The translations under genes and the position numbers were made by a program. 64,000 nt of DNA from contig JAIXZY010000016.1 of assembly GCA_027489355.1 (NCBI GenBank), forward strand, positions 1 to 64,000. The letters run 5' to 3'. Below, piece by piece: positions 1-64,000 of this stretch; position 1 is the stretch's first letter, and each line of letters begins with the position of its first letter. The DNA comes from Paracoccaceae bacterium (GTDB lineage: Bacteria > Pseudomonadota > Alphaproteobacteria > Rhodobacterales > Rhodobacteraceae). The notes below the pieces were generated by a model. The model was not told the origin of the DNA. It ran no database searches and saw nothing but the letters and a program-made list of their open reading frames with translations.

Positions 1-2
1 AG

Positions 3-125
3 GTCGCGGGCTCGGACGACTTCGTGATGAAGATGCGCAACACGCTGGGACAGACGAAACTGACCCCCGGCCAGAAGATCAAGGTGGGCTGGCATCCCCA
101 GGATGCCCGCGCGCTGGACCCCTGA
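3..125 (+). CDS. C-terminal end of polyamine-type ABC transporter ATP-binding protein (partial)
   Basis: Open frame from window start ending VAGSDDFVMKMRNTLGQTKLTPGQKIKVGWHPQDARALDP*, TOBE-like tail typical of PotA; followed by SBP and two permeases. Confidence 0.75.
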   Translation, partial: VAGSDDFVMKMRNTLGQTKLTPGQKIKVGWHPQDARALDP

Positions 126-203
126 TGCCGTGCGGGGGGCGCGCAGGTCCCCCGGTCGGAAAGACCAACAAGACTGACGTTCAACCTAGGGAGCTTGCGA
201 ATA

Positions 204-1277
204 ATGAAGAAGACCCTCATCCTCACGACCGCGCTGGTCGGCTTTGCCTCTGCGGCACATGCCGACCTGACGGTCATGTCCTGGGGTGGCGCCTATGGCG
301 CGGCCCAGACCGAAGCCCATGTAAAGCCCTGGTCGGCCGCCACCGGCAACCCGGCCGTGATGGTCGACGCCGACAACCCGGCCCAGCCGATCAAGGCGAT
401 GGTCGAGGCCGGCAACGTCACCGTTGACGTGGCCTCGCTGGAATATGCCGACGCCGTGCGCCTGTGCGACGAGGGCATCCTGGAACCGATCGACGCCTCG
501 ATGCTGTCGCCCGCTCCGGACGGGACCCCGGCCACCGAAGACTTCTTCGAAGGCGCGATCACCGAATGCGGCGTGTCGACCGACACCTGGGCGAACGTCT
601 ATGCCTATGACACCACCAAGTTCACCGGCGACAACGTTCCGAAAACCGCTGCCGACTTCTTCGACCTTGAGAAGTTCCCCGGCAAGCGCGGCCTGCGCAA
701 GGGCGCCAAGGCTGTGCTCGAGTTCGCGCTGATGGCCGACGGCGTGGCCCCGGCCGACGTCTACGCCACGCTCAGCACCCCGGAGGGCGTCGACCGCGCC
801 TTCGCCAAGCTCGACACCATCAAGTCGGAAGTCGTCTGGTGGGAAGCCGGTGCCCAGGCGCCGCAGCTTCTGGCTGACGGCGAAGTCGCGATGACCACCG
901 CCTACAACGGCCGGATATTCGGCGCCGCCATCGACGAGGGCAAGCCCTTCCAGATCGTCTGGGACGGCCAGCTTTACGAGAACGAACTGTATGTCGTTCC
1001 GAAGGGCGCGCCGAACAAGGACCAGGCGATGGACTTCATCAAGTTCGCCACCTCGACCGAGGGCCTGCGCGCCCAGGCCCAGCACATCTCCTACGGCCCG
1101 CCGCGCACCTCGGCCAACAAGGAGACGCTGCTCTACAAGGACGGCAAGACCGAGATGGGTCCGCACCTGCCGACCAACCCGGAAAACATGAAGAACTCGC
1201 TTCTGACCTCGTCCGACTTCTGGGTCGACCACGACTCGGAACTGAACGAGCGCTTCCAGGCCTGGCTGTCGCAGTAA
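204..1277 (+). CDS. Extracellular solute-binding protein, spermidine/putrescine type
   Basis: Signal peptide MKKTLILTTALVGFASAAHA, SBP motifs (VMSWGGAYG..., YNGRIF), operon with permeases; ATG at 204 preferred over upstream TTG at 195. Confidence 0.88.
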   Translation: MKKTLILTTALVGFASAAHADLTVMSWGGAYGAAQTEAHVKPWSAATGNPAVMVDADNPAQPIKAMVEAGNVTVDVASLEYADAVRLCDEGILEPIDASMLSPAPDGTPATEDFFEGAITECGVSTDTWANVYAYDTTKFTGDNVPKTAADFFDLEKFPGKRGLRKGAKAVLEFALMADGVAPADVYATLSTPEGVDRAFAKLDTIKSEVVWWEAGAQAPQLLADGEVAMTTAYNGRIFGAAIDEGKPFQIVWDGQLYENELYVVPKGAPNKDQAMDFIKFATSTEGLRAQAQHISYGPPRTSANKETLLYKDGKTEMGPHLPTNPENMKNSLLTSSDFWVDHDSELNERFQAWLSQ

Positions 1278-1287
1278 TCCGACCTTC

Positions 1288-1313
1288 CGGGCGCGGGGGA
1301 CCCCCTCGCGCCC
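1288..1313 (+). terminator. GC-rich hairpin followed by TTTT between SBP and permease (possible attenuator)
   Basis: gggcgcgggggaccccctcgcgcccgtttt. Confidence 0.5.
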
Positions 1314-1336
1314 GTTTTCCATCTGACGAGGCGAGC

Positions 1337-2590
1337 ATGGCCGAAGCCGCGACCCCACTTCTTACCACCGCCGATGGCCGTCCGCTGAAGGCGGCTCTGG
1401 CCGCCGCGCAGTCGCGCGCCAAGCGCCGGGCCTTCATGCTGGTACTGCCGCTGCTTTTCTTCGTGCTGGTCACCTTCCTTGTCCCGATCGGCTACATGCT
1501 GAAGCGGTCGGTCGAACATGACGGTTTCGCCGTCGCGGCCCCGGCGCTGGACGTCTGGTTCACCGAGAACTCGGGCTTCGACCCCGCCAACCCGCCGGAA
1601 GAGGCCTATGCTGCCCTGGCGCAGGACCTCGCGCGGATGCAGACCGAAAAGACCACCGGCCTTGCCGGCACCCGGATCAACTACACCGTGCCGGGCACCG
1701 TGTCGCTTTTCAAGAAAGGCGCACGCGAGGCCAAGGACCTGGTCCCCCCCTACAAGGAGGCGCTGATCGCGCTGGACCCTGACTGGGCCAAGCCGGCGCT
1801 GTGGCGCGGGATGGCAGCGGCCAGCCACGTCTACACCACCGAATTCTACAAGGTCGCCTCGGACATGAAGCTGACCGACGATGGCTGGGCGCGCGGCGGA
1901 GAGAAGGACCGGATCTACCTCTACCTCTTTGCCAAGACCTTCTTCATCTCGGGACTGATCACGGTGCTCTGCCTGCTGCTGGCCTTCCCGATCGCGCATC
2001 TGCTTGCAACGCTGCCGATGGCCAAGTCCTCGCTGCTGATGATCCTGGTGCTCTTGCCGTTCTGGACCTCGCTTCTGGTCCGCACCACGGCCTGGATCGC
2101 GCTTCTGCAGGAACAGGGGATCGTCAACGACGCCCTGGTGGGCCTGGGGCTGATCAGCGACGAGAACCGGCTGACCATGATGTACAACATGACAGGCACC
2201 ATCGTCGCCATGACGCATGTGTTGCTTCCGTTCATGGTCCTGCCGCTCTATTCGGTCATGCGGGTGATCCCGCCCAGCTATGCCCGTGCGGCGCGTTCCC
2301 TGGGGGCGACCAGCTGGACCACCTTCCGCCGGGTCTACCTGCCGCAGACCCTGCCGGGGATCGCCGCGGGCTCGCTGCTCGTCTTCATCCTGGCGGTCGG
2401 CTACTACATCACCCCGGCGCTGGTCGGCGGCGCGGACGGGCAGCTGATTAGTAACCTCATCAGCTTCCACATGTCCAAGTCCAACTGGTCGCTGGCCGCC
2501 GCCATCGCAGGGATGCTGCTGGTGTCGATCCTGCTCTTGTACTGGCTCTACGACCGGCTGATCGGCATCGACCGGCTGAAGCTGGGTTAA
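1337..2590 (+). CDS. ABC transporter permease (PotB-like)
   Basis: Multiple TM segments, EAA-loop-like SYARAARSLGATSWTTFRRVYLPQTLPGI. Confidence 0.88.
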   Translation: MAEAATPLLTTADGRPLKAALAAAQSRAKRRAFMLVLPLLFFVLVTFLVPIGYMLKRSVEHDGFAVAAPALDVWFTENSGFDPANPPEEAYAALAQDLARMQTEKTTGLAGTRINYTVPGTVSLFKKGAREAKDLVPPYKEALIALDPDWAKPALWRGMAAASHVYTTEFYKVASDMKLTDDGWARGGEKDRIYLYLFAKTFFISGLITVLCLLLAFPIAHLLATLPMAKSSLLMILVLLPFWTSLLVRTTAWIALLQEQGIVNDALVGLGLISDENRLTMMYNMTGTIVAMTHVLLPFMVLPLYSVMRVIPPSYARAARSLGATSWTTFRRVYLPQTLPGIAAGSLLVFILAVGYYITPALVGGADGQLISNLISFHMSKSNWSLAAAIAGMLLVSILLLYWLYDRLIGIDRLKLG

Positions 2591-2600
2591 GGAGGATATC

Positions 2601-3572
2601 ATGGCGCTTCCCATCTATGCCTCACCGCTCGAACGGATCTGGCACTACACCTATCTGGTGATCTGCGGACTGGTGTTCCTGTTCCTGATCGCGCCGATCC
2701 TGATCGTGATCCCGCTGTCGTTCAACGCCGAGCCCTATTTCACCTTCACCGAGAAGATGCTCGCGCTGGACCCCGCAGGCTGGTCGATGCGCTGGTATGA
2801 TGCGCTGCTGACGCTTGGGCATCCCAGCCCCGATACGGTCCGCGACGGCAGCTGGTGGGCCGCTGCGTGGGAGCGGTCAACCTGGGTGCAGGCGGCCAAG
2901 AACTCGTTCTGGGTCGGGCTCTGGGCGACGATCCTGGCGACCACGCTGGGCACCATCGCGGCGCTGGGTCTGTCCCGGCCGGAAATGCCCTATCGCCGGC
3001 TGATCATGGCGCTGCTCATCAGCCCGATGATCGTGCCGATCATCATCATCGCCGTGGGGATGAGCTTCTTCTTCGCCAAGGCCTGCGTCGCGCCGGACAG
3101 CGCGATGGGGGCGATCTTCGGCTTCTTCCTGTCGGAAAAGGGCTGCCTTGCGAACTCGCACCTGGGCGTGATCGTGGCCCACGCGGTGCTGGGTATCCCC
3201 TTCGTCATCATCACCGTGACCGCGACGCTGTCGGGCTTCGACCAGTCGCTGATCCGCGCGGCGCATTCGCTGGGGGCCAGCCCGCGGACGACCTTCTTCA
3301 AGGTCATCATGCCGCTGATCCTGCCCGGCATCATCTCGGGCGCGCTGTTTGCCTTCGTGACGTCCTTCGACGAGGTGGTGGCGGTCCTCTTTATCGCCGG
3401 TCCCGATCAGCAGACCATCCCGCGGCAGATGTTCAACGGCATCCGCGAGGCGATCTCTCCCGCAATTCTGGCCGTGGCGACGATCCTCGTGGTGATCTCG
3501 GTCCTCCTTCTGACCACGGTCGAGCTGCTGCGACGCCGATCGGACCGGTTGCGGGGCGTGACGGGGCGCTGA
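2601..3572 (+). CDS. ABC transporter permease (PotC-like)
   Basis: TM segments; EAA loop IRAAHSLGASPRTTFFKVIMPLILPGI. Confidence 0.88.
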   Translation: MALPIYASPLERIWHYTYLVICGLVFLFLIAPILIVIPLSFNAEPYFTFTEKMLALDPAGWSMRWYDALLTLGHPSPDTVRDGSWWAAAWERSTWVQAAKNSFWVGLWATILATTLGTIAALGLSRPEMPYRRLIMALLISPMIVPIIIIAVGMSFFFAKACVAPDSAMGAIFGFFLSEKGCLANSHLGVIVAHAVLGIPFVIITVTATLSGFDQSLIRAAHSLGASPRTTFFKVIMPLILPGIISGALFAFVTSFDEVVAVLFIAGPDQQTIPRQMFNGIREAISPAILAVATILVVISVLLLTTVELLRRRSDRLRGVTGR

Positions 3573-3603
3573 CGCGCCCCGCCGTCCGTGGCGCGGTCAG
3601 CGG
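3568..3603 (+). terminator. Stem-loop after permease operon
   Basis: cgctgacgcgcc...ggcgcggtcagcg near-perfect inverted repeat just after the stop codon. Confidence 0.5.
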
Positions 3604-3697
3604 ACGCCGGTCTGCGCAGGCATTAAGAAAGCCCTAACGTCCGCGGGCAAGTGTCTGATTCCAAAGGGATCTCTGCTTTTGCCCACCGTGGACAGGA

Positions 3698-4636
3698 TCA
3701 CGGCAGAAGGTGCAGCCAGCCCCAGGCCGTCCCAAGCGAGACGGCGGTCGCCACCAGCACGGATGAGGCATTGACCCGCTTGCCCACCCCGTAAAGGTGG
3801 GCGAACATGTAGGCGTTGACCCCGGGGGCCATCGCCGCCGTGACGACCGCCGACCGCAGGGCCGGGGTGTCCAGCCCGAAGACCTGCGTGCCCAGAAGCC
3901 AGGTCACTCCGGGGTGCAGGAGAAGCGAGGCCGCCGTCACCATCAGGACGGGTCCGATGTCGCCCTCGATCCGGTAGCGGACCAGGACGCCTCCCAGCCC
4001 GAACAGCGCCACCGGGATCGCCGCCCGCGCGACCATGTCGATCCCGGACCAGAAGAAGCCGGGCAGCGGGTTCCCGGCGAGGTTGACTGCGAAGCCCAGA
4101 AGGATCCCGATCACCAGCGACTGCGACAGGATCGCCCGTCCGATCTGCCGCAGCAGCGCCGGACCGGACAGCCCGTGCCCCCGGCTGCGCGCCCATTCCA
4201 TCAACGCGATCCCGAAGCCGTAGAGCATGGGGGCGTGCAGGGAGATGATGGCATAGTTGCCCTGCAAGGCCTCGGTCCCGTAGGCGCGCTCGGTGATGGC
4301 AAGGCCGAGGAGAAGCGAGTTCGAGAAGAGCCCCGCGAAGCCGATGGCGACGGCGTCGGGCATGGCGCGGTCGAAGATCAGCATCGCCCCAAGGAAGCAG
4401 GCGAAGAACCCGGCGAAGGCGCCGGCGTAGAAGCTGACCATCAGGCCCGGATCGTAGGCGGCGGAGAGGTCCAGCTGCGCAATCGAGCGGAAGAGAAGGC
4501 AGGGCACCGCGAAGTTCTGGGCAAAGCGCATGAGGCCGTCGACAGCGGCTTCCGCCAGAAGGTTTGCCCGCACCGCCGCGTAGCCGAAGCCGATGACCAG
4601 GAAGACCGGAAGGATGACGTCGAGAAGCGCGCTCAT
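3698..4636 (-). CDS. AEC (auxin efflux carrier) family transporter
   Basis: Hydrophobic ~312 aa; MSALLDVILPVFLVIGFGYAAVRANLL... typical AEC N-terminus. Confidence 0.85.
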   Translation of the reverse strand: MSALLDVILPVFLVIGFGYAAVRANLLAEAAVDGLMRFAQNFAVPCLLFRSIAQLDLSAAYDPGLMVSFYAGAFAGFFACFLGAMLIFDRAMPDAVAIGFAGLFSNSLLLGLAITERAYGTEALQGNYAIISLHAPMLYGFGIALMEWARSRGHGLSGPALLRQIGRAILSQSLVIGILLGFAVNLAGNPLPGFFWSGIDMVARAAIPVALFGLGGVLVRYRIEGDIGPVLMVTAASLLLHPGVTWLLGTQVFGLDTPALRSAVVTAAMAPGVNAYMFAHLYGVGKRVNASSVLVATAVSLGTAWGWLHLLP

Positions 4637-4649
4637 GGCAGGCCGCGGA

Positions 4650-4700
4650 CCGGGGGTTTCACACCCCCGGACCCCCGTGGGATATTTGTGCCAGTATGAA
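4650..4700. repeat. REP-like intergenic palindrome (ccgggggt...acccccggacccccgtgggatatttgt)
   Basis: Hairpin plus conserved tail also seen at 7725-7780. Confidence 0.55.
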
Positions 4701-4709
4701 GCCCCGGGG

Positions 4710-5516
4710 TCAGGGCTGGTTGTCGTAGGTGATGGTCATGCCGTCATAGGCCGGGGTGACGTGGGGCGGAAGCTCGGCCTTGAGGACTTCGTAGTCGAGG
4801 TCGATGTGCATGTTGGTGATCACTGCGCGGGAGGGTTTGGCGCGGGCGATCCAGCTGAGCGTCAGGTCGAGGTGGGCGTGGGTCGGGTGCGGCTTGCGGC
4901 GGAGCGCATCGACGATCCAGCAGTCGAGACCGTCCAGCACAGGCCAGCTTTCCGCGGGGATGTCCACCGCGTCGGGCAGGTAGGCCAGCGGGCCGATCCG
5001 GAAGCCGAGCGTGTCCATGCTGCCGTGGTCGGCCCGGAAGGGGGTCAGGAGGACGGGGCCTCCGGCGCCCTGGACCTTGACGGGGCCGTCGATGGTGTGA
5101 AGGTCGAGGATCGGCGGGTAGGGAGAGCCCTCGGGCTGGACGAAGGCATAGCCGAACCGCGAGAGGAGCGCCTCTTGCGTCGGGCCGTCGGCCCAGACGG
5201 GCAGGCGCTGGCGCTGGTTGAAGACCACCTGCCGGAGATCGTCGATGCCGTGCATGTGGTCGGCGTGGCTGTGGGTGTAGACCACGCCATCCAGCGTGCC
5301 GATGCCCGCGTCGAGCAGCTGATCGCGCATGTCGGGCGAGGTGTCGATCAGGACGCGGGTCACGCCGTCGGCCGTCTCGCGGGTGACAAGCATCGAGCAG
5401 CGGCGGCGGCGGTTCTTCGGGTTCGAGGGATCGCAGTCGCCCCAGATCCCGCCCAGCCGGGGGACGCCACCGGAGGAGCCGCAGCCAAGGACGGTGAAAG
5501 TGAGCGTCGCCATCAT
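4710..5516 (-). CDS. MBL-fold metallo-hydrolase (PhnP/YcbX-like phosphodiesterase)
   Basis: TFTVLGCGSSGGVPR, YTHSHADHMHGIDDLR metal motif. Confidence 0.88.
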   Translation of the reverse strand: MMATLTFTVLGCGSSGGVPRLGGIWGDCDPSNPKNRRRRCSMLVTRETADGVTRVLIDTSPDMRDQLLDAGIGTLDGVVYTHSHADHMHGIDDLRQVVFNQRQRLPVWADGPTQEALLSRFGYAFVQPEGSPYPPILDLHTIDGPVKVQGAGGPVLLTPFRADHGSMDTLGFRIGPLAYLPDAVDIPAESWPVLDGLDCWIVDALRRKPHPTHAHLDLTLSWIARAKPSRAVITNMHIDLDYEVLKAELPPHVTPAYDGMTITYDNQP

Positions 5517-6319
5517 GCGGCCCTTGCGTTGCGCGCGGCGCGGGGAAAGAGGCGGTCGAAGTTGGCCGTGGTCCGGGCAGCGAAGTCCTGCAGGCTAAGT
5601 CCGAAGACGGGGGCCAGAGCCTTCGCGGTATGGGCCACGTAGGCAGGTTCGTTGCGCTTGCCGCGGTAGGGCGGGGGCGCAAGGTAGGGGCTGTCGGTTT
5701 CCAGGATCAGCCGGTCAAGCGGCGCGCGCGCGAAGATGTCGCGCAAGTCTCCGCTTTTCGGGAAGGCCGCGATGCCGGAAATCGAGAGGGTGAAGCCCAT
5801 TTCCAGCGCGGCCTCGGCAAGGCGCGGGCCGGAGGAGAAGCAGTGCATGACACAGCTGTAGGGCTTCTGTTTCATGCCTTCGGCCAGGATATTCTCCATA
5901 TCGGCATCCGCATCGCGGGAGTGGATGATGAGCGGCAGCCCGGTTTCCTGCGCGGCCTTGATATGGAGGCGAAGGCTGGTCTGCTGGATGGCCTTCGAGT
6001 CCGCCGTGTAATGGTAGTCCAGCCCCGTCTCGCCGATACCGACAAACTTCGGGTGGCGGGCCAGCGTCACCAGGTCCTCTACGGTGACGAGGGGTTCTTC
6101 ATGGGCGCTCATCGGGTGGGTGCCGGCGGCGTAGAAGACTTCCTCATGCGACTCGGCCAGGGCGCGGACCCTGGGTTCGTTCTTCAGGCGTGTGCAGATC
6201 GTCACCATCCGGTTCACGCCGGCAGCCCTGGCACGGGCAAGGATGGCGTCGGTTTCCTGGATCAGGTCGGGGAAGTCGAGGTGACAGTGGCTGTCGACCA
6301 GGTCAAGTTCGGATGTCAT
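5513..6319 (-). CDS. TatD family metal-dependent DNase/hydrolase
   Basis: LVDSHCHLDFPD, VGIGETGLDYHY, ETDSPYLAPPPYRGKRNEP. Confidence 0.92.
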   Translation of the reverse strand: MTSELDLVDSHCHLDFPDLIQETDAILARARAAGVNRMVTICTRLKNEPRVRALAESHEEVFYAAGTHPMSAHEEPLVTVEDLVTLARHPKFVGIGETGLDYHYTADSKAIQQTSLRLHIKAAQETGLPLIIHSRDADADMENILAEGMKQKPYSCVMHCFSSGPRLAEAALEMGFTLSISGIAAFPKSGDLRDIFARAPLDRLILETDSPYLAPPPYRGKRNEPAYVAHTAKALAPVFGLSLQDFAARTTANFDRLFPRAARNARAA

Positions 6320-6325
6320 GCGCGG

Positions 6326-7456
6326 CTACCTCAGGGCGAGGCTCCCCGCCGTCTCGTCGACCTTCAGCAGCATATCCATCAGAAGCGCGGCAGGGTCAAG
6401 GTTGACCGCCTTGCCCCGCCGCGCGCGGGCGGAAAGGTCGCCGGCAAGCTCGGCCCAGCCGCGGGCGGCCTGGGGGTTGGGGGCGAGGCGGGCGAGGAGC
6501 TGGGCCTCGTTCGGGGCGGCCTCGGGCGGGGTCTGCCCGGTCGCGCCGGCGCGGGCGAGGCGGGCGAGGAAGAGGTCGATCAGGGTGACGAGAAGGTCGA
6601 AGGTCTCGGCCGCGCCGCGGGCGCCGGCGAGGTCGGCCAGCGCCAGGGCCTGGGGGCGGTCGAGGCGGGGGAGGGTGGCGAAGAGGCGGGTGAGAGCGGT
6701 GTAGAGTTTGAGGCCGTCGAGGTTGGTCAGGCGAAAAGCCTCGCCCACCGAGCCGCCGGAGAGTTCGGCCAGGGCGGTGCGGTCCTCGGGGGCGATCTCG
6801 CCTCCGGCCTGGGTCAGGGCGTCGGCGAGGTCCTGCGCGGCGAGGGGCGTCAGGCGCAGCTCGCGGCAGCGGGAGCGGATGGTGGGGAGAAGCCGCGCAG
6901 GCTGGTGGGCGATGAGGAACAGGGTGACGTTCGGCGGGGGCTCTTCGAGGAGCTTCAGGAGCGCGTTGGCGGCGGCGGGGTTCATCTCGTCCACCGCGTC
7001 GATGATCGCGGTGCGGCGGCCGCCGTCGGCGGCGGTGAGGGCGAAGAAGGACTTCATCTTCCGCACCTCGTCGACCGAGATGACCTGAGAGAGGGCAGTC
7101 TCCTTGTCGTTCGGGCCGCGGCGGAGGAGGAAGTGGCGGGGTTCGGCCAGCTGCAGGAGGCGGCGGGCGACGGGGTGGGTGTCGGGGATTTCGAGGCTGC
7201 CGGGCGGGGGGGCCGCGAACATGCCGCCGTCATCCTCGGGCGTTGCCAGCAGGAACCGGGCGAGGCGCCAGGCGAGGGTGGCCTTGCCGACGCCCTTCGG
7301 GCCGGTCAGCATCCAGGCGTGGTGGAGGCGGCCGGAGGTGAAGGCGCGCAGGAATTCGGCCTCGGCCTGAGGGTGGCCGAAGAGGACCCGGGTTTCGCGC
7401 GGGTGGGGCGCGCCTTCGAGGCGGTCGGGTTCGGGCAGGGGGTCTTTCTCGGCCAT
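6326..7456 (-). CDS. holB: DNA polymerase III subunit delta'
   Basis: Walker A GPKGVGKATLAW, VDEMNPAAANALLKLLEEPP; adjacent to TatD. Confidence 0.9.
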   Translation of the reverse strand: MAEKDPLPEPDRLEGAPHPRETRVLFGHPQAEAEFLRAFTSGRLHHAWMLTGPKGVGKATLAWRLARFLLATPEDDGGMFAAPPPGSLEIPDTHPVARRLLQLAEPRHFLLRRGPNDKETALSQVISVDEVRKMKSFFALTAADGGRRTAIIDAVDEMNPAAANALLKLLEEPPPNVTLFLIAHQPARLLPTIRSRCRELRLTPLAAQDLADALTQAGGEIAPEDRTALAELSGGSVGEAFRLTNLDGLKLYTALTRLFATLPRLDRPQALALADLAGARGAAETFDLLVTLIDLFLARLARAGATGQTPPEAAPNEAQLLARLAPNPQAARGWAELAGDLSARARRGKAVNLDPAALLMDMLLKVDETAGSLALR

Positions 7457-7724
7457 GCGGGGGAGATTGCACGGGGTGGGGGGGAAGGGGAAGGGGATTC
7501 TTGCGGGCTGTCCACGGTGGACAGATCTGTGAATGCGTTTGTAATCAATGGTTTGTGCGCGGGCGTTCAGGAATTGGAAACCCGATGGTTAATGCGCATG
7601 GCGGGGAGATGTGCGGGTTCTGCCGCGATGGTCGGGCCTTGACGTCGACGCGGCTGCCGGACCGACTTGAGCGCCGGTCATACCGCGTTCGGATGCGGGC
7701 GGAGAGGGCGGGTTCCGGATGATA

Positions 7725-7780
7725 CCCCGGGGGCGCTTCGCCCCCCGGACCCCCCGAGAGTATTTGTCGAAAAGAGCAAG
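7725..7780. repeat. REP-like intergenic palindrome
   Basis: ccccgggggcgcttcgccccccggaccccccgagagtatttgtc; shares core with 4650-4700. Confidence 0.55.
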
Positions 7781-7828
7781 GACCGGGGGTAATGGAGGTC
7801 GAGGATTTGACCGGTGAGGGAGTTGGAC

Positions 7829-8248
7829 ATGGACGCGCGGATTTCGCTGATCACCCTGACGGTGGCCGACCTTGAGAGTTCGGTCGCCTTCTATCGGGAC
7901 GGGATGGGCTTGCCGACCGAGGGCATCGTCGGGCGGGAGTTCGAGCATGGGGCGGTTGCCTTCTTTCCGCTGCAGGGCGGTCTGTCGCTGGCGCTGTGGG
8001 CGCGGGCCGACCTGGCCTGGGATGCCGGGCTGACGCCGGCCCCGCCCAGCCCGACCGGCGTGGTGCTGGCGCATAACGTGCGGGCGCGGGTCGAGGTCGA
8101 CAGGGTGATGGAGGCCGCGCAGCGCGCCGGGGGGCGCGTGGTCAAACCGGCGGTCGAGACGTTCTATGGGGGCTATGCCGGCTACTTCCAGGACCCGGAC
8201 GGCCATCTCTGGGAAGTCGCCTTTAACCCGGAGATGTTGCCGGACTAG
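7829..8248 (+). CDS. VOC (glyoxalase/bleomycin-resistance) family protein
   Basis: LTVADLESSVAFYRDGMGLPTEG..., GYAGYFQDPDGHLWEVAFNPE. Confidence 0.9.
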   Translation: MDARISLITLTVADLESSVAFYRDGMGLPTEGIVGREFEHGAVAFFPLQGGLSLALWARADLAWDAGLTPAPPSPTGVVLAHNVRARVEVDRVMEAAQRAGGRVVKPAVETFYGGYAGYFQDPDGHLWEVAFNPEMLPD

Positions 8249-8250
8249 GG

Positions 8251-8424
8251 ATGGTGGAACCGTCCGGCACCGTCAGGACCCGGTCGGGGGCCGCTGACCA
8301 GACGCCCGGCCGGGAAGCGGAAGAGCCAGTGCAGGCCGGGGTCACGCCCGCCGCGCTGGACCTGCGTCCTGTCGGCCAGGCGGACATGATGCGACGAAGG
8401 GAGGCTTTCGCGGCGGCGCTGTAA
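8251..8424 (+). CDS. Possible small protein (57 aa)
   Basis: ATG...TAA, MVEPSGTVRTRSGAADQTPGREAEEPVQAGVTPAALDLRPVGQADMMRRREAFAAAL; below the ORF-track cutoff. Confidence 0.3.
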   Translation: MVEPSGTVRTRSGAADQTPGREAEEPVQAGVTPAALDLRPVGQADMMRRREAFAAAL

Positions 8425-8711
8425 TGTGCGTGAAAAGGGCCGTGTCAGACTGTGAGTTGGACGCGGGGCGGGCTCGGCGCAGGGGCGCGGCCATCCTCGG
8501 CAGTTCTGGGCATTCGCCGGGCTGTCGGCAGCTGGGCGCAGTCGTGGAGCGTGATCGGGGGCCGTCCGGTCGGCCGTTCCCTGCCAGGTTTGGGGGGCGG
8601 CGCGAGTCACCAGTCGGGTGCGAGGGGGAAGGTCGCGCCGGGCAAGGATCGGAAGGTCCCGGATTTCCACCATACCCCGAAGCTGACACGGTGGCAGAAC
8701 CGCCGCTGCCC

Positions 8712-9329
8712 TTAGCCCAGGATGGGAGCGACGGCCTGCCAGACGCGCGCAGCGACGCTGTCGGGGTCGGCGTCGGCGTCGATGATGCGGAAGCGGTCGT
8801 GCCGCGCGGCGAGGGCGAGGAAGCCGGCGCGCGCCTGGGTCTGGAAGGCGAGGCCCATGTCCTCGAACCGCAGTTCCTTGCCGGCGCGGGCGGTGGCGCG
8901 GGCCAGGCCCACGGCGGGGTCGAGATCGAAGAGAAGCGTCAGGTCCGGTTCAACGCCGATCATCAGGCTGTGCAGGCGGTCGACCTTTTGACTGAGGTCA
9001 CCGCGGGTGATGCCCTGGAAGATGCGGGTGCTGTCGGCGAAGCGGTCAGTGATGACCACGTCGCCCCGGGCGAGCGCCGGACGGATGGTTTTTTCCAGAT
9101 GGTCGCGGCGGGCGGCGGTGAAGAGCAGGATCTCGGTCTCGGCCGACCAGCGGTCGGTGGCGCCTTCCAGGACCAGGCGGCGGATTTCCTCGGCACCGGG
9201 GCTGCCGCCGGGTTCGCGGGTCAGGGTGACGGCGTGGCCCCGGGCGCGGAGGGTTTCGGCCAGCCGGCGGCCCTGGGTGGATTTGCCCGAGCCATCGATG
9301 CCTTCAAGGCTGATGAAGAGGCCGGCCAT
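8712..9329 (-). CDS. tmk: dTMP kinase
   Basis: FISLEGIDGSGKSTQGRRLAETL, TREPGGSPGAEEIR, VITDRFADSTRIFQG. Confidence 0.93.
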   Translation of the reverse strand: MAGLFISLEGIDGSGKSTQGRRLAETLRARGHAVTLTREPGGSPGAEEIRRLVLEGATDRWSAETEILLFTAARRDHLEKTIRPALARGDVVITDRFADSTRIFQGITRGDLSQKVDRLHSLMIGVEPDLTLLFDLDPAVGLARATARAGKELRFEDMGLAFQTQARAGFLALAARHDRFRIIDADADPDSVAARVWQAVAPILG

Positions 9330-10490
9330 TCAGCTGGCCGGCGACCCGAGGTAGCGGACGTAAAGCGCCTCGGCCGCAGTCGTAAGGCGCTTGGTGAACC
9401 CGGCGGTGCCGACGTCAGCCTCGGCCACCAGCGGCACGCGGCGGTCGGGGAGATCGGGCGAGTGGATGATCAGCTCGGCCACCGGGGTGCCCTTGGTCAC
9501 CGGGGCGAGGAGAGGGCCGTTGTAGACGACCTCGGCGGTGACGTTGTCCTGGACGAGGGCCGGGACAAGGAGGCGGACATCCTCGGCCGGGACGAGGCCC
9601 ACGCTGTCGGCGGCGCCCATGTGAACCTCGGCCTCGGCGACGCGGGTGCCGGCCTTGGCGACGGTCTTTTCCGAGAACTGGCGAAAGGCCCAGCCGACGA
9701 TGCGCTCGGCCTCTTCGGCGCGGGCCTGGTCCGAGGGCAGGCCGGTGATCGCGAAGATCACGCGGCGGTTTCCCTGTTTGGCAGAGCCGACAAGCCCGTA
9801 GCCGGCTTCGGAGGTGTGGCCGGTCTTCAGCCCGTCCGCGCCGATCCCCAGCTTCAAAAGCGGGTTGCGGTTGAAGCGGTTGTCGGGGGAGCGGTCCTTG
9901 TACATGTACTCGGTCTCGGCGAAGATCGGGTAGTATTCGGGGAAGTCCTCGATCAGTCGCTTGCCGAGGATGCCAAGGTCGCGCATCGACATGCGGTGGT
10001 TCGGGGCGGGCCAGCCCGAGGCGTTGGCGAAGGTCGAGGCGGTCATGCCAAGCGCCTGCGCGCGTTGGGTCATCTGGGCCGAGAAGGCCTCTTCCGTGCC
10101 GGCGAGGCCTTCGGCGACCACGACGCAGGCGTCATTGCCCGAGTTGATGATCATGCCGTGGATCAGCTCTTCCACCGTGGGCCGGTCGTCGTGCTGCAGC
10201 ATCATGGTCGAGCCGCCGTCGCGGGTCATCTGCACCGCGCGGTCCGAGACGGCGAAGGTGGTGTCCATCGTCACCCGCCCGTCCTTCAGCGCCTCGAACA
10301 GCATGTTGATGGTCATCAGCTTCGACATCGAGGCCGGGGGCAGCGGCTCGTCGGCGTTCTTGTCCATCAGGACGGTGCCCGTCGTCATGTCGTAGACCCA
10401 GGCGGCGGTGGCCGCGGTCTCGAAGGCGCGGGCGGGAAGGGCGGCCAGCGCGACGGCGAGCAGGATCAGGACACGGAAACGGTTGAGCAT
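9330..10490 (-). CDS. D-alanyl-D-alanine carboxypeptidase (penicillin-binding protein 5/6 type)
   Basis: Signal peptide; PPASMSKLMT, SGNDACV, KTGHTSEAGYGLVGSA. Confidence 0.92.
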   Translation of the reverse strand: MLNRFRVLILLAVALAALPARAFETAATAAWVYDMTTGTVLMDKNADEPLPPASMSKLMTINMLFEALKDGRVTMDTTFAVSDRAVQMTRDGGSTMMLQHDDRPTVEELIHGMIINSGNDACVVVAEGLAGTEEAFSAQMTQRAQALGMTASTFANASGWPAPNHRMSMRDLGILGKRLIEDFPEYYPIFAETEYMYKDRSPDNRFNRNPLLKLGIGADGLKTGHTSEAGYGLVGSAKQGNRRVIFAITGLPSDQARAEEAERIVGWAFRQFSEKTVAKAGTRVAEAEVHMGAADSVGLVPAEDVRLLVPALVQDNVTAEVVYNGPLLAPVTKGTPVAELIIHSPDLPDRRVPLVAEADVGTAGFTKRLTTAAEALYVRYLGSPAS

Positions 10491-10500
10491 GAGGGGGCCT

Positions 10501-11679
10501 TTACTTGAGGTAGTAGGCGTCGGCGAAACCGGCGTCCTTGATCTTCTTCAGCATGGCGTCGTCGCCCATCACCACGACGCCCCAGACCGCCTTGCCGGCC
10601 TTGTCGGACTTCTGCGGAGTGGCGGTGACGCCGATCTTGGCCAGCGCCTCGGCGGCGCGCCTGGCGTTGTCTTCCTTCGAGAAGGAGGCGACCTGGATCG
10701 GCCGTGCGGGCCCGGTGGCCGCAGGGGCTTCGGGTGCCGGTTCCGCAGCGGCCACGGGGGCCGGAGCGGCGGTGTCGCCCACGGTCTTGCGCTTGGTCTT
10801 GGCGGCCGGAGCCGGGGCGGTCGCTTCGGGCGCGCGGGCGTCAAGCGGGGCGGATTCGATCGGCGCCATGGCGGCCGCGGCGGCATCGGGCGACGTGGTC
10901 GGAGCCTCGCCCCCGGCGGCGACGGCGGTCCCGGCAGCGGCGGCGGCCTTCGCCTCGGCGGCGGCGCGCTTCTTCGCTTCGCGCGCGGCCTTGGCCTCGG
11001 CCCGGCGTTCCTTCCAGGTCTTGCGCTTGGGGGTCGCGTCAGGGGCGACGGCGGTGGCTGCGTCGGTCGCAACGGCGGCTGCGGCCGCGTCACCGGAGGC
11101 GTCTGCGGGGGCGGCGCCGTCCGCGGGCGCGGCGGCTGCGGCATCCGTCTTGCCAGCGTCGACGGCATTCAGCGCGGCGGCGGCAATGGCCTCGGTCCCC
11201 GCAGCGTCGGCGGGTGCGGCTGCGGCGGCCGGGGCTGCCTCTGCCGGTTCGGCAATCTCTTCCTTGCGCACCGCCGTCACCCGGATCTCGGTCGGCTGAC
11301 CGGCCAGGATCCCCAGCGCCTCGGCCGCGTCGGAGGACAGCTGTAGCTTCGGCCCGGGGTTGTCGCGTTCCCGCCTGAAAAGCGCGCCTGTGATCGTCTT
11401 GCCGTTCGCCGGGTTGAACATCAGCGCCCGTTCGGGGTTGGTCACATCGGGCGAAGCAACCCAGATGCCGCCCAGCGAGGGGCGGCCGTCCCAGAGTGCG
11501 CTGTCGGTGGTCTGGAAGACCTCGGGCGCCTCGACGTCGCGGGTGCCGGTCTTCTTCCTGGACGCCGCCGCGACTGTGGGGCTGTCCTTTCCGGCGGTTG
11601 CGCCGCCTTCGACGCAGCCCATCAGGAGACCCGTCGCCGCCAGGCCGAAAACAATATCCCGGAATACCACTCGTGCCAT
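10501..11679 (-). CDS. SPOR-domain lipoprotein with long Ala-rich linker
   Basis: Lipobox GLLMGC; C-terminal IQVASFSKEDNARRAAEALAKIGV...WGVVVMG. Confidence 0.8.
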   Translation of the reverse strand: MARVVFRDIVFGLAATGLLMGCVEGGATAGKDSPTVAAASRKKTGTRDVEAPEVFQTTDSALWDGRPSLGGIWVASPDVTNPERALMFNPANGKTITGALFRRERDNPGPKLQLSSDAAEALGILAGQPTEIRVTAVRKEEIAEPAEAAPAAAAAPADAAGTEAIAAAALNAVDAGKTDAAAAAPADGAAPADASGDAAAAAVATDAATAVAPDATPKRKTWKERRAEAKAAREAKKRAAAEAKAAAAAGTAVAAGGEAPTTSPDAAAAAMAPIESAPLDARAPEATAPAPAAKTKRKTVGDTAAPAPVAAAEPAPEAPAATGPARPIQVASFSKEDNARRAAEALAKIGVTATPQKSDKAGKAVWGVVVMGDDAMLKKIKDAGFADAYYLK

Positions 11680-11945
11680 CTTCCGCCCTCACGCGCGCGG
11701 TCTGACTGCCGCGCTTTTCGATGAACCATCCTGCGGTCCGGTGCCTGGTGCCCGGGGGGCGTTTTTCGCCCGGTTTCCGCAGTCCGCCTGCCTACTGCGG
11801 CCAACATACCGGGTTGCTGCGCCCGTGGAAAGGGCAGAGGCGCCGGACCCCCCTCACGATCAGCGGAATACGCCCGCGCCCGCCCTTCCAGAATCGATCC
11901 GCCGCGCGTATGCGATCGGAGCCCCGGCGTTGCCGCGCCGGGCGG

Positions 11946-12035
11946 GGAAGTGTGGCCGAGTGGTTTAAGGCTCTGGTCTTGAAAACCAGCGTGGGGGGAA
12001 CCCCACCGTGGGTTCGAATCCCACCGCTTCCGCCA
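11946..12035 (+). tRNA. tRNA-Ser(TGA)
   Basis: ggaagtgtggccgagtggtttaaggctctggtcttgaaaaccagc...gggttcgaatcccaccgcttccgcca; acceptor stem pairs, long variable arm, anticodon TGA. Confidence 0.95.
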
Positions 12036-12374
12036 GGTTCGCCGAGCCGTCAGGCTGTTCCCTCTCGCCAGCGACCTTTCCCGGTTCGGCCGATTGGTCT
12101 GCGGGTGCCTGCCGGCGTGCCCCGTCCGGTCGGGTTGGGTTCGTCGTCCGGGGGCGGATGTTGCGTGCCGGGCAGCGGGGACTTGCGTTGGACAATTCAG
12201 GGATGCAGGCGCGATTCCGGCGTCAACTTTCTGGTGCAAGGCCAGCCCAAGTCAGGCCTGACCGGGCGCTGGCGCGCCTCATGCCGACTTGAAGCAAAGG
12301 GGCGCTCGGCGTCTGATGGGGCACGAATCGAGACGGCGAGGTGATCGCCGCGATGACTCCGGGGGGAGTTTGCG

Positions 12375-15278
12375 ATGCTGAAGGCGATCGGCGACATGAT
12401 CGACCCGGCATGGGAACGGTTCCATCGGAGCCGGACCATGATGGTCCTGATGCGACCGGTCATCATTCTGCTGATCACACTGAAGGCCGTCTTCCTGCGC
12501 CAGCGGATGAGCCATGAGAACGGCTTCGTGACGCGCGGGCGCATCCGGCTGCTGGATCAGCTGGACCTTCCGGCCAACGGGTTCTTCACGCCGGGCCGCG
12601 CCTTCGCCTGCCGCCTGCGCCACGCGTCGGTCAGTTTCCTGGATGACGCCGGTCTGGTAGTCCGCGGCGCGTCGCTGAAGTTCGCGGACAGCCCGACAGA
12701 CAGTCCGCTGGATGTTCTGATGAACACCGGGACGGCGGCGCCCTTCTGGAACATGGATACGTTCTGGCAGTTCACCTTCGCCAAGCTTGTCGGCGGACGC
12801 GCGCATCTGATCGGATATTTCCAGCGCAACCCGCGCTGCTACATGAACGTGCGCTCGGCCCTGCGGCGCGACCCGACCAGTTATGCGCTGCAGCATTACC
12901 ACAGCCAGACGCCGCTGCGCTTTGTCGCCGAGGACGGCCGGACCCGCTATGCCAAGTTCCGCCTGCGCCCGATGAGTGATGCGACCGGGGTGCCGTCGGA
13001 CGGCGACGGCCGCCCGTCCGAGGGCGATCTGGAAATGCCTTGGTTCCAGGAGGCGTTGTCGCACGAGGCAAGAAGCCGGAACTACCTGAAGGACGAATAC
13101 CACTCGCGCCTGCAGAAGCAGGGCAAGGTCGACTATCTGCTGCAGATCCAGCTGCTGGAGTGGCAGGAGGGGGATGACCGGCGGTATGAGCTGAGCTCGC
13201 TTTACCCCTGGGACGAGGCGGCGGCGCCCTGGCGGGACCTGGCGCATGTCACCATCGACGAGATGCTGAGCTACCATGAGGGCAACCAGTGCTATTTTGC
13301 CCTGACCAACCTTCCGCCCGCCTTGCAGGTCATTCCGGCGCTTGGCTACGAGGACGGACCGTCGCTGGACTATCTGCGGCTTGGCGGCATCGTGCCGCGC
13401 AAGGCGCGGCTGTTCATGTATCGGCTCCTGGGCCAGCGTCCCCCGATCCCGGATTCCCGGCCCGAGACGGCGACGGACTACGCCGACCACACCACGGCCA
13501 CGCTGGACAGTGCCGAGATCTACAGCGGCCTGAGCCTGCCGCAGTCGGTCACGGGGCTGGACGCGCTGGAGCGGCAGCAGCAGCTGGAAGCGGCACGGGG
13601 CGACTACCAGTACCTCCACGGCTACATCCTGTCGGGGGCACCGCGCCTGCTGAAGCAGGGCTGGGCCGTGCCGAACTGGTACCGGCGGGTGTTCGAGATC
13701 TATAGCGCCGATCCCGCCGCCCCGCCCGGCGAAGCGGTGCCCTTGCCACCCTTCGTGCGCCGGTTGCTGCCGCAGGAGCAGTACAGCGTCTATATCCAGG
13801 GGCGCCTTTACCGGATGATCAGCGCCTCGGTCGTGTCGCTGGGTCTGAGCATCGTGGAAAACTGGCTGAAGGCGCGCCACGGGTTCGCGGGCTATCGCCA
13901 CCTGTTCCTGGGCTACCGCGACCGGCCCGCGATTGCGGAGCGCTGGCGCGAGGATGCCGAGTTCGCCCGCCAGCGCATCGCCGGGATCAACCCCTGCGTC
14001 ATCCGCCGCTTCGAACGCGTGCCGGAGAATTTTCCGGTGACGGATGCCGTTCTGGACGGGCTGCTCGATCCCGGCGAAACGCTTGCCAGCGCGATCCAGG
14101 GGAAGCGGCTTTTCGTCTGCGACTACCGCCTGCTTGAAGGCATCTCGGTGCGGGATGGCTGCTATCTGGCCCGGCCGATTGTGCTGTTCTACGCGGGTGC
14201 CGGCGGCCGCCTGATGCCGGTCGCGATCCAGCTGTTCCAGTCGTCGGACCAGGGGCCGATCTTCACCCCCAAGGATGAGCACGGCCTCTGGCTGGCGGCA
14301 AAGACCTATGTGCAAAGCGCGGATGCGCAGATCCACGAGGTCGTGGAGCATCTGTTGCACAGCCACCTGATCATCGAGGTGTTCGATGTGGCGATCCACC
14401 GGACGCTGGCCGAGGCGCATCCGGTCTTCCAGCTTGTCGCGCCGCATCTGCAATATACGATGGCCGTGAACTCCAGCGCGCGGACGACGATGCTGGCGCC
14501 GGGGGGGCCGATCGACCGGACCATGGCCGTGGGGGCGAAGGGCGCCTTCGAGCTTTTGGCGCGGGTCTGGTCGGAAGAGTGGAACTTTGCCCGCCACAAC
14601 GTGCATCTCGACCTTGCCGAGCGGGGCCTGGACGACGCCTCGGTGCTGCCGGGCTACCACTGGCGCGAGGACGCGCTGCGTCTGTGGCACGTCATCGAGA
14701 CCTATGTCGGCGAGATGGTGGGGCTGTTCTATGCCGACGATGCCGCCGTGCGGACGGATGCCGAGTTGCAGGCGCTGCATGCCGAGTTGCGCAGCGAAAC
14801 GGGCGGCAATGTTCGGGGGATGCCGGGGGGCGACGGCGGGTTCGGCGACAGGGCCACGCTGGTCGAGTTCCTGACCCGCCTGATCTATACCGCGTCCGCA
14901 GGTCATGCTGCGGGCAACAACGGGCAGTTCGACATCTACGGCTTCGTGCCCAACGTGCCCGGCGCCTTGCACCGCCCGCCGCCGGCGGACAAGGCTCTGG
15001 CCTGGTCCGAGGCGGACCTTGCCCGCGCGATGCCCGGGTTCCGGTCCGCCTCGATCCAGATCCTGATGGTCCGCTTCCTGTCGCGGCCGACGGAAATGCC
15101 GCTGGGAACCTTCCCGCAGGAATTCTTTGCCGGAACCGATCTGGTCTGGCCCGTGGTGCGTCGCTTCCGGCACAACCTGAACGCACTTTCGCAGGAGATC
15201 CGCCGGCGCAATGCGGGGCTGGAGGTGCCTTACACCTATCTTGACCCGGCCCAGGTCGCTTGTTCTATTACGGCGTGA
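12375..15278 (+). CDS. Catalase-related (allene-oxide-synthase-like/y4iL-like) N-domain fused to lipoxygenase
   Basis: LOX motifs: WLAAKTYVQSADAQIHEVVEHLLHSHLIIEVFDVAIHRTL (HxxxxH), SAGHAAGNNGQFDIYGF (third His + Asn); N-part GFFTPGRAFACRLRHAS...GASLKFAD...DVLMNTGTAAPF and YHSQTPLRFVAEDGRTRYAKFRLRP resemble catalase-like domains. Confidence 0.82.
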   Translation: MLKAIGDMIDPAWERFHRSRTMMVLMRPVIILLITLKAVFLRQRMSHENGFVTRGRIRLLDQLDLPANGFFTPGRAFACRLRHASVSFLDDAGLVVRGASLKFADSPTDSPLDVLMNTGTAAPFWNMDTFWQFTFAKLVGGRAHLIGYFQRNPRCYMNVRSALRRDPTSYALQHYHSQTPLRFVAEDGRTRYAKFRLRPMSDATGVPSDGDGRPSEGDLEMPWFQEALSHEARSRNYLKDEYHSRLQKQGKVDYLLQIQLLEWQEGDDRRYELSSLYPWDEAAAPWRDLAHVTIDEMLSYHEGNQCYFALTNLPPALQVIPALGYEDGPSLDYLRLGGIVPRKARLFMYRLLGQRPPIPDSRPETATDYADHTTATLDSAEIYSGLSLPQSVTGLDALERQQQLEAARGDYQYLHGYILSGAPRLLKQGWAVPNWYRRVFEIYSADPAAPPGEAVPLPPFVRRLLPQEQYSVYIQGRLYRMISASVVSLGLSIVENWLKARHGFAGYRHLFLGYRDRPAIAERWREDAEFARQRIAGINPCVIRRFERVPENFPVTDAVLDGLLDPGETLASAIQGKRLFVCDYRLLEGISVRDGCYLARPIVLFYAGAGGRLMPVAIQLFQSSDQGPIFTPKDEHGLWLAAKTYVQSADAQIHEVVEHLLHSHLIIEVFDVAIHRTLAEAHPVFQLVAPHLQYTMAVNSSARTTMLAPGGPIDRTMAVGAKGAFELLARVWSEEWNFARHNVHLDLAERGLDDASVLPGYHWREDALRLWHVIETYVGEMVGLFYADDAAVRTDAELQALHAELRSETGGNVRGMPGGDGGFGDRATLVEFLTRLIYTASAGHAAGNNGQFDIYGFVPNVPGALHRPPPADKALAWSEADLARAMPGFRSASIQILMVRFLSRPTEMPLGTFPQEFFAGTDLVWPVVRRFRHNLNALSQEIRRRNAGLEVPYTYLDPAQVACSITA

Positions 15279-15359
15279 AATTGGTGCCGGCCAACTTGCC
15301 CCGTCCGATCCTCTGGCCGGCGTCTGTGTCGACAGGGACGGACATCGGAAGGCGGGACG

Positions 15360-18300
15360 ATGCCAGCTGACATCCTTCCCGAGGTCATCGAGTGTCTGGG
15401 CCGGGCACGGGGCTGCGAGGTGTACCGCGCTCGGCTGACTTCCGGCGGTCCCCCGGTCATCGTGAAGGTGGCAGAGACGGGCGCGGGCCGGCAGGTGTCT
15501 GCCAGTCTGAGGCGGGAATTCGAGATCACCCGGGCTCTTGCCGCGATTCCCGGTCTCCGTGTCGCTACCGAGTGCCGCGAAACGCCCGGCGGCCCGATGC
15601 TGGTCTATCCCGACGACGGGCTGCACGAACTTGCCAGCGTTGCCACCTTTCCGCTTCCGGCACCGCTTCTGGTCCCGGTCGCCGAGCGGCTGGCGGCCGC
15701 GCTGGACGGGGTGCACGCGGCGGGGATCGTGCATGGGGGCGTGAACCCGGCGGCGATCGTCGGCTCGGCTGATCTGGCGGAGGTGCGTCTGGCCGATTTC
15801 TCGATGGCGGAGCGGGGCGCGACACGGGCGGGCGTTGTGCATGACGCGGCCGTCCTTGCCTATCTTGCGCCCGAGCAAAGCGGCCGGATGGATCGCGCGG
15901 TCGACCGGCGCGCCGACCTTTACGGGCTGGGGGTCACGCTTTACCAACTGGCGACGGGAGTGCAGCCCTTCGAGAATGGCGACCCGGCTGTGATCCTCCA
16001 CCGGCACATGACGCTGGTGCCGGACGCTCCGATCCGGCTGAACCGCGAGGTCCCCCCGCACCTGTCCCAAGCCATCCTGCGCCTTCTGGCCAAGAACCCG
16101 GAAGACCGCTTCCAGTCCGCCGCCGAGGTTGTGGAGGCAATCCGGGCGGGCGCGGCGGCACCCCTGACGATACCGGGACGGCTTTATGGCCGGGCGGCCT
16201 TGATCCGGGACCTGGAGCAGGAGATCACGTCCGGCCTTGTGGGAACAAGCAGGCTGATCCGGATCGCGGGGCCGTCGGGCTCGGGCAAGTCCGCGCTGGT
16301 CGCGGAACTGGTCCGCCCAGCCATCCGGGCGGGGGCCAGTTTCGCGCAGGGCAAGTTCGACCAGCTTGACCGGGCGCGGCCCTATGCGGCCTTCACGCAG
16401 GCCTTCGACATGCTTCTGCGGCGCCTGCTGGCGGAGTCTCCCGATTACGTGGCGCTGTGGCGCAAGCGCCTGCTGGACGCGCTAAGCCCCAACGGCCAGG
16501 TCCTGCTTGACCTGCTGCCGAACTACGAGCGGCTGATCGGACCGCAGCCGAAACTGCCGCAGCTGGGCCTGAACGAAGCGCAGATCCGGGTGCAGCTGGT
16601 GTTCCGGCGCTTTGTCGGGGTGCTGGCGCGATCCGACTGCCCGCTGATCCTGTTCCTGGACGACCTGCAATGGGCCGACAGCGCATCCGTCGACCTGATC
16701 GAGCTTCTGCTTGCGGACGAGGGAATCCGGAACCTGACGATCATCGTGGCCTACCGCGCGAACGAGCTGGAGCCAAGCCATCCGACAGCTGTGCTTCTTT
16801 CGGGGCTGTATGCCCGGCGGCACCAGATGCAACGGGTCGAGCTGGCTCCACTGGCGGTCGGGGACGTGATCGACCTGGTCGTCGAGAGCCTGGACATCAC
16901 GCCCGAGGCCGCCCGACCCCTGGCGCGGGTCGTGGCGGAGAAGACAGGCGGGAACCCGTTCTTCATCCGGCAGTACCTGATGTCGATGGCGCGGAAGGGC
17001 CATCTGCTGCGTGAGGCGCAGACCGGGCGGTGGACCTGGGACATAGATGCGGCCTCGGCCGACAAGTTCGCCCCGGACCTGGCCGAACTGGTTGCGGAAC
17101 GGATCGTCGCGCTGCCCGAGGATACGCTGCAGATGGTCCGCATCGCCTCGTGCAGCGGGAACGTCTTCGACACCGATGTGCTGGCGCTGACCCTTGACAT
17201 TCCGCCGGACGAGGTGATGGCACGGATGGCACCCGCGCTGCGGGAGGAGATTGTCCTGCCGCTGGATCGCGACCTGTCGGCCCCGCACCGTTTCCGCTTC
17301 CAGCACGACCGGGTGCAGCAATCGGCCTATGGCAGCCTGAGCGAGGCAAGCCGCGCCCGGCTTCATGCCCGCATCGGCGAGATCCTTCTGCTGAAAAGCG
17401 CCGATCCGCAAAGCCGGCGCATCGAGATCGCCGATCACCTGATCGCCGGACGCGAGCATCTGTCGGAACCGACGCTTTTGCGGCTGCGCGCCTTGGTGCT
17501 GGAGGCGGCCCAGGAGACGATGCAGGCCAACGCCTATGACGCCTCGTTGCGGTACCTCGCGGCGGCCGAGGGGACCTTTCGCGGCGACCTCTGGGCGCAG
17601 GAGCCCGAGCTGGCCTTTCGCATGGCTTTGCAGCGGGCCAGCATCGCCTATCTGAAGAACGAGATCGACACCGCGCGCCGGACCACCACCGAACTGCTGG
17701 CGCGGCCACTGGCCGTATCCGACCGCGTGCAGGTGCTGGAACTGGTGATCCTGATCGAGACGTCGCAGCTGAACTACCGCACCGCCTTGCAGACGGGGCG
17801 CGATGCGATTGCGCTGCTGGGCGAAAAGCTGGTGGCCAACCCCTCGACGGTCCAGGTGCTGGTCGATCTGATGGCCACCCGGCGGCGCGTCAACCGGATT
17901 GCGCCCGATGCGCTTCTGCAGCTGCCGCGGATGACCGATCCGGCAAAGCAGGCGGTGATGCGGGTTCTGGTGCTGCTGTCGGCCCCGGCCTATTTCTCGG
18001 AGCCGAACCTGTTGCCGATGATCGCGCTGAAGATGGTGCGGCTGTCGCTTGCCCACGGCAACGCCCCGGATTCCGCCTTCGGCTACGTGATCTACGGGAT
18101 GCTGCACTGCGCGGTGCTGGGCGACCCGAAGCGCGGGCTGGCCTATGGCCTGCTCGCCTGCCGCGCGGCCAGCGTGCTGGGGGCGCAGACCATCGAGGGG
18201 CGGGTCCTGATGGTCTATGCCGGGTTCATCCAGCACTGGTCCGCCCCCTTGACCGCAACCCTGCCGATCTTCCTGGACGCCGCCGATCGGTCGATCAGCG

Positions 18301-20573
18301 CGGGCGACCTGGAGTACCACGGCTACACCCGCTACGGCCATGCCTCGTATGCGCTGATGGCCGGGCAGCCCCTGGGCCTGGTCAGCGATTTCCTGGAGCA
18401 GCATCTGGCGGCGGTGACCCATTCCCGCCACGAGAAGACGCGGCGGATCATCACCATGGCCCGGGCAAGCGTGGGCCGGATGCGCGGGCTGGCCGACGAT
18501 CCCTTTGCGCAGGCGTTCGACGATGCCGAGAATTTCCGGCTTTGGACCGACCAGGCGGATGCGACCTCGCTGGCCTATTTCCACAAGTACAAGATGCTGG
18601 AAGCGCAGATGGCGGGCGATCCTGCCGCGGTCCTTCGGCACGCGGGCGGCATGCAGCGCAATCTGGCCGGCATCCTGTCCATGGCCTACCAGCCCTTCTA
18701 CCAGTTCTACGAGGCGCTGGCGCTGGTCGAGCTTTCGGCGCGGCGCGGCCCGCTGCGGCGGAGGTCCATGCTGTTGCGCGCCCGCCACCTGACCCGGCGT
18801 CTGGAGCGGTGGGCGCGGACGGCGCCGCGGACGCTGTCGCATCGGGTGCTGCTGCTGCGCGCCGAACTTGCGGCGGCCGAGGGGCAGCCCGCCCGGGCGA
18901 TCGGGCTGTTCGACGAGGCGATCCATCAGGCACGCCAGGCGGCCGCGCTGCATGACATCGGGCTTTTCCACGAACGCGCGGGCCTGTTCTACCTGCGGCA
19001 GGGCGCCCGCAGGCAGGGGATGGAAAGCCTGTCGGCGGCGCTTCTGGCCCATTCCGACTGGGGCGGTGATGGCTGGCGCGCGGCCCTGATCCTGCGCCAC
19101 CCCGCTCTGGCGGCGCCTCGGTCCGGGGCGGGTTCGGGGAGCGCACAGGTCCCGGCGACGACCTCGGTCGACAGCGGCACGCTGATCCGGGCGGCCGCGG
19201 CCATCGCGCAAAGCAACTCGCTGGAGGAAATGGTCATCCAGGTCCTGCAGGCCGTGGTGCAGAATGCCGGAGCGGACTACGGCGCGCTGCTGCTGGAGGA
19301 GGGCGACGGGCTTGTCGTGCTGGCCGATACCGACGCCGAGGGGGCGGCGCATGTCCGCGCCGACCGCCCCGCGGCCGAGGCGGTTGCGGGGCTGCCGATG
19401 TCGATCCTGGCGCATGTCCGCAGCAGCCGCGAGCGGGTGATCCTTGAGGACGCGATCAGCGACCAGATCTACGGGCGGGACCCCCAGGTGCAGGCGCTGG
19501 GCGCGGCCTCGGTCCTGTGCGTGCCGCTGGTGGCGGGAGCGACGCTTGTGGGGCTGGTCTATCTTCGCAATGCCCGCCTGCGCTCCGCCTTCACCGCAGA
19601 CCGCTGCGATACGGTCGAGGTCCTGGGCGCCCAGGCGGCGGTGTCGATCCAGAACAGCCGCCTTCTGGACCGCCTGCGCGCGGCGCTGGAGCGGCAGGTG
19701 GACCTGACGTCGGCCCATGCCCGCTTCGTGCCGGAAAACTTCCTGGAGATGCTGAAGCGTCCGTCGATCATCGATGTGCGTCTGGGCGACCATCTTCGGG
19801 GCGAGGCGTCGATCCTTTTCTCGGACATCCGGGGGTTCACGCCGCTCATCGAACGGCTGACCCCCACAGAGGCCATCACCTTCATCAACGAGTTCCTGTC
19901 GCTCATGGACCCGGCGGTGCAGGCCAATGGCGGCTTTGTCGACAGCTATATCGGCGATGCGGTCATGGCGGTGTTCGACCGGGGGCCGACGGCGGCCATC
20001 GACGCGGCGCTTGCCATGTCGCGTGCCCTTGCAGACTGGAGCGTGACGAGCCGGACCCCGGACCGCCAGCCTGTCCGCATCGGGATCGGGATCGCGACAG
20101 GGCAGCTGATCTTCGGAACGATCGGCGCGGCCAACCGGCTGAAATGCAGCGTCATCGGCGACACGGTCAACCTGGCCTCGCGGGTCGAGGGGCTGACCAA
20201 GCATTACGGGACGGGGCTTCTGGCGACCGAGGAAACCCTTGCCGGAGTGGGCGAGCCCGGACGCTACCAGACGCGGGAGATCGACCTTGTCACGGTGATC
20301 GGACGGCGGACGCCGGTGCGCCTGTTCGAGATCTTCGATGCCGACCCGACCGAGCTGCGGGCGCGCAAGGCCGCGACGGCGCCCGACCTGGCGCGCGGGC
20401 ATCTGCTTTACCGCGACGGGCGCATCGCCGAGGCGCGCCAGGCCTTCGAGGCGGCGCGGGCGCAGTATCCCGACGATCTGGTGTCATCGCGGCTGATCCT
20501 GCGCTGCCACCGCGAGGAGGCCCAGGGCCACGGGCCGGAATGGACCGGGGTCGAGCATCTGGCCGAGAAGTGA
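15360..20573 (+). CDS. Giant signalling protein: kinase-like domain + AAA ATPase + TPR-like region + GAF + class III adenylate/guanylate cyclase
   Basis: Kinase-fold [28 protein letters not shown]; Walker [12 protein letters not shown], Walker B [14 protein letters not shown]; cyclase [46 protein letters not shown]. Confidence 0.9.
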   Translation: [1737 protein letters not shown]

Positions 20574-20675
20574 GCGCCTCGCCCCTTGCCTGCGGGCGAA
20601 AATCGCGCTTCTGGCTGAATATGGGGAGATTCCGCCGCCGGGGCAGGATAACCTCGCCGCAAGAAGGAGAGACCG

Positions 20676-20996
20676 ATGGCTGCCTATTTCGTCTGCACGA
20701 TGACGGTTCACGACCCGGAGACCTATCGCAAGTATACGGCGCTGACCCCGGCCACGCTGGCGCGCTATGGCGGACGGTTCCTGACGCGGGGCGATCCGGT
20801 GGAAACCATCGAGGGCGGCCCGGTCTTTGCCGAGCGGATGGTTCTGTTGGAGTTTCCCGACCGCGACACGGCGCTGGCCTGGTACAACGACGCCGATTAC
20901 CAGAGTGCGTCCGAGTTCCGCCGCCTGGCCTCGAAAGGCCGGATGATCCTGCAGGCGGGGCGGGACAACTCTGCCGATCCTGATCCGAAGGTGTGA
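20676..20996 (+). CDS. DUF1330 domain-containing protein
   Basis: MAAYFVCTMTVHDPETYRKYTALTPATLARYGGRFLTRG... Confidence 0.88.
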   Translation: MAAYFVCTMTVHDPETYRKYTALTPATLARYGGRFLTRGDPVETIEGGPVFAERMVLLEFPDRDTALAWYNDADYQSASEFRRLASKGRMILQAGRDNSADPDPKV

Positions 20997-20997
20997 C

Positions 20998-21735
20998 ATG
21001 GATCTGCAGCTGAAAGGACGGGCGGCCCTGGTCTTCGGGGGCTCGCGCGGATTGGGGCGGGCGATCGCCGAGGAGCTGGTGCGCGAAGGGGTGCGGGTGG
21101 TGATCGTCGCCCGCGACGGCGCGCGGCTGGAGCGCGTGGCGGCCGAGATCGGCGCGGTGGCACTTCCGGGCGACCTGTCCCAGCCCGGTGCCGGGCGAAA
21201 GCTGGTCCTGGCGGCGACCGGGCTTCTGGGGCAGTCGCCCGACATCCTGGTGACGAACACGGGCGGGCCGCCGAAAGGGTCGTTCCAGGAAACCACGCCC
21301 GAGGCCTGGGCCGCAGGGTTCCAGGCGCTGTGGATTGCGGCGGTGGATGCGATCCAGGCGGCCCTACCGGCGATGCAGGCCCAGGGTTGGGGCCGCATCC
21401 TGGCGGTGACCTCGGTCGCGGCGAAAGAGCCGCAGCCGGGGCTGGTGATCTCGAACGGGCTGAGGGCGGGGCTGCTGGGTCTGGTGAACACGCTGGCCCG
21501 CGAGGTGGCTGGGCAGGGCATCACCGTGAACGCGCTGCTGCCGGGCTACACGAACACCGACCGGATGGCGGAGCTGGGCGTGGACAATGCCACGATGGGG
21601 CCGAAGATCCCGGCCGGTCGGTTGGGAGAGCCGGAGGAGTTCGCGGCGCTGGCGGCCTTCCTCGCCTCGGGGCGGGCGTCCTATATCACCGGGCAGGCCA
21701 TCGCCGTCGATGGCGGCCTCTTGCAGTCGATCTGA
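20998..21735 (+). CDS. SDR family oxidoreductase
   Basis: ALVFGGSRGLGRAIAEELVREG; VTSVAAKEPQPGLVISNGLRAGLLG (no canonical YxxxK). Confidence 0.88.
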   Translation: MDLQLKGRAALVFGGSRGLGRAIAEELVREGVRVVIVARDGARLERVAAEIGAVALPGDLSQPGAGRKLVLAATGLLGQSPDILVTNTGGPPKGSFQETTPEAWAAGFQALWIAAVDAIQAALPAMQAQGWGRILAVTSVAAKEPQPGLVISNGLRAGLLGLVNTLAREVAGQGITVNALLPGYTNTDRMAELGVDNATMGPKIPAGRLGEPEEFAALAAFLASGRASYITGQAIAVDGGLLQSI

Positions 21736-21742
21736 GGCGGTC

Positions 21743-22945
21743 ATGGTCAAACGCCCCGCCTTTGCCCGCTGGCTGTCGGACAGCAATGACGTCACCCGGA
21801 CCTTCCTTGCGGCCGGGCAGATCCCCGGCCTGATCAACATGGCGGGCGGCTTGCCCGACCCTTCGACCTGGCCGGTGCCGGAGCTGACCGCGCTGGCCCG
21901 AGCGGCGGTTGCCGACCACCCAGGCGACGCGCTGGCCTATGCGCCGATCGAGGGGCTGCCGGCGCTGCGCGACATGATCGCGGCGCGGTTCTCGGCCCCC
22001 GATCTGGCGCTGGAGCGGAAGAATGTCCTTGTCACCACCGGAGGCATGCAGGCGCTGGACCTGCTGGGCAAGGTGCTGGTCGATCCGGGTCAGGTGATCG
22101 CGGCGCAAAGCCCCGCCTATCTGGGGGCCCTGGACGCCTGGAAGCCGCGCGGGCCACGCTATCGCCCGATGCGGCTTGAGGCTTCCGGTTTCGATCCCGT
22201 GGCCGCGCTGACGGGGGCGCAATTCGCCTATACGGTGCCGAATTTCTCGAACCCCACGGGACGGCTGGTCGGCCTTGACCAACGCCGTGCACTGGTGGCG
22301 GCGGCGCAGGCGACCGGGACCTGGCTGGTCGAGGACGATCCATACGGCACGCTTTACTACGACGGCGCGCCCCTGCCACGGATGCTGGCGCTGGCGGCCA
22401 GCGGCGGGTCTTACGACGGCCCGGTCGTCTATCTGGGAACCCTGTCCAAGGAGCTCGCGCCGGGGCTGCGCGTGGGCTGGGTGATCGCGTCGCCCGAGAT
22501 GATCGAGGCGCTGGTGACGGCGAAGCAGGGGTCCGACATGTCGACCTCGGGCCTGTCGCAGCGGATCACGCTGGATGCCTTCGCCTCGGGCCTGACCGAC
22601 CGGGTGCTGCCGGCCACGCTGGCGCTGTACCGCGCGCGCCGGGATGCCCTGTGTGCGGCGATGGAGGAGCATCTGGGCGATCTCTTCGACTGGGAGGTCC
22701 CGACGGGCGGGATGTTCGTCTGGGCCACGGCACGCGACCCGGCGCTGGACATGGACCGGCTGCTGCGGGTGGGCCTGTCGCATGGCGTCTGCGTCACCCC
22801 CTCCAGCGTCTTTGACCCGGAAGGGCGGAACCGCAGCGCGGTGCGCATCAACTTCACGCTGAACGAACCGGGACGCCTGGTAGAGGGCGTCCGGCGTCTG
22901 GCTGTCGCGGCGCGTGCCACGCTGGCCGAGGCGGTGGCGGTCTAG
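21743..22945 (+). CDS. PLP-dependent aminotransferase class I/II
   Basis: MAGGLPDPSTWPVPE, VPNFSNPTGR, LVEDDPYGTLYYDG, GTLSKELAPGLRVGW; ATG at 21743 follows the SDR stop. Confidence 0.88.
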   Translation: MVKRPAFARWLSDSNDVTRTFLAAGQIPGLINMAGGLPDPSTWPVPELTALARAAVADHPGDALAYAPIEGLPALRDMIAARFSAPDLALERKNVLVTTGGMQALDLLGKVLVDPGQVIAAQSPAYLGALDAWKPRGPRYRPMRLEASGFDPVAALTGAQFAYTVPNFSNPTGRLVGLDQRRALVAAAQATGTWLVEDDPYGTLYYDGAPLPRMLALAASGGSYDGPVVYLGTLSKELAPGLRVGWVIASPEMIEALVTAKQGSDMSTSGLSQRITLDAFASGLTDRVLPATLALYRARRDALCAAMEEHLGDLFDWEVPTGGMFVWATARDPALDMDRLLRVGLSHGVCVTPSSVFDPEGRNRSAVRINFTLNEPGRLVEGVRRLAVAARATLAEAVAV

Positions 22946-23742
22946 ACCCGACCCAGCGTCTGGATGAAGCGCGAGAAGAGCTCTCCCTGCGAGCTGATCC
23001 GCAGCTTGGTGTAGATGTTGCGCCGGTGGATGCGGACCGTTCCCGGCGAGATGCCAAGGATGCGTCCGACTGCCTCGGCCGAGTGGCCCTTCAGCGTGTG
23101 TTCGACGATCTCGCGCTCACGCGGGGTGAGGACGCCGTCGCCGAAGCTGTGGAAGGAGCGTTCGAGCTGGCTTTGCAGCGCCGACCCGTGGCGGTCCGGG
23201 GCGGTCTGGTCGAAGCGCGAGGGCAGGTCGGCCCAATGGCGGCGGATGCAGGCCTCGACCACGGGCCGGATTTCGGCCAGCGCCTTCATCTCTCGGTTGG
23301 AGAAGGGGCGTTCGTCGCGCATCAGCGACAGGACCACGGTGGCGCCCTGCGGGATGTCGACGAAGAAGCCGATTTCCTCGGCCAGGCCGGTCTGGACATA
23401 GTAGTTGCGGAAGTATTCGCCCTGGTAGAAGCGGTCGGGCGCAAGGTCGCGCATCCGGTAGAGGCCGGCAGGAACGGGACGGGCGACGGCGAGGAAGAAG
23501 GGGTCAAGAAGGTAGGGACCCTCCTGGTAGTCGGTCACGAAGATGCGCCGTTTCGAGGCCGGGAAATCGTCATGCAGGTCGACCGGCCGGGCCGAACCGC
23601 TGTAGCCGAAGACGACTGTATAGGTATAGGGCGCGACGGCTTGCAGAAGGCCGGTCAGGGCCTTGGCGAAATCGTCTTCGCCAATGGCTGCGATGACCGC
23701 GCCGGTCAGCGACAGGAGCGAGGCTTTATCCATCTGACGCAT
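22942..23742 (-). CDS. LuxR family transcriptional regulator
   Basis: C-terminal HTH GVLTPREREIVEHTLKGHSAEAVGRILGISPGTVRIHRRNIYTKLRISSQGELF. Confidence 0.88.
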   Translation of the reverse strand: MRQMDKASLLSLTGAVIAAIGEDDFAKALTGLLQAVAPYTYTVVFGYSGSARPVDLHDDFPASKRRIFVTDYQEGPYLLDPFFLAVARPVPAGLYRMRDLAPDRFYQGEYFRNYYVQTGLAEEIGFFVDIPQGATVVLSLMRDERPFSNREMKALAEIRPVVEACIRRHWADLPSRFDQTAPDRHGSALQSQLERSFHSFGDGVLTPREREIVEHTLKGHSAEAVGRILGISPGTVRIHRRNIYTKLRISSQGELFSRFIQTLGRV

Positions 23743-23832
23743 CCTTGCCTGTCAGGTATGCAATTTGGGATATATACATTGGAACGCGTCGTTTCTACGC
23801 TGACCTGCAAAAGAAGGCATATACCCCGCGCG

Positions 23833-24948
23833 ATGGAAAGCAACCTGAATCCTGCCACCGAGGCGAGAGAAACCCCGATCGCCGAGCTGCGCGATGCCAG
23901 CAAGCATTACGGTGCGGTGGTGGCCGCGCAGGGGCTGAACCTGTCGATCCGGCGGGGCGAGTTCCTATCCTTCCTTGGGCCGTCGGGCTGCGGCAAGACC
24001 ACGGCGCTGCGGATGCTGGCGGGGTTCGAGAGCCCGACCTCGGGCGACGTCCTGCTGGACGGGCAGCGGGTCAACGACGTGCCGCCGCACCAGCGGCCGG
24101 TGAACATGGTGTTCCAGCATTACGCGCTGTTTCCGCACCTGACCGTGGCGCAGAACATTGCCTATGGCCTGCGCCAGCGCCGCCCGCGCCCGGTCGAGGC
24201 CGAGATCTCCCGCGCGGTCGAGCAGGCGCTGGAGACGGTGCGCCTGCCGGGCTTCGGGCCCCGCCGCATCTGGGAGATGTCGGGCGGCCAGCAGCAGAGG
24301 GTGGCACTGGCCCGCGCCATTGTGAACCAGCCGAAGATCCTGCTTCTGGACGAGCCGATGGCCGCGCTGGACAAGAAGCTGCGCCGCGACATGCAGATCG
24401 AGCTGCAGAGCCTGCAGCGCAGTCTGGGGATCACCTTCATCCTGGTCACGCATGACCAGGAAGAGGCGCTGTCGATGTCGGACCGCATCTGCATCATGCG
24501 GGGCGGGAGGATCGTGCAGGTGGGCAGCCCGCGCGATCTGTATGACCGCCCGGCCAGCCGCTATGTCGCGGATTTCGTGGGCAAGTCGAACTTCTTTCCC
24601 GGCCAAATCGCCTCAAGTGCGGCGGGTCGGACGACGCTGGCCGCCGCCGGGGGCCTGATGATCGCCGGCACGGCCCCGGTCGAGATCGCGGCGGGCCGGA
24701 CGGCCACGGCCAGCCTGCGCCCGGAACAGATCGCGCTGCACCGCCGTGCCGAGGGGCTGCCCGTGACCGTGGTCAACCGCATCTTCTTGGGCGAGCACAC
24801 GGAATACCTGGTCCGCCACACCAACCTGGGCGAGTTCCTGGTGCTGGTCTCGCGACAAGCCGAGGCGGCGGAGGGCGGGTTCGAGCCGGGCGATCCGGCG
24901 CACGCCTCGTGGCCCGAGGGGGCCGCGCTGATCCTTGCGGACGACTGA
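23833..24948 (+). CDS. ABC transporter ATP-binding protein (PotA-like)
   Basis: GPSGCGKTTALRMLAGFE, MSGGQQQRVALARAIVNQPKILLLDEPMAALDKKLR. Confidence 0.92.
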   Translation: MESNLNPATEARETPIAELRDASKHYGAVVAAQGLNLSIRRGEFLSFLGPSGCGKTTALRMLAGFESPTSGDVLLDGQRVNDVPPHQRPVNMVFQHYALFPHLTVAQNIAYGLRQRRPRPVEAEISRAVEQALETVRLPGFGPRRIWEMSGGQQQRVALARAIVNQPKILLLDEPMAALDKKLRRDMQIELQSLQRSLGITFILVTHDQEEALSMSDRICIMRGGRIVQVGSPRDLYDRPASRYVADFVGKSNFFPGQIASSAAGRTTLAAAGGLMIAGTAPVEIAAGRTATASLRPEQIALHRRAEGLPVTVVNRIFLGEHTEYLVRHTNLGEFLVLVSRQAEAAEGGFEPGDPAHASWPEGAALILADD

Positions 24949-24973
24949 ACGACAACAAGAACCAACTGGGAGA

Positions 24974-26140
24974 ATGACCATGACAGACCGGAAAGACTTC
25001 CTGACCCGTGAAAAATTCATGGAAGAGCTTTACCGCTACAAGAAGGGCTCGGTGACGCGGCGGCATTTCCTGGGCGTGACGGGCCTGGGGCTGGCGACCA
25101 GCGTCCTTGGCTCGGCCGTGCCCGGCCTGCGCGGGGCGGCCTTTGCGCAAGGGTCGATCGGCGACCGCGTCGTGCTGGCGACCTGGCCGAACTACCACGA
25201 TCCGGCAAACTTCGAGGCCTTCACTGCCGCGACCGGCGCGGCCGTCGACATGAACGTCTTCGGCTCGAACGAGGAGATGCTGGCCAAGCTGCAGGCGGGC
25301 GGTTCGGGCTGGGACATCGTGGTGGCGACGAACTATGCGATCCCGACCTATGTCGAGACCGGCCTGATCGAACCGCTGGACCTGTCGCGCATTCCGAACT
25401 TCGACCCGTCCGCCTATGACCCGCGCTTCGCCTCGCCGGGCGTGATCGAGGGCAAGACCTATGGCATCCCGCGCAACCTGGGCACCACCGGCTATTGCAT
25501 CAACACCGCCGACCTTGAGGGCGGGGCGACGCCGACCACCTGGAAGGAGTACTGGGACCTGACCCGCGGCGCGCTGTCGGGCCGGGTGATCGTGCATGAC
25601 TACCAGCTGACCGCCATTGGCAACGCGCTGAAATACTTCGGCTATTCGTTCAACTCGGTCGATCCTGCGGAACTGGCCGAAGCCGAGAAGCTGCTGATCG
25701 AGGCCAAGCCCCACCTTTTCGCCATCACCTCGGACTACCAGCCCTCGATGCGGTCGGGCGATGCGGCGATGTCGATGTGCTGGACGGGCGACGCGGTGCA
25801 GCTGCAGCGCGACATTCCCGAGATCGCCTACGTCCTGGGCAAGGAAGGCGGCGAGCTTTGGTCCGACTTCTTCACCGTTCCGGCCTCGGCCCCGCACAAG
25901 GACGCGGCCTATGCGCTGATCAACTTCCTGCTGGACCCGCAGATTGGCGCCAAGGAGCAGGCCTTCCACGGCTATCCCACCGGTGACAGCCGGGTGGACG
26001 CGCTGATGCCCGAAGAGGTCCTGAAGGACCCGGTCCTCTATCCGGCGGCCGAGCTTCTGTCGGCGCTGGAATTCGGCGCGGCCGTCACCCTGACCGACCC
26101 CACCCGCGCCGAGATCATGGCGCGTTTCAAGGCGGCCTGA
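24974..26140 (+). CDS. Polyamine-type solute-binding protein with twin-arginine-like leader
   Basis: VTRRHFLGVTGLGLATSVLGSAVPGLRGAAFA leader; MSMCWTGDAVQLQRDIPEIAYVLGKEGGELW. Confidence 0.88.
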   Translation: MTMTDRKDFLTREKFMEELYRYKKGSVTRRHFLGVTGLGLATSVLGSAVPGLRGAAFAQGSIGDRVVLATWPNYHDPANFEAFTAATGAAVDMNVFGSNEEMLAKLQAGGSGWDIVVATNYAIPTYVETGLIEPLDLSRIPNFDPSAYDPRFASPGVIEGKTYGIPRNLGTTGYCINTADLEGGATPTTWKEYWDLTRGALSGRVIVHDYQLTAIGNALKYFGYSFNSVDPAELAEAEKLLIEAKPHLFAITSDYQPSMRSGDAAMSMCWTGDAVQLQRDIPEIAYVLGKEGGELWSDFFTVPASAPHKDAAYALINFLLDPQIGAKEQAFHGYPTGDSRVDALMPEEVLKDPVLYPAAELLSALEFGAAVTLTDPTRAEIMARFKAA

Positions 26141-26143
26141 CCC

Positions 26144-26998
26144 ATGCAGCGGCAGGGCCTTCGCACCTGGCTGTTCCTGGCACCCGCGGGGGCCTGGTTC
26201 CTGTGCATGCTGGTCCTGCCGCTGATCGTCGTCTTTGTCTTTGCCTTCGGCGAACGGGGCGCGGCGGGCGGGTACGTCCCCGCGTTCACATTCGAGAACT
26301 TCGCCAACCTTGGCGCGCGGTGGACGGCGTTCCAGAACACGATGATCCTTGCCCCGGTCGGCACGCTGGCCTGCCTGCTGATCGCCTATCCGCTGGCCTA
26401 TTTCCTGGCCCTGCGCGCCTCGGTCCGTTGGCGGACGTTGCTGCTGATCCTGGTGATCGTGCCGTTCTGGACGTCGATCCTGATCCGCAGCTATGCCTGG
26501 ATCTACCTCCTGGGCGGGCAGGGTATCCCGTCCCTGGTCAAGGCGATGGGCCTGGGAAGCATCCGGCTGATCAACACGCCGTTCTCGGTCCTGGTCGGCA
26601 TCGTCTACGGCTATCTGCCATTGATGGTCTTTCCGATCTATGTCGCGCTGGAACGGCTGGACAAGCGGCTGCTCGAGGCCTCGTCCGACCTGGGGAGCCC
26701 GCCGTGGCGCAGCTTCCTGCAGGTGACGCTGCCCCTGTCGATGCCCGGGGTGGCTACGGGCTGCATGCTGGTCTTCATCCTGCTGATGGGCGAGTTCCTG
26801 ATCCCCGCGCTGCTGGGCGGTGGCAAGGTGTTCTTCATCGGCAACGCGCTGGTGGACCTGTTCCTGCAATCGCGCAACTGGCCGTTCGGAGCCGCGGTGG
26901 CCGTGGCGCTGGTGCTGGTCATGCTGGTCACGGTCGCGGCCTACCTGCGGTTCACCCGCCGCTGGGCGGGCGGGCGCGACGATGTTTCGCTGATGTAG
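26144..26998 (+). CDS. ABC transporter permease
   Basis: TM protein, LLEASSDLGSPPWRSFLQVTLPLSMPGVATG EAA loop. Confidence 0.88.
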   Translation: MQRQGLRTWLFLAPAGAWFLCMLVLPLIVVFVFAFGERGAAGGYVPAFTFENFANLGARWTAFQNTMILAPVGTLACLLIAYPLAYFLALRASVRWRTLLLILVIVPFWTSILIRSYAWIYLLGGQGIPSLVKAMGLGSIRLINTPFSVLVGIVYGYLPLMVFPIYVALERLDKRLLEASSDLGSPPWRSFLQVTLPLSMPGVATGCMLVFILLMGEFLIPALLGGGKVFFIGNALVDLFLQSRNWPFGAAVAVALVLVMLVTVAAYLRFTRRWAGGRDDVSLM

Positions 26999-27007
26999 GG
27001 GCCGGTC

Positions 27008-27823
27008 ATGCGCATCTATGCCCTCGCGGTCTACCTGTTCCTTTACATCCCCATCGGGGTCATCGCGCTGTTCAGCTTCAACGCGGGCCGCCATGCGGCG
27101 CAGTTCCAGGGCTTTTCCGCGCAGTGGTACGGCAAGGCGCTGTCCAACCCCTTCGTGGTGGATGCCTTCCAGACCAGCCTGATCGTGGCGCTGACGTCGG
27201 CCGTTCTGGCCACCCTGTTCGGCACGATGGCGGCGATGGCGCTGCAATCGGTGAAGGGGCGGCTGCGGGTTGCCTTCGACGCGCTGATCTACATCGCGGT
27301 GATGGTACCTGGCATCGTCATCGGCATTGCCACCCTGATTGCGCTGGTCACTCTGTTCGACTGGCTGAACCCGCTGCTGGCCGCCGTCTGGCCCTTGGCC
27401 GAAGGCGCGCCGCAGCTGTCGCTGGGTTATGGCTCCTTGATCGCGGCGCATGGGCTGTTCGCAATGGCGCTGGTCATCATCATCGTCCGCGCCCGGATGG
27501 CGGGGATGGACAGGAGCCTGGTCGAGGCCTCGGCCGACCTGGGTGCGACGCCCTGGGGGACCTTCCGTCAGGTGACGCTGCCGCAGATCTTCCCCGGAAT
27601 CCTGGCCGGGTTCCTGCTGGCCTTCACCTTCAGCTTTGATGATTTCATCATCGCCTTCTTTGTCGCCGGGTCGCAGACGACGCTGCCGGTCTATGTCTTC
27701 TCCTCGATCCGCCGCGGCGTGACGCCCGAAATCAACGCAATCGGGACGATGGTGCTGGCGGTATCGCTGCTGATGCTGGTGACGGCGCAGGCGATCCTGC
27801 AACGCGGGCGGAAGGCCGGATGA
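27008..27823 (+). CDS. ABC transporter permease
   Basis: TM protein, LVEASADLGATPWGTFRQVTLPQIFPGILAG. Confidence 0.88.
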   Translation: MRIYALAVYLFLYIPIGVIALFSFNAGRHAAQFQGFSAQWYGKALSNPFVVDAFQTSLIVALTSAVLATLFGTMAAMALQSVKGRLRVAFDALIYIAVMVPGIVIGIATLIALVTLFDWLNPLLAAVWPLAEGAPQLSLGYGSLIAAHGLFAMALVIIIVRARMAGMDRSLVEASADLGATPWGTFRQVTLPQIFPGILAGFLLAFTFSFDDFIIAFFVAGSQTTLPVYVFSSIRRGVTPEINAIGTMVLAVSLLMLVTAQAILQRGRKAG

Positions 27824-28599
27824 TGCCAGGGGGACGCCAGATGGTGCTGCAGGATCGCGTGGCCTTCGTGACCGGGGCGGGCTCGGGCATCGGCAGGGCA
27901 GGGGCGCTGGCCATGGCGGCCGAGGGCGCGATGGTCGTGGTGACCGACCGCGACGGCGACCGCGCGCGGGCCGTGGCCGAAGAGATCGCCAGCGCAGGCG
28001 GTCGCGCGGACGGCTTCGCGCTGGATGTGGGCGATGACTCGGCCCTGACCGAGGCCATCACCGGCGCGGCGGCCCGGCACGGTCGGCTGGACGTGCTGCA
28101 CTCGCACGCGGGCATCCAAATCCCTGGACGGCTGGAAGAGGTCACGCCCGAGGACATGGACAGGTCCTGGCAGCTGAACGTGCGGTCGCATTTCGTCGCC
28201 GCGCGGGCGGCGATGCCGGTGATGACGGCGCAGGGCAAGGGGTCGATCATCATCACCTCGTCCAATTCGGGCGTGCAGTACGACCGCGAGATGATCGCCT
28301 ATGCCACGACCAAGCATGCCGTCATCGCCATGACGCGGCAGATGGCGGTCGACTATGCCCGCCACAACGTCCGCTGCAACGCGCTTTGCCCCGGCTTCGT
28401 CGACACCCCCTTCAACGACGGGTTCGAGCGCCAGATGGGCGGACGGCGCGCGCTGGAGGCCTATGTCGCGCAAAGCATCCCGATGGGGCGCTGGGGATCG
28501 CCCGAGGAGATCGCGCAGGGCATCGTCTTCCTGGCATCGGACCAGTCCGCGTTCATGACGGGGCATGCGCTGGTGATCGACGGGGCGGAGTGCCTGTAA
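27820..28599 (+). CDS. SDR family oxidoreductase
   Basis: VAFVTGAGSGIGRAGALAMAAEGA; NSGVQYDREMIAYATTKHAVIAMTRQMAVDYA. Confidence 0.9.
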   Translation: MMPGGRQMVLQDRVAFVTGAGSGIGRAGALAMAAEGAMVVVTDRDGDRARAVAEEIASAGGRADGFALDVGDDSALTEAITGAAARHGRLDVLHSHAGIQIPGRLEEVTPEDMDRSWQLNVRSHFVAARAAMPVMTAQGKGSIIITSSNSGVQYDREMIAYATTKHAVIAMTRQMAVDYARHNVRCNALCPGFVDTPFNDGFERQMGGRRALEAYVAQSIPMGRWGSPEEIAQGIVFLASDQSAFMTGHALVIDGAECL

Positions 28600-28617
28600 G
28601 GTCCGCGCCCCGTCAGC

Positions 28618-29928
28618 TTAGCCGGCCGCGTCGGACGCGCTGAGATCGAAGTTTTCCCCCGGAAAGAACTTGGACAGGCGGATATCGGCGGACCGGGCGT
28701 GGCCCTCCATCCCCTCCAGCCGGGAGATCCGGGCGGTTGCCTCGGCCAGCGGCCGCGCGGCGTCCCGGGTGGCGCGCTGCCAGGTCACGGTCTTCATGAA
28801 CTTGTGGACCGAAAGGCCGCCCGTATAGCGCGCGGCGCCCGAGGTCGGAAGCACATGGTTCGGCCCAGAGGTCTTGTCGCCGAAGGCCACCGTCGTCTCT
28901 TCCCCCAGGAACAGCGAGCCATAGGCCCGCAGCCGCGCAAGCCACCAGTCGAGGTCCCGCGCCTGGACGTGGAGGTGTTCCGGCGCGTAGCGGTCGGCGA
29001 CCTGGGCCATTTCCTCGGCATCGGTGCAGAGGATGACCTCGGCCATGTTGTCCCAGGCCGCCCGCGCGCTTTCGCGGTTCACCTCGGGCAGCGAGGCGAT
29101 CAGGTCGGGGACCAGACGGATGACCCGCTGGGCCAGCGCCTCGTCCGAAGTCACCAGCCAGACCGGGGAGTTGTAGCCATGTTCCGCCTGACCGACGAGA
29201 TCGTAGGCCACCATTTCGGCATCGGCGCTGGAATCGGCCAGGACCATGCTGTCGGTGGGTCCGGCGAACATGTCGATACCGACCTGGCCGAAGAGCATCC
29301 GCTTCGCCTCGGCCACATACTGGTTGCCGGGGCCGACCAGGATGTCAGCCTTGGGCAGCCCGAAGTGGCCATGCGCCATCGCGGCCACGCCCTGCACGCC
29401 GCCAAGGTTGAGGATCACGTCGGCGCCGCAGAGGTCCATGGCGTAAAGGATCGCGGGCGGGATGCCGATGCCGGGGCGGGGGGGCGAGCAGGCGGTGATG
29501 TGCGGAACGCCCGCCACCTTGGCGGTGGTGATGGTCATGATCGCGCTGGCGACATGGCTGTAGCGCCCGCCCGGAACGTAGCAGCCCGCAGCCGAGACCG
29601 GGATCTGCTTCTGCCCCGCCATCAGGCCGGGGATGATCTCGACGGCGCAGTCCGACAGCGTGGCCTTCTGCGCCTCGGCAAAGCGGCGGATGTTGGCGTG
29701 CGCGAAGCGGATGTCCGCTTTCAGACGTTCAGGCACCTGGGCGGCGGCGGCATCCAGCGCGGCGCGGCTGACGATGATGTCGCCGTCCCACTTGTCGAAG
29801 GTCCGGGAATAGTCCCGCACGGCCTCTTCGCCCGAGATCGCGATGCGCGCCAGCATGACCTGCACGAGGTCGCGCACGTCCTGGTGGTCGGTTTCCGGCG
29901 TGGTCGCGGCTTGCTTCAGGTAGATCAT
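28618..29928 (-). CDS. Histidinol dehydrogenase-family protein; candidate sulfopropanediol 3-dehydrogenase (HpsN-like)
   Basis: YVPGGRYSHVASAIMT, GPGNQYVAEAKRMLFGQVGIDMFAGPTDSMVLAD, HVLPTSGAARYTGGLSVHKFMK; not in a his operon. Confidence 0.82.
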   Translation of the reverse strand: MIYLKQAATTPETDHQDVRDLVQVMLARIAISGEEAVRDYSRTFDKWDGDIIVSRAALDAAAAQVPERLKADIRFAHANIRRFAEAQKATLSDCAVEIIPGLMAGQKQIPVSAAGCYVPGGRYSHVASAIMTITTAKVAGVPHITACSPPRPGIGIPPAILYAMDLCGADVILNLGGVQGVAAMAHGHFGLPKADILVGPGNQYVAEAKRMLFGQVGIDMFAGPTDSMVLADSSADAEMVAYDLVGQAEHGYNSPVWLVTSDEALAQRVIRLVPDLIASLPEVNRESARAAWDNMAEVILCTDAEEMAQVADRYAPEHLHVQARDLDWWLARLRAYGSLFLGEETTVAFGDKTSGPNHVLPTSGAARYTGGLSVHKFMKTVTWQRATRDAARPLAEATARISRLEGMEGHARSADIRLSKFFPGENFDLSASDAAG

Positions 29929-29944
29929 GGACGGGACTTTCGGT

Positions 29945-30805
29945 TCACATGCGGCCCTTCCACGGCACCAGGCGGCGTTCGAGGAAGCGCATGAGCAGGT
30001 CGAATGCGAAGGCGATGATGGCGATCACGAAGATCCCCATGATCACGACCGAGGTCTGCAGGAACTGGCTGGCCGACAGGACCATGTAGCCCAGCCCCTT
30101 GGTGGCCGCGACCATCTCGGCGGCGACAAGGGTGGTCCAGCCGAAGCCGATCCCTACACGCATCGCTGTCAGGATCTCTGGCATGGCCGAGGGCAGGATC
30201 ACATGGCGCATCACCTGCCAGCGCGTCGCGCCGAAGGAATAGGCTGCGTGGATCTGCTCGATGGCGGCGGATTTGACGCCCGACCGTGCGCCAAGCACGA
30301 TGGGGGCAAAGACCGACAGGAAGATGAGAAGGATCTTCGACGTTTCGTCGATGCCGAACCAGATGATCATCAGGGGCAGGTACGCCAGGGGCGGGATCGG
30401 GCGGTAGAACTCGATCGGCGGGTCGAAAATGCCGCGGATAACAGGACTCATCCCCATGGCCAGGCCGAGGGGCAGGCCGATCAGGCAGGCCAGGAGAAAG
30501 GCGCTGAACACCCGGAAGGTCGATATCAGGACATGTTCCAGGAATGGGGTGTTGGTGAATCCCTCGCGCCAGATCTGGAAGAACTTGTTCAGCACCGATT
30601 GCGGCGACGGGACGAAAAGCGGTTTCACCAGCCCAAGCGCGGTGACCAGCCACCAGACGAACAGCATCACCAGGACCGAGACGACGGACAGCCAGAGCGT
30701 GTTGCCCTGGCCGGGAACGCCGTAGATCTCTCCGGGTTTGGTGGGCCGGGCGCGGGCGAGGCGGGCGAAAAGGCCGGGGGCCTTCGGGGGCGGCGACAGG
30801 CTCAT
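29945..30805 (-). CDS. ABC transporter permease (TauC/SsuC-like)
   Basis: MSLSPPPKAPGLFARLARARPTKPGEIYGVPGQGNTLWLSVVSVLVML...; IHAAYSFGATRWQVMRHVILPSAMPEI. Confidence 0.88.
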   Translation of the reverse strand: MSLSPPPKAPGLFARLARARPTKPGEIYGVPGQGNTLWLSVVSVLVMLFVWWLVTALGLVKPLFVPSPQSVLNKFFQIWREGFTNTPFLEHVLISTFRVFSAFLLACLIGLPLGLAMGMSPVIRGIFDPPIEFYRPIPPLAYLPLMIIWFGIDETSKILLIFLSVFAPIVLGARSGVKSAAIEQIHAAYSFGATRWQVMRHVILPSAMPEILTAMRVGIGFGWTTLVAAEMVAATKGLGYMVLSASQFLQTSVVIMGIFVIAIIAFAFDLLMRFLERRLVPWKGRM

Positions 30806-31590
30806 TCGACGGCTTCCTCGTCGGCGAAGATGATGTTCAGTACCTTCTCGCGCAGCGCGATGAATTCGGGCGAGGCCTTGACCTGCCGCGCGGGTGCGCC
30901 GCCCTGGAACTGGCGCGAGAAGGGCAGGTCGAAGTGGTGGGTGATGCGGCCGGGACGCGGCGACATCACGATGAGCTTGGTTCCCATAAACAGCGCCTCC
31001 TCGACGCTGTGGGTGATGAAGAAGACGGATTTCCGCGTTTCGCCCCAGATCTTCAGGATCAGCTCCTGAGCCTTTTCCCGCGTGAGCGCGTCCAGCGCGC
31101 CGAGCGGTTCGTCCATGAGCAGGATCTTCGGGTCGCAGGTGAGCGCGCGCGCGATGCCGACGCGCTGCTGCATCCCGCCGGACAGCTTGTAGACCGGCGC
31201 ACCCTGGAACCCGTCGAGGCCGAGAAGCCCGATGTATTCGTTGGCGGTGCGGTAGCGCGCCTCTTTCGGGACGCCCTGGATCTGCAGCCCGAAGGCCACG
31301 TTGTCCAGCACGTTCAGCCAAGGAAGGAGGGCATGCTTCTGGAACACGACGGCCCGGTCGGCCCCCGGACCAAAGACGGATCGGCCGTCCAGCGTCAGCG
31401 CGCCCGACGTGGGCGACAGGAACCCGGCGATCAGGTTCAGCAGCGTGGACTTGCCGCAGCCCGAGGCGCCAAGCGCGACGACAAATTCGCCCTCGGCGAT
31501 CTGGAGGTTGATGTCGCTCAGCGCCGCGACCGGTGGGCGGCCGTCGGCAGCGGGGTAGATGACCGACACGTGGTCGATGTTCAGGCTCAA
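30802..31590 (-). CDS. ABC transporter ATP-binding protein (TauB-like)
   Basis: ALGASGCGKSTLLNLIAGF, LSGGMQQRVGIARALTCDPKILLMDEPLGALD. Confidence 0.9.
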   Translation of the reverse strand: MSLNIDHVSVIYPAADGRPPVAALSDINLQIAEGEFVVALGASGCGKSTLLNLIAGFLSPTSGALTLDGRSVFGPGADRAVVFQKHALLPWLNVLDNVAFGLQIQGVPKEARYRTANEYIGLLGLDGFQGAPVYKLSGGMQQRVGIARALTCDPKILLMDEPLGALDALTREKAQELILKIWGETRKSVFFITHSVEEALFMGTKLIVMSPRPGRITHHFDLPFSRQFQGGAPARQVKASPEFIALREKVLNIIFADEEAVE

Positions 31591-31654
31591 GGTCCCGTCC
31601 TTCTGCTTCTGAAGCTGCTGCCCGGACCAGGCGGTCCGGGCAGCGGCCTGCGCA

Positions 31655-32647
31655 TTACTGGCCCGCGGCGGTGGCGGCGTAGGTCGGGTTCACGAAGGCG
31701 CTGTAATCGTCCAGCGCCGCGTCGATCCGTCCGGCACCGACGAGGAAGTCGGCGGTCGTCTTGATCTTGGGCGCGGCCGAAGCCAGCCAGGCCTCACCGG
31801 TCTGTTCGGCCATCGGCAGGAAGGTGAAGCCTTCCAGGATGCCCGGAACCTGGGCGGGATCGGCACCGGTGGCGGCGGCGAGGGCCTTGACCTGCTCGCT
31901 GTCCGCGGTCCAGGCGGCCTTGTTCGCGAGATACTCGCCGTTGACCTTGTCGACGGCCTTCAGGAAGGCCACGATCTTGTCCGGGTTCGCTTCGGCGAAG
32001 GACTTGCTGACCACCCAGCCGTCATAGGTGGGGAAGCCCCATTCGGCGGTCTGGTCGGCACCGATGACCAGCGTGCCGGTCTTCAGGATCTCGGACTGTA
32101 CTGGCTGCCAGATCCAGGCGGCGTCGATGGTGCCCTGACCCCAGGCGGCCGCGATATCGTCGGGCTTCATGCCGACGATGTTGACGTCCGTCTCGCTGAG
32201 CCCTTCGTGCTGAAGCGCACCCATCAGCGAATAATGCGCGGTCGACCCGATCGGCACGCCCACGGTCTTGCCTTTCAGGTCGGCAACGCTGGCGATGCCC
32301 GCATCATTGCGCGCGATCAGCGACTCGGCTTTCCCGATGACGTCGGAATAGGCGATCAGCTCGATCTCGAGGCCCGAGCTGGCGCCGATGGCGATGGGCG
32401 AGGACCCCAGTTCAGACAGCACCACGTCGCCCGAGGCCATCGCGGCGATGACGTCGGTGCCGGCGTCGAACTTGCGCCATTCGATTTCCCAACCGGTGGC
32501 CTGGGCCAGCTCGTCCGTGGTGGAGAGAAGCTGCATCGGCGTGGGGTTGCCGAAGTGGCCGATGATGACCTTCTCGGCCAGCGCCTGACCGGCCAGCAGG
32601 GCCGAGGCGGCAGCGCCCAGAAGAATGTGCTTCAGTTTCAGGCTCAT
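31655..32647 (-). CDS. ABC transporter substrate-binding protein (TauA-like)
   Basis: Signal peptide MSLKLKHILLGAAASALLAGQALA; VIIGHFGNPTPMQLL, GKTVGVPIGSTAHYSLMGAL, DAAWIWQPVQSEI. Confidence 0.87.
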   Translation of the reverse strand: MSLKLKHILLGAAASALLAGQALAEKVIIGHFGNPTPMQLLSTTDELAQATGWEIEWRKFDAGTDVIAAMASGDVVLSELGSSPIAIGASSGLEIELIAYSDVIGKAESLIARNDAGIASVADLKGKTVGVPIGSTAHYSLMGALQHEGLSETDVNIVGMKPDDIAAAWGQGTIDAAWIWQPVQSEILKTGTLVIGADQTAEWGFPTYDGWVVSKSFAEANPDKIVAFLKAVDKVNGEYLANKAAWTADSEQVKALAAATGADPAQVPGILEGFTFLPMAEQTGEAWLASAAPKIKTTADFLVGAGRIDAALDDYSAFVNPTYAATAAGQ

Positions 32648-32684
32648 GGTTGTCTCCTCTGTTGAGTCGTGTCGTCTTCTTGGT

Positions 32685-33410
32685 TCACTTTGCGGCTGTT
32701 GTCGACTGTCCGACGCTTCCGGTGCCCGACGTCGCGAAATCCCGGATCGCCGCGACAAGCACGTCGAGCGTGTCGAAGGCGGTCGCAGTCGGGGCCGTGG
32801 CATCCTGCAGCAGCGAAAACTCGGTGCAGGCGATCATCTGCACGGAGGCCCCGCGCTGCAAGAGGTCATCCGAAGCCGACTGCAAGGCCGCTTGCGCCTG
32901 GGGTCCAGGTCCTGCCGCCTTGATCTGCCGGATCGCCCCGAGGAGAGCGGCCTCGTCCCGCGGGTAGACCGCATGGACTCCCAAGCGCGCAAGTGCAGCA
33001 TCGAAGAGCCCGATCTTGCGCACGGCGGGCGAGGCGAGAATGCCTACGGTCCCGTCGATCCCGGCAAGCCCCGCGGCCCGGCGGACCGAGAGGTCCACCA
33101 TGTCGATGAAGGGAACCCTCACCGCCGCGCGGATTGCCGGGGCGTAGTGATGGGCGGTGTTGCAGGGCATCGCGAGCGCCTCGGCCCCGGCCGCCGCAAG
33201 GCGTTGCGCCATCTGCACAAGCACGGGGGCGGGGTCGTCTCCGCCGCCCTCGACCAGCCGGCGGATGCGCGAGGGAACCTGCGGGTTCTGGTCCACCAGA
33301 AGGGGGATGTGGTCGGCGTCGTCGGTGGCGGGAACGGCGTCCAGGATCTTCTGCATCAGGAGGATGGTCGCCTGGGGCCCCATGCCGCCAAGTATGCCCA
33401 CGCGACGCAT
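32685..33410 (-). CDS. Aspartate/glutamate racemase family protein
   Basis: MRRVGILGGMGPQATILLMQKI, LAMPCNTAHHYAPAI, IACTEFSLL. Confidence 0.88.
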   Translation of the reverse strand: MRRVGILGGMGPQATILLMQKILDAVPATDDADHIPLLVDQNPQVPSRIRRLVEGGGDDPAPVLVQMAQRLAAAGAEALAMPCNTAHHYAPAIRAAVRVPFIDMVDLSVRRAAGLAGIDGTVGILASPAVRKIGLFDAALARLGVHAVYPRDEAALLGAIRQIKAAGPGPQAQAALQSASDDLLQRGASVQMIACTEFSLLQDATAPTATAFDTLDVLVAAIRDFATSGTGSVGQSTTAAK

Positions 33411-33557
33411 CTGTCAGCCCAGCCTTTCCCGAGGCGCAGCGCGCCGCCCGTCTTCCGGGGGCAGGTCACAACCTTGGACGGCAAAGGTCAATGCAAATCG
33501 CTGCCCCCCGCGCGGCGGGACCGGACCGGGCAGAGGGCAGGGCAGGGTGCGCAAGGG

Positions 33558-34577
33558 TCAGACCTCCAGCGGTTTCCGCTGTTCGGCAAAGGCCGCATCA
33601 TAGCCGAAGAGCCCGGCCGCGCCCCCCGTGTGCAGGAAGACCACGCGCTGACCTTTGGAGAAACGGCCCTTCCGCACAAGGTCGATCAGGCCCGCCGCGC
33701 CCTTGCCGGAATAGACCGGGTCCAGCAGGATGCCTTCCAGCTGCGCGAACATGCGGATGGCTTCCAGCGTATCCTCACGCGGGATGCCGTAGCCCGCGCC
33801 GACATAGCTGCTGTCGGCCACCACATCGGCGCGGGCGACGACCGATGGACACCCCAGTTTCTCGGCCGTTTTCTGGGCAAGGGCGAAGACGTTCTCTTCC
33901 TGCTTCTCTTTCGGGGCGCGCACGCCGATCCCGAGAAGCGGGATGCCTGCGTTCAAGGCCTTCAGCCCGGTGACAAGGCCGGCCTGGGTCCCCGCGCTGC
34001 CGGTGGCGGTGACGATCTGGTCGATGACGAGGCCGCGGTCATTGGCCTGCGAGACCAGCTCGAAGGCGCAGTTGACATAGCCCAGTGCGCCGGTCGGGTT
34101 CGAGCCGCCGCCGGGGATGATGTAGGGTTTGCGGCCCTCGGCCCGCAGGCGGTCGGCCAGAACCTCCATCTCTGCCGCCATGTCCACGCCGCCCGCCCGG
34201 CGCGAGGTCGTGGCGCCATGCAGGTGGTCCAGAAGCACGTTGCCGTTCATGTTGTAGTTCGGATCGTTCGATCCGGTGCGGTCTTCCAGGAGGATGTGGC
34301 AGGCCAGCCCGAGCTTGGCCGAGAAGGCCGCCGTCTGCCGGGCGTGGTTCGACTGGGTGGCGCCTTGGGTGATGATCGTATCCGCGCCCTGCGCCAGCGC
34401 CTCGGCCATCAGGAATTCCAGCTTGCGCGTCTTGTTGCCGCCCGTGGACAGGCCCGTGCAGTCGTCGCGCTTGATCCAGATCTCTGGCCCGCCCAGCTCT
34501 TTCGACAGCCGGTCCAAACGTTCCAGCGGTGTGGGCAAATGCGCCAGGAAGATGCGCGGGAAGCGGGCGAGGTGCAT
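33558..34577 (-). CDS. D-cysteine desulfhydrase / L-cysteate sulfo-lyase family (PLP)
   Basis: [56 protein letters not shown]; start chosen by upstream AAGGA. Confidence 0.85.
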
Positions 34578-34683
34578 GGAGAGGTCCTTCATAACTTGCA
34601 GAACGCAAGATTTGATCAGGAGCAAGCCAATTGCAAATGCGAAATCCGGCGGTTATCTTGCAAACTGTGCAACTTCGGGTGTG

Positions 34684-35622
34684 ATGATGCGGCTTGAATG
34701 GCTGGAAGACATCCTTGCCATTGCGCAGACCGGGTCGTTCAGCGGCGCGGCCGAACGGCGGAACCTGACGCAGTCCGCCTTCTCGCGACGGATCCAGCAG
34801 ATCGAGGAGCATGTGGGGGTCGAGCTGTTCGATCGCAGTCGCAAGCCAGTGCAGCTGCGTCCCACCACCCAGGCGCAGGGCGCGCAGATCGAGCAGATCT
34901 CGGCGGCGCTGCGTCAGCTGGTGGCCGATCTGCGGCGGGGCGACCGCGTTGCATCGAACCGGATCGTGATTGCAAGCCAGCATTCGCTGACGACATCGCT
35001 TGCGCCCCGGATCCTCCAGCGGATCCAGGATGGGGCGGAAGAGGTCTTCGCGCGGTTGCGGTCTGCGAATCTGGATGAATGTTACGGCCTCTTGCTGTCG
35101 CGCCAGGCCGATCTGGCGATTGTCTATGCGGCTCCGGACCTGGGGGAGGAGCTGTCCGGAGACTATCTGGAAACCATCGAGCTGGGACCGGACCGGCTGA
35201 TCCCGGTGCTGCGGGCGGATCTGGGGCCGGGGGTTCTTGATCTGGCGGGGGCGGGAGAGGTGCCTTATGTCGCCTATCCGCCGGAGGTGTTCTTCGGAAC
35301 GATCATGTCCGACCGCATCCTGCCCCGGCTGGACCCCGGACGGGTTGCCCTGCCCAGGGCCGAGACGGCCTTGACGATCGCGGCGCTTGAGATGGCGGCC
35401 GTCGGGGTTGCGGTCGCCTGGGTTCCCGAAACGCTGGCGCACCCTGCCATCCTGAGCGGCCGCGTCACCGATCTTTCGGCGGTGCTTCCTGACTGCCCGC
35501 TTGCCGTCCGCGCCGTCCGGCTTCGGGGTCCGCGCGGGGTGGCCGAGGAGGTGATCTGGGACCATCTTCTTGCGCTGCGGTCCGAGGGCGGGGCGGCCTC
35601 GGACCTGCGCAATGGAGTGTAG
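34684..35622 (+). CDS. LysR family transcriptional regulator
   Basis: MMRLEWLEDILAIAQTGSFSGAAERRNLTQSAFSRRIQQIEEHVGVELFDRSRK, divergent from CuyA/DcyD-like gene. Confidence 0.9.
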   Translation: MMRLEWLEDILAIAQTGSFSGAAERRNLTQSAFSRRIQQIEEHVGVELFDRSRKPVQLRPTTQAQGAQIEQISAALRQLVADLRRGDRVASNRIVIASQHSLTTSLAPRILQRIQDGAEEVFARLRSANLDECYGLLLSRQADLAIVYAAPDLGEELSGDYLETIELGPDRLIPVLRADLGPGVLDLAGAGEVPYVAYPPEVFFGTIMSDRILPRLDPGRVALPRAETALTIAALEMAAVGVAVAWVPETLAHPAILSGRVTDLSAVLPDCPLAVRAVRLRGPRGVAEEVIWDHLLALRSEGGAASDLRNGV

Positions 35623-35624
35623 GG

Positions 35625-35648
35625 CCGGGACCCCCGGCGGGGTCCCGG
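35625..35648. terminator. Perfect 10-bp stem-loop
   Basis: ccgggacccc-cggc-ggggtcccgg between convergent genes. Confidence 0.6.
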
Positions 35649-35654
35649 TTATGG

Positions 35655-35978
35655 TCAGCTCTGGCCTTCAAACAATTCCGGAATGTGGAAGCAGATGGGC
35701 GTTCCGGTCTTGACGTTGACGTAAATCACCCTGTCCTCATATTCCGCGGTTTCGAACGTAAGGAACTGCGTCCCGATCACCTCGCAGTGGTAGTAAAGCG
35801 TTGTGGTCCCGCAGGCGATCATCGTCTGTTCCAGGCGTTCCAGGATCATCACCCTGTCCGAGACCCTGGGGAAGGCCAGCATGACCTCACGCTGCCACCA
35901 GACCTTGGCGGCGTGGCCCAGAAGCCGCTGGTCGGTGAATACGCCTTCTTCCGGGATGTCGTCTTCGTCATCACGCAT
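35655..35978 (-). CDS. Hypothetical protein (107 aa)
   Basis: MRDDEDDIPEEGVFTDQRLLGHAAKVWWQREVMLAFPRVSDRVMILERLEQTM... Confidence 0.65.
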   Translation of the reverse strand: MRDDEDDIPEEGVFTDQRLLGHAAKVWWQREVMLAFPRVSDRVMILERLEQTMIACGTTTLYYHCEVIGTQFLTFETAEYEDRVIYVNVKTGTPICFHIPELFEGQS

Positions 35979-36113
35979 CTTGTCCTCCTTCGGTGACAAG
36001 TGACGTCTGCCGCCGTTGGCGGGCTTGCTGCGTCACAAATGTCGGAAGGCGGGAAGGCCGCGGATCAGGCCCGAGTATCGGCCCAGTCCGCTGCGCGTGT
36101 CAATGAGCCGGCG

Positions 36114-37970
36114 TCAGCGGGCGTCCTTCACCTCTTCGGTGGTCAGCACGCCGAACTCGTTGCCCCAGCTGTTCCGGATGTAGGTGCCGATCTCGGCGAT
36201 GTCGTTATCGCTGAGGCGGTCCTTGAAGGCGGGCATGTAGCCGAAGCCGTGGAGGATGACGCGGGCCACATGGGCGGGGTCGGCCAGCTTGGCATCCCCG
36301 GCCAGCACGGCCGCGTTGTCGCTGCGCCCGGCCGGACCGTGGCAGATCGCGCAGGTCTCGGCGTATTTCGGCGCGCCGAGGGCGACCACGTCCGAGACGT
36401 TCGACTCGTCTGTCACCGAGGCGTCCTCTTCCGCCGTGCCGCCGGCGGTCTTGCCGGTCGCGGGGTCGGTCCATTCCTCTTGCGCGCCGCCCGCCGCAGA
36501 GCCCGCGCCGGCGCGCACCTCTTCAAGCGTGGTTGAGGCGCGGGCCTGGCCCAAGCCCCCGCCGCTCGCGCCGTAGGTGAACCTCAGGATGGCGCCGGGA
36601 TTGTGCAGGACCGAGGTGTTCAGCCCCTCGCCAAACTTCTGCGCCGCCGAGCCGAACGCGTCGGTCGCAATGAACACGGTACGGTTGTCGGGGCCGAGGA
36701 TCACGTCCCGGTAGCGGTTCTGCGTGGACAGCCATGCGACGGGGGTGCCATCCGCCGTCTTGCCATCCGGCGAGAGGTGCTGGACGTAGAGCGTGCCGTG
36801 TTTCAGCGTCGGGATGAGAAGCGAGTTGTCCCACTCGGCAATCCCGTCGGCGCCTGCCTGGTAGAACAGGACGGAGGAGGGCGCGATCGTCGGGTCGCAG
36901 ATATAGCCGCAGATTTCGCCGATGGGGTAGTCGTCGGGGACCGTCCAGAAGGTGGCGATCGGATCGACCATCGGCCCGTCAAAGCTCGATTCCGGGAACT
37001 GCGGGATGCTGTCCGGCACCGGATCGACCGTGAGGTCGATGTTGGCGGGGGCCTCGCTCCAGTTGATGTAGGTGTAGGCCTTGTCGTCGATATGGCCGGC
37101 CACGCGCGGCCAGCCGTAGTTGCCGCCGGGCTGGATGATGTTCAGCTCGTCATCGGTGGCGGGGCCGTGCTCGGCCTCGTAAAGCGTTCCGTCCGGTCCG
37201 AAAGCAAGACCCTGCGGGTTGCGGTGCCCGTAGCTGAAGATGTGGCTGCGCACGCCGTCGATCTCCGGGTTGTCCTCGGGGATCGAGCCGTCGAGGTTCA
37301 GGCGCAGGATCTTTCCGGAATAGGTGTGCCAGTCCTGGGCCGCGACCTCGTCGGCGGTGGGCAGAACCTGCGCCAGGTTCGGACGGCGCTGGTTGCGGCC
37401 GAAATTCGCGCCCTGTTCGCCGATCGAATAGTAAAGCTTGCCGTCCGGCCCGAAGACCACGCGGCCGGCATTATGGTCGTTCCAGGCGGGCAGGCCGTCG
37501 ATCAGGATCTGCGGGTCCACCAACTGCTGCAGCTTGGCGTCGTAGGTGTAACGGACGATCCGGGCGGCGGGGTCGGGGGCGTCTGCGCTGCCGTTGTTCA
37601 CGGTGTAGCCGAGATAGACGAAGTCGTTGCCCGTGCCTTGCATCAGTTCGGGGTGAAAGGCCATGCCGAGCAGGCCCTCGTGCTGCGGGCCGGTGTAGAC
37701 GTCGGTCAGCGTCAGAAGCACCTGCTGCGCCCCGCTTTCCGGATCGACGCGCGTCACCTCGCCGCTGGTGCGTTCCGTCACCCAGATCAGACCATCCGGC
37801 CCCCAGCGCATGGCCCACGGGTTGCTGAGCCCGGTGGTCAGCACGCGCGAGGCGAACTTCGAAGAGTCGCCGTTTGCGATGTCCACGGGCGTGACCTGGG
37901 CGATCGCGGAGGGGGACCCGATCAGAAGGGCAAGCGCCAGCGCGCCAGGAAGCGTGGTGTTCGTGGTCAT
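36114..37970 (-). CDS. PQQ-dependent sugar (aldose) dehydrogenase-like beta-propeller fused to c-type cytochrome
   Basis: GLSNPWAMRWGPDGLIWVTERTSGEVTRVDP; C-terminal ETCAICHGPAGRSDNA haem motif; signal peptide. Confidence 0.87.
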   Translation of the reverse strand: MTTNTTLPGALALALLIGSPSAIAQVTPVDIANGDSSKFASRVLTTGLSNPWAMRWGPDGLIWVTERTSGEVTRVDPESGAQQVLLTLTDVYTGPQHEGLLGMAFHPELMQGTGNDFVYLGYTVNNGSADAPDPAARIVRYTYDAKLQQLVDPQILIDGLPAWNDHNAGRVVFGPDGKLYYSIGEQGANFGRNQRRPNLAQVLPTADEVAAQDWHTYSGKILRLNLDGSIPEDNPEIDGVRSHIFSYGHRNPQGLAFGPDGTLYEAEHGPATDDELNIIQPGGNYGWPRVAGHIDDKAYTYINWSEAPANIDLTVDPVPDSIPQFPESSFDGPMVDPIATFWTVPDDYPIGEICGYICDPTIAPSSVLFYQAGADGIAEWDNSLLIPTLKHGTLYVQHLSPDGKTADGTPVAWLSTQNRYRDVILGPDNRTVFIATDAFGSAAQKFGEGLNTSVLHNPGAILRFTYGASGGGLGQARASTTLEEVRAGAGSAAGGAQEEWTDPATGKTAGGTAEEDASVTDESNVSDVVALGAPKYAETCAICHGPAGRSDNAAVLAGDAKLADPAHVARVILHGFGYMPAFKDRLSDNDIAEIGTYIRNSWGNEFGVLTTEEVKDAR

Positions 37971-38166
37971 GTCGTTCCGTCCTGTCCTGCAACACATTCC
38001 GCAAGACCGACGTCCCGCGACGGAAGAGGAAACCCCGGACCTCCGGCAAGAGTTCCCGTCCCGACGCATTCCACCGGGCAGCGCCGCGCAGGATACCCCC
38101 CTCGCGGCTTGAGTTTGCCGTCGGGGCCACATACACCTTCAGGGGACCAAGGAAGGACCGCACCCC

Positions 38167-39201
38167 ATGCGCATTCATCAGGATCTGGCCGACACGATCG
38201 GGAACACGCCGCTTCTGAAGCTGAAGAAAGCTTCGGAAATGACCGGCTGCACCATCCTCGGCAAGGCCGAGTTCATGAACCCCGGCCAGTCGGTCAAGGA
38301 CCGGGCGGCGCTGTACATCATCAAGGATGCCGTGGCGAAGGGCCTGCTGAAACCGGGCGGGACCATCGTGGAGGGTACCGCCGGCAACACCGGGATCGGT
38401 CTGGCCCTTGTGGGCGCCAGCATGGGGTTCCGCACGGTGATCGTGATCCCGGAAACGCAGAGCCAGGAAAAGAAGGACATGCTGCGGCTTGCGGGCGCGG
38501 AACTGGTGCAGGTTCCGGCGGCGCCTTACCGCAACCCCAACAACTATGTCCGCTATTCCGGCCGCCTGGCCGAGGCCCTGGCCAAGACCGAACCGAACGG
38601 CGCGATCTGGGCCAACCAGTTCGACAACGTGGCGAACCGTCAGGCGCATATCGAGACGACGGGGCCGGAAATCTGGGAGGAGACCGGTGGAAAGGTCGAC
38701 GGCTTCATCTGTGCCGTGGGTTCGGGCGGAACCCTGGCGGGCGTCGGCATGGCGTTGCAGCCCAAGGGCGTGAAGATCGGTCTGGCTGACCCCGAGGGCG
38801 CGGCGCTGCATTCCTTCTACACGACCGGCAAGCTGGATAGTCCCGGCACCTCGATCACCGAGGGGATCGGGCAGGGCCGGATAACGGCCAACCTGGAAGG
38901 CTTCACCCCCGACTTCAGCTATCGCATCCCGGATTCCGAGGCGCTGCCGATCATCTTCGATCTTCTGACGGACGAGGGGCTGTGCATGGGCGGCTCGACC
39001 GGGATCAACATCGCCGGCGCGATCCGCATGGCGCGCGAGATGGGGCCGGGCAAGACCATCGTCACGATCCTTTGCGACTATGGCAGCCGCTATCAGTCCA
39101 AGATCTACAACCCGACCTTCCTGCGTGAGAAGGGGTTGCCGGTCCCGGAATGGCTTGACCGTCCCGCGCGGCCCATTCCGCCGGTCTACGAGGACGCATG
39201 A
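38167..39201 (+). CDS. cysK: Cysteine synthase A
   Basis: DTIGNTPLLKLKKASE, NPGQSVKDRAALYIIKDA, GTAGNTGIGLALVG. Confidence 0.9.
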   Translation: MRIHQDLADTIGNTPLLKLKKASEMTGCTILGKAEFMNPGQSVKDRAALYIIKDAVAKGLLKPGGTIVEGTAGNTGIGLALVGASMGFRTVIVIPETQSQEKKDMLRLAGAELVQVPAAPYRNPNNYVRYSGRLAEALAKTEPNGAIWANQFDNVANRQAHIETTGPEIWEETGGKVDGFICAVGSGGTLAGVGMALQPKGVKIGLADPEGAALHSFYTTGKLDSPGTSITEGIGQGRITANLEGFTPDFSYRIPDSEALPIIFDLLTDEGLCMGGSTGINIAGAIRMAREMGPGKTIVTILCDYGSRYQSKIYNPTFLREKGLPVPEWLDRPARPIPPVYEDA

Positions 39202-41642
39202 GGCGGCTTCTCCTCTGGCTATGCCTGGTGCTGGCGCTGGCGGCAGCGCCAGTGGTGGCACAGAACCAGACGGGGACCGCGACCGAAGAGCCGGCGGCCG
39301 ACGGCGCCGATCTGGACTATGCACTGTGGGAGCGGATGGCCGAGCGGGCCGAGGCCGAGATCGGCAACCGCTACACCTCGACCGACCGGCTGGAAGAGAT
39401 CCGGGCGCAGCTGGCCAAGTGGCGGGCGGCACTGCTGAACGCACAAAGCGCCAATTCCGCCCGCATCGCCACGTTGCGCCAGCAGATCGAGGCGCTTGGC
39501 CCGGCCCCCGCTGAAGGCGAGACCGAGGCGGACGAGATTTCGGCCCGCCGGCAGGAGCTGGCAAGCCAGCTGGTCAAGCTGCAAGCCCCCGGAATCGCGG
39601 CCGAAGAGGCCTATCGCCGGGCCGACGGGCTGATCGCCGAGATCGACCGGACCTTGCGGGAACGTCAGGCGGACCAGCTTCTGCAGCTTTGGCCCTCGCC
39701 CTTGAACCCCGGCAACTGGCCTGAGGCGGCCATCGGTTTTGCCGACACGGTGCAGCGGCTGTGGGACGAGACGGCCGAATCCTGGGATGATCCTAAGGCC
39801 AGGGGCGAGCTGTTCGACAACCTGCCGCTGATCCTGGTGCTGCTGGTCGTGGCGCTGGCGCTGGTGGTCTATGTCCGGCGCTGGGTCGAGGTCTTCACCG
39901 AACGGCTGCAGGCAGGTGCCTCGGTGCGGGGCCGGCATTTCTGGGCGCTGATCGCCTCGCTGGGCGGGATTGTCCTGCCTGTGCTGGGCGTGGTGGCGCT
40001 GTCCACGGCTCTGGTGGCAAGCGGGATGCTGGGCGAGGTCGGCGCGCGTATCGTCGTGGACCTGCCATTGGCGGGGCTTGTCGTCTTTACTGCGGCCTGG
40101 CTGGGCGCAAGGGCCTTCCCGCGCGTGCAGGGCGACGAGGCGGTGCTTCCCCTGCCGCCGGAACGCCGGGCCGAGGGCCGCTTCCTGTCGGTGGTGATGG
40201 GCCTGGTGATCGCCGCGGACATGTTGCGCGGCGCGGCGATGGACGCGCAGGCTTATTCCGATGCGACAACGGCGGTCATGTCCTTCCCGATCCTGCTGAC
40301 GGGGGGGCTTGTGCTGATGCGCCTGGGTCGCACCCTTCGCAAGACCCAAGAGGCGGACGAGAAGGCACCGAGCTATTCGCTGCGGCTGATCCAGCTGCTG
40401 GCGCGCGGGCTGACGGTGCTTGGCATTCTGGGGCCGGTCCTGGCGGGCTTCGGCTATGTCCAGGCAGCCGAGGCGGTGATCTACCCCGCCATGATGTCCT
40501 TTGCGCTGGTGACTCTGATCTTCATCCTGCAACGCCTGATCGGCGATGCCTGGGCGCTGATCACACGGTCCGAGGAGACCGCCCGCGACGCGCTGGTGCC
40601 GGTCCTGGCCGGGTTCTTCCTGGCCATAGCCTCGCTTCCGGTGCTGGCGCTGATCTGGGGCGCGCGTTTTTCGGACCTGACCGAGATCTGGACCCGGTTC
40701 ACCGAGGGTTTCCAGCTGGGCAGCACGCGCATCTCGCCGTCGAATTTCATGGTCTTCGCCGGGGTCTTCGTCATCGGCTACATGCTGACGCGGCTGTTCC
40801 AGGGGGCGCTGCGCACCACGATCCTGCCCAAGACCCGGATGGACCAGGGCGGTCAGACGGCGCTGGTGGCCGGGATCGGCTATGTCGGCATCTTCCTTGC
40901 GGCGCTCATCGCGATCAACGCCGCTGGGCTGGATCTGTCGGGCCTCGCGATCGTTGCCGGTGCGCTGTCCGTCGGTATCGGTTTCGGCCTGCAGAACATC
41001 GTCTCCAACTTCATCTCGGGGATCATCCTTCTCATCGAGCGCCCGGTCAGCGAGGGCGACTGGATCGAGGTCGGCGGGGTGCAGGGCAAGGTCCGCGCGA
41101 TCTCGGTCCGGTCCACGCGGATCGAGACCTTCGACCGCAACGATGTGATCGTGCCGAATGCCGACCTGATCACCGGCCGGGTGACGAACTGGACCCGGTT
41201 CAACCTGTCGGGCCGGATCATCATCCCGGTGGCGGTCGCGCTGGGGTCGGACACGCGGAAGGTGGAAAAGCTGCTGCGCGAGATCGCCGAAGAGCAGCCG
41301 CTTGCCATCCTGAATCCGCCGCCCGTGGTGGCATTCATGGGCTACACGGCGACGCAGCTGAATTTCGAGATCCGGGTCATCCTGCGCGATGTCAACTTCA
41401 GCGTCCAGGTGCGCAGCGACATGAACCATCGCATCCTGCAGCGGCTGGGCGAGGAGGGCATTCCGATCGTCCCGCCCCCCGCCGCTCCAGCCGCACCGGA
41501 TCCGAACAAGGCGGCGGACGCGGTGCTGGCGCTGGCCGCGCTGGTCGAGCAGGACCACGGCCAGAAGGAGAAGCCCCAGGCAGCGCGGCGGAAGGCCGGA
41601 CATCCTGGGCCGACACCAGATGTGAAAGGGGCAGAACGGTGA
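39198..41642 (+). CDS. DUF3772/MscS-family mechanosensitive ion channel
   Basis: Signal peptide, coiled region, multiple TMs, AGALSVGIGFGLQNIVSNFISGIILLIERPVSEGDWIEVGGVQGKV. Confidence 0.9.
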   Translation: MRRLLLWLCLVLALAAAPVVAQNQTGTATEEPAADGADLDYALWERMAERAEAEIGNRYTSTDRLEEIRAQLAKWRAALLNAQSANSARIATLRQQIEALGPAPAEGETEADEISARRQELASQLVKLQAPGIAAEEAYRRADGLIAEIDRTLRERQADQLLQLWPSPLNPGNWPEAAIGFADTVQRLWDETAESWDDPKARGELFDNLPLILVLLVVALALVVYVRRWVEVFTERLQAGASVRGRHFWALIASLGGIVLPVLGVVALSTALVASGMLGEVGARIVVDLPLAGLVVFTAAWLGARAFPRVQGDEAVLPLPPERRAEGRFLSVVMGLVIAADMLRGAAMDAQAYSDATTAVMSFPILLTGGLVLMRLGRTLRKTQEADEKAPSYSLRLIQLLARGLTVLGILGPVLAGFGYVQAAEAVIYPAMMSFALVTLIFILQRLIGDAWALITRSEETARDALVPVLAGFFLAIASLPVLALIWGARFSDLTEIWTRFTEGFQLGSTRISPSNFMVFAGVFVIGYMLTRLFQGALRTTILPKTRMDQGGQTALVAGIGYVGIFLAALIAINAAGLDLSGLAIVAGALSVGIGFGLQNIVSNFISGIILLIERPVSEGDWIEVGGVQGKVRAISVRSTRIETFDRNDVIVPNADLITGRVTNWTRFNLSGRIIIPVAVALGSDTRKVEKLLREIAEEQPLAILNPPPVVAFMGYTATQLNFEIRVILRDVNFSVQVRSDMNHRILQRLGEEGIPIVPPPAAPAAPDPNKAADAVLALAALVEQDHGQKEKPQAARRKAGHPGPTPDVKGAER

Positions 41643-42352
41643 CCGAGCTACTCTTCCGAGATGATGCCTACCAGACCGCCGCCGACTGCCGGATCATCGG
41701 GCACACCGGCGAAGGCGGCATCCTTGTCGACCGCTCGGTCTTCTACGCCACCGGAGGCGGACAACCCGGCGACAGCGGGATGCTCGACTGGGGTGGGGCG
41801 CGGGTGCCGATCGCGACGGCGCTGAAGGTCGAAGGCGGCATCGCGCTGGTCCCGGCCGAGCCGGTTGCCATGCCCCCCATAGGCGCGCCCGCGCGGCAGC
41901 TGATCGACTGGACCCGACGGCATCGCCACATGCGCGTCCACACCGCGCTGCATCTTCTGTCGGTGGTGATCCCGCTGCCGGTCACGGGGGGCCAGATCGC
42001 GGCCGACCGGGGGCGACTGGACTTTGACATGCCCGAGCCGCCTGGCGACGTGGCCGCGTTGGAAAAGGCACTGAACAGCCTGATCGCCCGCGATCTGACG
42101 GTCACCGACGACTGGATCACCGACGACGAGCTTCTTGCGAACCCGGGTCTGGTCAAGACCATGTCGGTTCGTCCGCCGATGGGGCAGGGGCGGGTGCGAC
42201 TGGTGCGGATCATGGATGGGGCGACGCAGGTGGACCTGCAACCCTGCGGCGGCACCCATGTCCGCCACAGCTCCGAGATCGGCCGCGTCGAGATCGGAAA
42301 GGTCGAGAACAAGGGCCGCCAGAACCGCAGGGTGACGATCACGCTCGCCTGA
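41639..42352 (+). CDS. Alanyl-tRNA editing protein (AlaX type)
   Basis: HMRVHTALHLLSVV (HxxxH) and QPCGGTHVRHSSEIG. Confidence 0.9.
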   Translation: MTELLFRDDAYQTAADCRIIGHTGEGGILVDRSVFYATGGGQPGDSGMLDWGGARVPIATALKVEGGIALVPAEPVAMPPIGAPARQLIDWTRRHRHMRVHTALHLLSVVIPLPVTGGQIAADRGRLDFDMPEPPGDVAALEKALNSLIARDLTVTDDWITDDELLANPGLVKTMSVRPPMGQGRVRLVRIMDGATQVDLQPCGGTHVRHSSEIGRVEIGKVENKGRQNRRVTITLA

Positions 42353-42421
42353 GGTGTTTTCGCGTGCGCGCGCAGATATGCCCTTGAACAGTCCGGGGAA
42401 GCCGGGGTATCAGCGCGCGAC

Positions 42422-42511
42422 GGACAGTTGGCCGAGTGGTCGAAGGCGCACGCCTGGAAAGTGTGTAGGCGGGGAACCGTCTCGAGGGTTCGAATCCCTC
42501 ACTGTCCGCCA
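42422..42511 (+). tRNA. tRNA-Ser(GGA), attachment site of the island
   Basis: ggacagttggccgagtggtcgaaggcgcacgcctggaaagtg...gggttcgaatccctcactgtccgcca; anticodon GGA. Confidence 0.95.
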
Positions 42512-42512
42512 T
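42497..42512. repeat. attL: direct repeat CCTCACTGTCCGCCAT in tRNA 3' end
   Basis: Identical 16-mer at 62335-62350. Confidence 0.88.
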
Positions 42513-42999
42513 TATCATTGAAATAATTGAGATATTTGGCTCTGTTCGTCGTGGGCACTAGATAGGCACTAAAGGTGCTGGCGCTGGGAATGTCTTCTTT
42601 GGTGGGTGGGGTGGTCGGGGGTGTGGCAGGCTGTCGCACTTATCTTAGGCATGGGCTTGGGCCGCTGCGGGACGTACCGATCCGCCGTCAGCCAGACGAC
42701 AATTCTCTGCAAAGGTCGGTGGCGCGCGCTGGGTGCGCTGTGGACGTGCACTCGACACAGCCTTTGGGCAGGGGTCGCGCCGGGCTTGGACGCCCTGCCG
42801 TCCAGCGTCCACGTCCAGCGTAGGGCCGTCCCCACCCACCCCCCGGCCTGCCCCGCGACGACGGTCAGTTCACATCCACCCGGCGCGCACAAAGCGGCGT
42901 TGTCGCGATCTCGCTTGTCTGCTTTGTCAAACAAGCATAAGCGATCCCGATCAATTGCCACCGCCTTGCCTTTAGCGCAGTCTCACCTGCTGCAGACGT

Positions 43000-43409
43000 C
43001 TCTGACAAAGCAAGCGGCCGACACCAAACAGCGCCGCATCCACCGCGTGCCGATCTCGCATGAGGCCGTTGCCCTTATCCGGCTGCGTCGGGATATCGTG
43101 CCCACGGGCGGCCCGTTCCTTTTCTAGGGCGATGTACCGGACCAGCCTGCCGGCCATCCCAAGCGCTTTTGTAAGAAGACGCAGAAGGAGGCCCAGATCG
43201 CTGATGTCCGCATCCGCGACCTGCGCTACACCTTCGCCTCCCTGCTGGTCTCCCGCGGCCCATCTTTGGGAATGATCGGCCGCCCCCTCGGCAACACCCA
43301 GATCGGCACCACACAGCGCTACGCCCACCTGATCCACGCGCCGCTTCGTGCCGGGGTTAATGCCGTTGGAGAAATGCCGAAGCCGCGCTTGCGGGTGGTG
43401 GGGGAATAG
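43000..43409 (+). pseudogene. Remnant of a second tyrosine integrase (C-terminal part) with in-frame TAG
   Basis: TKQAADTKQRRIHRVPISHEAVALIRLRRDIVPTGGPFLF*GDVPDQPAGHPKRFCKKTQKEAQIADVRIRDLRYTFASLLVSRGPSLGMIGRPLGNTQIGTTQRYAHLIHAPLRAGVNAVGEMPKPRLRVVGE*; stop at 43125-43127 in the same frame. Confidence 0.78.
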
Positions 43410-43526
43410 TAGCGCAGGGGCGAGAAGTTTGCCAAAACGGCCCCGAATTCGGGGCTATAAGGCGTTGTAGGAAGGGGCACTTCAGGCTAGCGTTGTGATA
43501 GGTTGCTATCAGGGGGCAGTCAGCCG

Positions 43527-43727
43527 ATGGCAGGTCAGTCAAGTTCAAGGCCACAAAAGGCAGCAGACGGAGAAAAGAGGCAGATGCTTCTTCATCTGGA
43601 AGCCAATGTAATCAAAAGCTTGAAAAAGGCCGCGGTTGATCGTGAATCGTCTGCTTCGGCCATTGCTAACGAGGCCATAACCGAGTGGCTGAAAAAAATG
43701 AATTTGGCAGATATAGGGCCGCGGTGA
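43527..43727 (+). CDS. Small CopG/ribbon-helix-helix-like protein upstream of defence operon
   Basis: MAGQSSSRPQKAADGEKRQMLLHLEANVIKSLKKAAVDRESSASAIANEAITEWLKKMN. Confidence 0.6.
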   Translation: MAGQSSSRPQKAADGEKRQMLLHLEANVIKSLKKAAVDRESSASAIANEAITEWLKKMNLADIGPR

Positions 43728-43753
43728 GTGAAAAGAATAGGATAGGCTAGGGA

Positions 43754-46700
43754 ATGTCGCTTCCAACCATATTTGATGTTTGTGTTCCTCGCGATGATGT
43801 GGCCAATGGGTCCGTCACAGAAAGTGACTATGCTGCGAACCTTGCCAATGTCTTGAACCGAACAGCGCCGCCGGATTACGTGGACGCCCCCACCTTTTTC
43901 ACAAATACTTTTCCCACTGAGGGCTTACGTGAGCTTCTGGCAAACGTTTGCGGAAGGCTTTCCGGGCGCGGCGACAGCGTCTCGTCCGTTTTCCGTCTCG
44001 ACACATCATATGGTGGCGGAAAAACACATGGTCTGATCGCTTTGATTCATGCCGCGAACGGCATGCAAGGTGTGACCAATACGGCAGAATTCCTTGATCC
44101 GACGCTAGTTCCTGTCGGAAAGGTTAGAATTGCGGCTTTCGATGGTGAGAATGCTGACCCGTCGAATGGGCGACCGATGGGCGATGGGGTTCGCGCGCAC
44201 ACACCTTGGGGCGAGATCGCCTATCAACTTGCAGGCCTCGATGGTTACCGGGTTGTGCAGAGATCGGATGAAGATCGTGTCGCGCCTGGTGCCGACACGC
44301 TGAAGGAGCTGTTTGGCGGTGAGTCGGTTCTGATCGTTCTGGATGAACTCGGCGAATACCTCCGACGCGTCCAAGGCATGGGTGGCCGTGATCAGTTGAC
44401 AGCCTTCTTGAAGGCTCTGCTTACGGCGATCGAGAGCTCGCCGAGAGCCGCAATCGTCTACACCTTGGCCGTCCGGTCGGATGGCAAGGGGATCGACGCA
44501 TTCGCCGACGAAAACGAGTTCCTTTCGCGGGCCATGGCCGAACTTGAAAGCGTGTCTGGACGAAAGGCAACGAACCTCAACCCGACCAAGGACGATGAAA
44601 CCGCTAAGGTTATTCGTCGTCGTCTGTTCGCCAAGATCGACGAAGCGAAGGCCGCCGAGCTGATCGATGCCTATCGTGTTCTGTGGGCCAATAACCGCGA
44701 CAGCCTCTCAGAAGATGCGCGGCGGTCAACGACGGCGGCAGAGTTTGCAGATACCTTCCCGTTCCACCCGGACGTCCTCGACACATTGACTGGCAAGACC
44801 TCTACACTCGGCGGTTTCCAGCGTGTTCGGGGCATGTTGCGGATTCTCGCGAAGACTGTGGCGTCCGTGTGGGCAACTCGCCCTGCAGATGCCTTTGCCA
44901 TTCATCTTCATCACGTCGATCTGGGTTCAGAAGCCATAAGACGAGAGTTCACCACCCGTTTGCAGCAGGGCGCCTACGTTCCAGCAATTCTGAACGATAT
45001 TGCCGGCACGACTGAAAAGCCTGCATTGGCACAGGAACTCGATGCCAAGCATTACAAGGGGCTGCTGCCTTACAGCACATACACCGCGCGGACCATCTTC
45101 ATTCACACCCTTGCGTTCAACAACGATCTCAAGGGTTTGGCGCCGGATCATTTGAGATATTCGATCCTGAACCCGGCTTCCGATCTGTCGTTCATCGACG
45201 ACGCTCGCACGAAGTTCAGGGCAGACTCTGCCTATCTGGACGACCGGCCCTCGGCTCCGTTGCGCTTCAACGCTGAGGCCAATCTCACGCAGGTAATCGG
45301 CCGAGAAGAGAAGAACATCGATCCCGGTGAAGCCCGGTCGCAGCTCGCAGATCGGATTAGGTCGATCTTCGGCGGCCAATCCTTCGACCTCGTGCCCTTC
45401 CCGGGCGGTCCCTGGGACGTTCCGGACGATGTTTCCGACGGGAAGCCTCGTTTGGTTCTGCTGTCCCACGATGCTCTCGAAATTGGCCCAGACCTTCGCG
45501 AAGTGCCCGAGATCATTGGTCGGATGTTCGAGCGAAAGGGAACGGACGGCAACGGTTTGAGGTCGCTTCGGAACAATCTGGTCTTTGCGGTTGCCGATGA
45601 GACCAAGGTTAACGAGATGAAGCGCGCCATTGTGCGCCGCCTCGCGCTTCAAGAACTGAAGCGGCCCGATCGGCTGCGTGAGCTAGCAGAGCATCAGCAG
45701 GCCAAGGTTCTGGAACTCGAGAAGAAGTCTGAAACCGAAGCCGCCATAGCGATCCAGCAATGCTATCGGCATGTTCTTTATCCTTCGCGCACGTCTCTTG
45801 GCGGCGCAGGAACCATTCAGCTCGCGCATGCCGTGATCGACATCCAGAACGCGTCCGAGCGGCCGGGGTCTGGCCAGCTTCAGATTGTTCGGCAGCTGCA
45901 AAGCCACAACAAAGTTCGCGATGCTTCTGATGCGCCCGACGCTCCGTCCTACATTCGCGATCGGACGCCGCTGAAAAAGGGGCAGATCAGCTCCCGCGAC
46001 CTTCGCGATGAGTTCCGACGTGACCCGTCCCTGTCGATCCTCTTGTCTGATGATGTGTTCATCAAGGCGGTGCGCAAAGGGATCGAGGAGGGCGTCTACG
46101 TCTACAAGCGCGGCGATCTTTTGGCTGGGCCGGGTGATCCGATCCCGACGATCAAGATCGACGAAGAGACCATGATCTTCACGATGGAATTCGCGAAGAA
46201 CAAAGGTATCTGGCCGCACCCGGCACCTGCACCGGCGGCGCAACCTGCGGCGGTCGGGGGTGGTGCGGCGGTTGTGACCGGGCCAACGCCGACAGGAGGT
46301 GGTGACTTCCCGCCGGTAGGGCCTTCGCCCGCGACCGGGGCGGGAGAGCGGCCGCAGACCCAGCTTGCAGGGGCGAAGGTAATCACGGCCGAGGGCGTCC
46401 TGAAAGAAGCCCTTCGCCGCGTGATCGAACAGGCCAAGACCGCCAAGCTGGACAAGGTCGATCGCATCGTGATCCGGCTGTTCGAATATGGCGATGCCTT
46501 CAAGCTGGTGCCGATCGCGAACACGGTCGCCGGGGCAAAGCGGGGCGTGCGGCTTGAGGGCAGCTTCATGACCGCCCAGGACAGCACCTTCGAGTTCGAA
46601 TTCGATGGTACGGCGCAGGATGCGTCGACCATGAAGGACTATCTCGAACCCCAATTCCGCGCAGCGAAAGAGACCGATCTGAAGGCCAGTATTTCGTTTG

Positions 46701-46813
46701 ATTTCGACGCCGGGCTCGCGCTGGATGGCGACGCGGCGGACAAGTTCGTCGAAAAGCTGACGCGTTTTGCCAGCGCGGCGGCCTATGTCGAAGCAACGGC
46801 TGAGGTGAAGTAA
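43754..46813 (+). CDS. DUF499-type large ATP-binding protein (predicted anti-phage ATPase)
   Basis: FRLDTSYGGGKTHGLIALIHAA (Walker A-like), SVLIVLDELGEYLRR (Walker B-like); partner genes downstream. Confidence 0.83.
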   Translation: MSLPTIFDVCVPRDDVANGSVTESDYAANLANVLNRTAPPDYVDAPTFFTNTFPTEGLRELLANVCGRLSGRGDSVSSVFRLDTSYGGGKTHGLIALIHAANGMQGVTNTAEFLDPTLVPVGKVRIAAFDGENADPSNGRPMGDGVRAHTPWGEIAYQLAGLDGYRVVQRSDEDRVAPGADTLKELFGGESVLIVLDELGEYLRRVQGMGGRDQLTAFLKALLTAIESSPRAAIVYTLAVRSDGKGIDAFADENEFLSRAMAELESVSGRKATNLNPTKDDETAKVIRRRLFAKIDEAKAAELIDAYRVLWANNRDSLSEDARRSTTAAEFADTFPFHPDVLDTLTGKTSTLGGFQRVRGMLRILAKTVASVWATRPADAFAIHLHHVDLGSEAIRREFTTRLQQGAYVPAILNDIAGTTEKPALAQELDAKHYKGLLPYSTYTARTIFIHTLAFNNDLKGLAPDHLRYSILNPASDLSFIDDARTKFRADSAYLDDRPSAPLRFNAEANLTQVIGREEKNIDPGEARSQLADRIRSIFGGQSFDLVPFPGGPWDVPDDVSDGKPRLVLLSHDALEIGPDLREVPEIIGRMFERKGTDGNGLRSLRNNLVFAVADETKVNEMKRAIVRRLALQELKRPDRLRELAEHQQAKVLELEKKSETEAAIAIQQCYRHVLYPSRTSLGGAGTIQLAHAVIDIQNASERPGSGQLQIVRQLQSHNKVRDASDAPDAPSYIRDRTPLKKGQISSRDLRDEFRRDPSLSILLSDDVFIKAVRKGIEEGVYVYKRGDLLAGPGDPIPTIKIDEETMIFTMEFAKNKGIWPHPAPAPAAQPAAVGGGAAVVTGPTPTGGGDFPPVGPSPATGAGERPQTQLAGAKVITAEGVLKEALRRVIEQAKTAKLDKVDRIVIRLFEYGDAFKLVPIANTVAGAKRGVRLEGSFMTAQDSTFEFEFDGTAQDASTMKDYLEPQFRAAKETDLKASISFDFDAGLALDGDAADKFVEKLTRFASAAAYVEATAEVK

Positions 46814-47292
46814 TGCGCGTGCCAAGCCGGAAGGAAGACCTCTCCATGATCTCGCGAACCCAACCGCAGTACGAATTGCGCGCACGGCGCCACGGCCCCG
46901 GGGATACCGAGATCGAGATCTGGCAGCTTCCCTCCCTTGCCACGCCGCAGATCGTGGGCCCACTCCGGCTGGCCGGGTTGCGGGGGCGCAATCTGGAACT
47001 GACCGAACACCGCGTGCTGCGGCGGCTGAAGGAAAGCGGGATCAGGCTGGACCTGTTGCCGATCGAGGGGATGGGATCGGCGCTGAACGAGGAAACGGCG
47101 CTGCGCTTGGCACTGCTGTTCCGCACCCTCGCGCCGATGCGCAACCGTGACAACATGCGACTGGTCGCCGATGGGATCGAGGCGATGGGTAAGGAAGAGG
47201 CGGGCTACTGGCTGGGCATGTCCGTCCACCGCAAGAACCCGCGCCGGGTGCTGACCGCCTTGCGCACACTGCTGACCGATCCGGCGAAATAA
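46813..47292 (+). CDS. Small conserved protein within DUF499/DUF1156 operon
   Basis: ATG overlaps upstream stop (taatg) and downstream ATG overlaps its stop (taatg). Confidence 0.75.
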   Translation: MRVPSRKEDLSMISRTQPQYELRARRHGPGDTEIEIWQLPSLATPQIVGPLRLAGLRGRNLELTEHRVLRRLKESGIRLDLLPIEGMGSALNEETALRLALLFRTLAPMRNRDNMRLVADGIEAMGKEEAGYWLGMSVHRKNPRRVLTALRTLLTDPAK

Positions 47293-50231
47293 TGAAAGAA
47301 GAGAAGCCCATGTCCGATGTTCGCCTGATTGAGCGCTGGTTGCCCATAGCTGAGATTGGAGTTGAGGGTGTTCGTGAACGGACTCCAATGACCCCGTTTC
47401 CTGCGCCGAACCGGTTGCACGTTTGGTGGGCAAGACGTCCTCTTGTCGCATCTAGAGCTGCGATTCTTGCGTCTTTGCTGCCAGCCGACGCAGATCATCA
47501 GACGTTTCTGCGAGTGCTGGGTATTCACGGCAATCCAATAATCGCGAAACTGGCCATTGAACGCGCAAAAAGAACGGGCGTCAGAGTAAAGGACCCTTAT
47601 GGCTATCCCAGGGCCTTTTCCCACTTGCCGTCTCAGGCGGATGCCGATTGGTTGGTTCGTACATTGATGGGGCGCGTTGTTCTCGACCCAACCGCTGGTG
47701 GAGGCTCAATTCCGTTCGAGAGCTCTCGTCTTGGGCTTGATACTTATGCAAACGACTTAAATCCGGTAGCTGCACTTGTGACGCGCGCCACAATTGATTT
47801 CCCTTCAATTCATGGCCAAGCCCTAGTTGACGAATTTAGAAGAATTGGGGTCGAGTTCAAGAAGCGATTCTCTGAAAAGATCGAATGGGCGTTTCCACAA
47901 GCTGGGGCGCCAGATGAGTTGGATACCACCTATCTCTGGGCAAGAACTATTGAGTGTCCCTATTGTAGCGGTCTCGTTCCGCTTTCACCGAACTGGAAGT
48001 TGAGTCCAAGTGGTGAAGGGGTTACAATCAAGCCCCATCTTGCCGACGGCCCTCACTCACTCGGGCGGCGTTGTGATTTTGAGATCGTGAAGATGCCTAG
48101 CGATCATTCTCAGGGAACAATGAAAGGAGGCGATGCTATTTGTCCATTCACCGATTGCGGGCGCGTCATCTCTGGTGAGGAGGTCAAAGGTCAAGCTCAA
48201 GCGCAAAGAATGGGCGAACAAATGTTCGCTGTCGTGTTTAAGCGTCGCATCGAGAATAGGCTAAAATCTGGAAAGAAAGGGAAGCCTTCGTGGGAAAGAG
48301 GTTATCGCGCTGCTATCGAATCTGATGACAACTATGTGCGGGTTGCTAAGTTTCTTGAAGAGAAAAAGATCGAGTGGAGCGCTCTGGATGTCTTGCCGTC
48401 GGAGGAAATTCAAAGCGCCCATCCAAAGTGGGACCCGCGGCGATACGGTGTCGTTAAGTGGACTGACTTCTTCTCCCCGAGACAGCTGTTGGTTCATGGA
48501 TCTGCAGTTGAGACGTTCAGAGAAATTCTCCTTGAATTAGAAGAGAAGGGGTGTCTTGAGCCGCTAAGCAAAGCGGCATTGTGCTATCTAGCTTTCTCTG
48601 TCGATAAGATGCTTGATTACAATGCGAGAGCAAGTACTTGGGATTGGACAACAGAAAGGTCAAGACATTTCTTCGTTCGGCACAACTTGCCCTATGTCTG
48701 GCAGTACTCCGAACTTTGTCCAACTGTGGAAGGTCTCGGGTTCAATTGGATCATCGACGAAATGGAGGTCTGTATCCGAGAGCTTACTCAACTTTCTGGT
48801 GCGCCTAAAAGCGGTCAGCCAGGATTGTTCGATGTGAGCAACGTGCGCGATCAACGAACGGTGGTTACCGTTAAGTCAGGGGCGACACTTGATCATATCC
48901 CCGATGCTTCGGTAGATGCAGTGGTGATGGACCCGCCGTACGGGGCCAATGTGATGTATGCGGAAATATCTGACTTCTTTTATGTATGGCTCAAGCGAAC
49001 TGCCGGACTCGTGTTTCCCGAAATCTTCACTCGTCGCTTGACTGATAAGGCAGGCGAAGCTGTAGCGAACCGTTCGTTGTTTCCGGACGCTAAGAATGCG
49101 GACGTTCTTGCAAATCGCGACTATCAGGAAAAGATGGCCGCAATTTTTGCAGAATGCCGTCGCGTCCTGAAACCGAACGGCATCATGACAGTGATGTTCA
49201 CGCACAAGGAAACCAGTGCCTGGGATGCTCTGACCACCGGGTTGATCGAGGCCGGGTTCATCATCACTGCCTCTTGGCCCGTGAACACCGAGGCGGAAGG
49301 CTCGCTTCACATTAAGGACAAGGCGGCCGCGAACTCCACGATCTTCCTCGTCTGCCGCCCGCGCCCGGCCGAGCAGAGCGACGAGACGACCTATTGGGAA
49401 GACGTTGAGCCCTTGGTGGCACAGGCTGTCCGCACCCGGGTGGAAGAGTTCCAGAAGGCCGGGATCAGCGGCGTTGACCTCTACCTTGCCTCCTTCGGCC
49501 CGGCGCTGGAAGAGTTCTCGCGCCACTGGCCGCTGAAGCGCGGCACCCCGCGGCCCGAGCCGCTGGCCAAGAAGCGACGAAAACAGGCAGAGCTGTTCGA
49601 GGAAGAATTCGATCCCTACGCCGTGACGCCGGAAGACGCCCTCGACGCAGCCCGGCGGGAGGTGAAGACGTGGCGCTTGAACCAGCTGACCCACACAAAG
49701 GGCCGTGCCGATCTGGACCCGACGACCTCGTGGTTCGTGCTGGCCTGGGACGCCTTCAAGGCGCCGGTCTTCAGCTATGACGAAGGCCTGCGTCTGGCGC
49801 GTGCCGTCGGCGCCGATCTCGAGGGCCAGTTGATCGGCCGTCTGTGCGAGAAGAAGGGATCGGACATCAAGTTGTGGGATAGCTCGACGCGGGCAGCCAA
49901 GAGCGGCCTCGGCCCGGCTGACGGATCGCGGGCGATGATCGACGCGGTTCACCACGCTGCCCACCGCGGCCGGACGCGCACGCTGGAAGGCGCGCTGGAT
50001 CTGCTGAAGGACGCGGGGCTGGAAAACGATCCTCAGTTCCTCGCGGCGCTCGAGGCCGTTCTGGAAGTGCTGCCACCATCGCGGGGCTTTGTCGGCTTCG
50101 ACGTGGCGACCGGCGATGCCAAGTCCGCCGCCGATGACTTTGACGCGCTTGAGAAGCTTCGGCGCTTGGCGTTCTCGGACAAGGTGGATGAACCCCAGCA
50201 GCTGTCCTTGTTCGCGGAGGAGGCCGTTTGA
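47292..50231 (+). CDS. DUF1156 domain-containing DNA adenine methylase-like protein
   Basis: VLDPTAGGGSIPFESSRLGLDTYANDLNPVAA (motif I region) and VVMDPPYGANVMYAEISDFFYVWLKR (motif IV DPPY); N-terminal RLIERWLPIAEIGVEGVRE...LHVWWARRPLVASRAAI. Confidence 0.88.
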   Translation: MKEEKPMSDVRLIERWLPIAEIGVEGVRERTPMTPFPAPNRLHVWWARRPLVASRAAILASLLPADADHQTFLRVLGIHGNPIIAKLAIERAKRTGVRVKDPYGYPRAFSHLPSQADADWLVRTLMGRVVLDPTAGGGSIPFESSRLGLDTYANDLNPVAALVTRATIDFPSIHGQALVDEFRRIGVEFKKRFSEKIEWAFPQAGAPDELDTTYLWARTIECPYCSGLVPLSPNWKLSPSGEGVTIKPHLADGPHSLGRRCDFEIVKMPSDHSQGTMKGGDAICPFTDCGRVISGEEVKGQAQAQRMGEQMFAVVFKRRIENRLKSGKKGKPSWERGYRAAIESDDNYVRVAKFLEEKKIEWSALDVLPSEEIQSAHPKWDPRRYGVVKWTDFFSPRQLLVHGSAVETFREILLELEEKGCLEPLSKAALCYLAFSVDKMLDYNARASTWDWTTERSRHFFVRHNLPYVWQYSELCPTVEGLGFNWIIDEMEVCIRELTQLSGAPKSGQPGLFDVSNVRDQRTVVTVKSGATLDHIPDASVDAVVMDPPYGANVMYAEISDFFYVWLKRTAGLVFPEIFTRRLTDKAGEAVANRSLFPDAKNADVLANRDYQEKMAAIFAECRRVLKPNGIMTVMFTHKETSAWDALTTGLIEAGFIITASWPVNTEAEGSLHIKDKAAANSTIFLVCRPRPAEQSDETTYWEDVEPLVAQAVRTRVEEFQKAGISGVDLYLASFGPALEEFSRHWPLKRGTPRPEPLAKKRRKQAELFEEEFDPYAVTPEDALDAARREVKTWRLNQLTHTKGRADLDPTTSWFVLAWDAFKAPVFSYDEGLRLARAVGADLEGQLIGRLCEKKGSDIKLWDSSTRAAKSGLGPADGSRAMIDAVHHAAHRGRTRTLEGALDLLKDAGLENDPQFLAALEAVLEVLPPSRGFVGFDVATGDAKSAADDFDALEKLRRLAFSDKVDEPQQLSLFAEEAV

Positions 50232-53200
50232 GCCTGTTGCGCGACACCGCTTGGCGCCTGAAATACACGCCGGACGATGGCGACCTCGTCCGGCTGTTCT
50301 ACGTTCCGGCTCTCCGATCGGCGACGCGCTATGACCGGCTGACGGGCTATTTCTCGTCTCGCGCGCTGGCCCTGGCGGCGCGGGGCATCGAAGGGCTTGT
50401 CCTCAACAACGGCAAGATGCGGCTGATCGTGGGCTGCACGCTGGGCGAAGAGGACGTCGAGGCGATCGAACGTGGCGAGGCCGTTCGGGATGCCGTGGAG
50501 CGGACGATCCAGAGGATGCCGCCCTTGACGGGCGACCCCCGCACCGTCGATGCTCTGGAACTTGTCGCCTGGATGGTGGCCCAAGGCTATCTTGACGTGA
50601 AGCTTGCGGTTCCTTGCGACGCGAACCGCCGCCCGATCCGCGATGACAGCATCTTCCACGAGAAGACCGGGATCATCGAGGACAAGACTGGCGATCGGCT
50701 CGCCTTCAATGGCAGCATCAACGAAACCGAGTATGGCTGGACGCGGAACTGGGAGAGCTTCAACGCTTTCACGTCGTGGAACGATGGGCCCCGTGTGGAC
50801 GAGGAAGAGGCAAGTTTCGCCAAGCTCTGGGCGAATCAAGCTAAGCGGGCAATCACACTGGACGTGCCGACTGCGCTACGTGAGCAGCTGCTCACCTTCC
50901 TGCCCGATCCCGAGCAACTGCCCAAGCGGATGCAGGAGCATGAGGACGAGGGCAGGGAGGATAAAGGGACCCGCAGCACTGTGCAGCGCGCTGGCAAGGG
51001 TGATTTACCAGCGCCCATCGCCGCACCAGTTCTTTCGATCGACGAGGAACGCCAGGCCGTTTGGGAGCGGATCGCGAATGCCGCGAACGATCCAAATGGC
51101 GGCGACCGAGTAGGAGAGGCCACTTCTGCGGTCGTTCCTTGGCCCCATCAGGTGCGGGCCTTCCATCGTCTTTACGATCAATGGCCGCCTAAGCTTCTGA
51201 TCGCTGATGAGGTCGGTCTTGGGAAAACGGTTCAGGCCGGGCTCCTGCTTCGGCAATCATGGTTGTCCGGGCGTGTGAAGCGCGCCCTTGTTCTGGCGCC
51301 GAAGAACGTCTGTAGGCAGTGGCAGATCGAACTTCGTGAGAAATTCAATCTCAACTGGCCAATTTATGATGGGCACCGTCTGGTTTGGTATCGATCGCCA
51401 GCCCGTGATCACAGTGCCGAGAAGGCAGTATCACGCGACGACTGGCATCGTGAGCCGTTCGTGATCATGTCGAGCCATCTTGCGCGTCGAAGAGAACGGC
51501 AAACAGAGATTTTGGATTCTGCCAATCCTTGGGATTTGGTTGTGCTGGACGAAGCGCACCATGCTCGGACCAAGGGGGCAGGAACAGCGCAGGCTAAGGG
51601 CAGCAATCGGCTTCTTCAGTTGATGCGCTCGCTGAAAAGAAGAACAGAGGGCTTAGTGTTGCTGACCGCAACGCCCCTCCAAGTTCACGCTACCGAACTT
51701 TGGGACCTACTTGATTTGCTCGGGGTGCCTCCGGAGTGGTCATCGGATGCATTCGTTCGCTTCTTCTCGGAGGTAGCGAAAGAACCGGTCAGCAACGACG
51801 GACTCGATTGGCTTGCTGCGCTTTTCCGCGCGCATGAGGCGCACTTTGGGGAAATTCCTTGGGAGGCGGCGCAAGGCAAGACTGGTCTAAGCGGCCTGAA
51901 GACCAAGAAGGTCCTGCGAGCCCTGCGAGACAACGCGGCAACCCCGAGGCGCCAACTTTCCCAGGAAGAGAGGAACGCCGCTCTCATGATCCTGAAGAAA
52001 GCAACCCCGGTAAGTGCCTTGGTTTCGCGTCACACCCGCGAACTGCTGCGCAAATACTTCAAGGCCGGGAAGCTTTCGACACGAGTTGCAACCCGCCAAG
52101 TTGAAGACCGGTTTATCCCTTTGTCCCAAGAGGAGAGGGATCTCTATCGGCAAGTCGAGACTTACATTTCTCAAACCTACAACGCCTCAGCGGCTGATGC
52201 GCGAAATGCGGTTGGCTTTGTGATGACGATCTATCGCCGCCGGTTGGCCTCCAGCTTCCATGCTCTGCGCATGACTATGGAGAAAAGAAGGGGCGGCGTT
52301 GGCGACGTGCTTTCTGCAGCAGATGAGGCGCGGATCGATGAAAACGTCGCTGACCAAGTCGAAGCAGGTGAAGAAATCGATGCGGAGAGCGTTTCTGAGG
52401 ATGAGCGGCGGGCGCTCGCGTTTGAAGAGGTCGAGACGATCGATGAGATAGTTGAAGAGATTGGGCGGCTGCCGACTGATACCAAGGCCGTTCACCTTTC
52501 CAACGTCTTGGGCGAACTGAAGGCATCGGGCTATTCGCAGGTGATGGTCTTCACGCAGTTTACTGACACCATGGACTATCTCCGCGATCAAGTCGTTGCT
52601 GCGGGGTATTCGGTGATGTGCTTCTCTGGACGCGGCGGAGAAGTGCAAGGTTCCGATCGCGCCTGGAGCCTCATTTCAAGGGACGAGGTCAAGCGCAGGT
52701 TCAAGGAAGGTCGTGCGGAAATCCTTGTTTGCACTGACGCCGCAGCCGAGGGGCTGAACTTCCAGTTTTGTGGGGCGCTGATCAACTACGACATGCCTTG
52801 GAACCCGATGCGAGTTGAACAGCGGATCGGCCGCATCGATCGACTCGGGCAGCGGTTCTCCGATATTCGTATTGTTAATCTGCACTACGAAGACACGGTC
52901 GAGGCTGACGTCTATCGAGCCTTGCGCAGCAGGATTTCCGTGTTTGAGAGTGTCGTTGGTGGTCTCCAGCCGATCTTGACCAGGTTGCCAAAGCTAATCG
53001 AAGAAACCGTTCTTTCGAAGGCAACGACTGATGATGCGCGTCGCGACGAGGCGCTGGGCCGTCTGGAGACTGAACTTTCGTTGGGAGTGGGAGCATCGAT
53101 CGACCTTGATGACTTCTCCGACGAAGAACTCACCTTCCCGCCTCGTTCTGAGCCAGCCCTGAGCTTGTCGGACCTGAAGGCTGTTCTCGATCGACCCGCA

Positions 53201-53392
53201 TTGCTGCCTCGCGGCGCCGAGGCCGTAAAGCTGGGCGTGAAGGACTACAGGTTCACCGATGGTTTCTTGCCTCAAGCGGTGCGTGTGACAGTAGATCGGG
53301 AATTCTATGAGCTTCACTCGGAAAGTGTCGAGCTTTGGACTCCTGGAAGCCCAACGTTTCCAGATCTGGGTGTGTATCGAAATACCAACTGA
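50228..53392 (+). CDS. PLD-like domain + SNF2/Swi2-type helicase
   Basis: FHEKTGIIED...LAFNGSINETEYGW (PLD HxK-like); LLIADEVGLGKTVQAGLLL, VVLDEAHHAR, LTATPLQVH, AAEGLNFQ, RIGRIDRLGQ; TTG start overlaps methylase TGA. Confidence 0.9.
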   Translation: MSLLRDTAWRLKYTPDDGDLVRLFYVPALRSATRYDRLTGYFSSRALALAARGIEGLVLNNGKMRLIVGCTLGEEDVEAIERGEAVRDAVERTIQRMPPLTGDPRTVDALELVAWMVAQGYLDVKLAVPCDANRRPIRDDSIFHEKTGIIEDKTGDRLAFNGSINETEYGWTRNWESFNAFTSWNDGPRVDEEEASFAKLWANQAKRAITLDVPTALREQLLTFLPDPEQLPKRMQEHEDEGREDKGTRSTVQRAGKGDLPAPIAAPVLSIDEERQAVWERIANAANDPNGGDRVGEATSAVVPWPHQVRAFHRLYDQWPPKLLIADEVGLGKTVQAGLLLRQSWLSGRVKRALVLAPKNVCRQWQIELREKFNLNWPIYDGHRLVWYRSPARDHSAEKAVSRDDWHREPFVIMSSHLARRRERQTEILDSANPWDLVVLDEAHHARTKGAGTAQAKGSNRLLQLMRSLKRRTEGLVLLTATPLQVHATELWDLLDLLGVPPEWSSDAFVRFFSEVAKEPVSNDGLDWLAALFRAHEAHFGEIPWEAAQGKTGLSGLKTKKVLRALRDNAATPRRQLSQEERNAALMILKKATPVSALVSRHTRELLRKYFKAGKLSTRVATRQVEDRFIPLSQEERDLYRQVETYISQTYNASAADARNAVGFVMTIYRRRLASSFHALRMTMEKRRGGVGDVLSAADEARIDENVADQVEAGEEIDAESVSEDERRALAFEEVETIDEIVEEIGRLPTDTKAVHLSNVLGELKASGYSQVMVFTQFTDTMDYLRDQVVAAGYSVMCFSGRGGEVQGSDRAWSLISRDEVKRRFKEGRAEILVCTDAAAEGLNFQFCGALINYDMPWNPMRVEQRIGRIDRLGQRFSDIRIVNLHYEDTVEADVYRALRSRISVFESVVGGLQPILTRLPKLIEETVLSKATTDDARRDEALGRLETELSLGVGASIDLDDFSDEELTFPPRSEPALSLSDLKAVLDRPALLPRGAEAVKLGVKDYRFTDGFLPQAVRVTVDREFYELHSESVELWTPGSPTFPDLGVYRNTN

Positions 53393-53556
53393 TGTCTCAC
53401 TGAAATGCGCATTGCGGATGACGCAAAGGCCTTGCAGGGCCGACGAAAGGTATGAACTAGGCCAAGGGGCGGGCTCATTGACCTAACTTCTCACACTTCT
53501 ACTGCCCTCGGGTTGGCGTGACCTCTATCCAAGCGTCGTCGAGTGTCACAACAACC

Positions 53557-54225
53557 TCACCTTATGTCGCTTAGTCTGACATCTGGCAGTGGAACGGTAA
53601 ACAGAGATTTTGGAGACGACACGCTTACAATCTCTTTATTGTTAAGCGGCAGTGTGATTGTAAATGCGCTGCGAAAAACTGTGTTGTAGCGTCCAGCAAT
53701 TACGAGCTGATTAGCGTGATGGGCTTCAATAACATCAGGGTCGTGTATTGCCAGATCACATTGGGCGATTCGAAAAGATGAGTCTTTTGAGGACCAAGCT
53801 TCTTCCGCGTAGGGAATTATCGCTTTTCCGAAGCATCGCTCCAAGATAGGCCGGGCACGAGGTGGATCGCCTATCTGAAAAGCAGTATAAAGAAAATCTC
53901 TACCATCGATCGCTGTGCTTGCGGGATCTGCATTGAACTCTATAATAATGGGGGTGTCACTAGAGCCAGACTTATTGTGCCTGCACGCATAGTACATCGC
54001 CCCCGCCTCGTCTCCGCACGCGCAAATGGCCGCCACCGATCTGGTATTTTTGCGAGTGTCGTCAACTGAAAGGTCGGGCTTAAGATGTAGAGCTCTAAGA
54101 TCACCAGGATGCTCGTGTGTCACCTGCCATTTGCCTTGACCCGGCAACAATCCATGCAAACGTATGCTATCCATAACCAGTTCCGCCTTGTCTCTAGGAA
54201 CTGCAATCCCTCTAAAAAAATGCAA
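53557..54225 (-). CDS. Hypothetical protein (222 aa), possible ADP-ribosyltransferase-like fold
   Basis: MHFFRGIAVPRDKAELVMDSIRLHGLLPGQGKW...ICACGDEAGAMYYACRH...; fold assignment is a guess. Confidence 0.55.
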   Translation of the reverse strand: MHFFRGIAVPRDKAELVMDSIRLHGLLPGQGKWQVTHEHPGDLRALHLKPDLSVDDTRKNTRSVAAICACGDEAGAMYYACRHNKSGSSDTPIIIEFNADPASTAIDGRDFLYTAFQIGDPPRARPILERCFGKAIIPYAEEAWSSKDSSFRIAQCDLAIHDPDVIEAHHANQLVIAGRYNTVFRSAFTITLPLNNKEIVSVSSPKSLFTVPLPDVRLSDIR

Positions 54226-54227
54226 GT

Positions 54228-54431
54228 CTAATCCTCGCCTTTCTCAACTGTAGAACTTTTCTTTTTTCCATCAGAAGCGCTGATGAAAGGTCGCACGGAA
54301 GAACCGATGATCATCCTGTTGATTGGCCCGCAGGTGCTGGGAGGCATTTTGTCAATTTCAACACTAACGTGCCCGTCGGTCTCAAGTCGATTGTTTTGCG
54401 CGGCGCTGTCAGATGTCATCATACCATCCAT
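54228..54431 (-). CDS. Small hypothetical protein abutting the 53557-54225 gene
   Basis: MDGMMTSDSAAQNNRLETDGHVSVEIDKMPPSTCGPINRMIIGSSVRPFISASDGKKKSSTVEKGED; stop 2 bp from next ATG. Confidence 0.4.
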   Translation of the reverse strand: MDGMMTSDSAAQNNRLETDGHVSVEIDKMPPSTCGPINRMIIGSSVRPFISASDGKKKSSTVEKGED

Positions 54432-54467
54432 GTCTGGATTGTAGCGTGTCAAGACGAAAGCAAATCC

Positions 54468-55520
54468 ATGCCCCGCATCACCGGCCTCAAGTCCGAAACG
54501 CAACGCGACCGCTTCCTTAACGCGGCCAAGTCCTACGTCCGGGGCGGAGCCCTGGCGCGGACGTGCGGGGCGAAGCTGCGGACGGGCGGGGTCTGCGAGC
54601 AGTTGGCCCTGGCCGGAGAAACGCGCTGTCTCCGGCACGGGGGGCCAACCGCGGCCCGGCGCTTTCGTGAACGGCAGCGGGCGGGGCTGCGCCAAGGGTC
54701 GGTCTCGCCGGAGGAATGGGCGCGGGCCGAAGCCAGGCGGGCGCGGAACGCGCTGACGTGGGCATGGCGCAAAGACCCCCGCCTGCCGGGACGGACGATT
54801 GATCTGGGGCCGGACGAGGTGGCCTTTGTCGCGTCCGCTGCGGACAAGGGAGTGGACGTGGACGCGCTCTATCCTGCGCTGGCAGACTGGCTGCGTTGGC
54901 GCTGGCGGCGGCACCAGATGGACCGCCCGGACGCCGCGCGGTGGCACAAGGCGGTGCGTGAGGAATTGCCCCGGCAGCGGGCCGCTGCGGACGCGGCTGT
55001 GGCGTGGGTGAGCCTTGGGATTACAGACAAGCGGACTAAGGCCGGACGGGCCGCCAAGGCCGCATTGCGTGCCGGGGGCATCGAACGGGCGCGGGCCGCC
55101 GTGGACGCGCTGCGCTCCGCGTCAAGCGCGGCTGTGGACGTGGACATGGACAAGGGAGTGGGCAAGCCTGCCGGACCCTTGACGCCGCTTCCTGTGCGGC
55201 CGTGGACGGCCCGTGCGGCGGCGGACGGGTGGAAGCGTCGGCGGTCTGACCGGCAGAAGGCGCCCCCGGCGCCGCCCCGGCCCGCCAAGCCTCTCGGGCG
55301 TCCGCCGCGCGTGCCGGACCGCCCGGAGGACTTGGCGGCCTATGGTGCGGTCCTGCGCGCAGCGGGACCGCAGGTCCGGGCGATGTATGAGGCGATCCCC
55401 CGGCAGGAAGATCGTCTGCGGTTCCTGCGCGATCTGGCCGGATATGCGAACGCCCCGGACGATGCCGGGGCGCAGCGTAGATGGCTAGGTTGGGTTACGG
55501 CCGAGGATCGTAGGGCGTGA
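54468..55520 (+). CDS. HGGxTG-type zinc-knuckle-like mobile-element protein
   Basis: CGAKLRTGGVCEQLALAGETRCLRHGGPTAARRF near N-terminus. Confidence 0.62.
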   Translation: MPRITGLKSETQRDRFLNAAKSYVRGGALARTCGAKLRTGGVCEQLALAGETRCLRHGGPTAARRFRERQRAGLRQGSVSPEEWARAEARRARNALTWAWRKDPRLPGRTIDLGPDEVAFVASAADKGVDVDALYPALADWLRWRWRRHQMDRPDAARWHKAVREELPRQRAAADAAVAWVSLGITDKRTKAGRAAKAALRAGGIERARAAVDALRSASSAAVDVDMDKGVGKPAGPLTPLPVRPWTARAAADGWKRRRSDRQKAPPAPPRPAKPLGRPPRVPDRPEDLAAYGAVLRAAGPQVRAMYEAIPRQEDRLRFLRDLAGYANAPDDAGAQRRWLGWVTAEDRRA

Positions 55521-55995
55521 AGTCCAAGCCCCAATCGTCCGGGTCCAGCCGGGACGGGTCGGGCAGGACGAGGCTCCGCAGGATCGGTTCGGCCCAGCTT
55601 TCGCCCACATAGATGGCTTCCATGAGAGCCGTCAGCACGAAGGCGCTTTCCTTGGCGGGGTCGGCCTTCACGTTAGGCCAGGCTTCGTCCAAAGTCTCGC
55701 CCCTGTCGTCGCAATAGGCGGACACCGCCGGGAGGGCGACCGTCGCGAGGCGCCACCCTTCGGACTCGCGCGGATCGAGAACCCGCAGAGAGAAGACGAA
55801 CATCGGTTGGATGATCTCGAAGGGCGTTTCGGACAGGAGGACTTCCACGCGACGGATGCGCGCGACCTGACGGGGATTATCCCGCAGCCAGGTCCGTTCG
55901 GCTTCGCCGTCGATCCTTTCGCCCTTCTCGTCGAACAGGGGGCGGAGGGTCGTGGTGGTGCTGAGGGAGTCGGTGAAGGTGTAGAAACTGTTCAC
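55495..55995 (-). CDS. Hypothetical protein (166 aa), GTG start
   Basis: VNSFYTFTDSLSTTTTLRPLFDEKGERIDGEAERTWLRDNPRQVARIRRVEVLL...; paralog-like to 56214-56486. Confidence 0.6.
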   Translation of the reverse strand: MNSFYTFTDSLSTTTTLRPLFDEKGERIDGEAERTWLRDNPRQVARIRRVEVLLSETPFEIIQPMFVFSLRVLDPRESEGWRLATVALPAVSAYCDDRGETLDEAWPNVKADPAKESAFVLTALMEAIYVGESWAEPILRSLVLPDPSRLDPDDWGLDFTPYDPRP

Positions 55996-56027
55996 GGGTC
56001 TGGTCTCCGTAAGAGGGTTGGCCGGGG

Positions 56028-56195
56028 TCACGCGGCGTGCCGCGCGGCGATGGGGGCAAACTGCGTGCGCCAATGGAGCGGCAGTTCGGCCAGGTCCGGC
56101 AGGGCAAGCCCGCCGGGGGCAGTCAGCGCATGGCCCGCGTCCACGTCCGCGTCGGCCGTCAGGACGGTCAGGGCGAAGTCGTTGTCGGCCATCAT
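56028..56195 (-). CDS. Possible small protein (55 aa)
   Basis: MMADNDFALTVLTADADVDAGHALTAPGGLALPDLAELPLHWRTQFAPIAARHAA, between two same-strand island genes; below ORF-track cutoff. Confidence 0.4.
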   Translation of the reverse strand: MMADNDFALTVLTADADVDAGHALTAPGGLALPDLAELPLHWRTQFAPIAARHAA

Positions 56196-56213
56196 GTCGC
56201 CGGTGTTCTCCTG

Positions 56214-56486
56214 TCACCCCCGGAAGGCCGGGGCGTCCCAATGGACGGAGTGGACTTCGACATGGGCGGGCCGCCAGCCGTCCGGCGCGAACGGGTCCAA
56301 CACCCGGACGGTCAGCAGGATCACCCGCTTGTCCGTCCGGGTGTCGTCCCGGAAGGCCCGGATGCGCGCGACGGCTTCGGGGTTGTCCAGAAGCCAGCCC
56401 GGATCAGACGGCAAGGCGAGGTCGGGCGCATAGATGCGGCCGAGGTCGGGCATACGCCCGACGAAGCGATAAATCGCGTTTGTCAA
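56214..56486 (-). CDS. Hypothetical protein sharing W-L-x-DNP-x-x-VARIR motif with 55495-55995
   Basis: LTNAIYRFVGRMPDLGRIYAPDLALPSDPGWLLDNPEAVARIRAFRDD...VLDPFAPDGWRPAHVEV; TTG start with upstream GGGGA proposed, ORF is open back to 56681. Confidence 0.5.
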   Translation of the reverse strand: MTNAIYRFVGRMPDLGRIYAPDLALPSDPGWLLDNPEAVARIRAFRDDTRTDKRVILLTVRVLDPFAPDGWRPAHVEVHSVHWDAPAFRG

Positions 56487-56560
56487 GATTTGGTCCCCCT
56501 TCGGTGCTTTCGAGGGGTTGGCGTTCTGCCGCCCGTTACCGGACGACGGTGGGGGCGCGG

Positions 56561-56623
56561 GACGAGGGCGCCTTGGGGTCGTCCGTGGCGCTGGACGAGG
56601 GCGCCTTGGGGTCGTCCGTGGCG
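56561..56623. repeat. Tandem repeat: two 30-bp copies, 33-bp period
   Basis: gacgagggcgccttggggtcgtccgtggcg at 56561-56590 and 56594-56623. Confidence 0.85.
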
Positions 56624-56768
56624 GCCTGCGAACCGCCATTGCCGCCGGAGGTCCAGCGCGCAGGGAGTGGTCGAGGGGCAAGAACGCGCCCCATTAATCA
56701 CCTAACGAATATTCACGTCCGGCCCAGAATTGGCCGCCGATGGGGGCCGAACGCCCAGTGGAAGACAA

Positions 56769-57060
56769 GGTAGACCGCGAAAGCGCCCCAAAGAGTTTCT
56801 TCCTGTTTTCGTGCTTTCCGGCCCTGTTTCCTGCCCCTTTCCTTATCTTTTCAGAACTAAAGAGATAGGTCGGTCTACCTTGTCTACTTTTCCAGAAACC
56901 GATTTTTTAACAGTAACTTACGGTAGACAAAGCGGTAGACAAAGAGGGGGACAGGGTAGACAAGGCCCCCTGCGGGCGAGCGGACCGAAACTGAGCGGGG
57001 AATTCTCCCCTTATCTTCGCCCCTTGCTTTGTCCCCCGATTGTCTACCACTTTGTCTACC
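56769..57060. repeat. Iteron-like cluster (GGTAGACAAAG and inverted CTTTGTCTACC), candidate replication origin/regulatory region
   Basis: GGTAGAC at 56769; GTCTACC/TTGTCTAC 56873-56887; GGTAGACAAAG at 56922, 56934; GGTAGACAAGG at 56955; TTGTCTACC at 57040; CTTTGTCTACC at 57050. Confidence 0.72.
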
Positions 57061-57088
57061 TTTCCAAACTTTACGGGAATTTCCCGAA

Positions 57089-59911
57089 TTACGCCCCGCC
57101 GGACGCCCGGTCCTCGCGAAGCCGCCAGTCATAAATGCGGCAGTGCTTGCGCCCGGCCTCCGCGCGTTCGATCCCCCAACGGTCCCGCAGCGGACCCAAG
57201 ACCCGCGCAATCCCAGACTTAAGCGGAACGCGGTTGCGGTCCCAATACGGCCCGTCGATGAGAGCCAGCGTCCGGTCCAGGTCTTCATACGACCCACGCC
57301 AGCCGCCTCCGGGCTGTTGCCGCAGCAATTCGCGCAGCCGGTAAGCAATCGGGTCGTCCGACAGTTGGTCCTCGGCCGCCGCAGCCCGCAGGTTGTTGAT
57401 CGCCTGCGTAAGCAGCCCGGCGGGCCAGTCAAGGCCATGCCAAGCGGCGGCTTCGGCTACTTGCGCCACGTCCGCGAAACGCGGCGGTGGGGGGAAGAAG
57501 CCCCCGCGCTGCGCCAGCCTGATGGACCCAACATGCTCCAAGCCGACGGCCAGAAGGTCGAACAGGTCGGCCAGCAGATGCGGCAGGTCCGCAGCCCACG
57601 CCGCGTCCAGTTCGCTCTCGGACCTGCGCTTTTCCTTGGGGAGCGGCGGGGTGGCCAGGTTCAGCAACCTGTCCTGCAAATCCGGGCGGCGGGTAATGCC
57701 GCTGTCCAGGACGGACGTGAAAATCACCGAGCAGAGGGCACTCGCCACCGTCCGCTCGTTGTTTGTGTAGAGCCGCCGCGCCGAATAGGAGGCCCCCGTA
57801 GCAAGGCAGCAGAGAATGTCCGCGTGTTCCGCGCGGACCCCGGAGGTATTGTCCAGGACGATGTTGCTCATCTGCCCAAGCTGCGCAAACACCCCTGCCT
57901 CGTCCGCCGCCAGACGCGACAGGACCGCAGCCTTGTCCGGGTCAGTAAGGTCGTTCATGCGCCGGGCAGTGGTCGTCTTTCCGCCACCCTGTTCCCCCGC
58001 AAGCAGCAGGTGCGGAACGGCGCCCACACGAACCACTTGTGCGATGAGGAAAGTCAGCAGGGCGGCGCGCTGCATGACGCCCTCGTCGCGCGGGTCGTTC
58101 GGCCGCAGCACCGGCGCAAGGGGAACGTGCCGCAGAATGCGGTCGAGAAACGACAGCCCGTCGTTCGCCCGGACCGGCAGGGCCTGCGGCAGTCCGCCGG
58201 GGCGGTGCATCAACACCACCGGGGCGTCGGCGACTTTTACGACCTTCCAGCCGCCCTGCTTGATTTCAATCGCGCGATTTTCCGCGTCCATAAGGTTGAA
58301 ATAGATGGTCGGGTTGTCCGGCGGCCCGAATGCGGCCACGCGATAGAAGACTTCCACAGGTTCGTTGGCGGCGGCCAACGCCTCAAGAGATTCCGTCAGG
58401 TGCTTCCGTGCCGGTCCGGTAAGGCCAATGCCGTTCCGCGTAAGCCAGCCCAGCAATACGTTGAAGCCAGCCGTCCAAGAGAGATTGACCCAACGCCCGT
58501 CCACACAGACGACAACCCCGCCGTCCTTCGCATCGGGGCGCGGAACGATGCTGTGAAGCTGCATGAATGCAAGGGCGAGATCGTGCCTGGCGCGCTTGCT
58601 CTTGCCGTCGCCGCTTTCGGCCGCCGCATCCTTCTGAATACGTGCGGCGCGGTTCGACGCCAAGCGCGCCGTCTCGGACGCCACTTCCTCCGCATCATCC
58701 AACCCGCCTGCGTCCCTGACACTCTCGCGTGCCAAATACTCCACCGCCGTCTCAGGCTCACCCGCGCCCAGCAAGCCCAACACCCGCCGCCCGGCCTGAC
58801 GCTCGTCGTAAGCCTGCATCATCATCTGCCGGAATTCGACCGTCGAATGGCCTTGGCAGGACGCATGGTTACAGTGCATCAGCCCGCCGCCAAGGAAGGC
58901 AAAGCCCGTATCGACCCTAGTGCTGTGCGCCGCCATGTTCGGACAGTGGGCTTCGACCACGCCAGCCCCGCGCTGCGTCAGGTTCCCGCCGCACTCCTGC
59001 CAGAGCCGCATCAGCGGATCAGGACGGGACAGGTCCGCCGACCGGACCAGCGCCCCGGACCCGAGGGCCGCACCGATCTGCGCGGCGTTCATCATCGCCC
59101 GCCCGGACGCGGACGCCGGGAAGTCGGCCTGACGCCACGCCTGCGCCCCCGTGCCGGCCCCGTTGGCCCCGCCTACGATCACCGCCCCCAGCGCCTCGAC
59201 GTCCACCCGGCCGTCCTCGTCCAGCCGCCATTCCAGCAACTCGACCCGCGGCGGATCGCCCGCCCCGTCCTCGCCCCGGTATTTGGGCTTGGAGTTCCAC
59301 CCGCCGGGCAAACGAACGTAGCGCGAGACGTCCATCACTTCGTCGGTCAGACCCTGCTCGACCAGCCAAGCCCGGATCAGCGCGAGGTCCGTCCACCGCC
59401 GGGGGTCCATCGCGTCCCCAGCCAAGGCCCAGAACCAGGTTTCGTTCCCGGGCGAGGTCTGGACGCGCGCCGTCGGACGCGGACAACCCAGCAGGAACAG
59501 CAACTCCCACTTCGCCCGGTCAACCTTGGTCCCCACGTCGTCCACGATCAGGATCGGCTGCGCGATTACCGCCGTGTTGGACCTGCGCGGGGGTTTGCCG
59601 TCGGGCTGGGGCATGTTGTCCATCACGCCGATGGACAGATACAAATCCCCTTCCTGCGTCGGGAACGCGCGTTCCAACCAGTCCAGCCCCGCCCGCCCGT
59701 GCCAACTCTCGCCTGACGCGCTGGACGTGAAGCCCGTGGTCCAGACCACACCCCCCGACCGCGCGGGCCAACCCCCCATCAGCCCCTCAACAAAGTGCCG
59801 GATAGCATCCCACGCCAACGGACCCATGTTCAGGTTACAGGGCATATACTTGGCGCCATTGCCGGTCTTGTCAGCTTGCCCCATGGGGGTCTTTTCGATA
59901 ACATCGGACAT
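57089..59911 (-). CDS. RepB-like primase / D5-type ATPase domain protein
   Basis: QPILIVDDVGTKVDRAKWELLFLLGCPRPTARVQTSPGNETWFWAL...VSRYVRLPGGWNSKPKY (primase-like); LLAGEQGGGKTTTARRMNDLTDPDKAA (Walker A). Confidence 0.78.
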   Translation of the reverse strand: MSDVIEKTPMGQADKTGNGAKYMPCNLNMGPLAWDAIRHFVEGLMGGWPARSGGVVWTTGFTSSASGESWHGRAGLDWLERAFPTQEGDLYLSIGVMDNMPQPDGKPPRRSNTAVIAQPILIVDDVGTKVDRAKWELLFLLGCPRPTARVQTSPGNETWFWALAGDAMDPRRWTDLALIRAWLVEQGLTDEVMDVSRYVRLPGGWNSKPKYRGEDGAGDPPRVELLEWRLDEDGRVDVEALGAVIVGGANGAGTGAQAWRQADFPASASGRAMMNAAQIGAALGSGALVRSADLSRPDPLMRLWQECGGNLTQRGAGVVEAHCPNMAAHSTRVDTGFAFLGGGLMHCNHASCQGHSTVEFRQMMMQAYDERQAGRRVLGLLGAGEPETAVEYLARESVRDAGGLDDAEEVASETARLASNRAARIQKDAAAESGDGKSKRARHDLALAFMQLHSIVPRPDAKDGGVVVCVDGRWVNLSWTAGFNVLLGWLTRNGIGLTGPARKHLTESLEALAAANEPVEVFYRVAAFGPPDNPTIYFNLMDAENRAIEIKQGGWKVVKVADAPVVLMHRPGGLPQALPVRANDGLSFLDRILRHVPLAPVLRPNDPRDEGVMQRAALLTFLIAQVVRVGAVPHLLLAGEQGGGKTTTARRMNDLTDPDKAAVLSRLAADEAGVFAQLGQMSNIVLDNTSGVRAEHADILCCLATGASYSARRLYTNNERTVASALCSVIFTSVLDSGITRRPDLQDRLLNLATPPLPKEKRRSESELDAAWAADLPHLLADLFDLLAVGLEHVGSIRLAQRGGFFPPPPRFADVAQVAEAAAWHGLDWPAGLLTQAINNLRAAAAEDQLSDDPIAYRLRELLRQQPGGGWRGSYEDLDRTLALIDGPYWDRNRVPLKSGIARVLGPLRDRWGIERAEAGRKHCRIYDWRLREDRASGGA

Positions 59912-59978
59912 GTAGAAGTTCCTTTCAGGGGCCGTTTCGCGTGGCGCGCGGAGCGGCCCTGTTCTATTGGGGGAGGGG

Positions 59979-60185
59979 TTACGGGGCGCTGCGTTCGGCC
60001 TTGCGGGCATCGATCCAGGCGCGGACTTCGGCTTCCGGCCAAGCAGAGGCACGGCCCAGCTTCACGGGTTTCGGGAAGTGGCGCTGAACCACGGCCTTAT
60101 AGATCGTGGCGCGGGCCAAGCCCGTGAGTTCCTGCACGGCAGGCAAGCGGAGCAGGCGGTCGCTGTAGACGGTTGCGGCGCTCAA
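59979..60185 (-). CDS. AlpA family phage-type transcriptional regulator/excisionase
   Basis: DRLLRLPAVQELTGLARATIYKAVVQRHFPKPVKLGRASAWPEAEVRAWIDARKAER. Confidence 0.85.
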   Translation of the reverse strand: MSAATVYSDRLLRLPAVQELTGLARATIYKAVVQRHFPKPVKLGRASAWPEAEVRAWIDARKAERSAP

Positions 60186-60382
60186 TTCGCACCCCCTTCC
60201 GCCCGGCGATGGCTTTCCAACCAGTTCGCAACATCGCTTTCCCGCCAGCGAAGGGTCTGACGGGTCACTTTGACGGGGGCAGGGAAAGCGCCAGCCTTCC
60301 GCCAGCGCCAGAGGGTAGAAGCATCAACGCCGATGAGCCGCAGGACTTCTTTCCTGCGCAGCAAGCTTGCGGAATTTCCCAC
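60182..60382 (-). CDS. AlpA/MerR-like helix-turn-helix protein
   Basis: SLLRRKEVLRLIGVDASTLWRWRKAGAFPAPVKVTRQTLRWRESDVANWLES. Confidence 0.8.
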   Translation of the reverse strand: MGNSASLLRRKEVLRLIGVDASTLWRWRKAGAFPAPVKVTRQTLRWRESDVANWLESHRRAEGGAN

Positions 60383-60542
60383 GGTTTATCTCCTTAACCT
60401 TGGGGACGTTCAGCGCTTACATCGGCTCTCCTATGCTGCCTCGGGTTTGGATACTGCCACGCGATCTAACGCGATGCAACGTCGAATTGGGGCAGGCTCG
60501 GCCCTTAAAGTTTTGACAAAGCAGGCAAATCGGGGCGTAGCC

Positions 60543-61886
60543 CTATGCCTGCCCCCCGAACGCAGCCGCGCGCAGCGGCACGACGTTGCCCAGCCCTGCC
60601 GGGACTTCGCCCGCGCACACGGCGGCCCATGTTTCCATCATCGGCCTGCGGCGCTCATGTGCCGAACCGCGCTTGTAGGCCCGTTCCACCGCGCCAAGCT
60701 GATGGGCAAGCTGTTCCTCAATCAATTCGCGGGGGAAGTCCGTTTGTTCCGCCGCCCAATCCCTGAAGGTGGACCGCAGGCCGTGCGGGGTGAAGGTCTT
60801 GAAGGCTTCCATCCGCCGCATCAGCATCAGCCCCGCCATTTCAGTCAGGGGCCGCCCCCTGCCTGACGCGAAGACGTAATCGGACGGAGCTGGGTCTTCG
60901 CCCTTCTCGCGGGCCGGGTGGCGGCGCTTCGCCTCCGCCAGAATATCCGCCATGCGTTCGGTGATGGGCACGACATGGGGGCGCCGCATCTTCATGCGCC
61001 CTGCCGGGATTTCCCACACTTTCCGGTCGAGGTCGATTTCACCCCAAGTCGCAAAGCGGGCCTCGCCCGTCCGGCATGCGGCCAGCGCGATCCACTCCAA
61101 CATCAGGGCGGCCATGCCCTCGGCTTGCCTGGCACGGACGGCGGCCACAAAGGCCGCGATCTGGTCATGGGGGACGGCGGGATGGTGCCTGGGTTCGACA
61201 CGGGGAGGGGGCAGGGTGGCGTCGAACTGCCGCCACGACGCGGGGTTGTCGCCCCGGAAATGCCCGTTCTGGATGGCATGGGCGAACAGCCGTTCGATCC
61301 GTTGGCGGGTCCGGCTGGCGGTGACGGTCTTTTCCGTCCAGATCGGCTGCAACACTCGCAGCACGTCCTCGCGGGTGATGGACGCCAGCGGCATGTCCCG
61401 CAAAGCCTTCGCGTGGGTGGCAAAAGACGCTTTCCATTGCTGGATATGAGCGGGGTTGGTGAAGCCTGTCAGAGCGAAGGGCAGGAAGTGGTGATCCGCA
61501 TAGCGCCCAAAGGTCATTGCCTGTTCGGATGCAGCGCGGGCAATGGCTTCGGCCCGCTGCCGGGTTGCTTCCTCTGCGCGGCGGTCGTCTTCGATAGGGT
61601 CGATCCCCTTCGCCAGCATGTCGCGCGCTGCGGCGGCCTTCTCGCGGGCGGTGGCCAGCGTCACGGCGGGGTAAGTCCCCAAGCCCATAGACCGCTGGAA
61701 TAACTGGCTACCCTTGGCGATCTGCCCGGCACGGAAGTCCGCGTCCGGGCTGACATACTTGAAGGACCACTTTCCGGCAGACTTGGCCGTGGCGCGATAG
61801 AGAAGGCCGCCCCCGTCCGCGAGGGCGGTGCCGGGGGCGGCGGCTTCGATCTGCTTGACCGTCAGGCGGTGCAGGGATTTGGACAT
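60543..61886 (-). CDS. Tyrosine-type site-specific integrase with DUF4102 N-domain
   Basis: LTVKQIEAAAPGTALADGGGLLYRATAKSAGKWSFKYV, MGLGTYPAVTLATAREKA, FTPHGLRSTFRDWAAEQ (HxxR), EEQLAHQLGAVERAYKRG. Confidence 0.93.
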   Translation of the reverse strand: MSKSLHRLTVKQIEAAAPGTALADGGGLLYRATAKSAGKWSFKYVSPDADFRAGQIAKGSQLFQRSMGLGTYPAVTLATAREKAAAARDMLAKGIDPIEDDRRAEEATRQRAEAIARAASEQAMTFGRYADHHFLPFALTGFTNPAHIQQWKASFATHAKALRDMPLASITREDVLRVLQPIWTEKTVTASRTRQRIERLFAHAIQNGHFRGDNPASWRQFDATLPPPRVEPRHHPAVPHDQIAAFVAAVRARQAEGMAALMLEWIALAACRTGEARFATWGEIDLDRKVWEIPAGRMKMRRPHVVPITERMADILAEAKRRHPAREKGEDPAPSDYVFASGRGRPLTEMAGLMLMRRMEAFKTFTPHGLRSTFRDWAAEQTDFPRELIEEQLAHQLGAVERAYKRGSAHERRRPMMETWAAVCAGEVPAGLGNVVPLRAAAFGGQA

Positions 61887-61897
61887 GGCTGCGCCTC

Positions 61898-62155
61898 CTA
61901 GACGAGTTCGAGGTTGAACGCGAAGGCGCGGATGGCTTCCAGCGGCAGGCCGGAGGCGTCGGCCACGTCCGCAGCCGCCATTTCTTCGTCCACGATCATC
62001 CCCACGAGCGAGGCGGAAAGGTTCCGCCAAGGGTCCGGCAAAGCGGCGTGGGCTGCGTCCGGCAGGGACGAGAAAGCTGCAAGGACCGCACCGAAGGCTG
62101 CGCCATCGGCAGCAAGATCGGACAGGCTGTTGTGGGCGGTGATCGTGACGGACAT
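61898..62155 (-). CDS. Small hypothetical protein between integrase and attR
   Basis: MSVTITAHNSLSDLAADGAAFGAVLAAFSSLPDAAHAALPDPWRNLSASLVGMIVDEEMAAADVADASGLPLEAIRAFAFNLELV. Confidence 0.55.
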   Translation of the reverse strand: MSVTITAHNSLSDLAADGAAFGAVLAAFSSLPDAAHAALPDPWRNLSASLVGMIVDEEMAAADVADASGLPLEAIRAFAFNLELV

Positions 62156-62334
62156 TGGCTTCTCTATTTAGTGCCGCGTTCCTCTGGGCACTATCTGGGC
62201 ACTAGAAATGGAGGCGCTGTCAATGGTCCTCGATAGACGTCGGTGGACGTCAATCTCTCCAAAACTACTTTTAACCAATGGCTTGCGTGTTTTGTCTGGA
62301 GGCGTGTCGCAGCCGGTAGACGCTAGTTAGGCGG

Positions 62335-62350
62335 CCTCACTGTCCGCCAT
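62335..62350. repeat. attR: direct repeat CCTCACTGTCCGCCAT
   Basis: Same 16-mer as 42497-42512. Confidence 0.88.
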
Positions 62351-62454
62351 AACTTATTGATATTGCACGATTTTTCCGATCACCCCGGAATTTTCCCCTG
62401 TTTCCGGGGGTTACGCTGTCGGTCTGATGCCGGAGACGCCTGCATCCCTCTTCT

Positions 62455-62704
62455 TTCCCTGCTCATCCGCCTCGCGTCTCTGTCGGCCGCGCGTCCCGTT
62501 CGGTTTGCCCGCGCGCAAGGAACAGGGAATTATCAGGGAATTTGGGTTTTCCAAGGCTGTTTCCGGGATATCCAGCCCGGAATCATTGCGCCTTTTCCGT
62601 GGGTTACGGCCAAATTCCCTGCTCGACAAGAACAGGGAAGTTTATTCGGCGGATCAGGGAATAAAATCGGACCGAACAGGGAAAGAATTGGGAAGAACAG
62701 GGAA
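62455..62704. repeat. CAGGGAA heptamer array (six direct, two inverted), partly phased at 21-22 bp
   Basis: CAGGGAA at 62523, 62534, 62633, 62655, 62677, 62698; TTCCCTG at 62455 and 62615. Confidence 0.8.
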
Positions 62705-62781
62705 GTGCGGGTTTCCGGGTTCGGTCCCGGTTCAGGCCGTTGCTGGTCCGGTCCAGAGATGGTCCAGACGGCGCTCCTGCA

Positions 62782-64000
62782 TCACTGGATCGCGAAGAGC
62801 CGCACCTGCTCGGTCCAGTCCAGGGGAATGTCCTCGCGGATCAGGTGCGCCACGGAGAAGTGGGCGGGCTGCCGTCCGTCGAGGATTGCGGCCTGAAGCT
62901 TCGGGGCCAGGAAGGCCAGCGGAATGCGGGTGCGGATGTAGGGTTCGGAGCGTCCGGTCTCGCGCGCGATCTCAGTGAGCGAGGTGCCGCGGCGCAGGGC
63001 TCGCGCCCAGAGATGCGCCTCGGCGAGCGTCCGCTGCAGGACCTCGTCGGGCGCGGGCACAGTCTCGCCCGCGATGATCCGGGTCTCGACACCGCGGCGG
63101 CGGAGGACAAAGGCGCAGCGGATGCGCGTGAGTTGGTCCGAGAGGGCCGCGACCGGCACCTCCAGCGCGGCGGCGATGGCAGGTGCCGCAAGCTCGAGCT
63201 GCAGCCGGCCCGGTGCGAGGGATCCCGTCGTGATGAGGCCGCCGAGACCCCCGGGCTCCCGTTCAACTCGATCCGCCAATGCAGCCGCGCGGCGCACCAG
63301 GTCGCTGGCACCGCTGGCCTCGGGCTGTGCCAAGAGCGCATGGCTCTCGGCCGCGGATCGCAGATGGCCGACCACGACCTGCCGGAGGGTGGTCTCCAGC
63401 GCCTCGGCAGGCAGACGCCAGCCGGAGGGATCCTTGCCACCCGCGATCAGCCGGTTCGAGACATAGTAGGCAAAGCGCCGTCCGGCCTTCAGGCTGTGGG
63501 TCGGGGTCAGGAGATCGCCGGTCTCGTCCCGGAGCTTGCCGGTCAGGACCCGCGGATCGGAGATCGTCGCGCTTCGTCCGCGGGGGCGGGCGGAGGCGGC
63601 GATGAGCTTGTCCTGAACCTCCTGCCAGAGAGCGTCGTCGATGATCGCCGGATGCTGGCCGGGGTAGCTCTGGTCCTTGTGACGGATGCGGCCGATGTAG
63701 ACCGGGTTGGTCAGGAGGTGATGCAACTGGCCGCGGGCAAAGGAGGCGCCGCCCCGGACACGACCGGTCCGCGAGGTGAGTGTCTTGGGCCTGAGCCCCC
63801 GCCGCTCGGCTTCGATCTCCACGAGCCGCAGGTTGCCAAGATCGGCGTAAAGCCGGAAAAGCGTCCGCACCACCTCGGCCTCGACCGGGTTCATGATCAG
63901 TTCCCGGCGCAGGGGATCGGGATGGCGGTCGTAGCCAAGAGGAAGGGCGCCCCCCATCCAGAGCCCCTTCTTCTTCGAGGCGGCGATCTTGTCGCGGATG
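62782..64000 (-). CDS. Large serine recombinase family protein (partial; N-terminus beyond window)
   Basis: IRDKIAASKKKGLWMGGALPLGYDRHPDPLRRELIMNPVEAEVVRTLFRLYADLGNLRLVEIEAERRG...LTNPVYIGRIRHKDQSYPGQHPAIIDDALW. Confidence 0.92.
   Translation of the reverse strand, partial: IRDKIAASKKKGLWMGGALPLGYDRHPDPLRRELIMNPVEAEVVRTLFRLYADLGNLRLVEIEAERRGLRPKTLTSRTGRVRGGASFARGQLHHLLTNPVYIGRIRHKDQSYPGQHPAIIDDALWQEVQDKLIAASARPRGRSATISDPRVLTGKLRDETGDLLTPTHSLKAGRRFAYYVSNRLIAGGKDPSGWRLPAEALETTLRQVVVGHLRSAAESHALLAQPEASGASDLVRRAAALADRVEREPGGLGGLITTGSLAPGRLQLELAAPAIAAALEVPVAALSDQLTRIRCAFVLRRRGVETRIIAGETVPAPDEVLQRTLAEAHLWARALRRGTSLTEIARETGRSEPYIRTRIPLAFLAPKLQAAILDGRQPAHFSVAHLIREDIPLDWTEQVRLFAIQ

Follow-up and report, generated by a model that had tools for sequence, protein, structure and literature searches.

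Results

Two genes beside a serine tRNA gene

The window, as we call the whole 64,000-nucleotide stretch that was analysed (positions 1 to 64,000 of contig JAIXZY010000016.1, assembly GCA_027489355.1, Paracoccaceae bacterium), carries two consecutive genes on the forward strand, downstream of a tRNA gene:

11946-12035, forward strand: tRNA-Ser(TGA), where synteny with congeners ends in the genome comparison
12375-15278, forward strand: catalase-like/lipoxygenase fusion gene, a single open reading frame encoding 967 residues
15360-20573, forward strand: the next gene, encoding a giant signalling protein of 1737 residues with kinase-like, AAA_16, TPR-type, GAF and class III cyclase regions by Pfam

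A first-pass annotation, made from the sequence alone, had read the first gene as a catalase-like domain fused to a lipoxygenase (LOX). We confirmed that this fusion is real. The reading frame has exactly these bounds, and its single chain combines an N-terminal domain with the fold of coral allene oxide synthase (AOS) and a C-terminal domain that matches the Pfam lipoxygenase family. Indeed, the top structural match of the full-length AlphaFold2 model (pLDDT 85) is the coral AOS-LOX fusion 3dy5 (E 1.3e-57). The proposed alphaproteobacterial origin is plausible, as the same-family relatives are named Rhodobacterales/Rhodobacteraceae. The conserved giant beside the fusion, which is the larger feature of the locus, had been missed.

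Unlike the coral fusion, the window protein has no PLAT domain between its two domains; a linker of about 110 residues without a Pfam match joins them. It also differs in its N terminus:

12441-12497, forward strand: hydrophobic N-terminal helix, residues 23-41 (Kyte-Doolittle; helical in the structure models)
12498-13454, forward strand: catalase-fold domain, coral AOS-like, residues 42-360 (phmmer, AlphaFold2 model, profile alignments)

The Kyte-Doolittle mean of the helix is 2.25 over 19 residues, against -0.16 for the coral segment. A mean above 1.6 is found in 33 of the 39 bacterial members introduced below, and hydropathy thus points to a probable membrane anchor.

The catalase-like domain has a coral-type distal pocket

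No Pfam family matches the N-terminal domain. Its kinship is nevertheless clear: phmmer against the PDB finds coral AOS 1u5u (E 5.4e-50, residues 43-336), and 1u5u is also the best match of the AlphaFold2 domain model (pLDDT 90, TM 0.84, E 3.8e-34). The next structural matches are the mycobacterial catalase-related protein 3e4w and then true catalases. To monofunctional catalase there is no Pfam match, only a likeness of fold (query-normalised TM of about 0.6). On plasmids, tblastn with the whole protein returned LOX-only matches and one region of NGR234 pNGR234a (411228-412085) that weakly resembles the catalase-like domain; with coral AOS as query, that region was the sole match.

A genome scan seeded with the catalase-like domain alone yielded 39 loci, a number that includes near-duplicates (three Thiocapsa; L031/L035) and is not a count of independent events. 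Members were sought with two peptide patterns, one of them containing RMSH, so the set is limited to this clade and more distant cAOS proteins are missed. The residues compared with coral AOS are these:

12510-12515, forward strand: distal Ser46-His47 (coral Thr66-His67); Ser-His in 39 of 39 members counted
12723-12725, forward strand: distal Asn117 (coral Asn137); invariant
13377-13409, forward strand: proximal segment R335-R345, aligned with coral R349-R360 (HMMER, hhalign)
13419-13421, forward strand: Y349 of the RLFMY motif, an alternative haem-ligand candidate; not invariant

On the distal side the likeness is close. The counterparts of coral R64, H67, R102 and N137 show little or no variation in the 39 sequences counted, and the His of RMSHENG, picked out earlier as a candidate distal residue, is H47 and aligns with coral His67. 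The conservation of the Ser-His pair is not a search artefact, since 21 members do not match the RMSH-containing pattern and were retrieved with the other. Two pocket residues differ from coral AOS in every bacterial member: Thr66 is replaced by Ser, and Leu150 by Phe. Phe150 is the residue of the coral hydroperoxide lyase (cHPL); however, the L150F variant of cAOS still gave AOS products only (PMC5617202), so the product is not predictable from Phe at this position. Indeed, the product class (allene oxide, hydroperoxide-lyase product or other) cannot be told from sequence.

The proximal side is different. The coral sequence reads EDYNSIGELR349VAVY353TWVQHLR360, in which Tyr353 is the axial ligand. 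HMMER and hhalign agree that R335 corresponds to coral R349 and R345 to coral R360, with one residue fewer in the bacterial proteins. HMMER places the missing residue exactly at Tyr353, with moderate confidence in this stretch (posterior about 0.2-0.8 per column after R349), and hhalign somewhere in 337-339. None of the 38 members read, L013 included, has a Tyr at or beside the aligned site, and the window protein has I339 in this region. In the AlphaFold2 models the helix is broken at residues 337-338.

The RLFMY sequence had been put forward as a haem Tyr motif. The sequence is present, but the assignment finds no support: its R345 aligns with coral R360 and not with R349, so that equating Y349 with Tyr353 would require a shift of ten residues. 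Nor is Y349 invariant, the position being Tyr in 34 and Ile or Leu in 4 (L009, L019, L025, L036) of the members with a residue there. Y349 could still serve as a haem ligand, some ten residues past the aligned site.

These observations bear on two other explanations. In one, the catalase-fold domain is non-catalytic and either binds a hydroperoxide or oxylipin or regulates the LOX, being haem-free or open on its proximal side. The absence of a Tyr353 equivalent and the helix break would suit such a domain. However, the distal His, Asn and Phe and the propionate-type Arg residues hardly vary, if at all, from phylum to phylum, which points to a retained haem site, and Y349 may supply the ligand. 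We think a non-catalytic role unlikely. In the other, the protein is an ordinary cAOS-LOX fusion of the coral or cyanobacterial type that makes allene oxide, and the giant travels along by chance. Strong likeness to coral AOS-LOX speaks for this, as do the catalase-LOX fusions known in Acaryochloris and Anabaena (PMC4319731; PMC11719350); the unconserved proximal Tyr position and the change of distal Thr to Ser in all members speak against it. As the alignments place no Tyr at the proximal position, the domain may not follow the haem chemistry of coral AOS. For the same reason we class the fusion, on these alignments, with the catalase-related AOS-LOX proteins as a variant and not as a member of cAOS.

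The lipoxygenase domain is canonical except at its C terminus

The second half of the fusion contains the following features:

13788-15275, forward strand: lipoxygenase catalytic domain, residues 472-967 (Pfam, alignment, model)
14349-14366, forward strand: iron ligands H659 and H664, in HLLHSH (alignment with coral, human and bacterial LOXs)
14478-14480, forward strand: Ala702 at the Coffa stereocontrol site, Gly in coral 8R-LOX (alignment)
14904-14918, forward strand: iron ligands H844 and N848, in HAAGN (alignment with known LOXs including coral 3dy5)
15273-15275, forward strand: Ala967, the C-terminal residue, where Ile is usual (alignment)

The Pfam search that had been suggested as a check gave a clear match to PF00305 (222 bits against a cut-off of 23.6, E 4.1e-65, residues 523-948). 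A lipoxygenase match and a catalase-like fold were thus both found, and neither outcome that the first-pass annotation had named as fatal to its proposal, the lack of a significant lipoxygenase hit or an N-terminal region of another fold, came about. The closest solved chains, human ALOX15B and coral LOX, place the domain in the canonical branch. The three His and one Asn of the lipoxygenase metal site are present (H659, H664, H844 and N848), and the motifs in which they lie, correctly picked out at the outset, align with the iron motifs of known LOXs. Another HxxxxH sequence, HEVVEH, was ruled out as the iron motif by the alignment with known LOXs and by relatives without the earlier His.

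The chain ends at the same place as other LOXs, and Ala967 falls in the column where these end in Ile; the terminal residue is Thr in the three Thiocapsa fusion relatives. The terminal ligand residue of LOXs is usually Ile and very occasionally Val (PMC13059375, a 2026 review), a residue preference and not a strict requirement from which the window protein departs. Its membership of PF00305 stands on the other features despite the terminal Ala. As the terminal carboxylate is still available, we consider it likely, though not certain, that the LOX is active.

An Ala at the Coffa site usually accompanies S products. Ala702 accordingly suggests an S product, a prediction of low value: a coral study puts the predictive value of such sequence analysis near zero (PMC5793058).

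The window protein can now be set beside its coral counterparts (Plexaura homomalla, 3dy5/1u5u; Capnella cAOS-LOX and cHPL-LOX). They have in common the domain order, the distal His and Asn, the haem-propionate Arg residues and the LOX iron site. The window protein departs from them in its missing PLAT domain, the unmatched axial Tyr353, Ser for Thr66, Phe for Leu150 (as in cHPL), the hydrophobic N-terminal helix, Ala for Gly at the Coffa site and a terminal Ala for Ile. The cyanobacterial proteins of Acaryochloris marina and Anabaena PCC 7120, compared by description only, likewise unite a bacterial catalase-related domain with a LOX.

The giant has a common chassis with exchangeable outputs

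Three domains of the giant are located as follows:

16179-16745, forward strand: AAA_16/STAND ATPase domain, P-loop GPSGSGKS intact
19221-19649, forward strand: GAF domain (Pfam)
19803-20201, forward strand: class III adenylate/guanylate cyclase domain (Pfam, alignment)

The cyclase has its metal Asp residues, Asn and Arg, and its purine-specifying Lys is replaced by Ser. In the kinase-like domain HRD has become HGG, with loss of the catalytic Asp. Part of the window giant may therefore be degenerate; most of its relatives retain the kinase and adenylate-cyclase residues in the alignment. No second full-length giant was found in the window's own genome.

All eleven giants scanned with Pfam share one chassis. 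HisKA plus HATPase takes the place of the cyclase in L019, L025 and L033, and HATPase with an H-box-like motif does so in L039. Such swapping is as expected of a receptor with an exchangeable output.

The closest named family that we compared is the TOMM kinase/cyclase fusion (TIGR03903). The giant shares its AAA core (E 5.5e-25, residues 275-737), as well as kinase and cyclase parts by name, but scores 87 bits, far below the family cut-off of 706. In contrast to the TOMM proteins, the cyclase of the giant is C-terminal, behind a GAF domain, and its partner is a LOX and not a peptide-modifying system.

LOX, catalase-like protein and giant recur together across phyla

The 39 loci come from Pseudomonadota, Bacteroidota, Balneolota, Ignavibacteriota, Actinomycetota and Acidobacteriota. 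A LOX, fused or adjacent, is present in 38, and a giant homologue, full or contig-truncated, in 34 (in L009, L020 and L041 as a partial reading frame near a contig end). Four of the five loci without a giant are short or fragmented (L010, L015, L023, L043); L023 agrees in size with a contig of genome G156, which has the giant as two reading frames on another contig. The fifth, L012 from Halioglobus, has the fusion and no giant nearby. L012 and L010 are the two gammaproteobacterial fusions without a giant, and they have in common a neighbour transcribed divergently, whose product has a hydrophobic N terminus (L012:8016-9806, in which Pfam finds TPR repeats, and L010:1216-3027). The one locus in which no LOX was found, L013, has a giant and a catalase-like gene; the catalase-like protein (L013:9581-11095) carries an extra N-terminal region of 140 residues, and its gene overlaps that of the giant by 4 bases.

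Fusions number six: the window, three Thiocapsa, one gammaproteobacterial MAG and Halioglobus pacificus. Elsewhere the catalase-like gene is separate, mostly of 360-420 residues (504 in L013), and lies beside a LOX reading frame. The separate LOX partners are either canonical or of a type whose L004 member has Cyanothece LOX 5ek8 as its closest solved relative, unlike the window LOX with its human and coral neighbours. Many loci have overlapping start and stop codons. At least five gene orders occur (fused; giant-LOX-catalase; giant-catalase-LOX; LOX-catalase-giant; divergent). Such variety speaks against the genes having simply been inherited as a single fixed block.

None of these genes is common. 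Among 199 same-family genomes, LOX occurs in 4 and the full-length giant core in 6 (in a sample of the class, LOX occurs in 3 of 385). The catalase-like gene occurs in 3 of the 199, and all 3 have both LOX and giant (Fisher p ~3e-6 with LOX and 1.5e-5 with giant). The association recurs across phyla, even if lying side by side does not prove that genes act in one pathway. A giant in 34 of 39 loci, in varied gene order, is also hard to reconcile with a chance companion of an ordinary cAOS-LOX fusion, an explanation that we doubt.

The gene pair was probably acquired horizontally

The fusion is present in 1 of 32 congeners. Upstream synteny with congeners reaches the last base of tRNA-Ser (12035) and goes no further. 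The window's downstream genes were looked for past tRNA-Ser in four congeners and were not found, save a 129-base L081 match to position 38099. This pattern fits insertion beside the tRNA gene, and the presence of syntenic genes upstream on one and the same contig speaks against contamination. In the tree the window fusion groups with those of Thiocapsa, its nearest relatives, in a clade with full support that lies far from other Rhodobacterales sequences. Rarity among congeners, the end of synteny at tRNA-Ser and the kinship with Thiocapsa together indicate that the gene pair was probably acquired horizontally at this site.

The position beside tRNA-Ser would also suit an anti-phage or stress-defence module, in which the STAND/kinase/cyclase giant would be the sensor and lipid peroxidation driven by the LOX the effector. 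The giant does have a STAND-like AAA domain, and its kinase and cyclase resemble parts of the PD-T4-6 kinases and PycC in PADLOC. However, those matches are generic, no PADLOC model matches the LOX or the catalase-like protein, and the one catalase-like search of viral contigs found no relatives. We consider a defence role very improbable.

Discussion

With slightly better than even confidence, we regard a horizontally acquired two-gene module, combining oxylipin synthesis with cyclic-nucleotide signalling, as the best explanation of the locus. The fusion enzyme would probably be attached to the membrane. Its LOX domain would add O2 to a polyunsaturated fatty acid, from the cell itself or from its neighbours, and the resulting hydroperoxide would pass to the catalase-fold domain for conversion to a secondary oxylipin of the epoxide/allene oxide or aldehyde type. 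The giant, with its kinase-like, STAND-ATPase, TPR and GAF regions and cyclase output, would sense or control this chemistry; the signal might run in either direction. As to substrate, searches of the genome, which gave seven genes identified to the level of the FA_desaturase family and only partial matches to a PfaA-like protein, showed no polyunsaturated fatty acid source.

The near-constant presence of one giant beside the LOX/catalase-like pair suggests an unexplored bacterial fatty-acid signalling module. We can tentatively extend the proposal, at somewhat less than an even chance, to a widespread bacterial oxylipin signalling system, in which a LOX and a catalase-fold partner lacking the axial tyrosine produce a redox cue or fatty-acid signal, and a dedicated STAND/GAF giant with an interchangeable cyclase or histidine-kinase output reads or regulates it.

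The coral counterpart of this enzyme pair makes hormone-like oxidised fatty acids. Lipoxygenases are rare in bacteria, and most of the bacterial ones have no assigned role. Another bacterial oxylipin system is that of the Pseudomonas aeruginosa diol synthases and OdsR, which is not known to involve a LOX or a cyclase giant. Its oxylipins differ in being derived from oleic acid and made by diol synthases; they are the bacterial oxylipin signal named in the literature we found, a cell-to-cell signal described there as not previously shown in prokaryotes (PMC6377657). Our literature search, of partial coverage and so no proof of novelty, found no paper linking bacterial LOXs with cyclases. The link between oxylipin enzymes and a signalling protein also recurs in named cultured strains of several phyla, so that signalling by LOX products is open to direct test. 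If the proximal tyrosine is really absent, the family would also offer a test of how a catalase fold deals with fatty acid hydroperoxides when the usual axial ligand is gone.

The two components also occur apart. Giants without a LOX are found in G079, G135 and G138, so the giant family also has other partners and may serve other enzymes too. The LOX-free giant homologue of G079 lies beside what appears by eye to be a flavin-dependent tryptophan halogenase-like gene (L061:4429-5724). Conversely, no giant was found in the stretches read around the LOX genes of two other genomes of the class, G422 and G561. In G561 two tandem LOX genes lie beside a large polyketide-synthase-type gene that by eye resembles a PfaA-like polyunsaturated fatty acid synthase (L095:741-10949).

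A second, different arrangement uniting LOX, haem peroxidase and cyclase is seen in G592 (L089:4498-15727) and G189 (L068:1-10988). Here a divergent LOX-like gene of 506-520 residues, its product also ending in Ala, is convergent with a cyclase-AAA gene, and close by lies a DyP-type peroxidase, identified with Pfam in L089 and by eye in L068.
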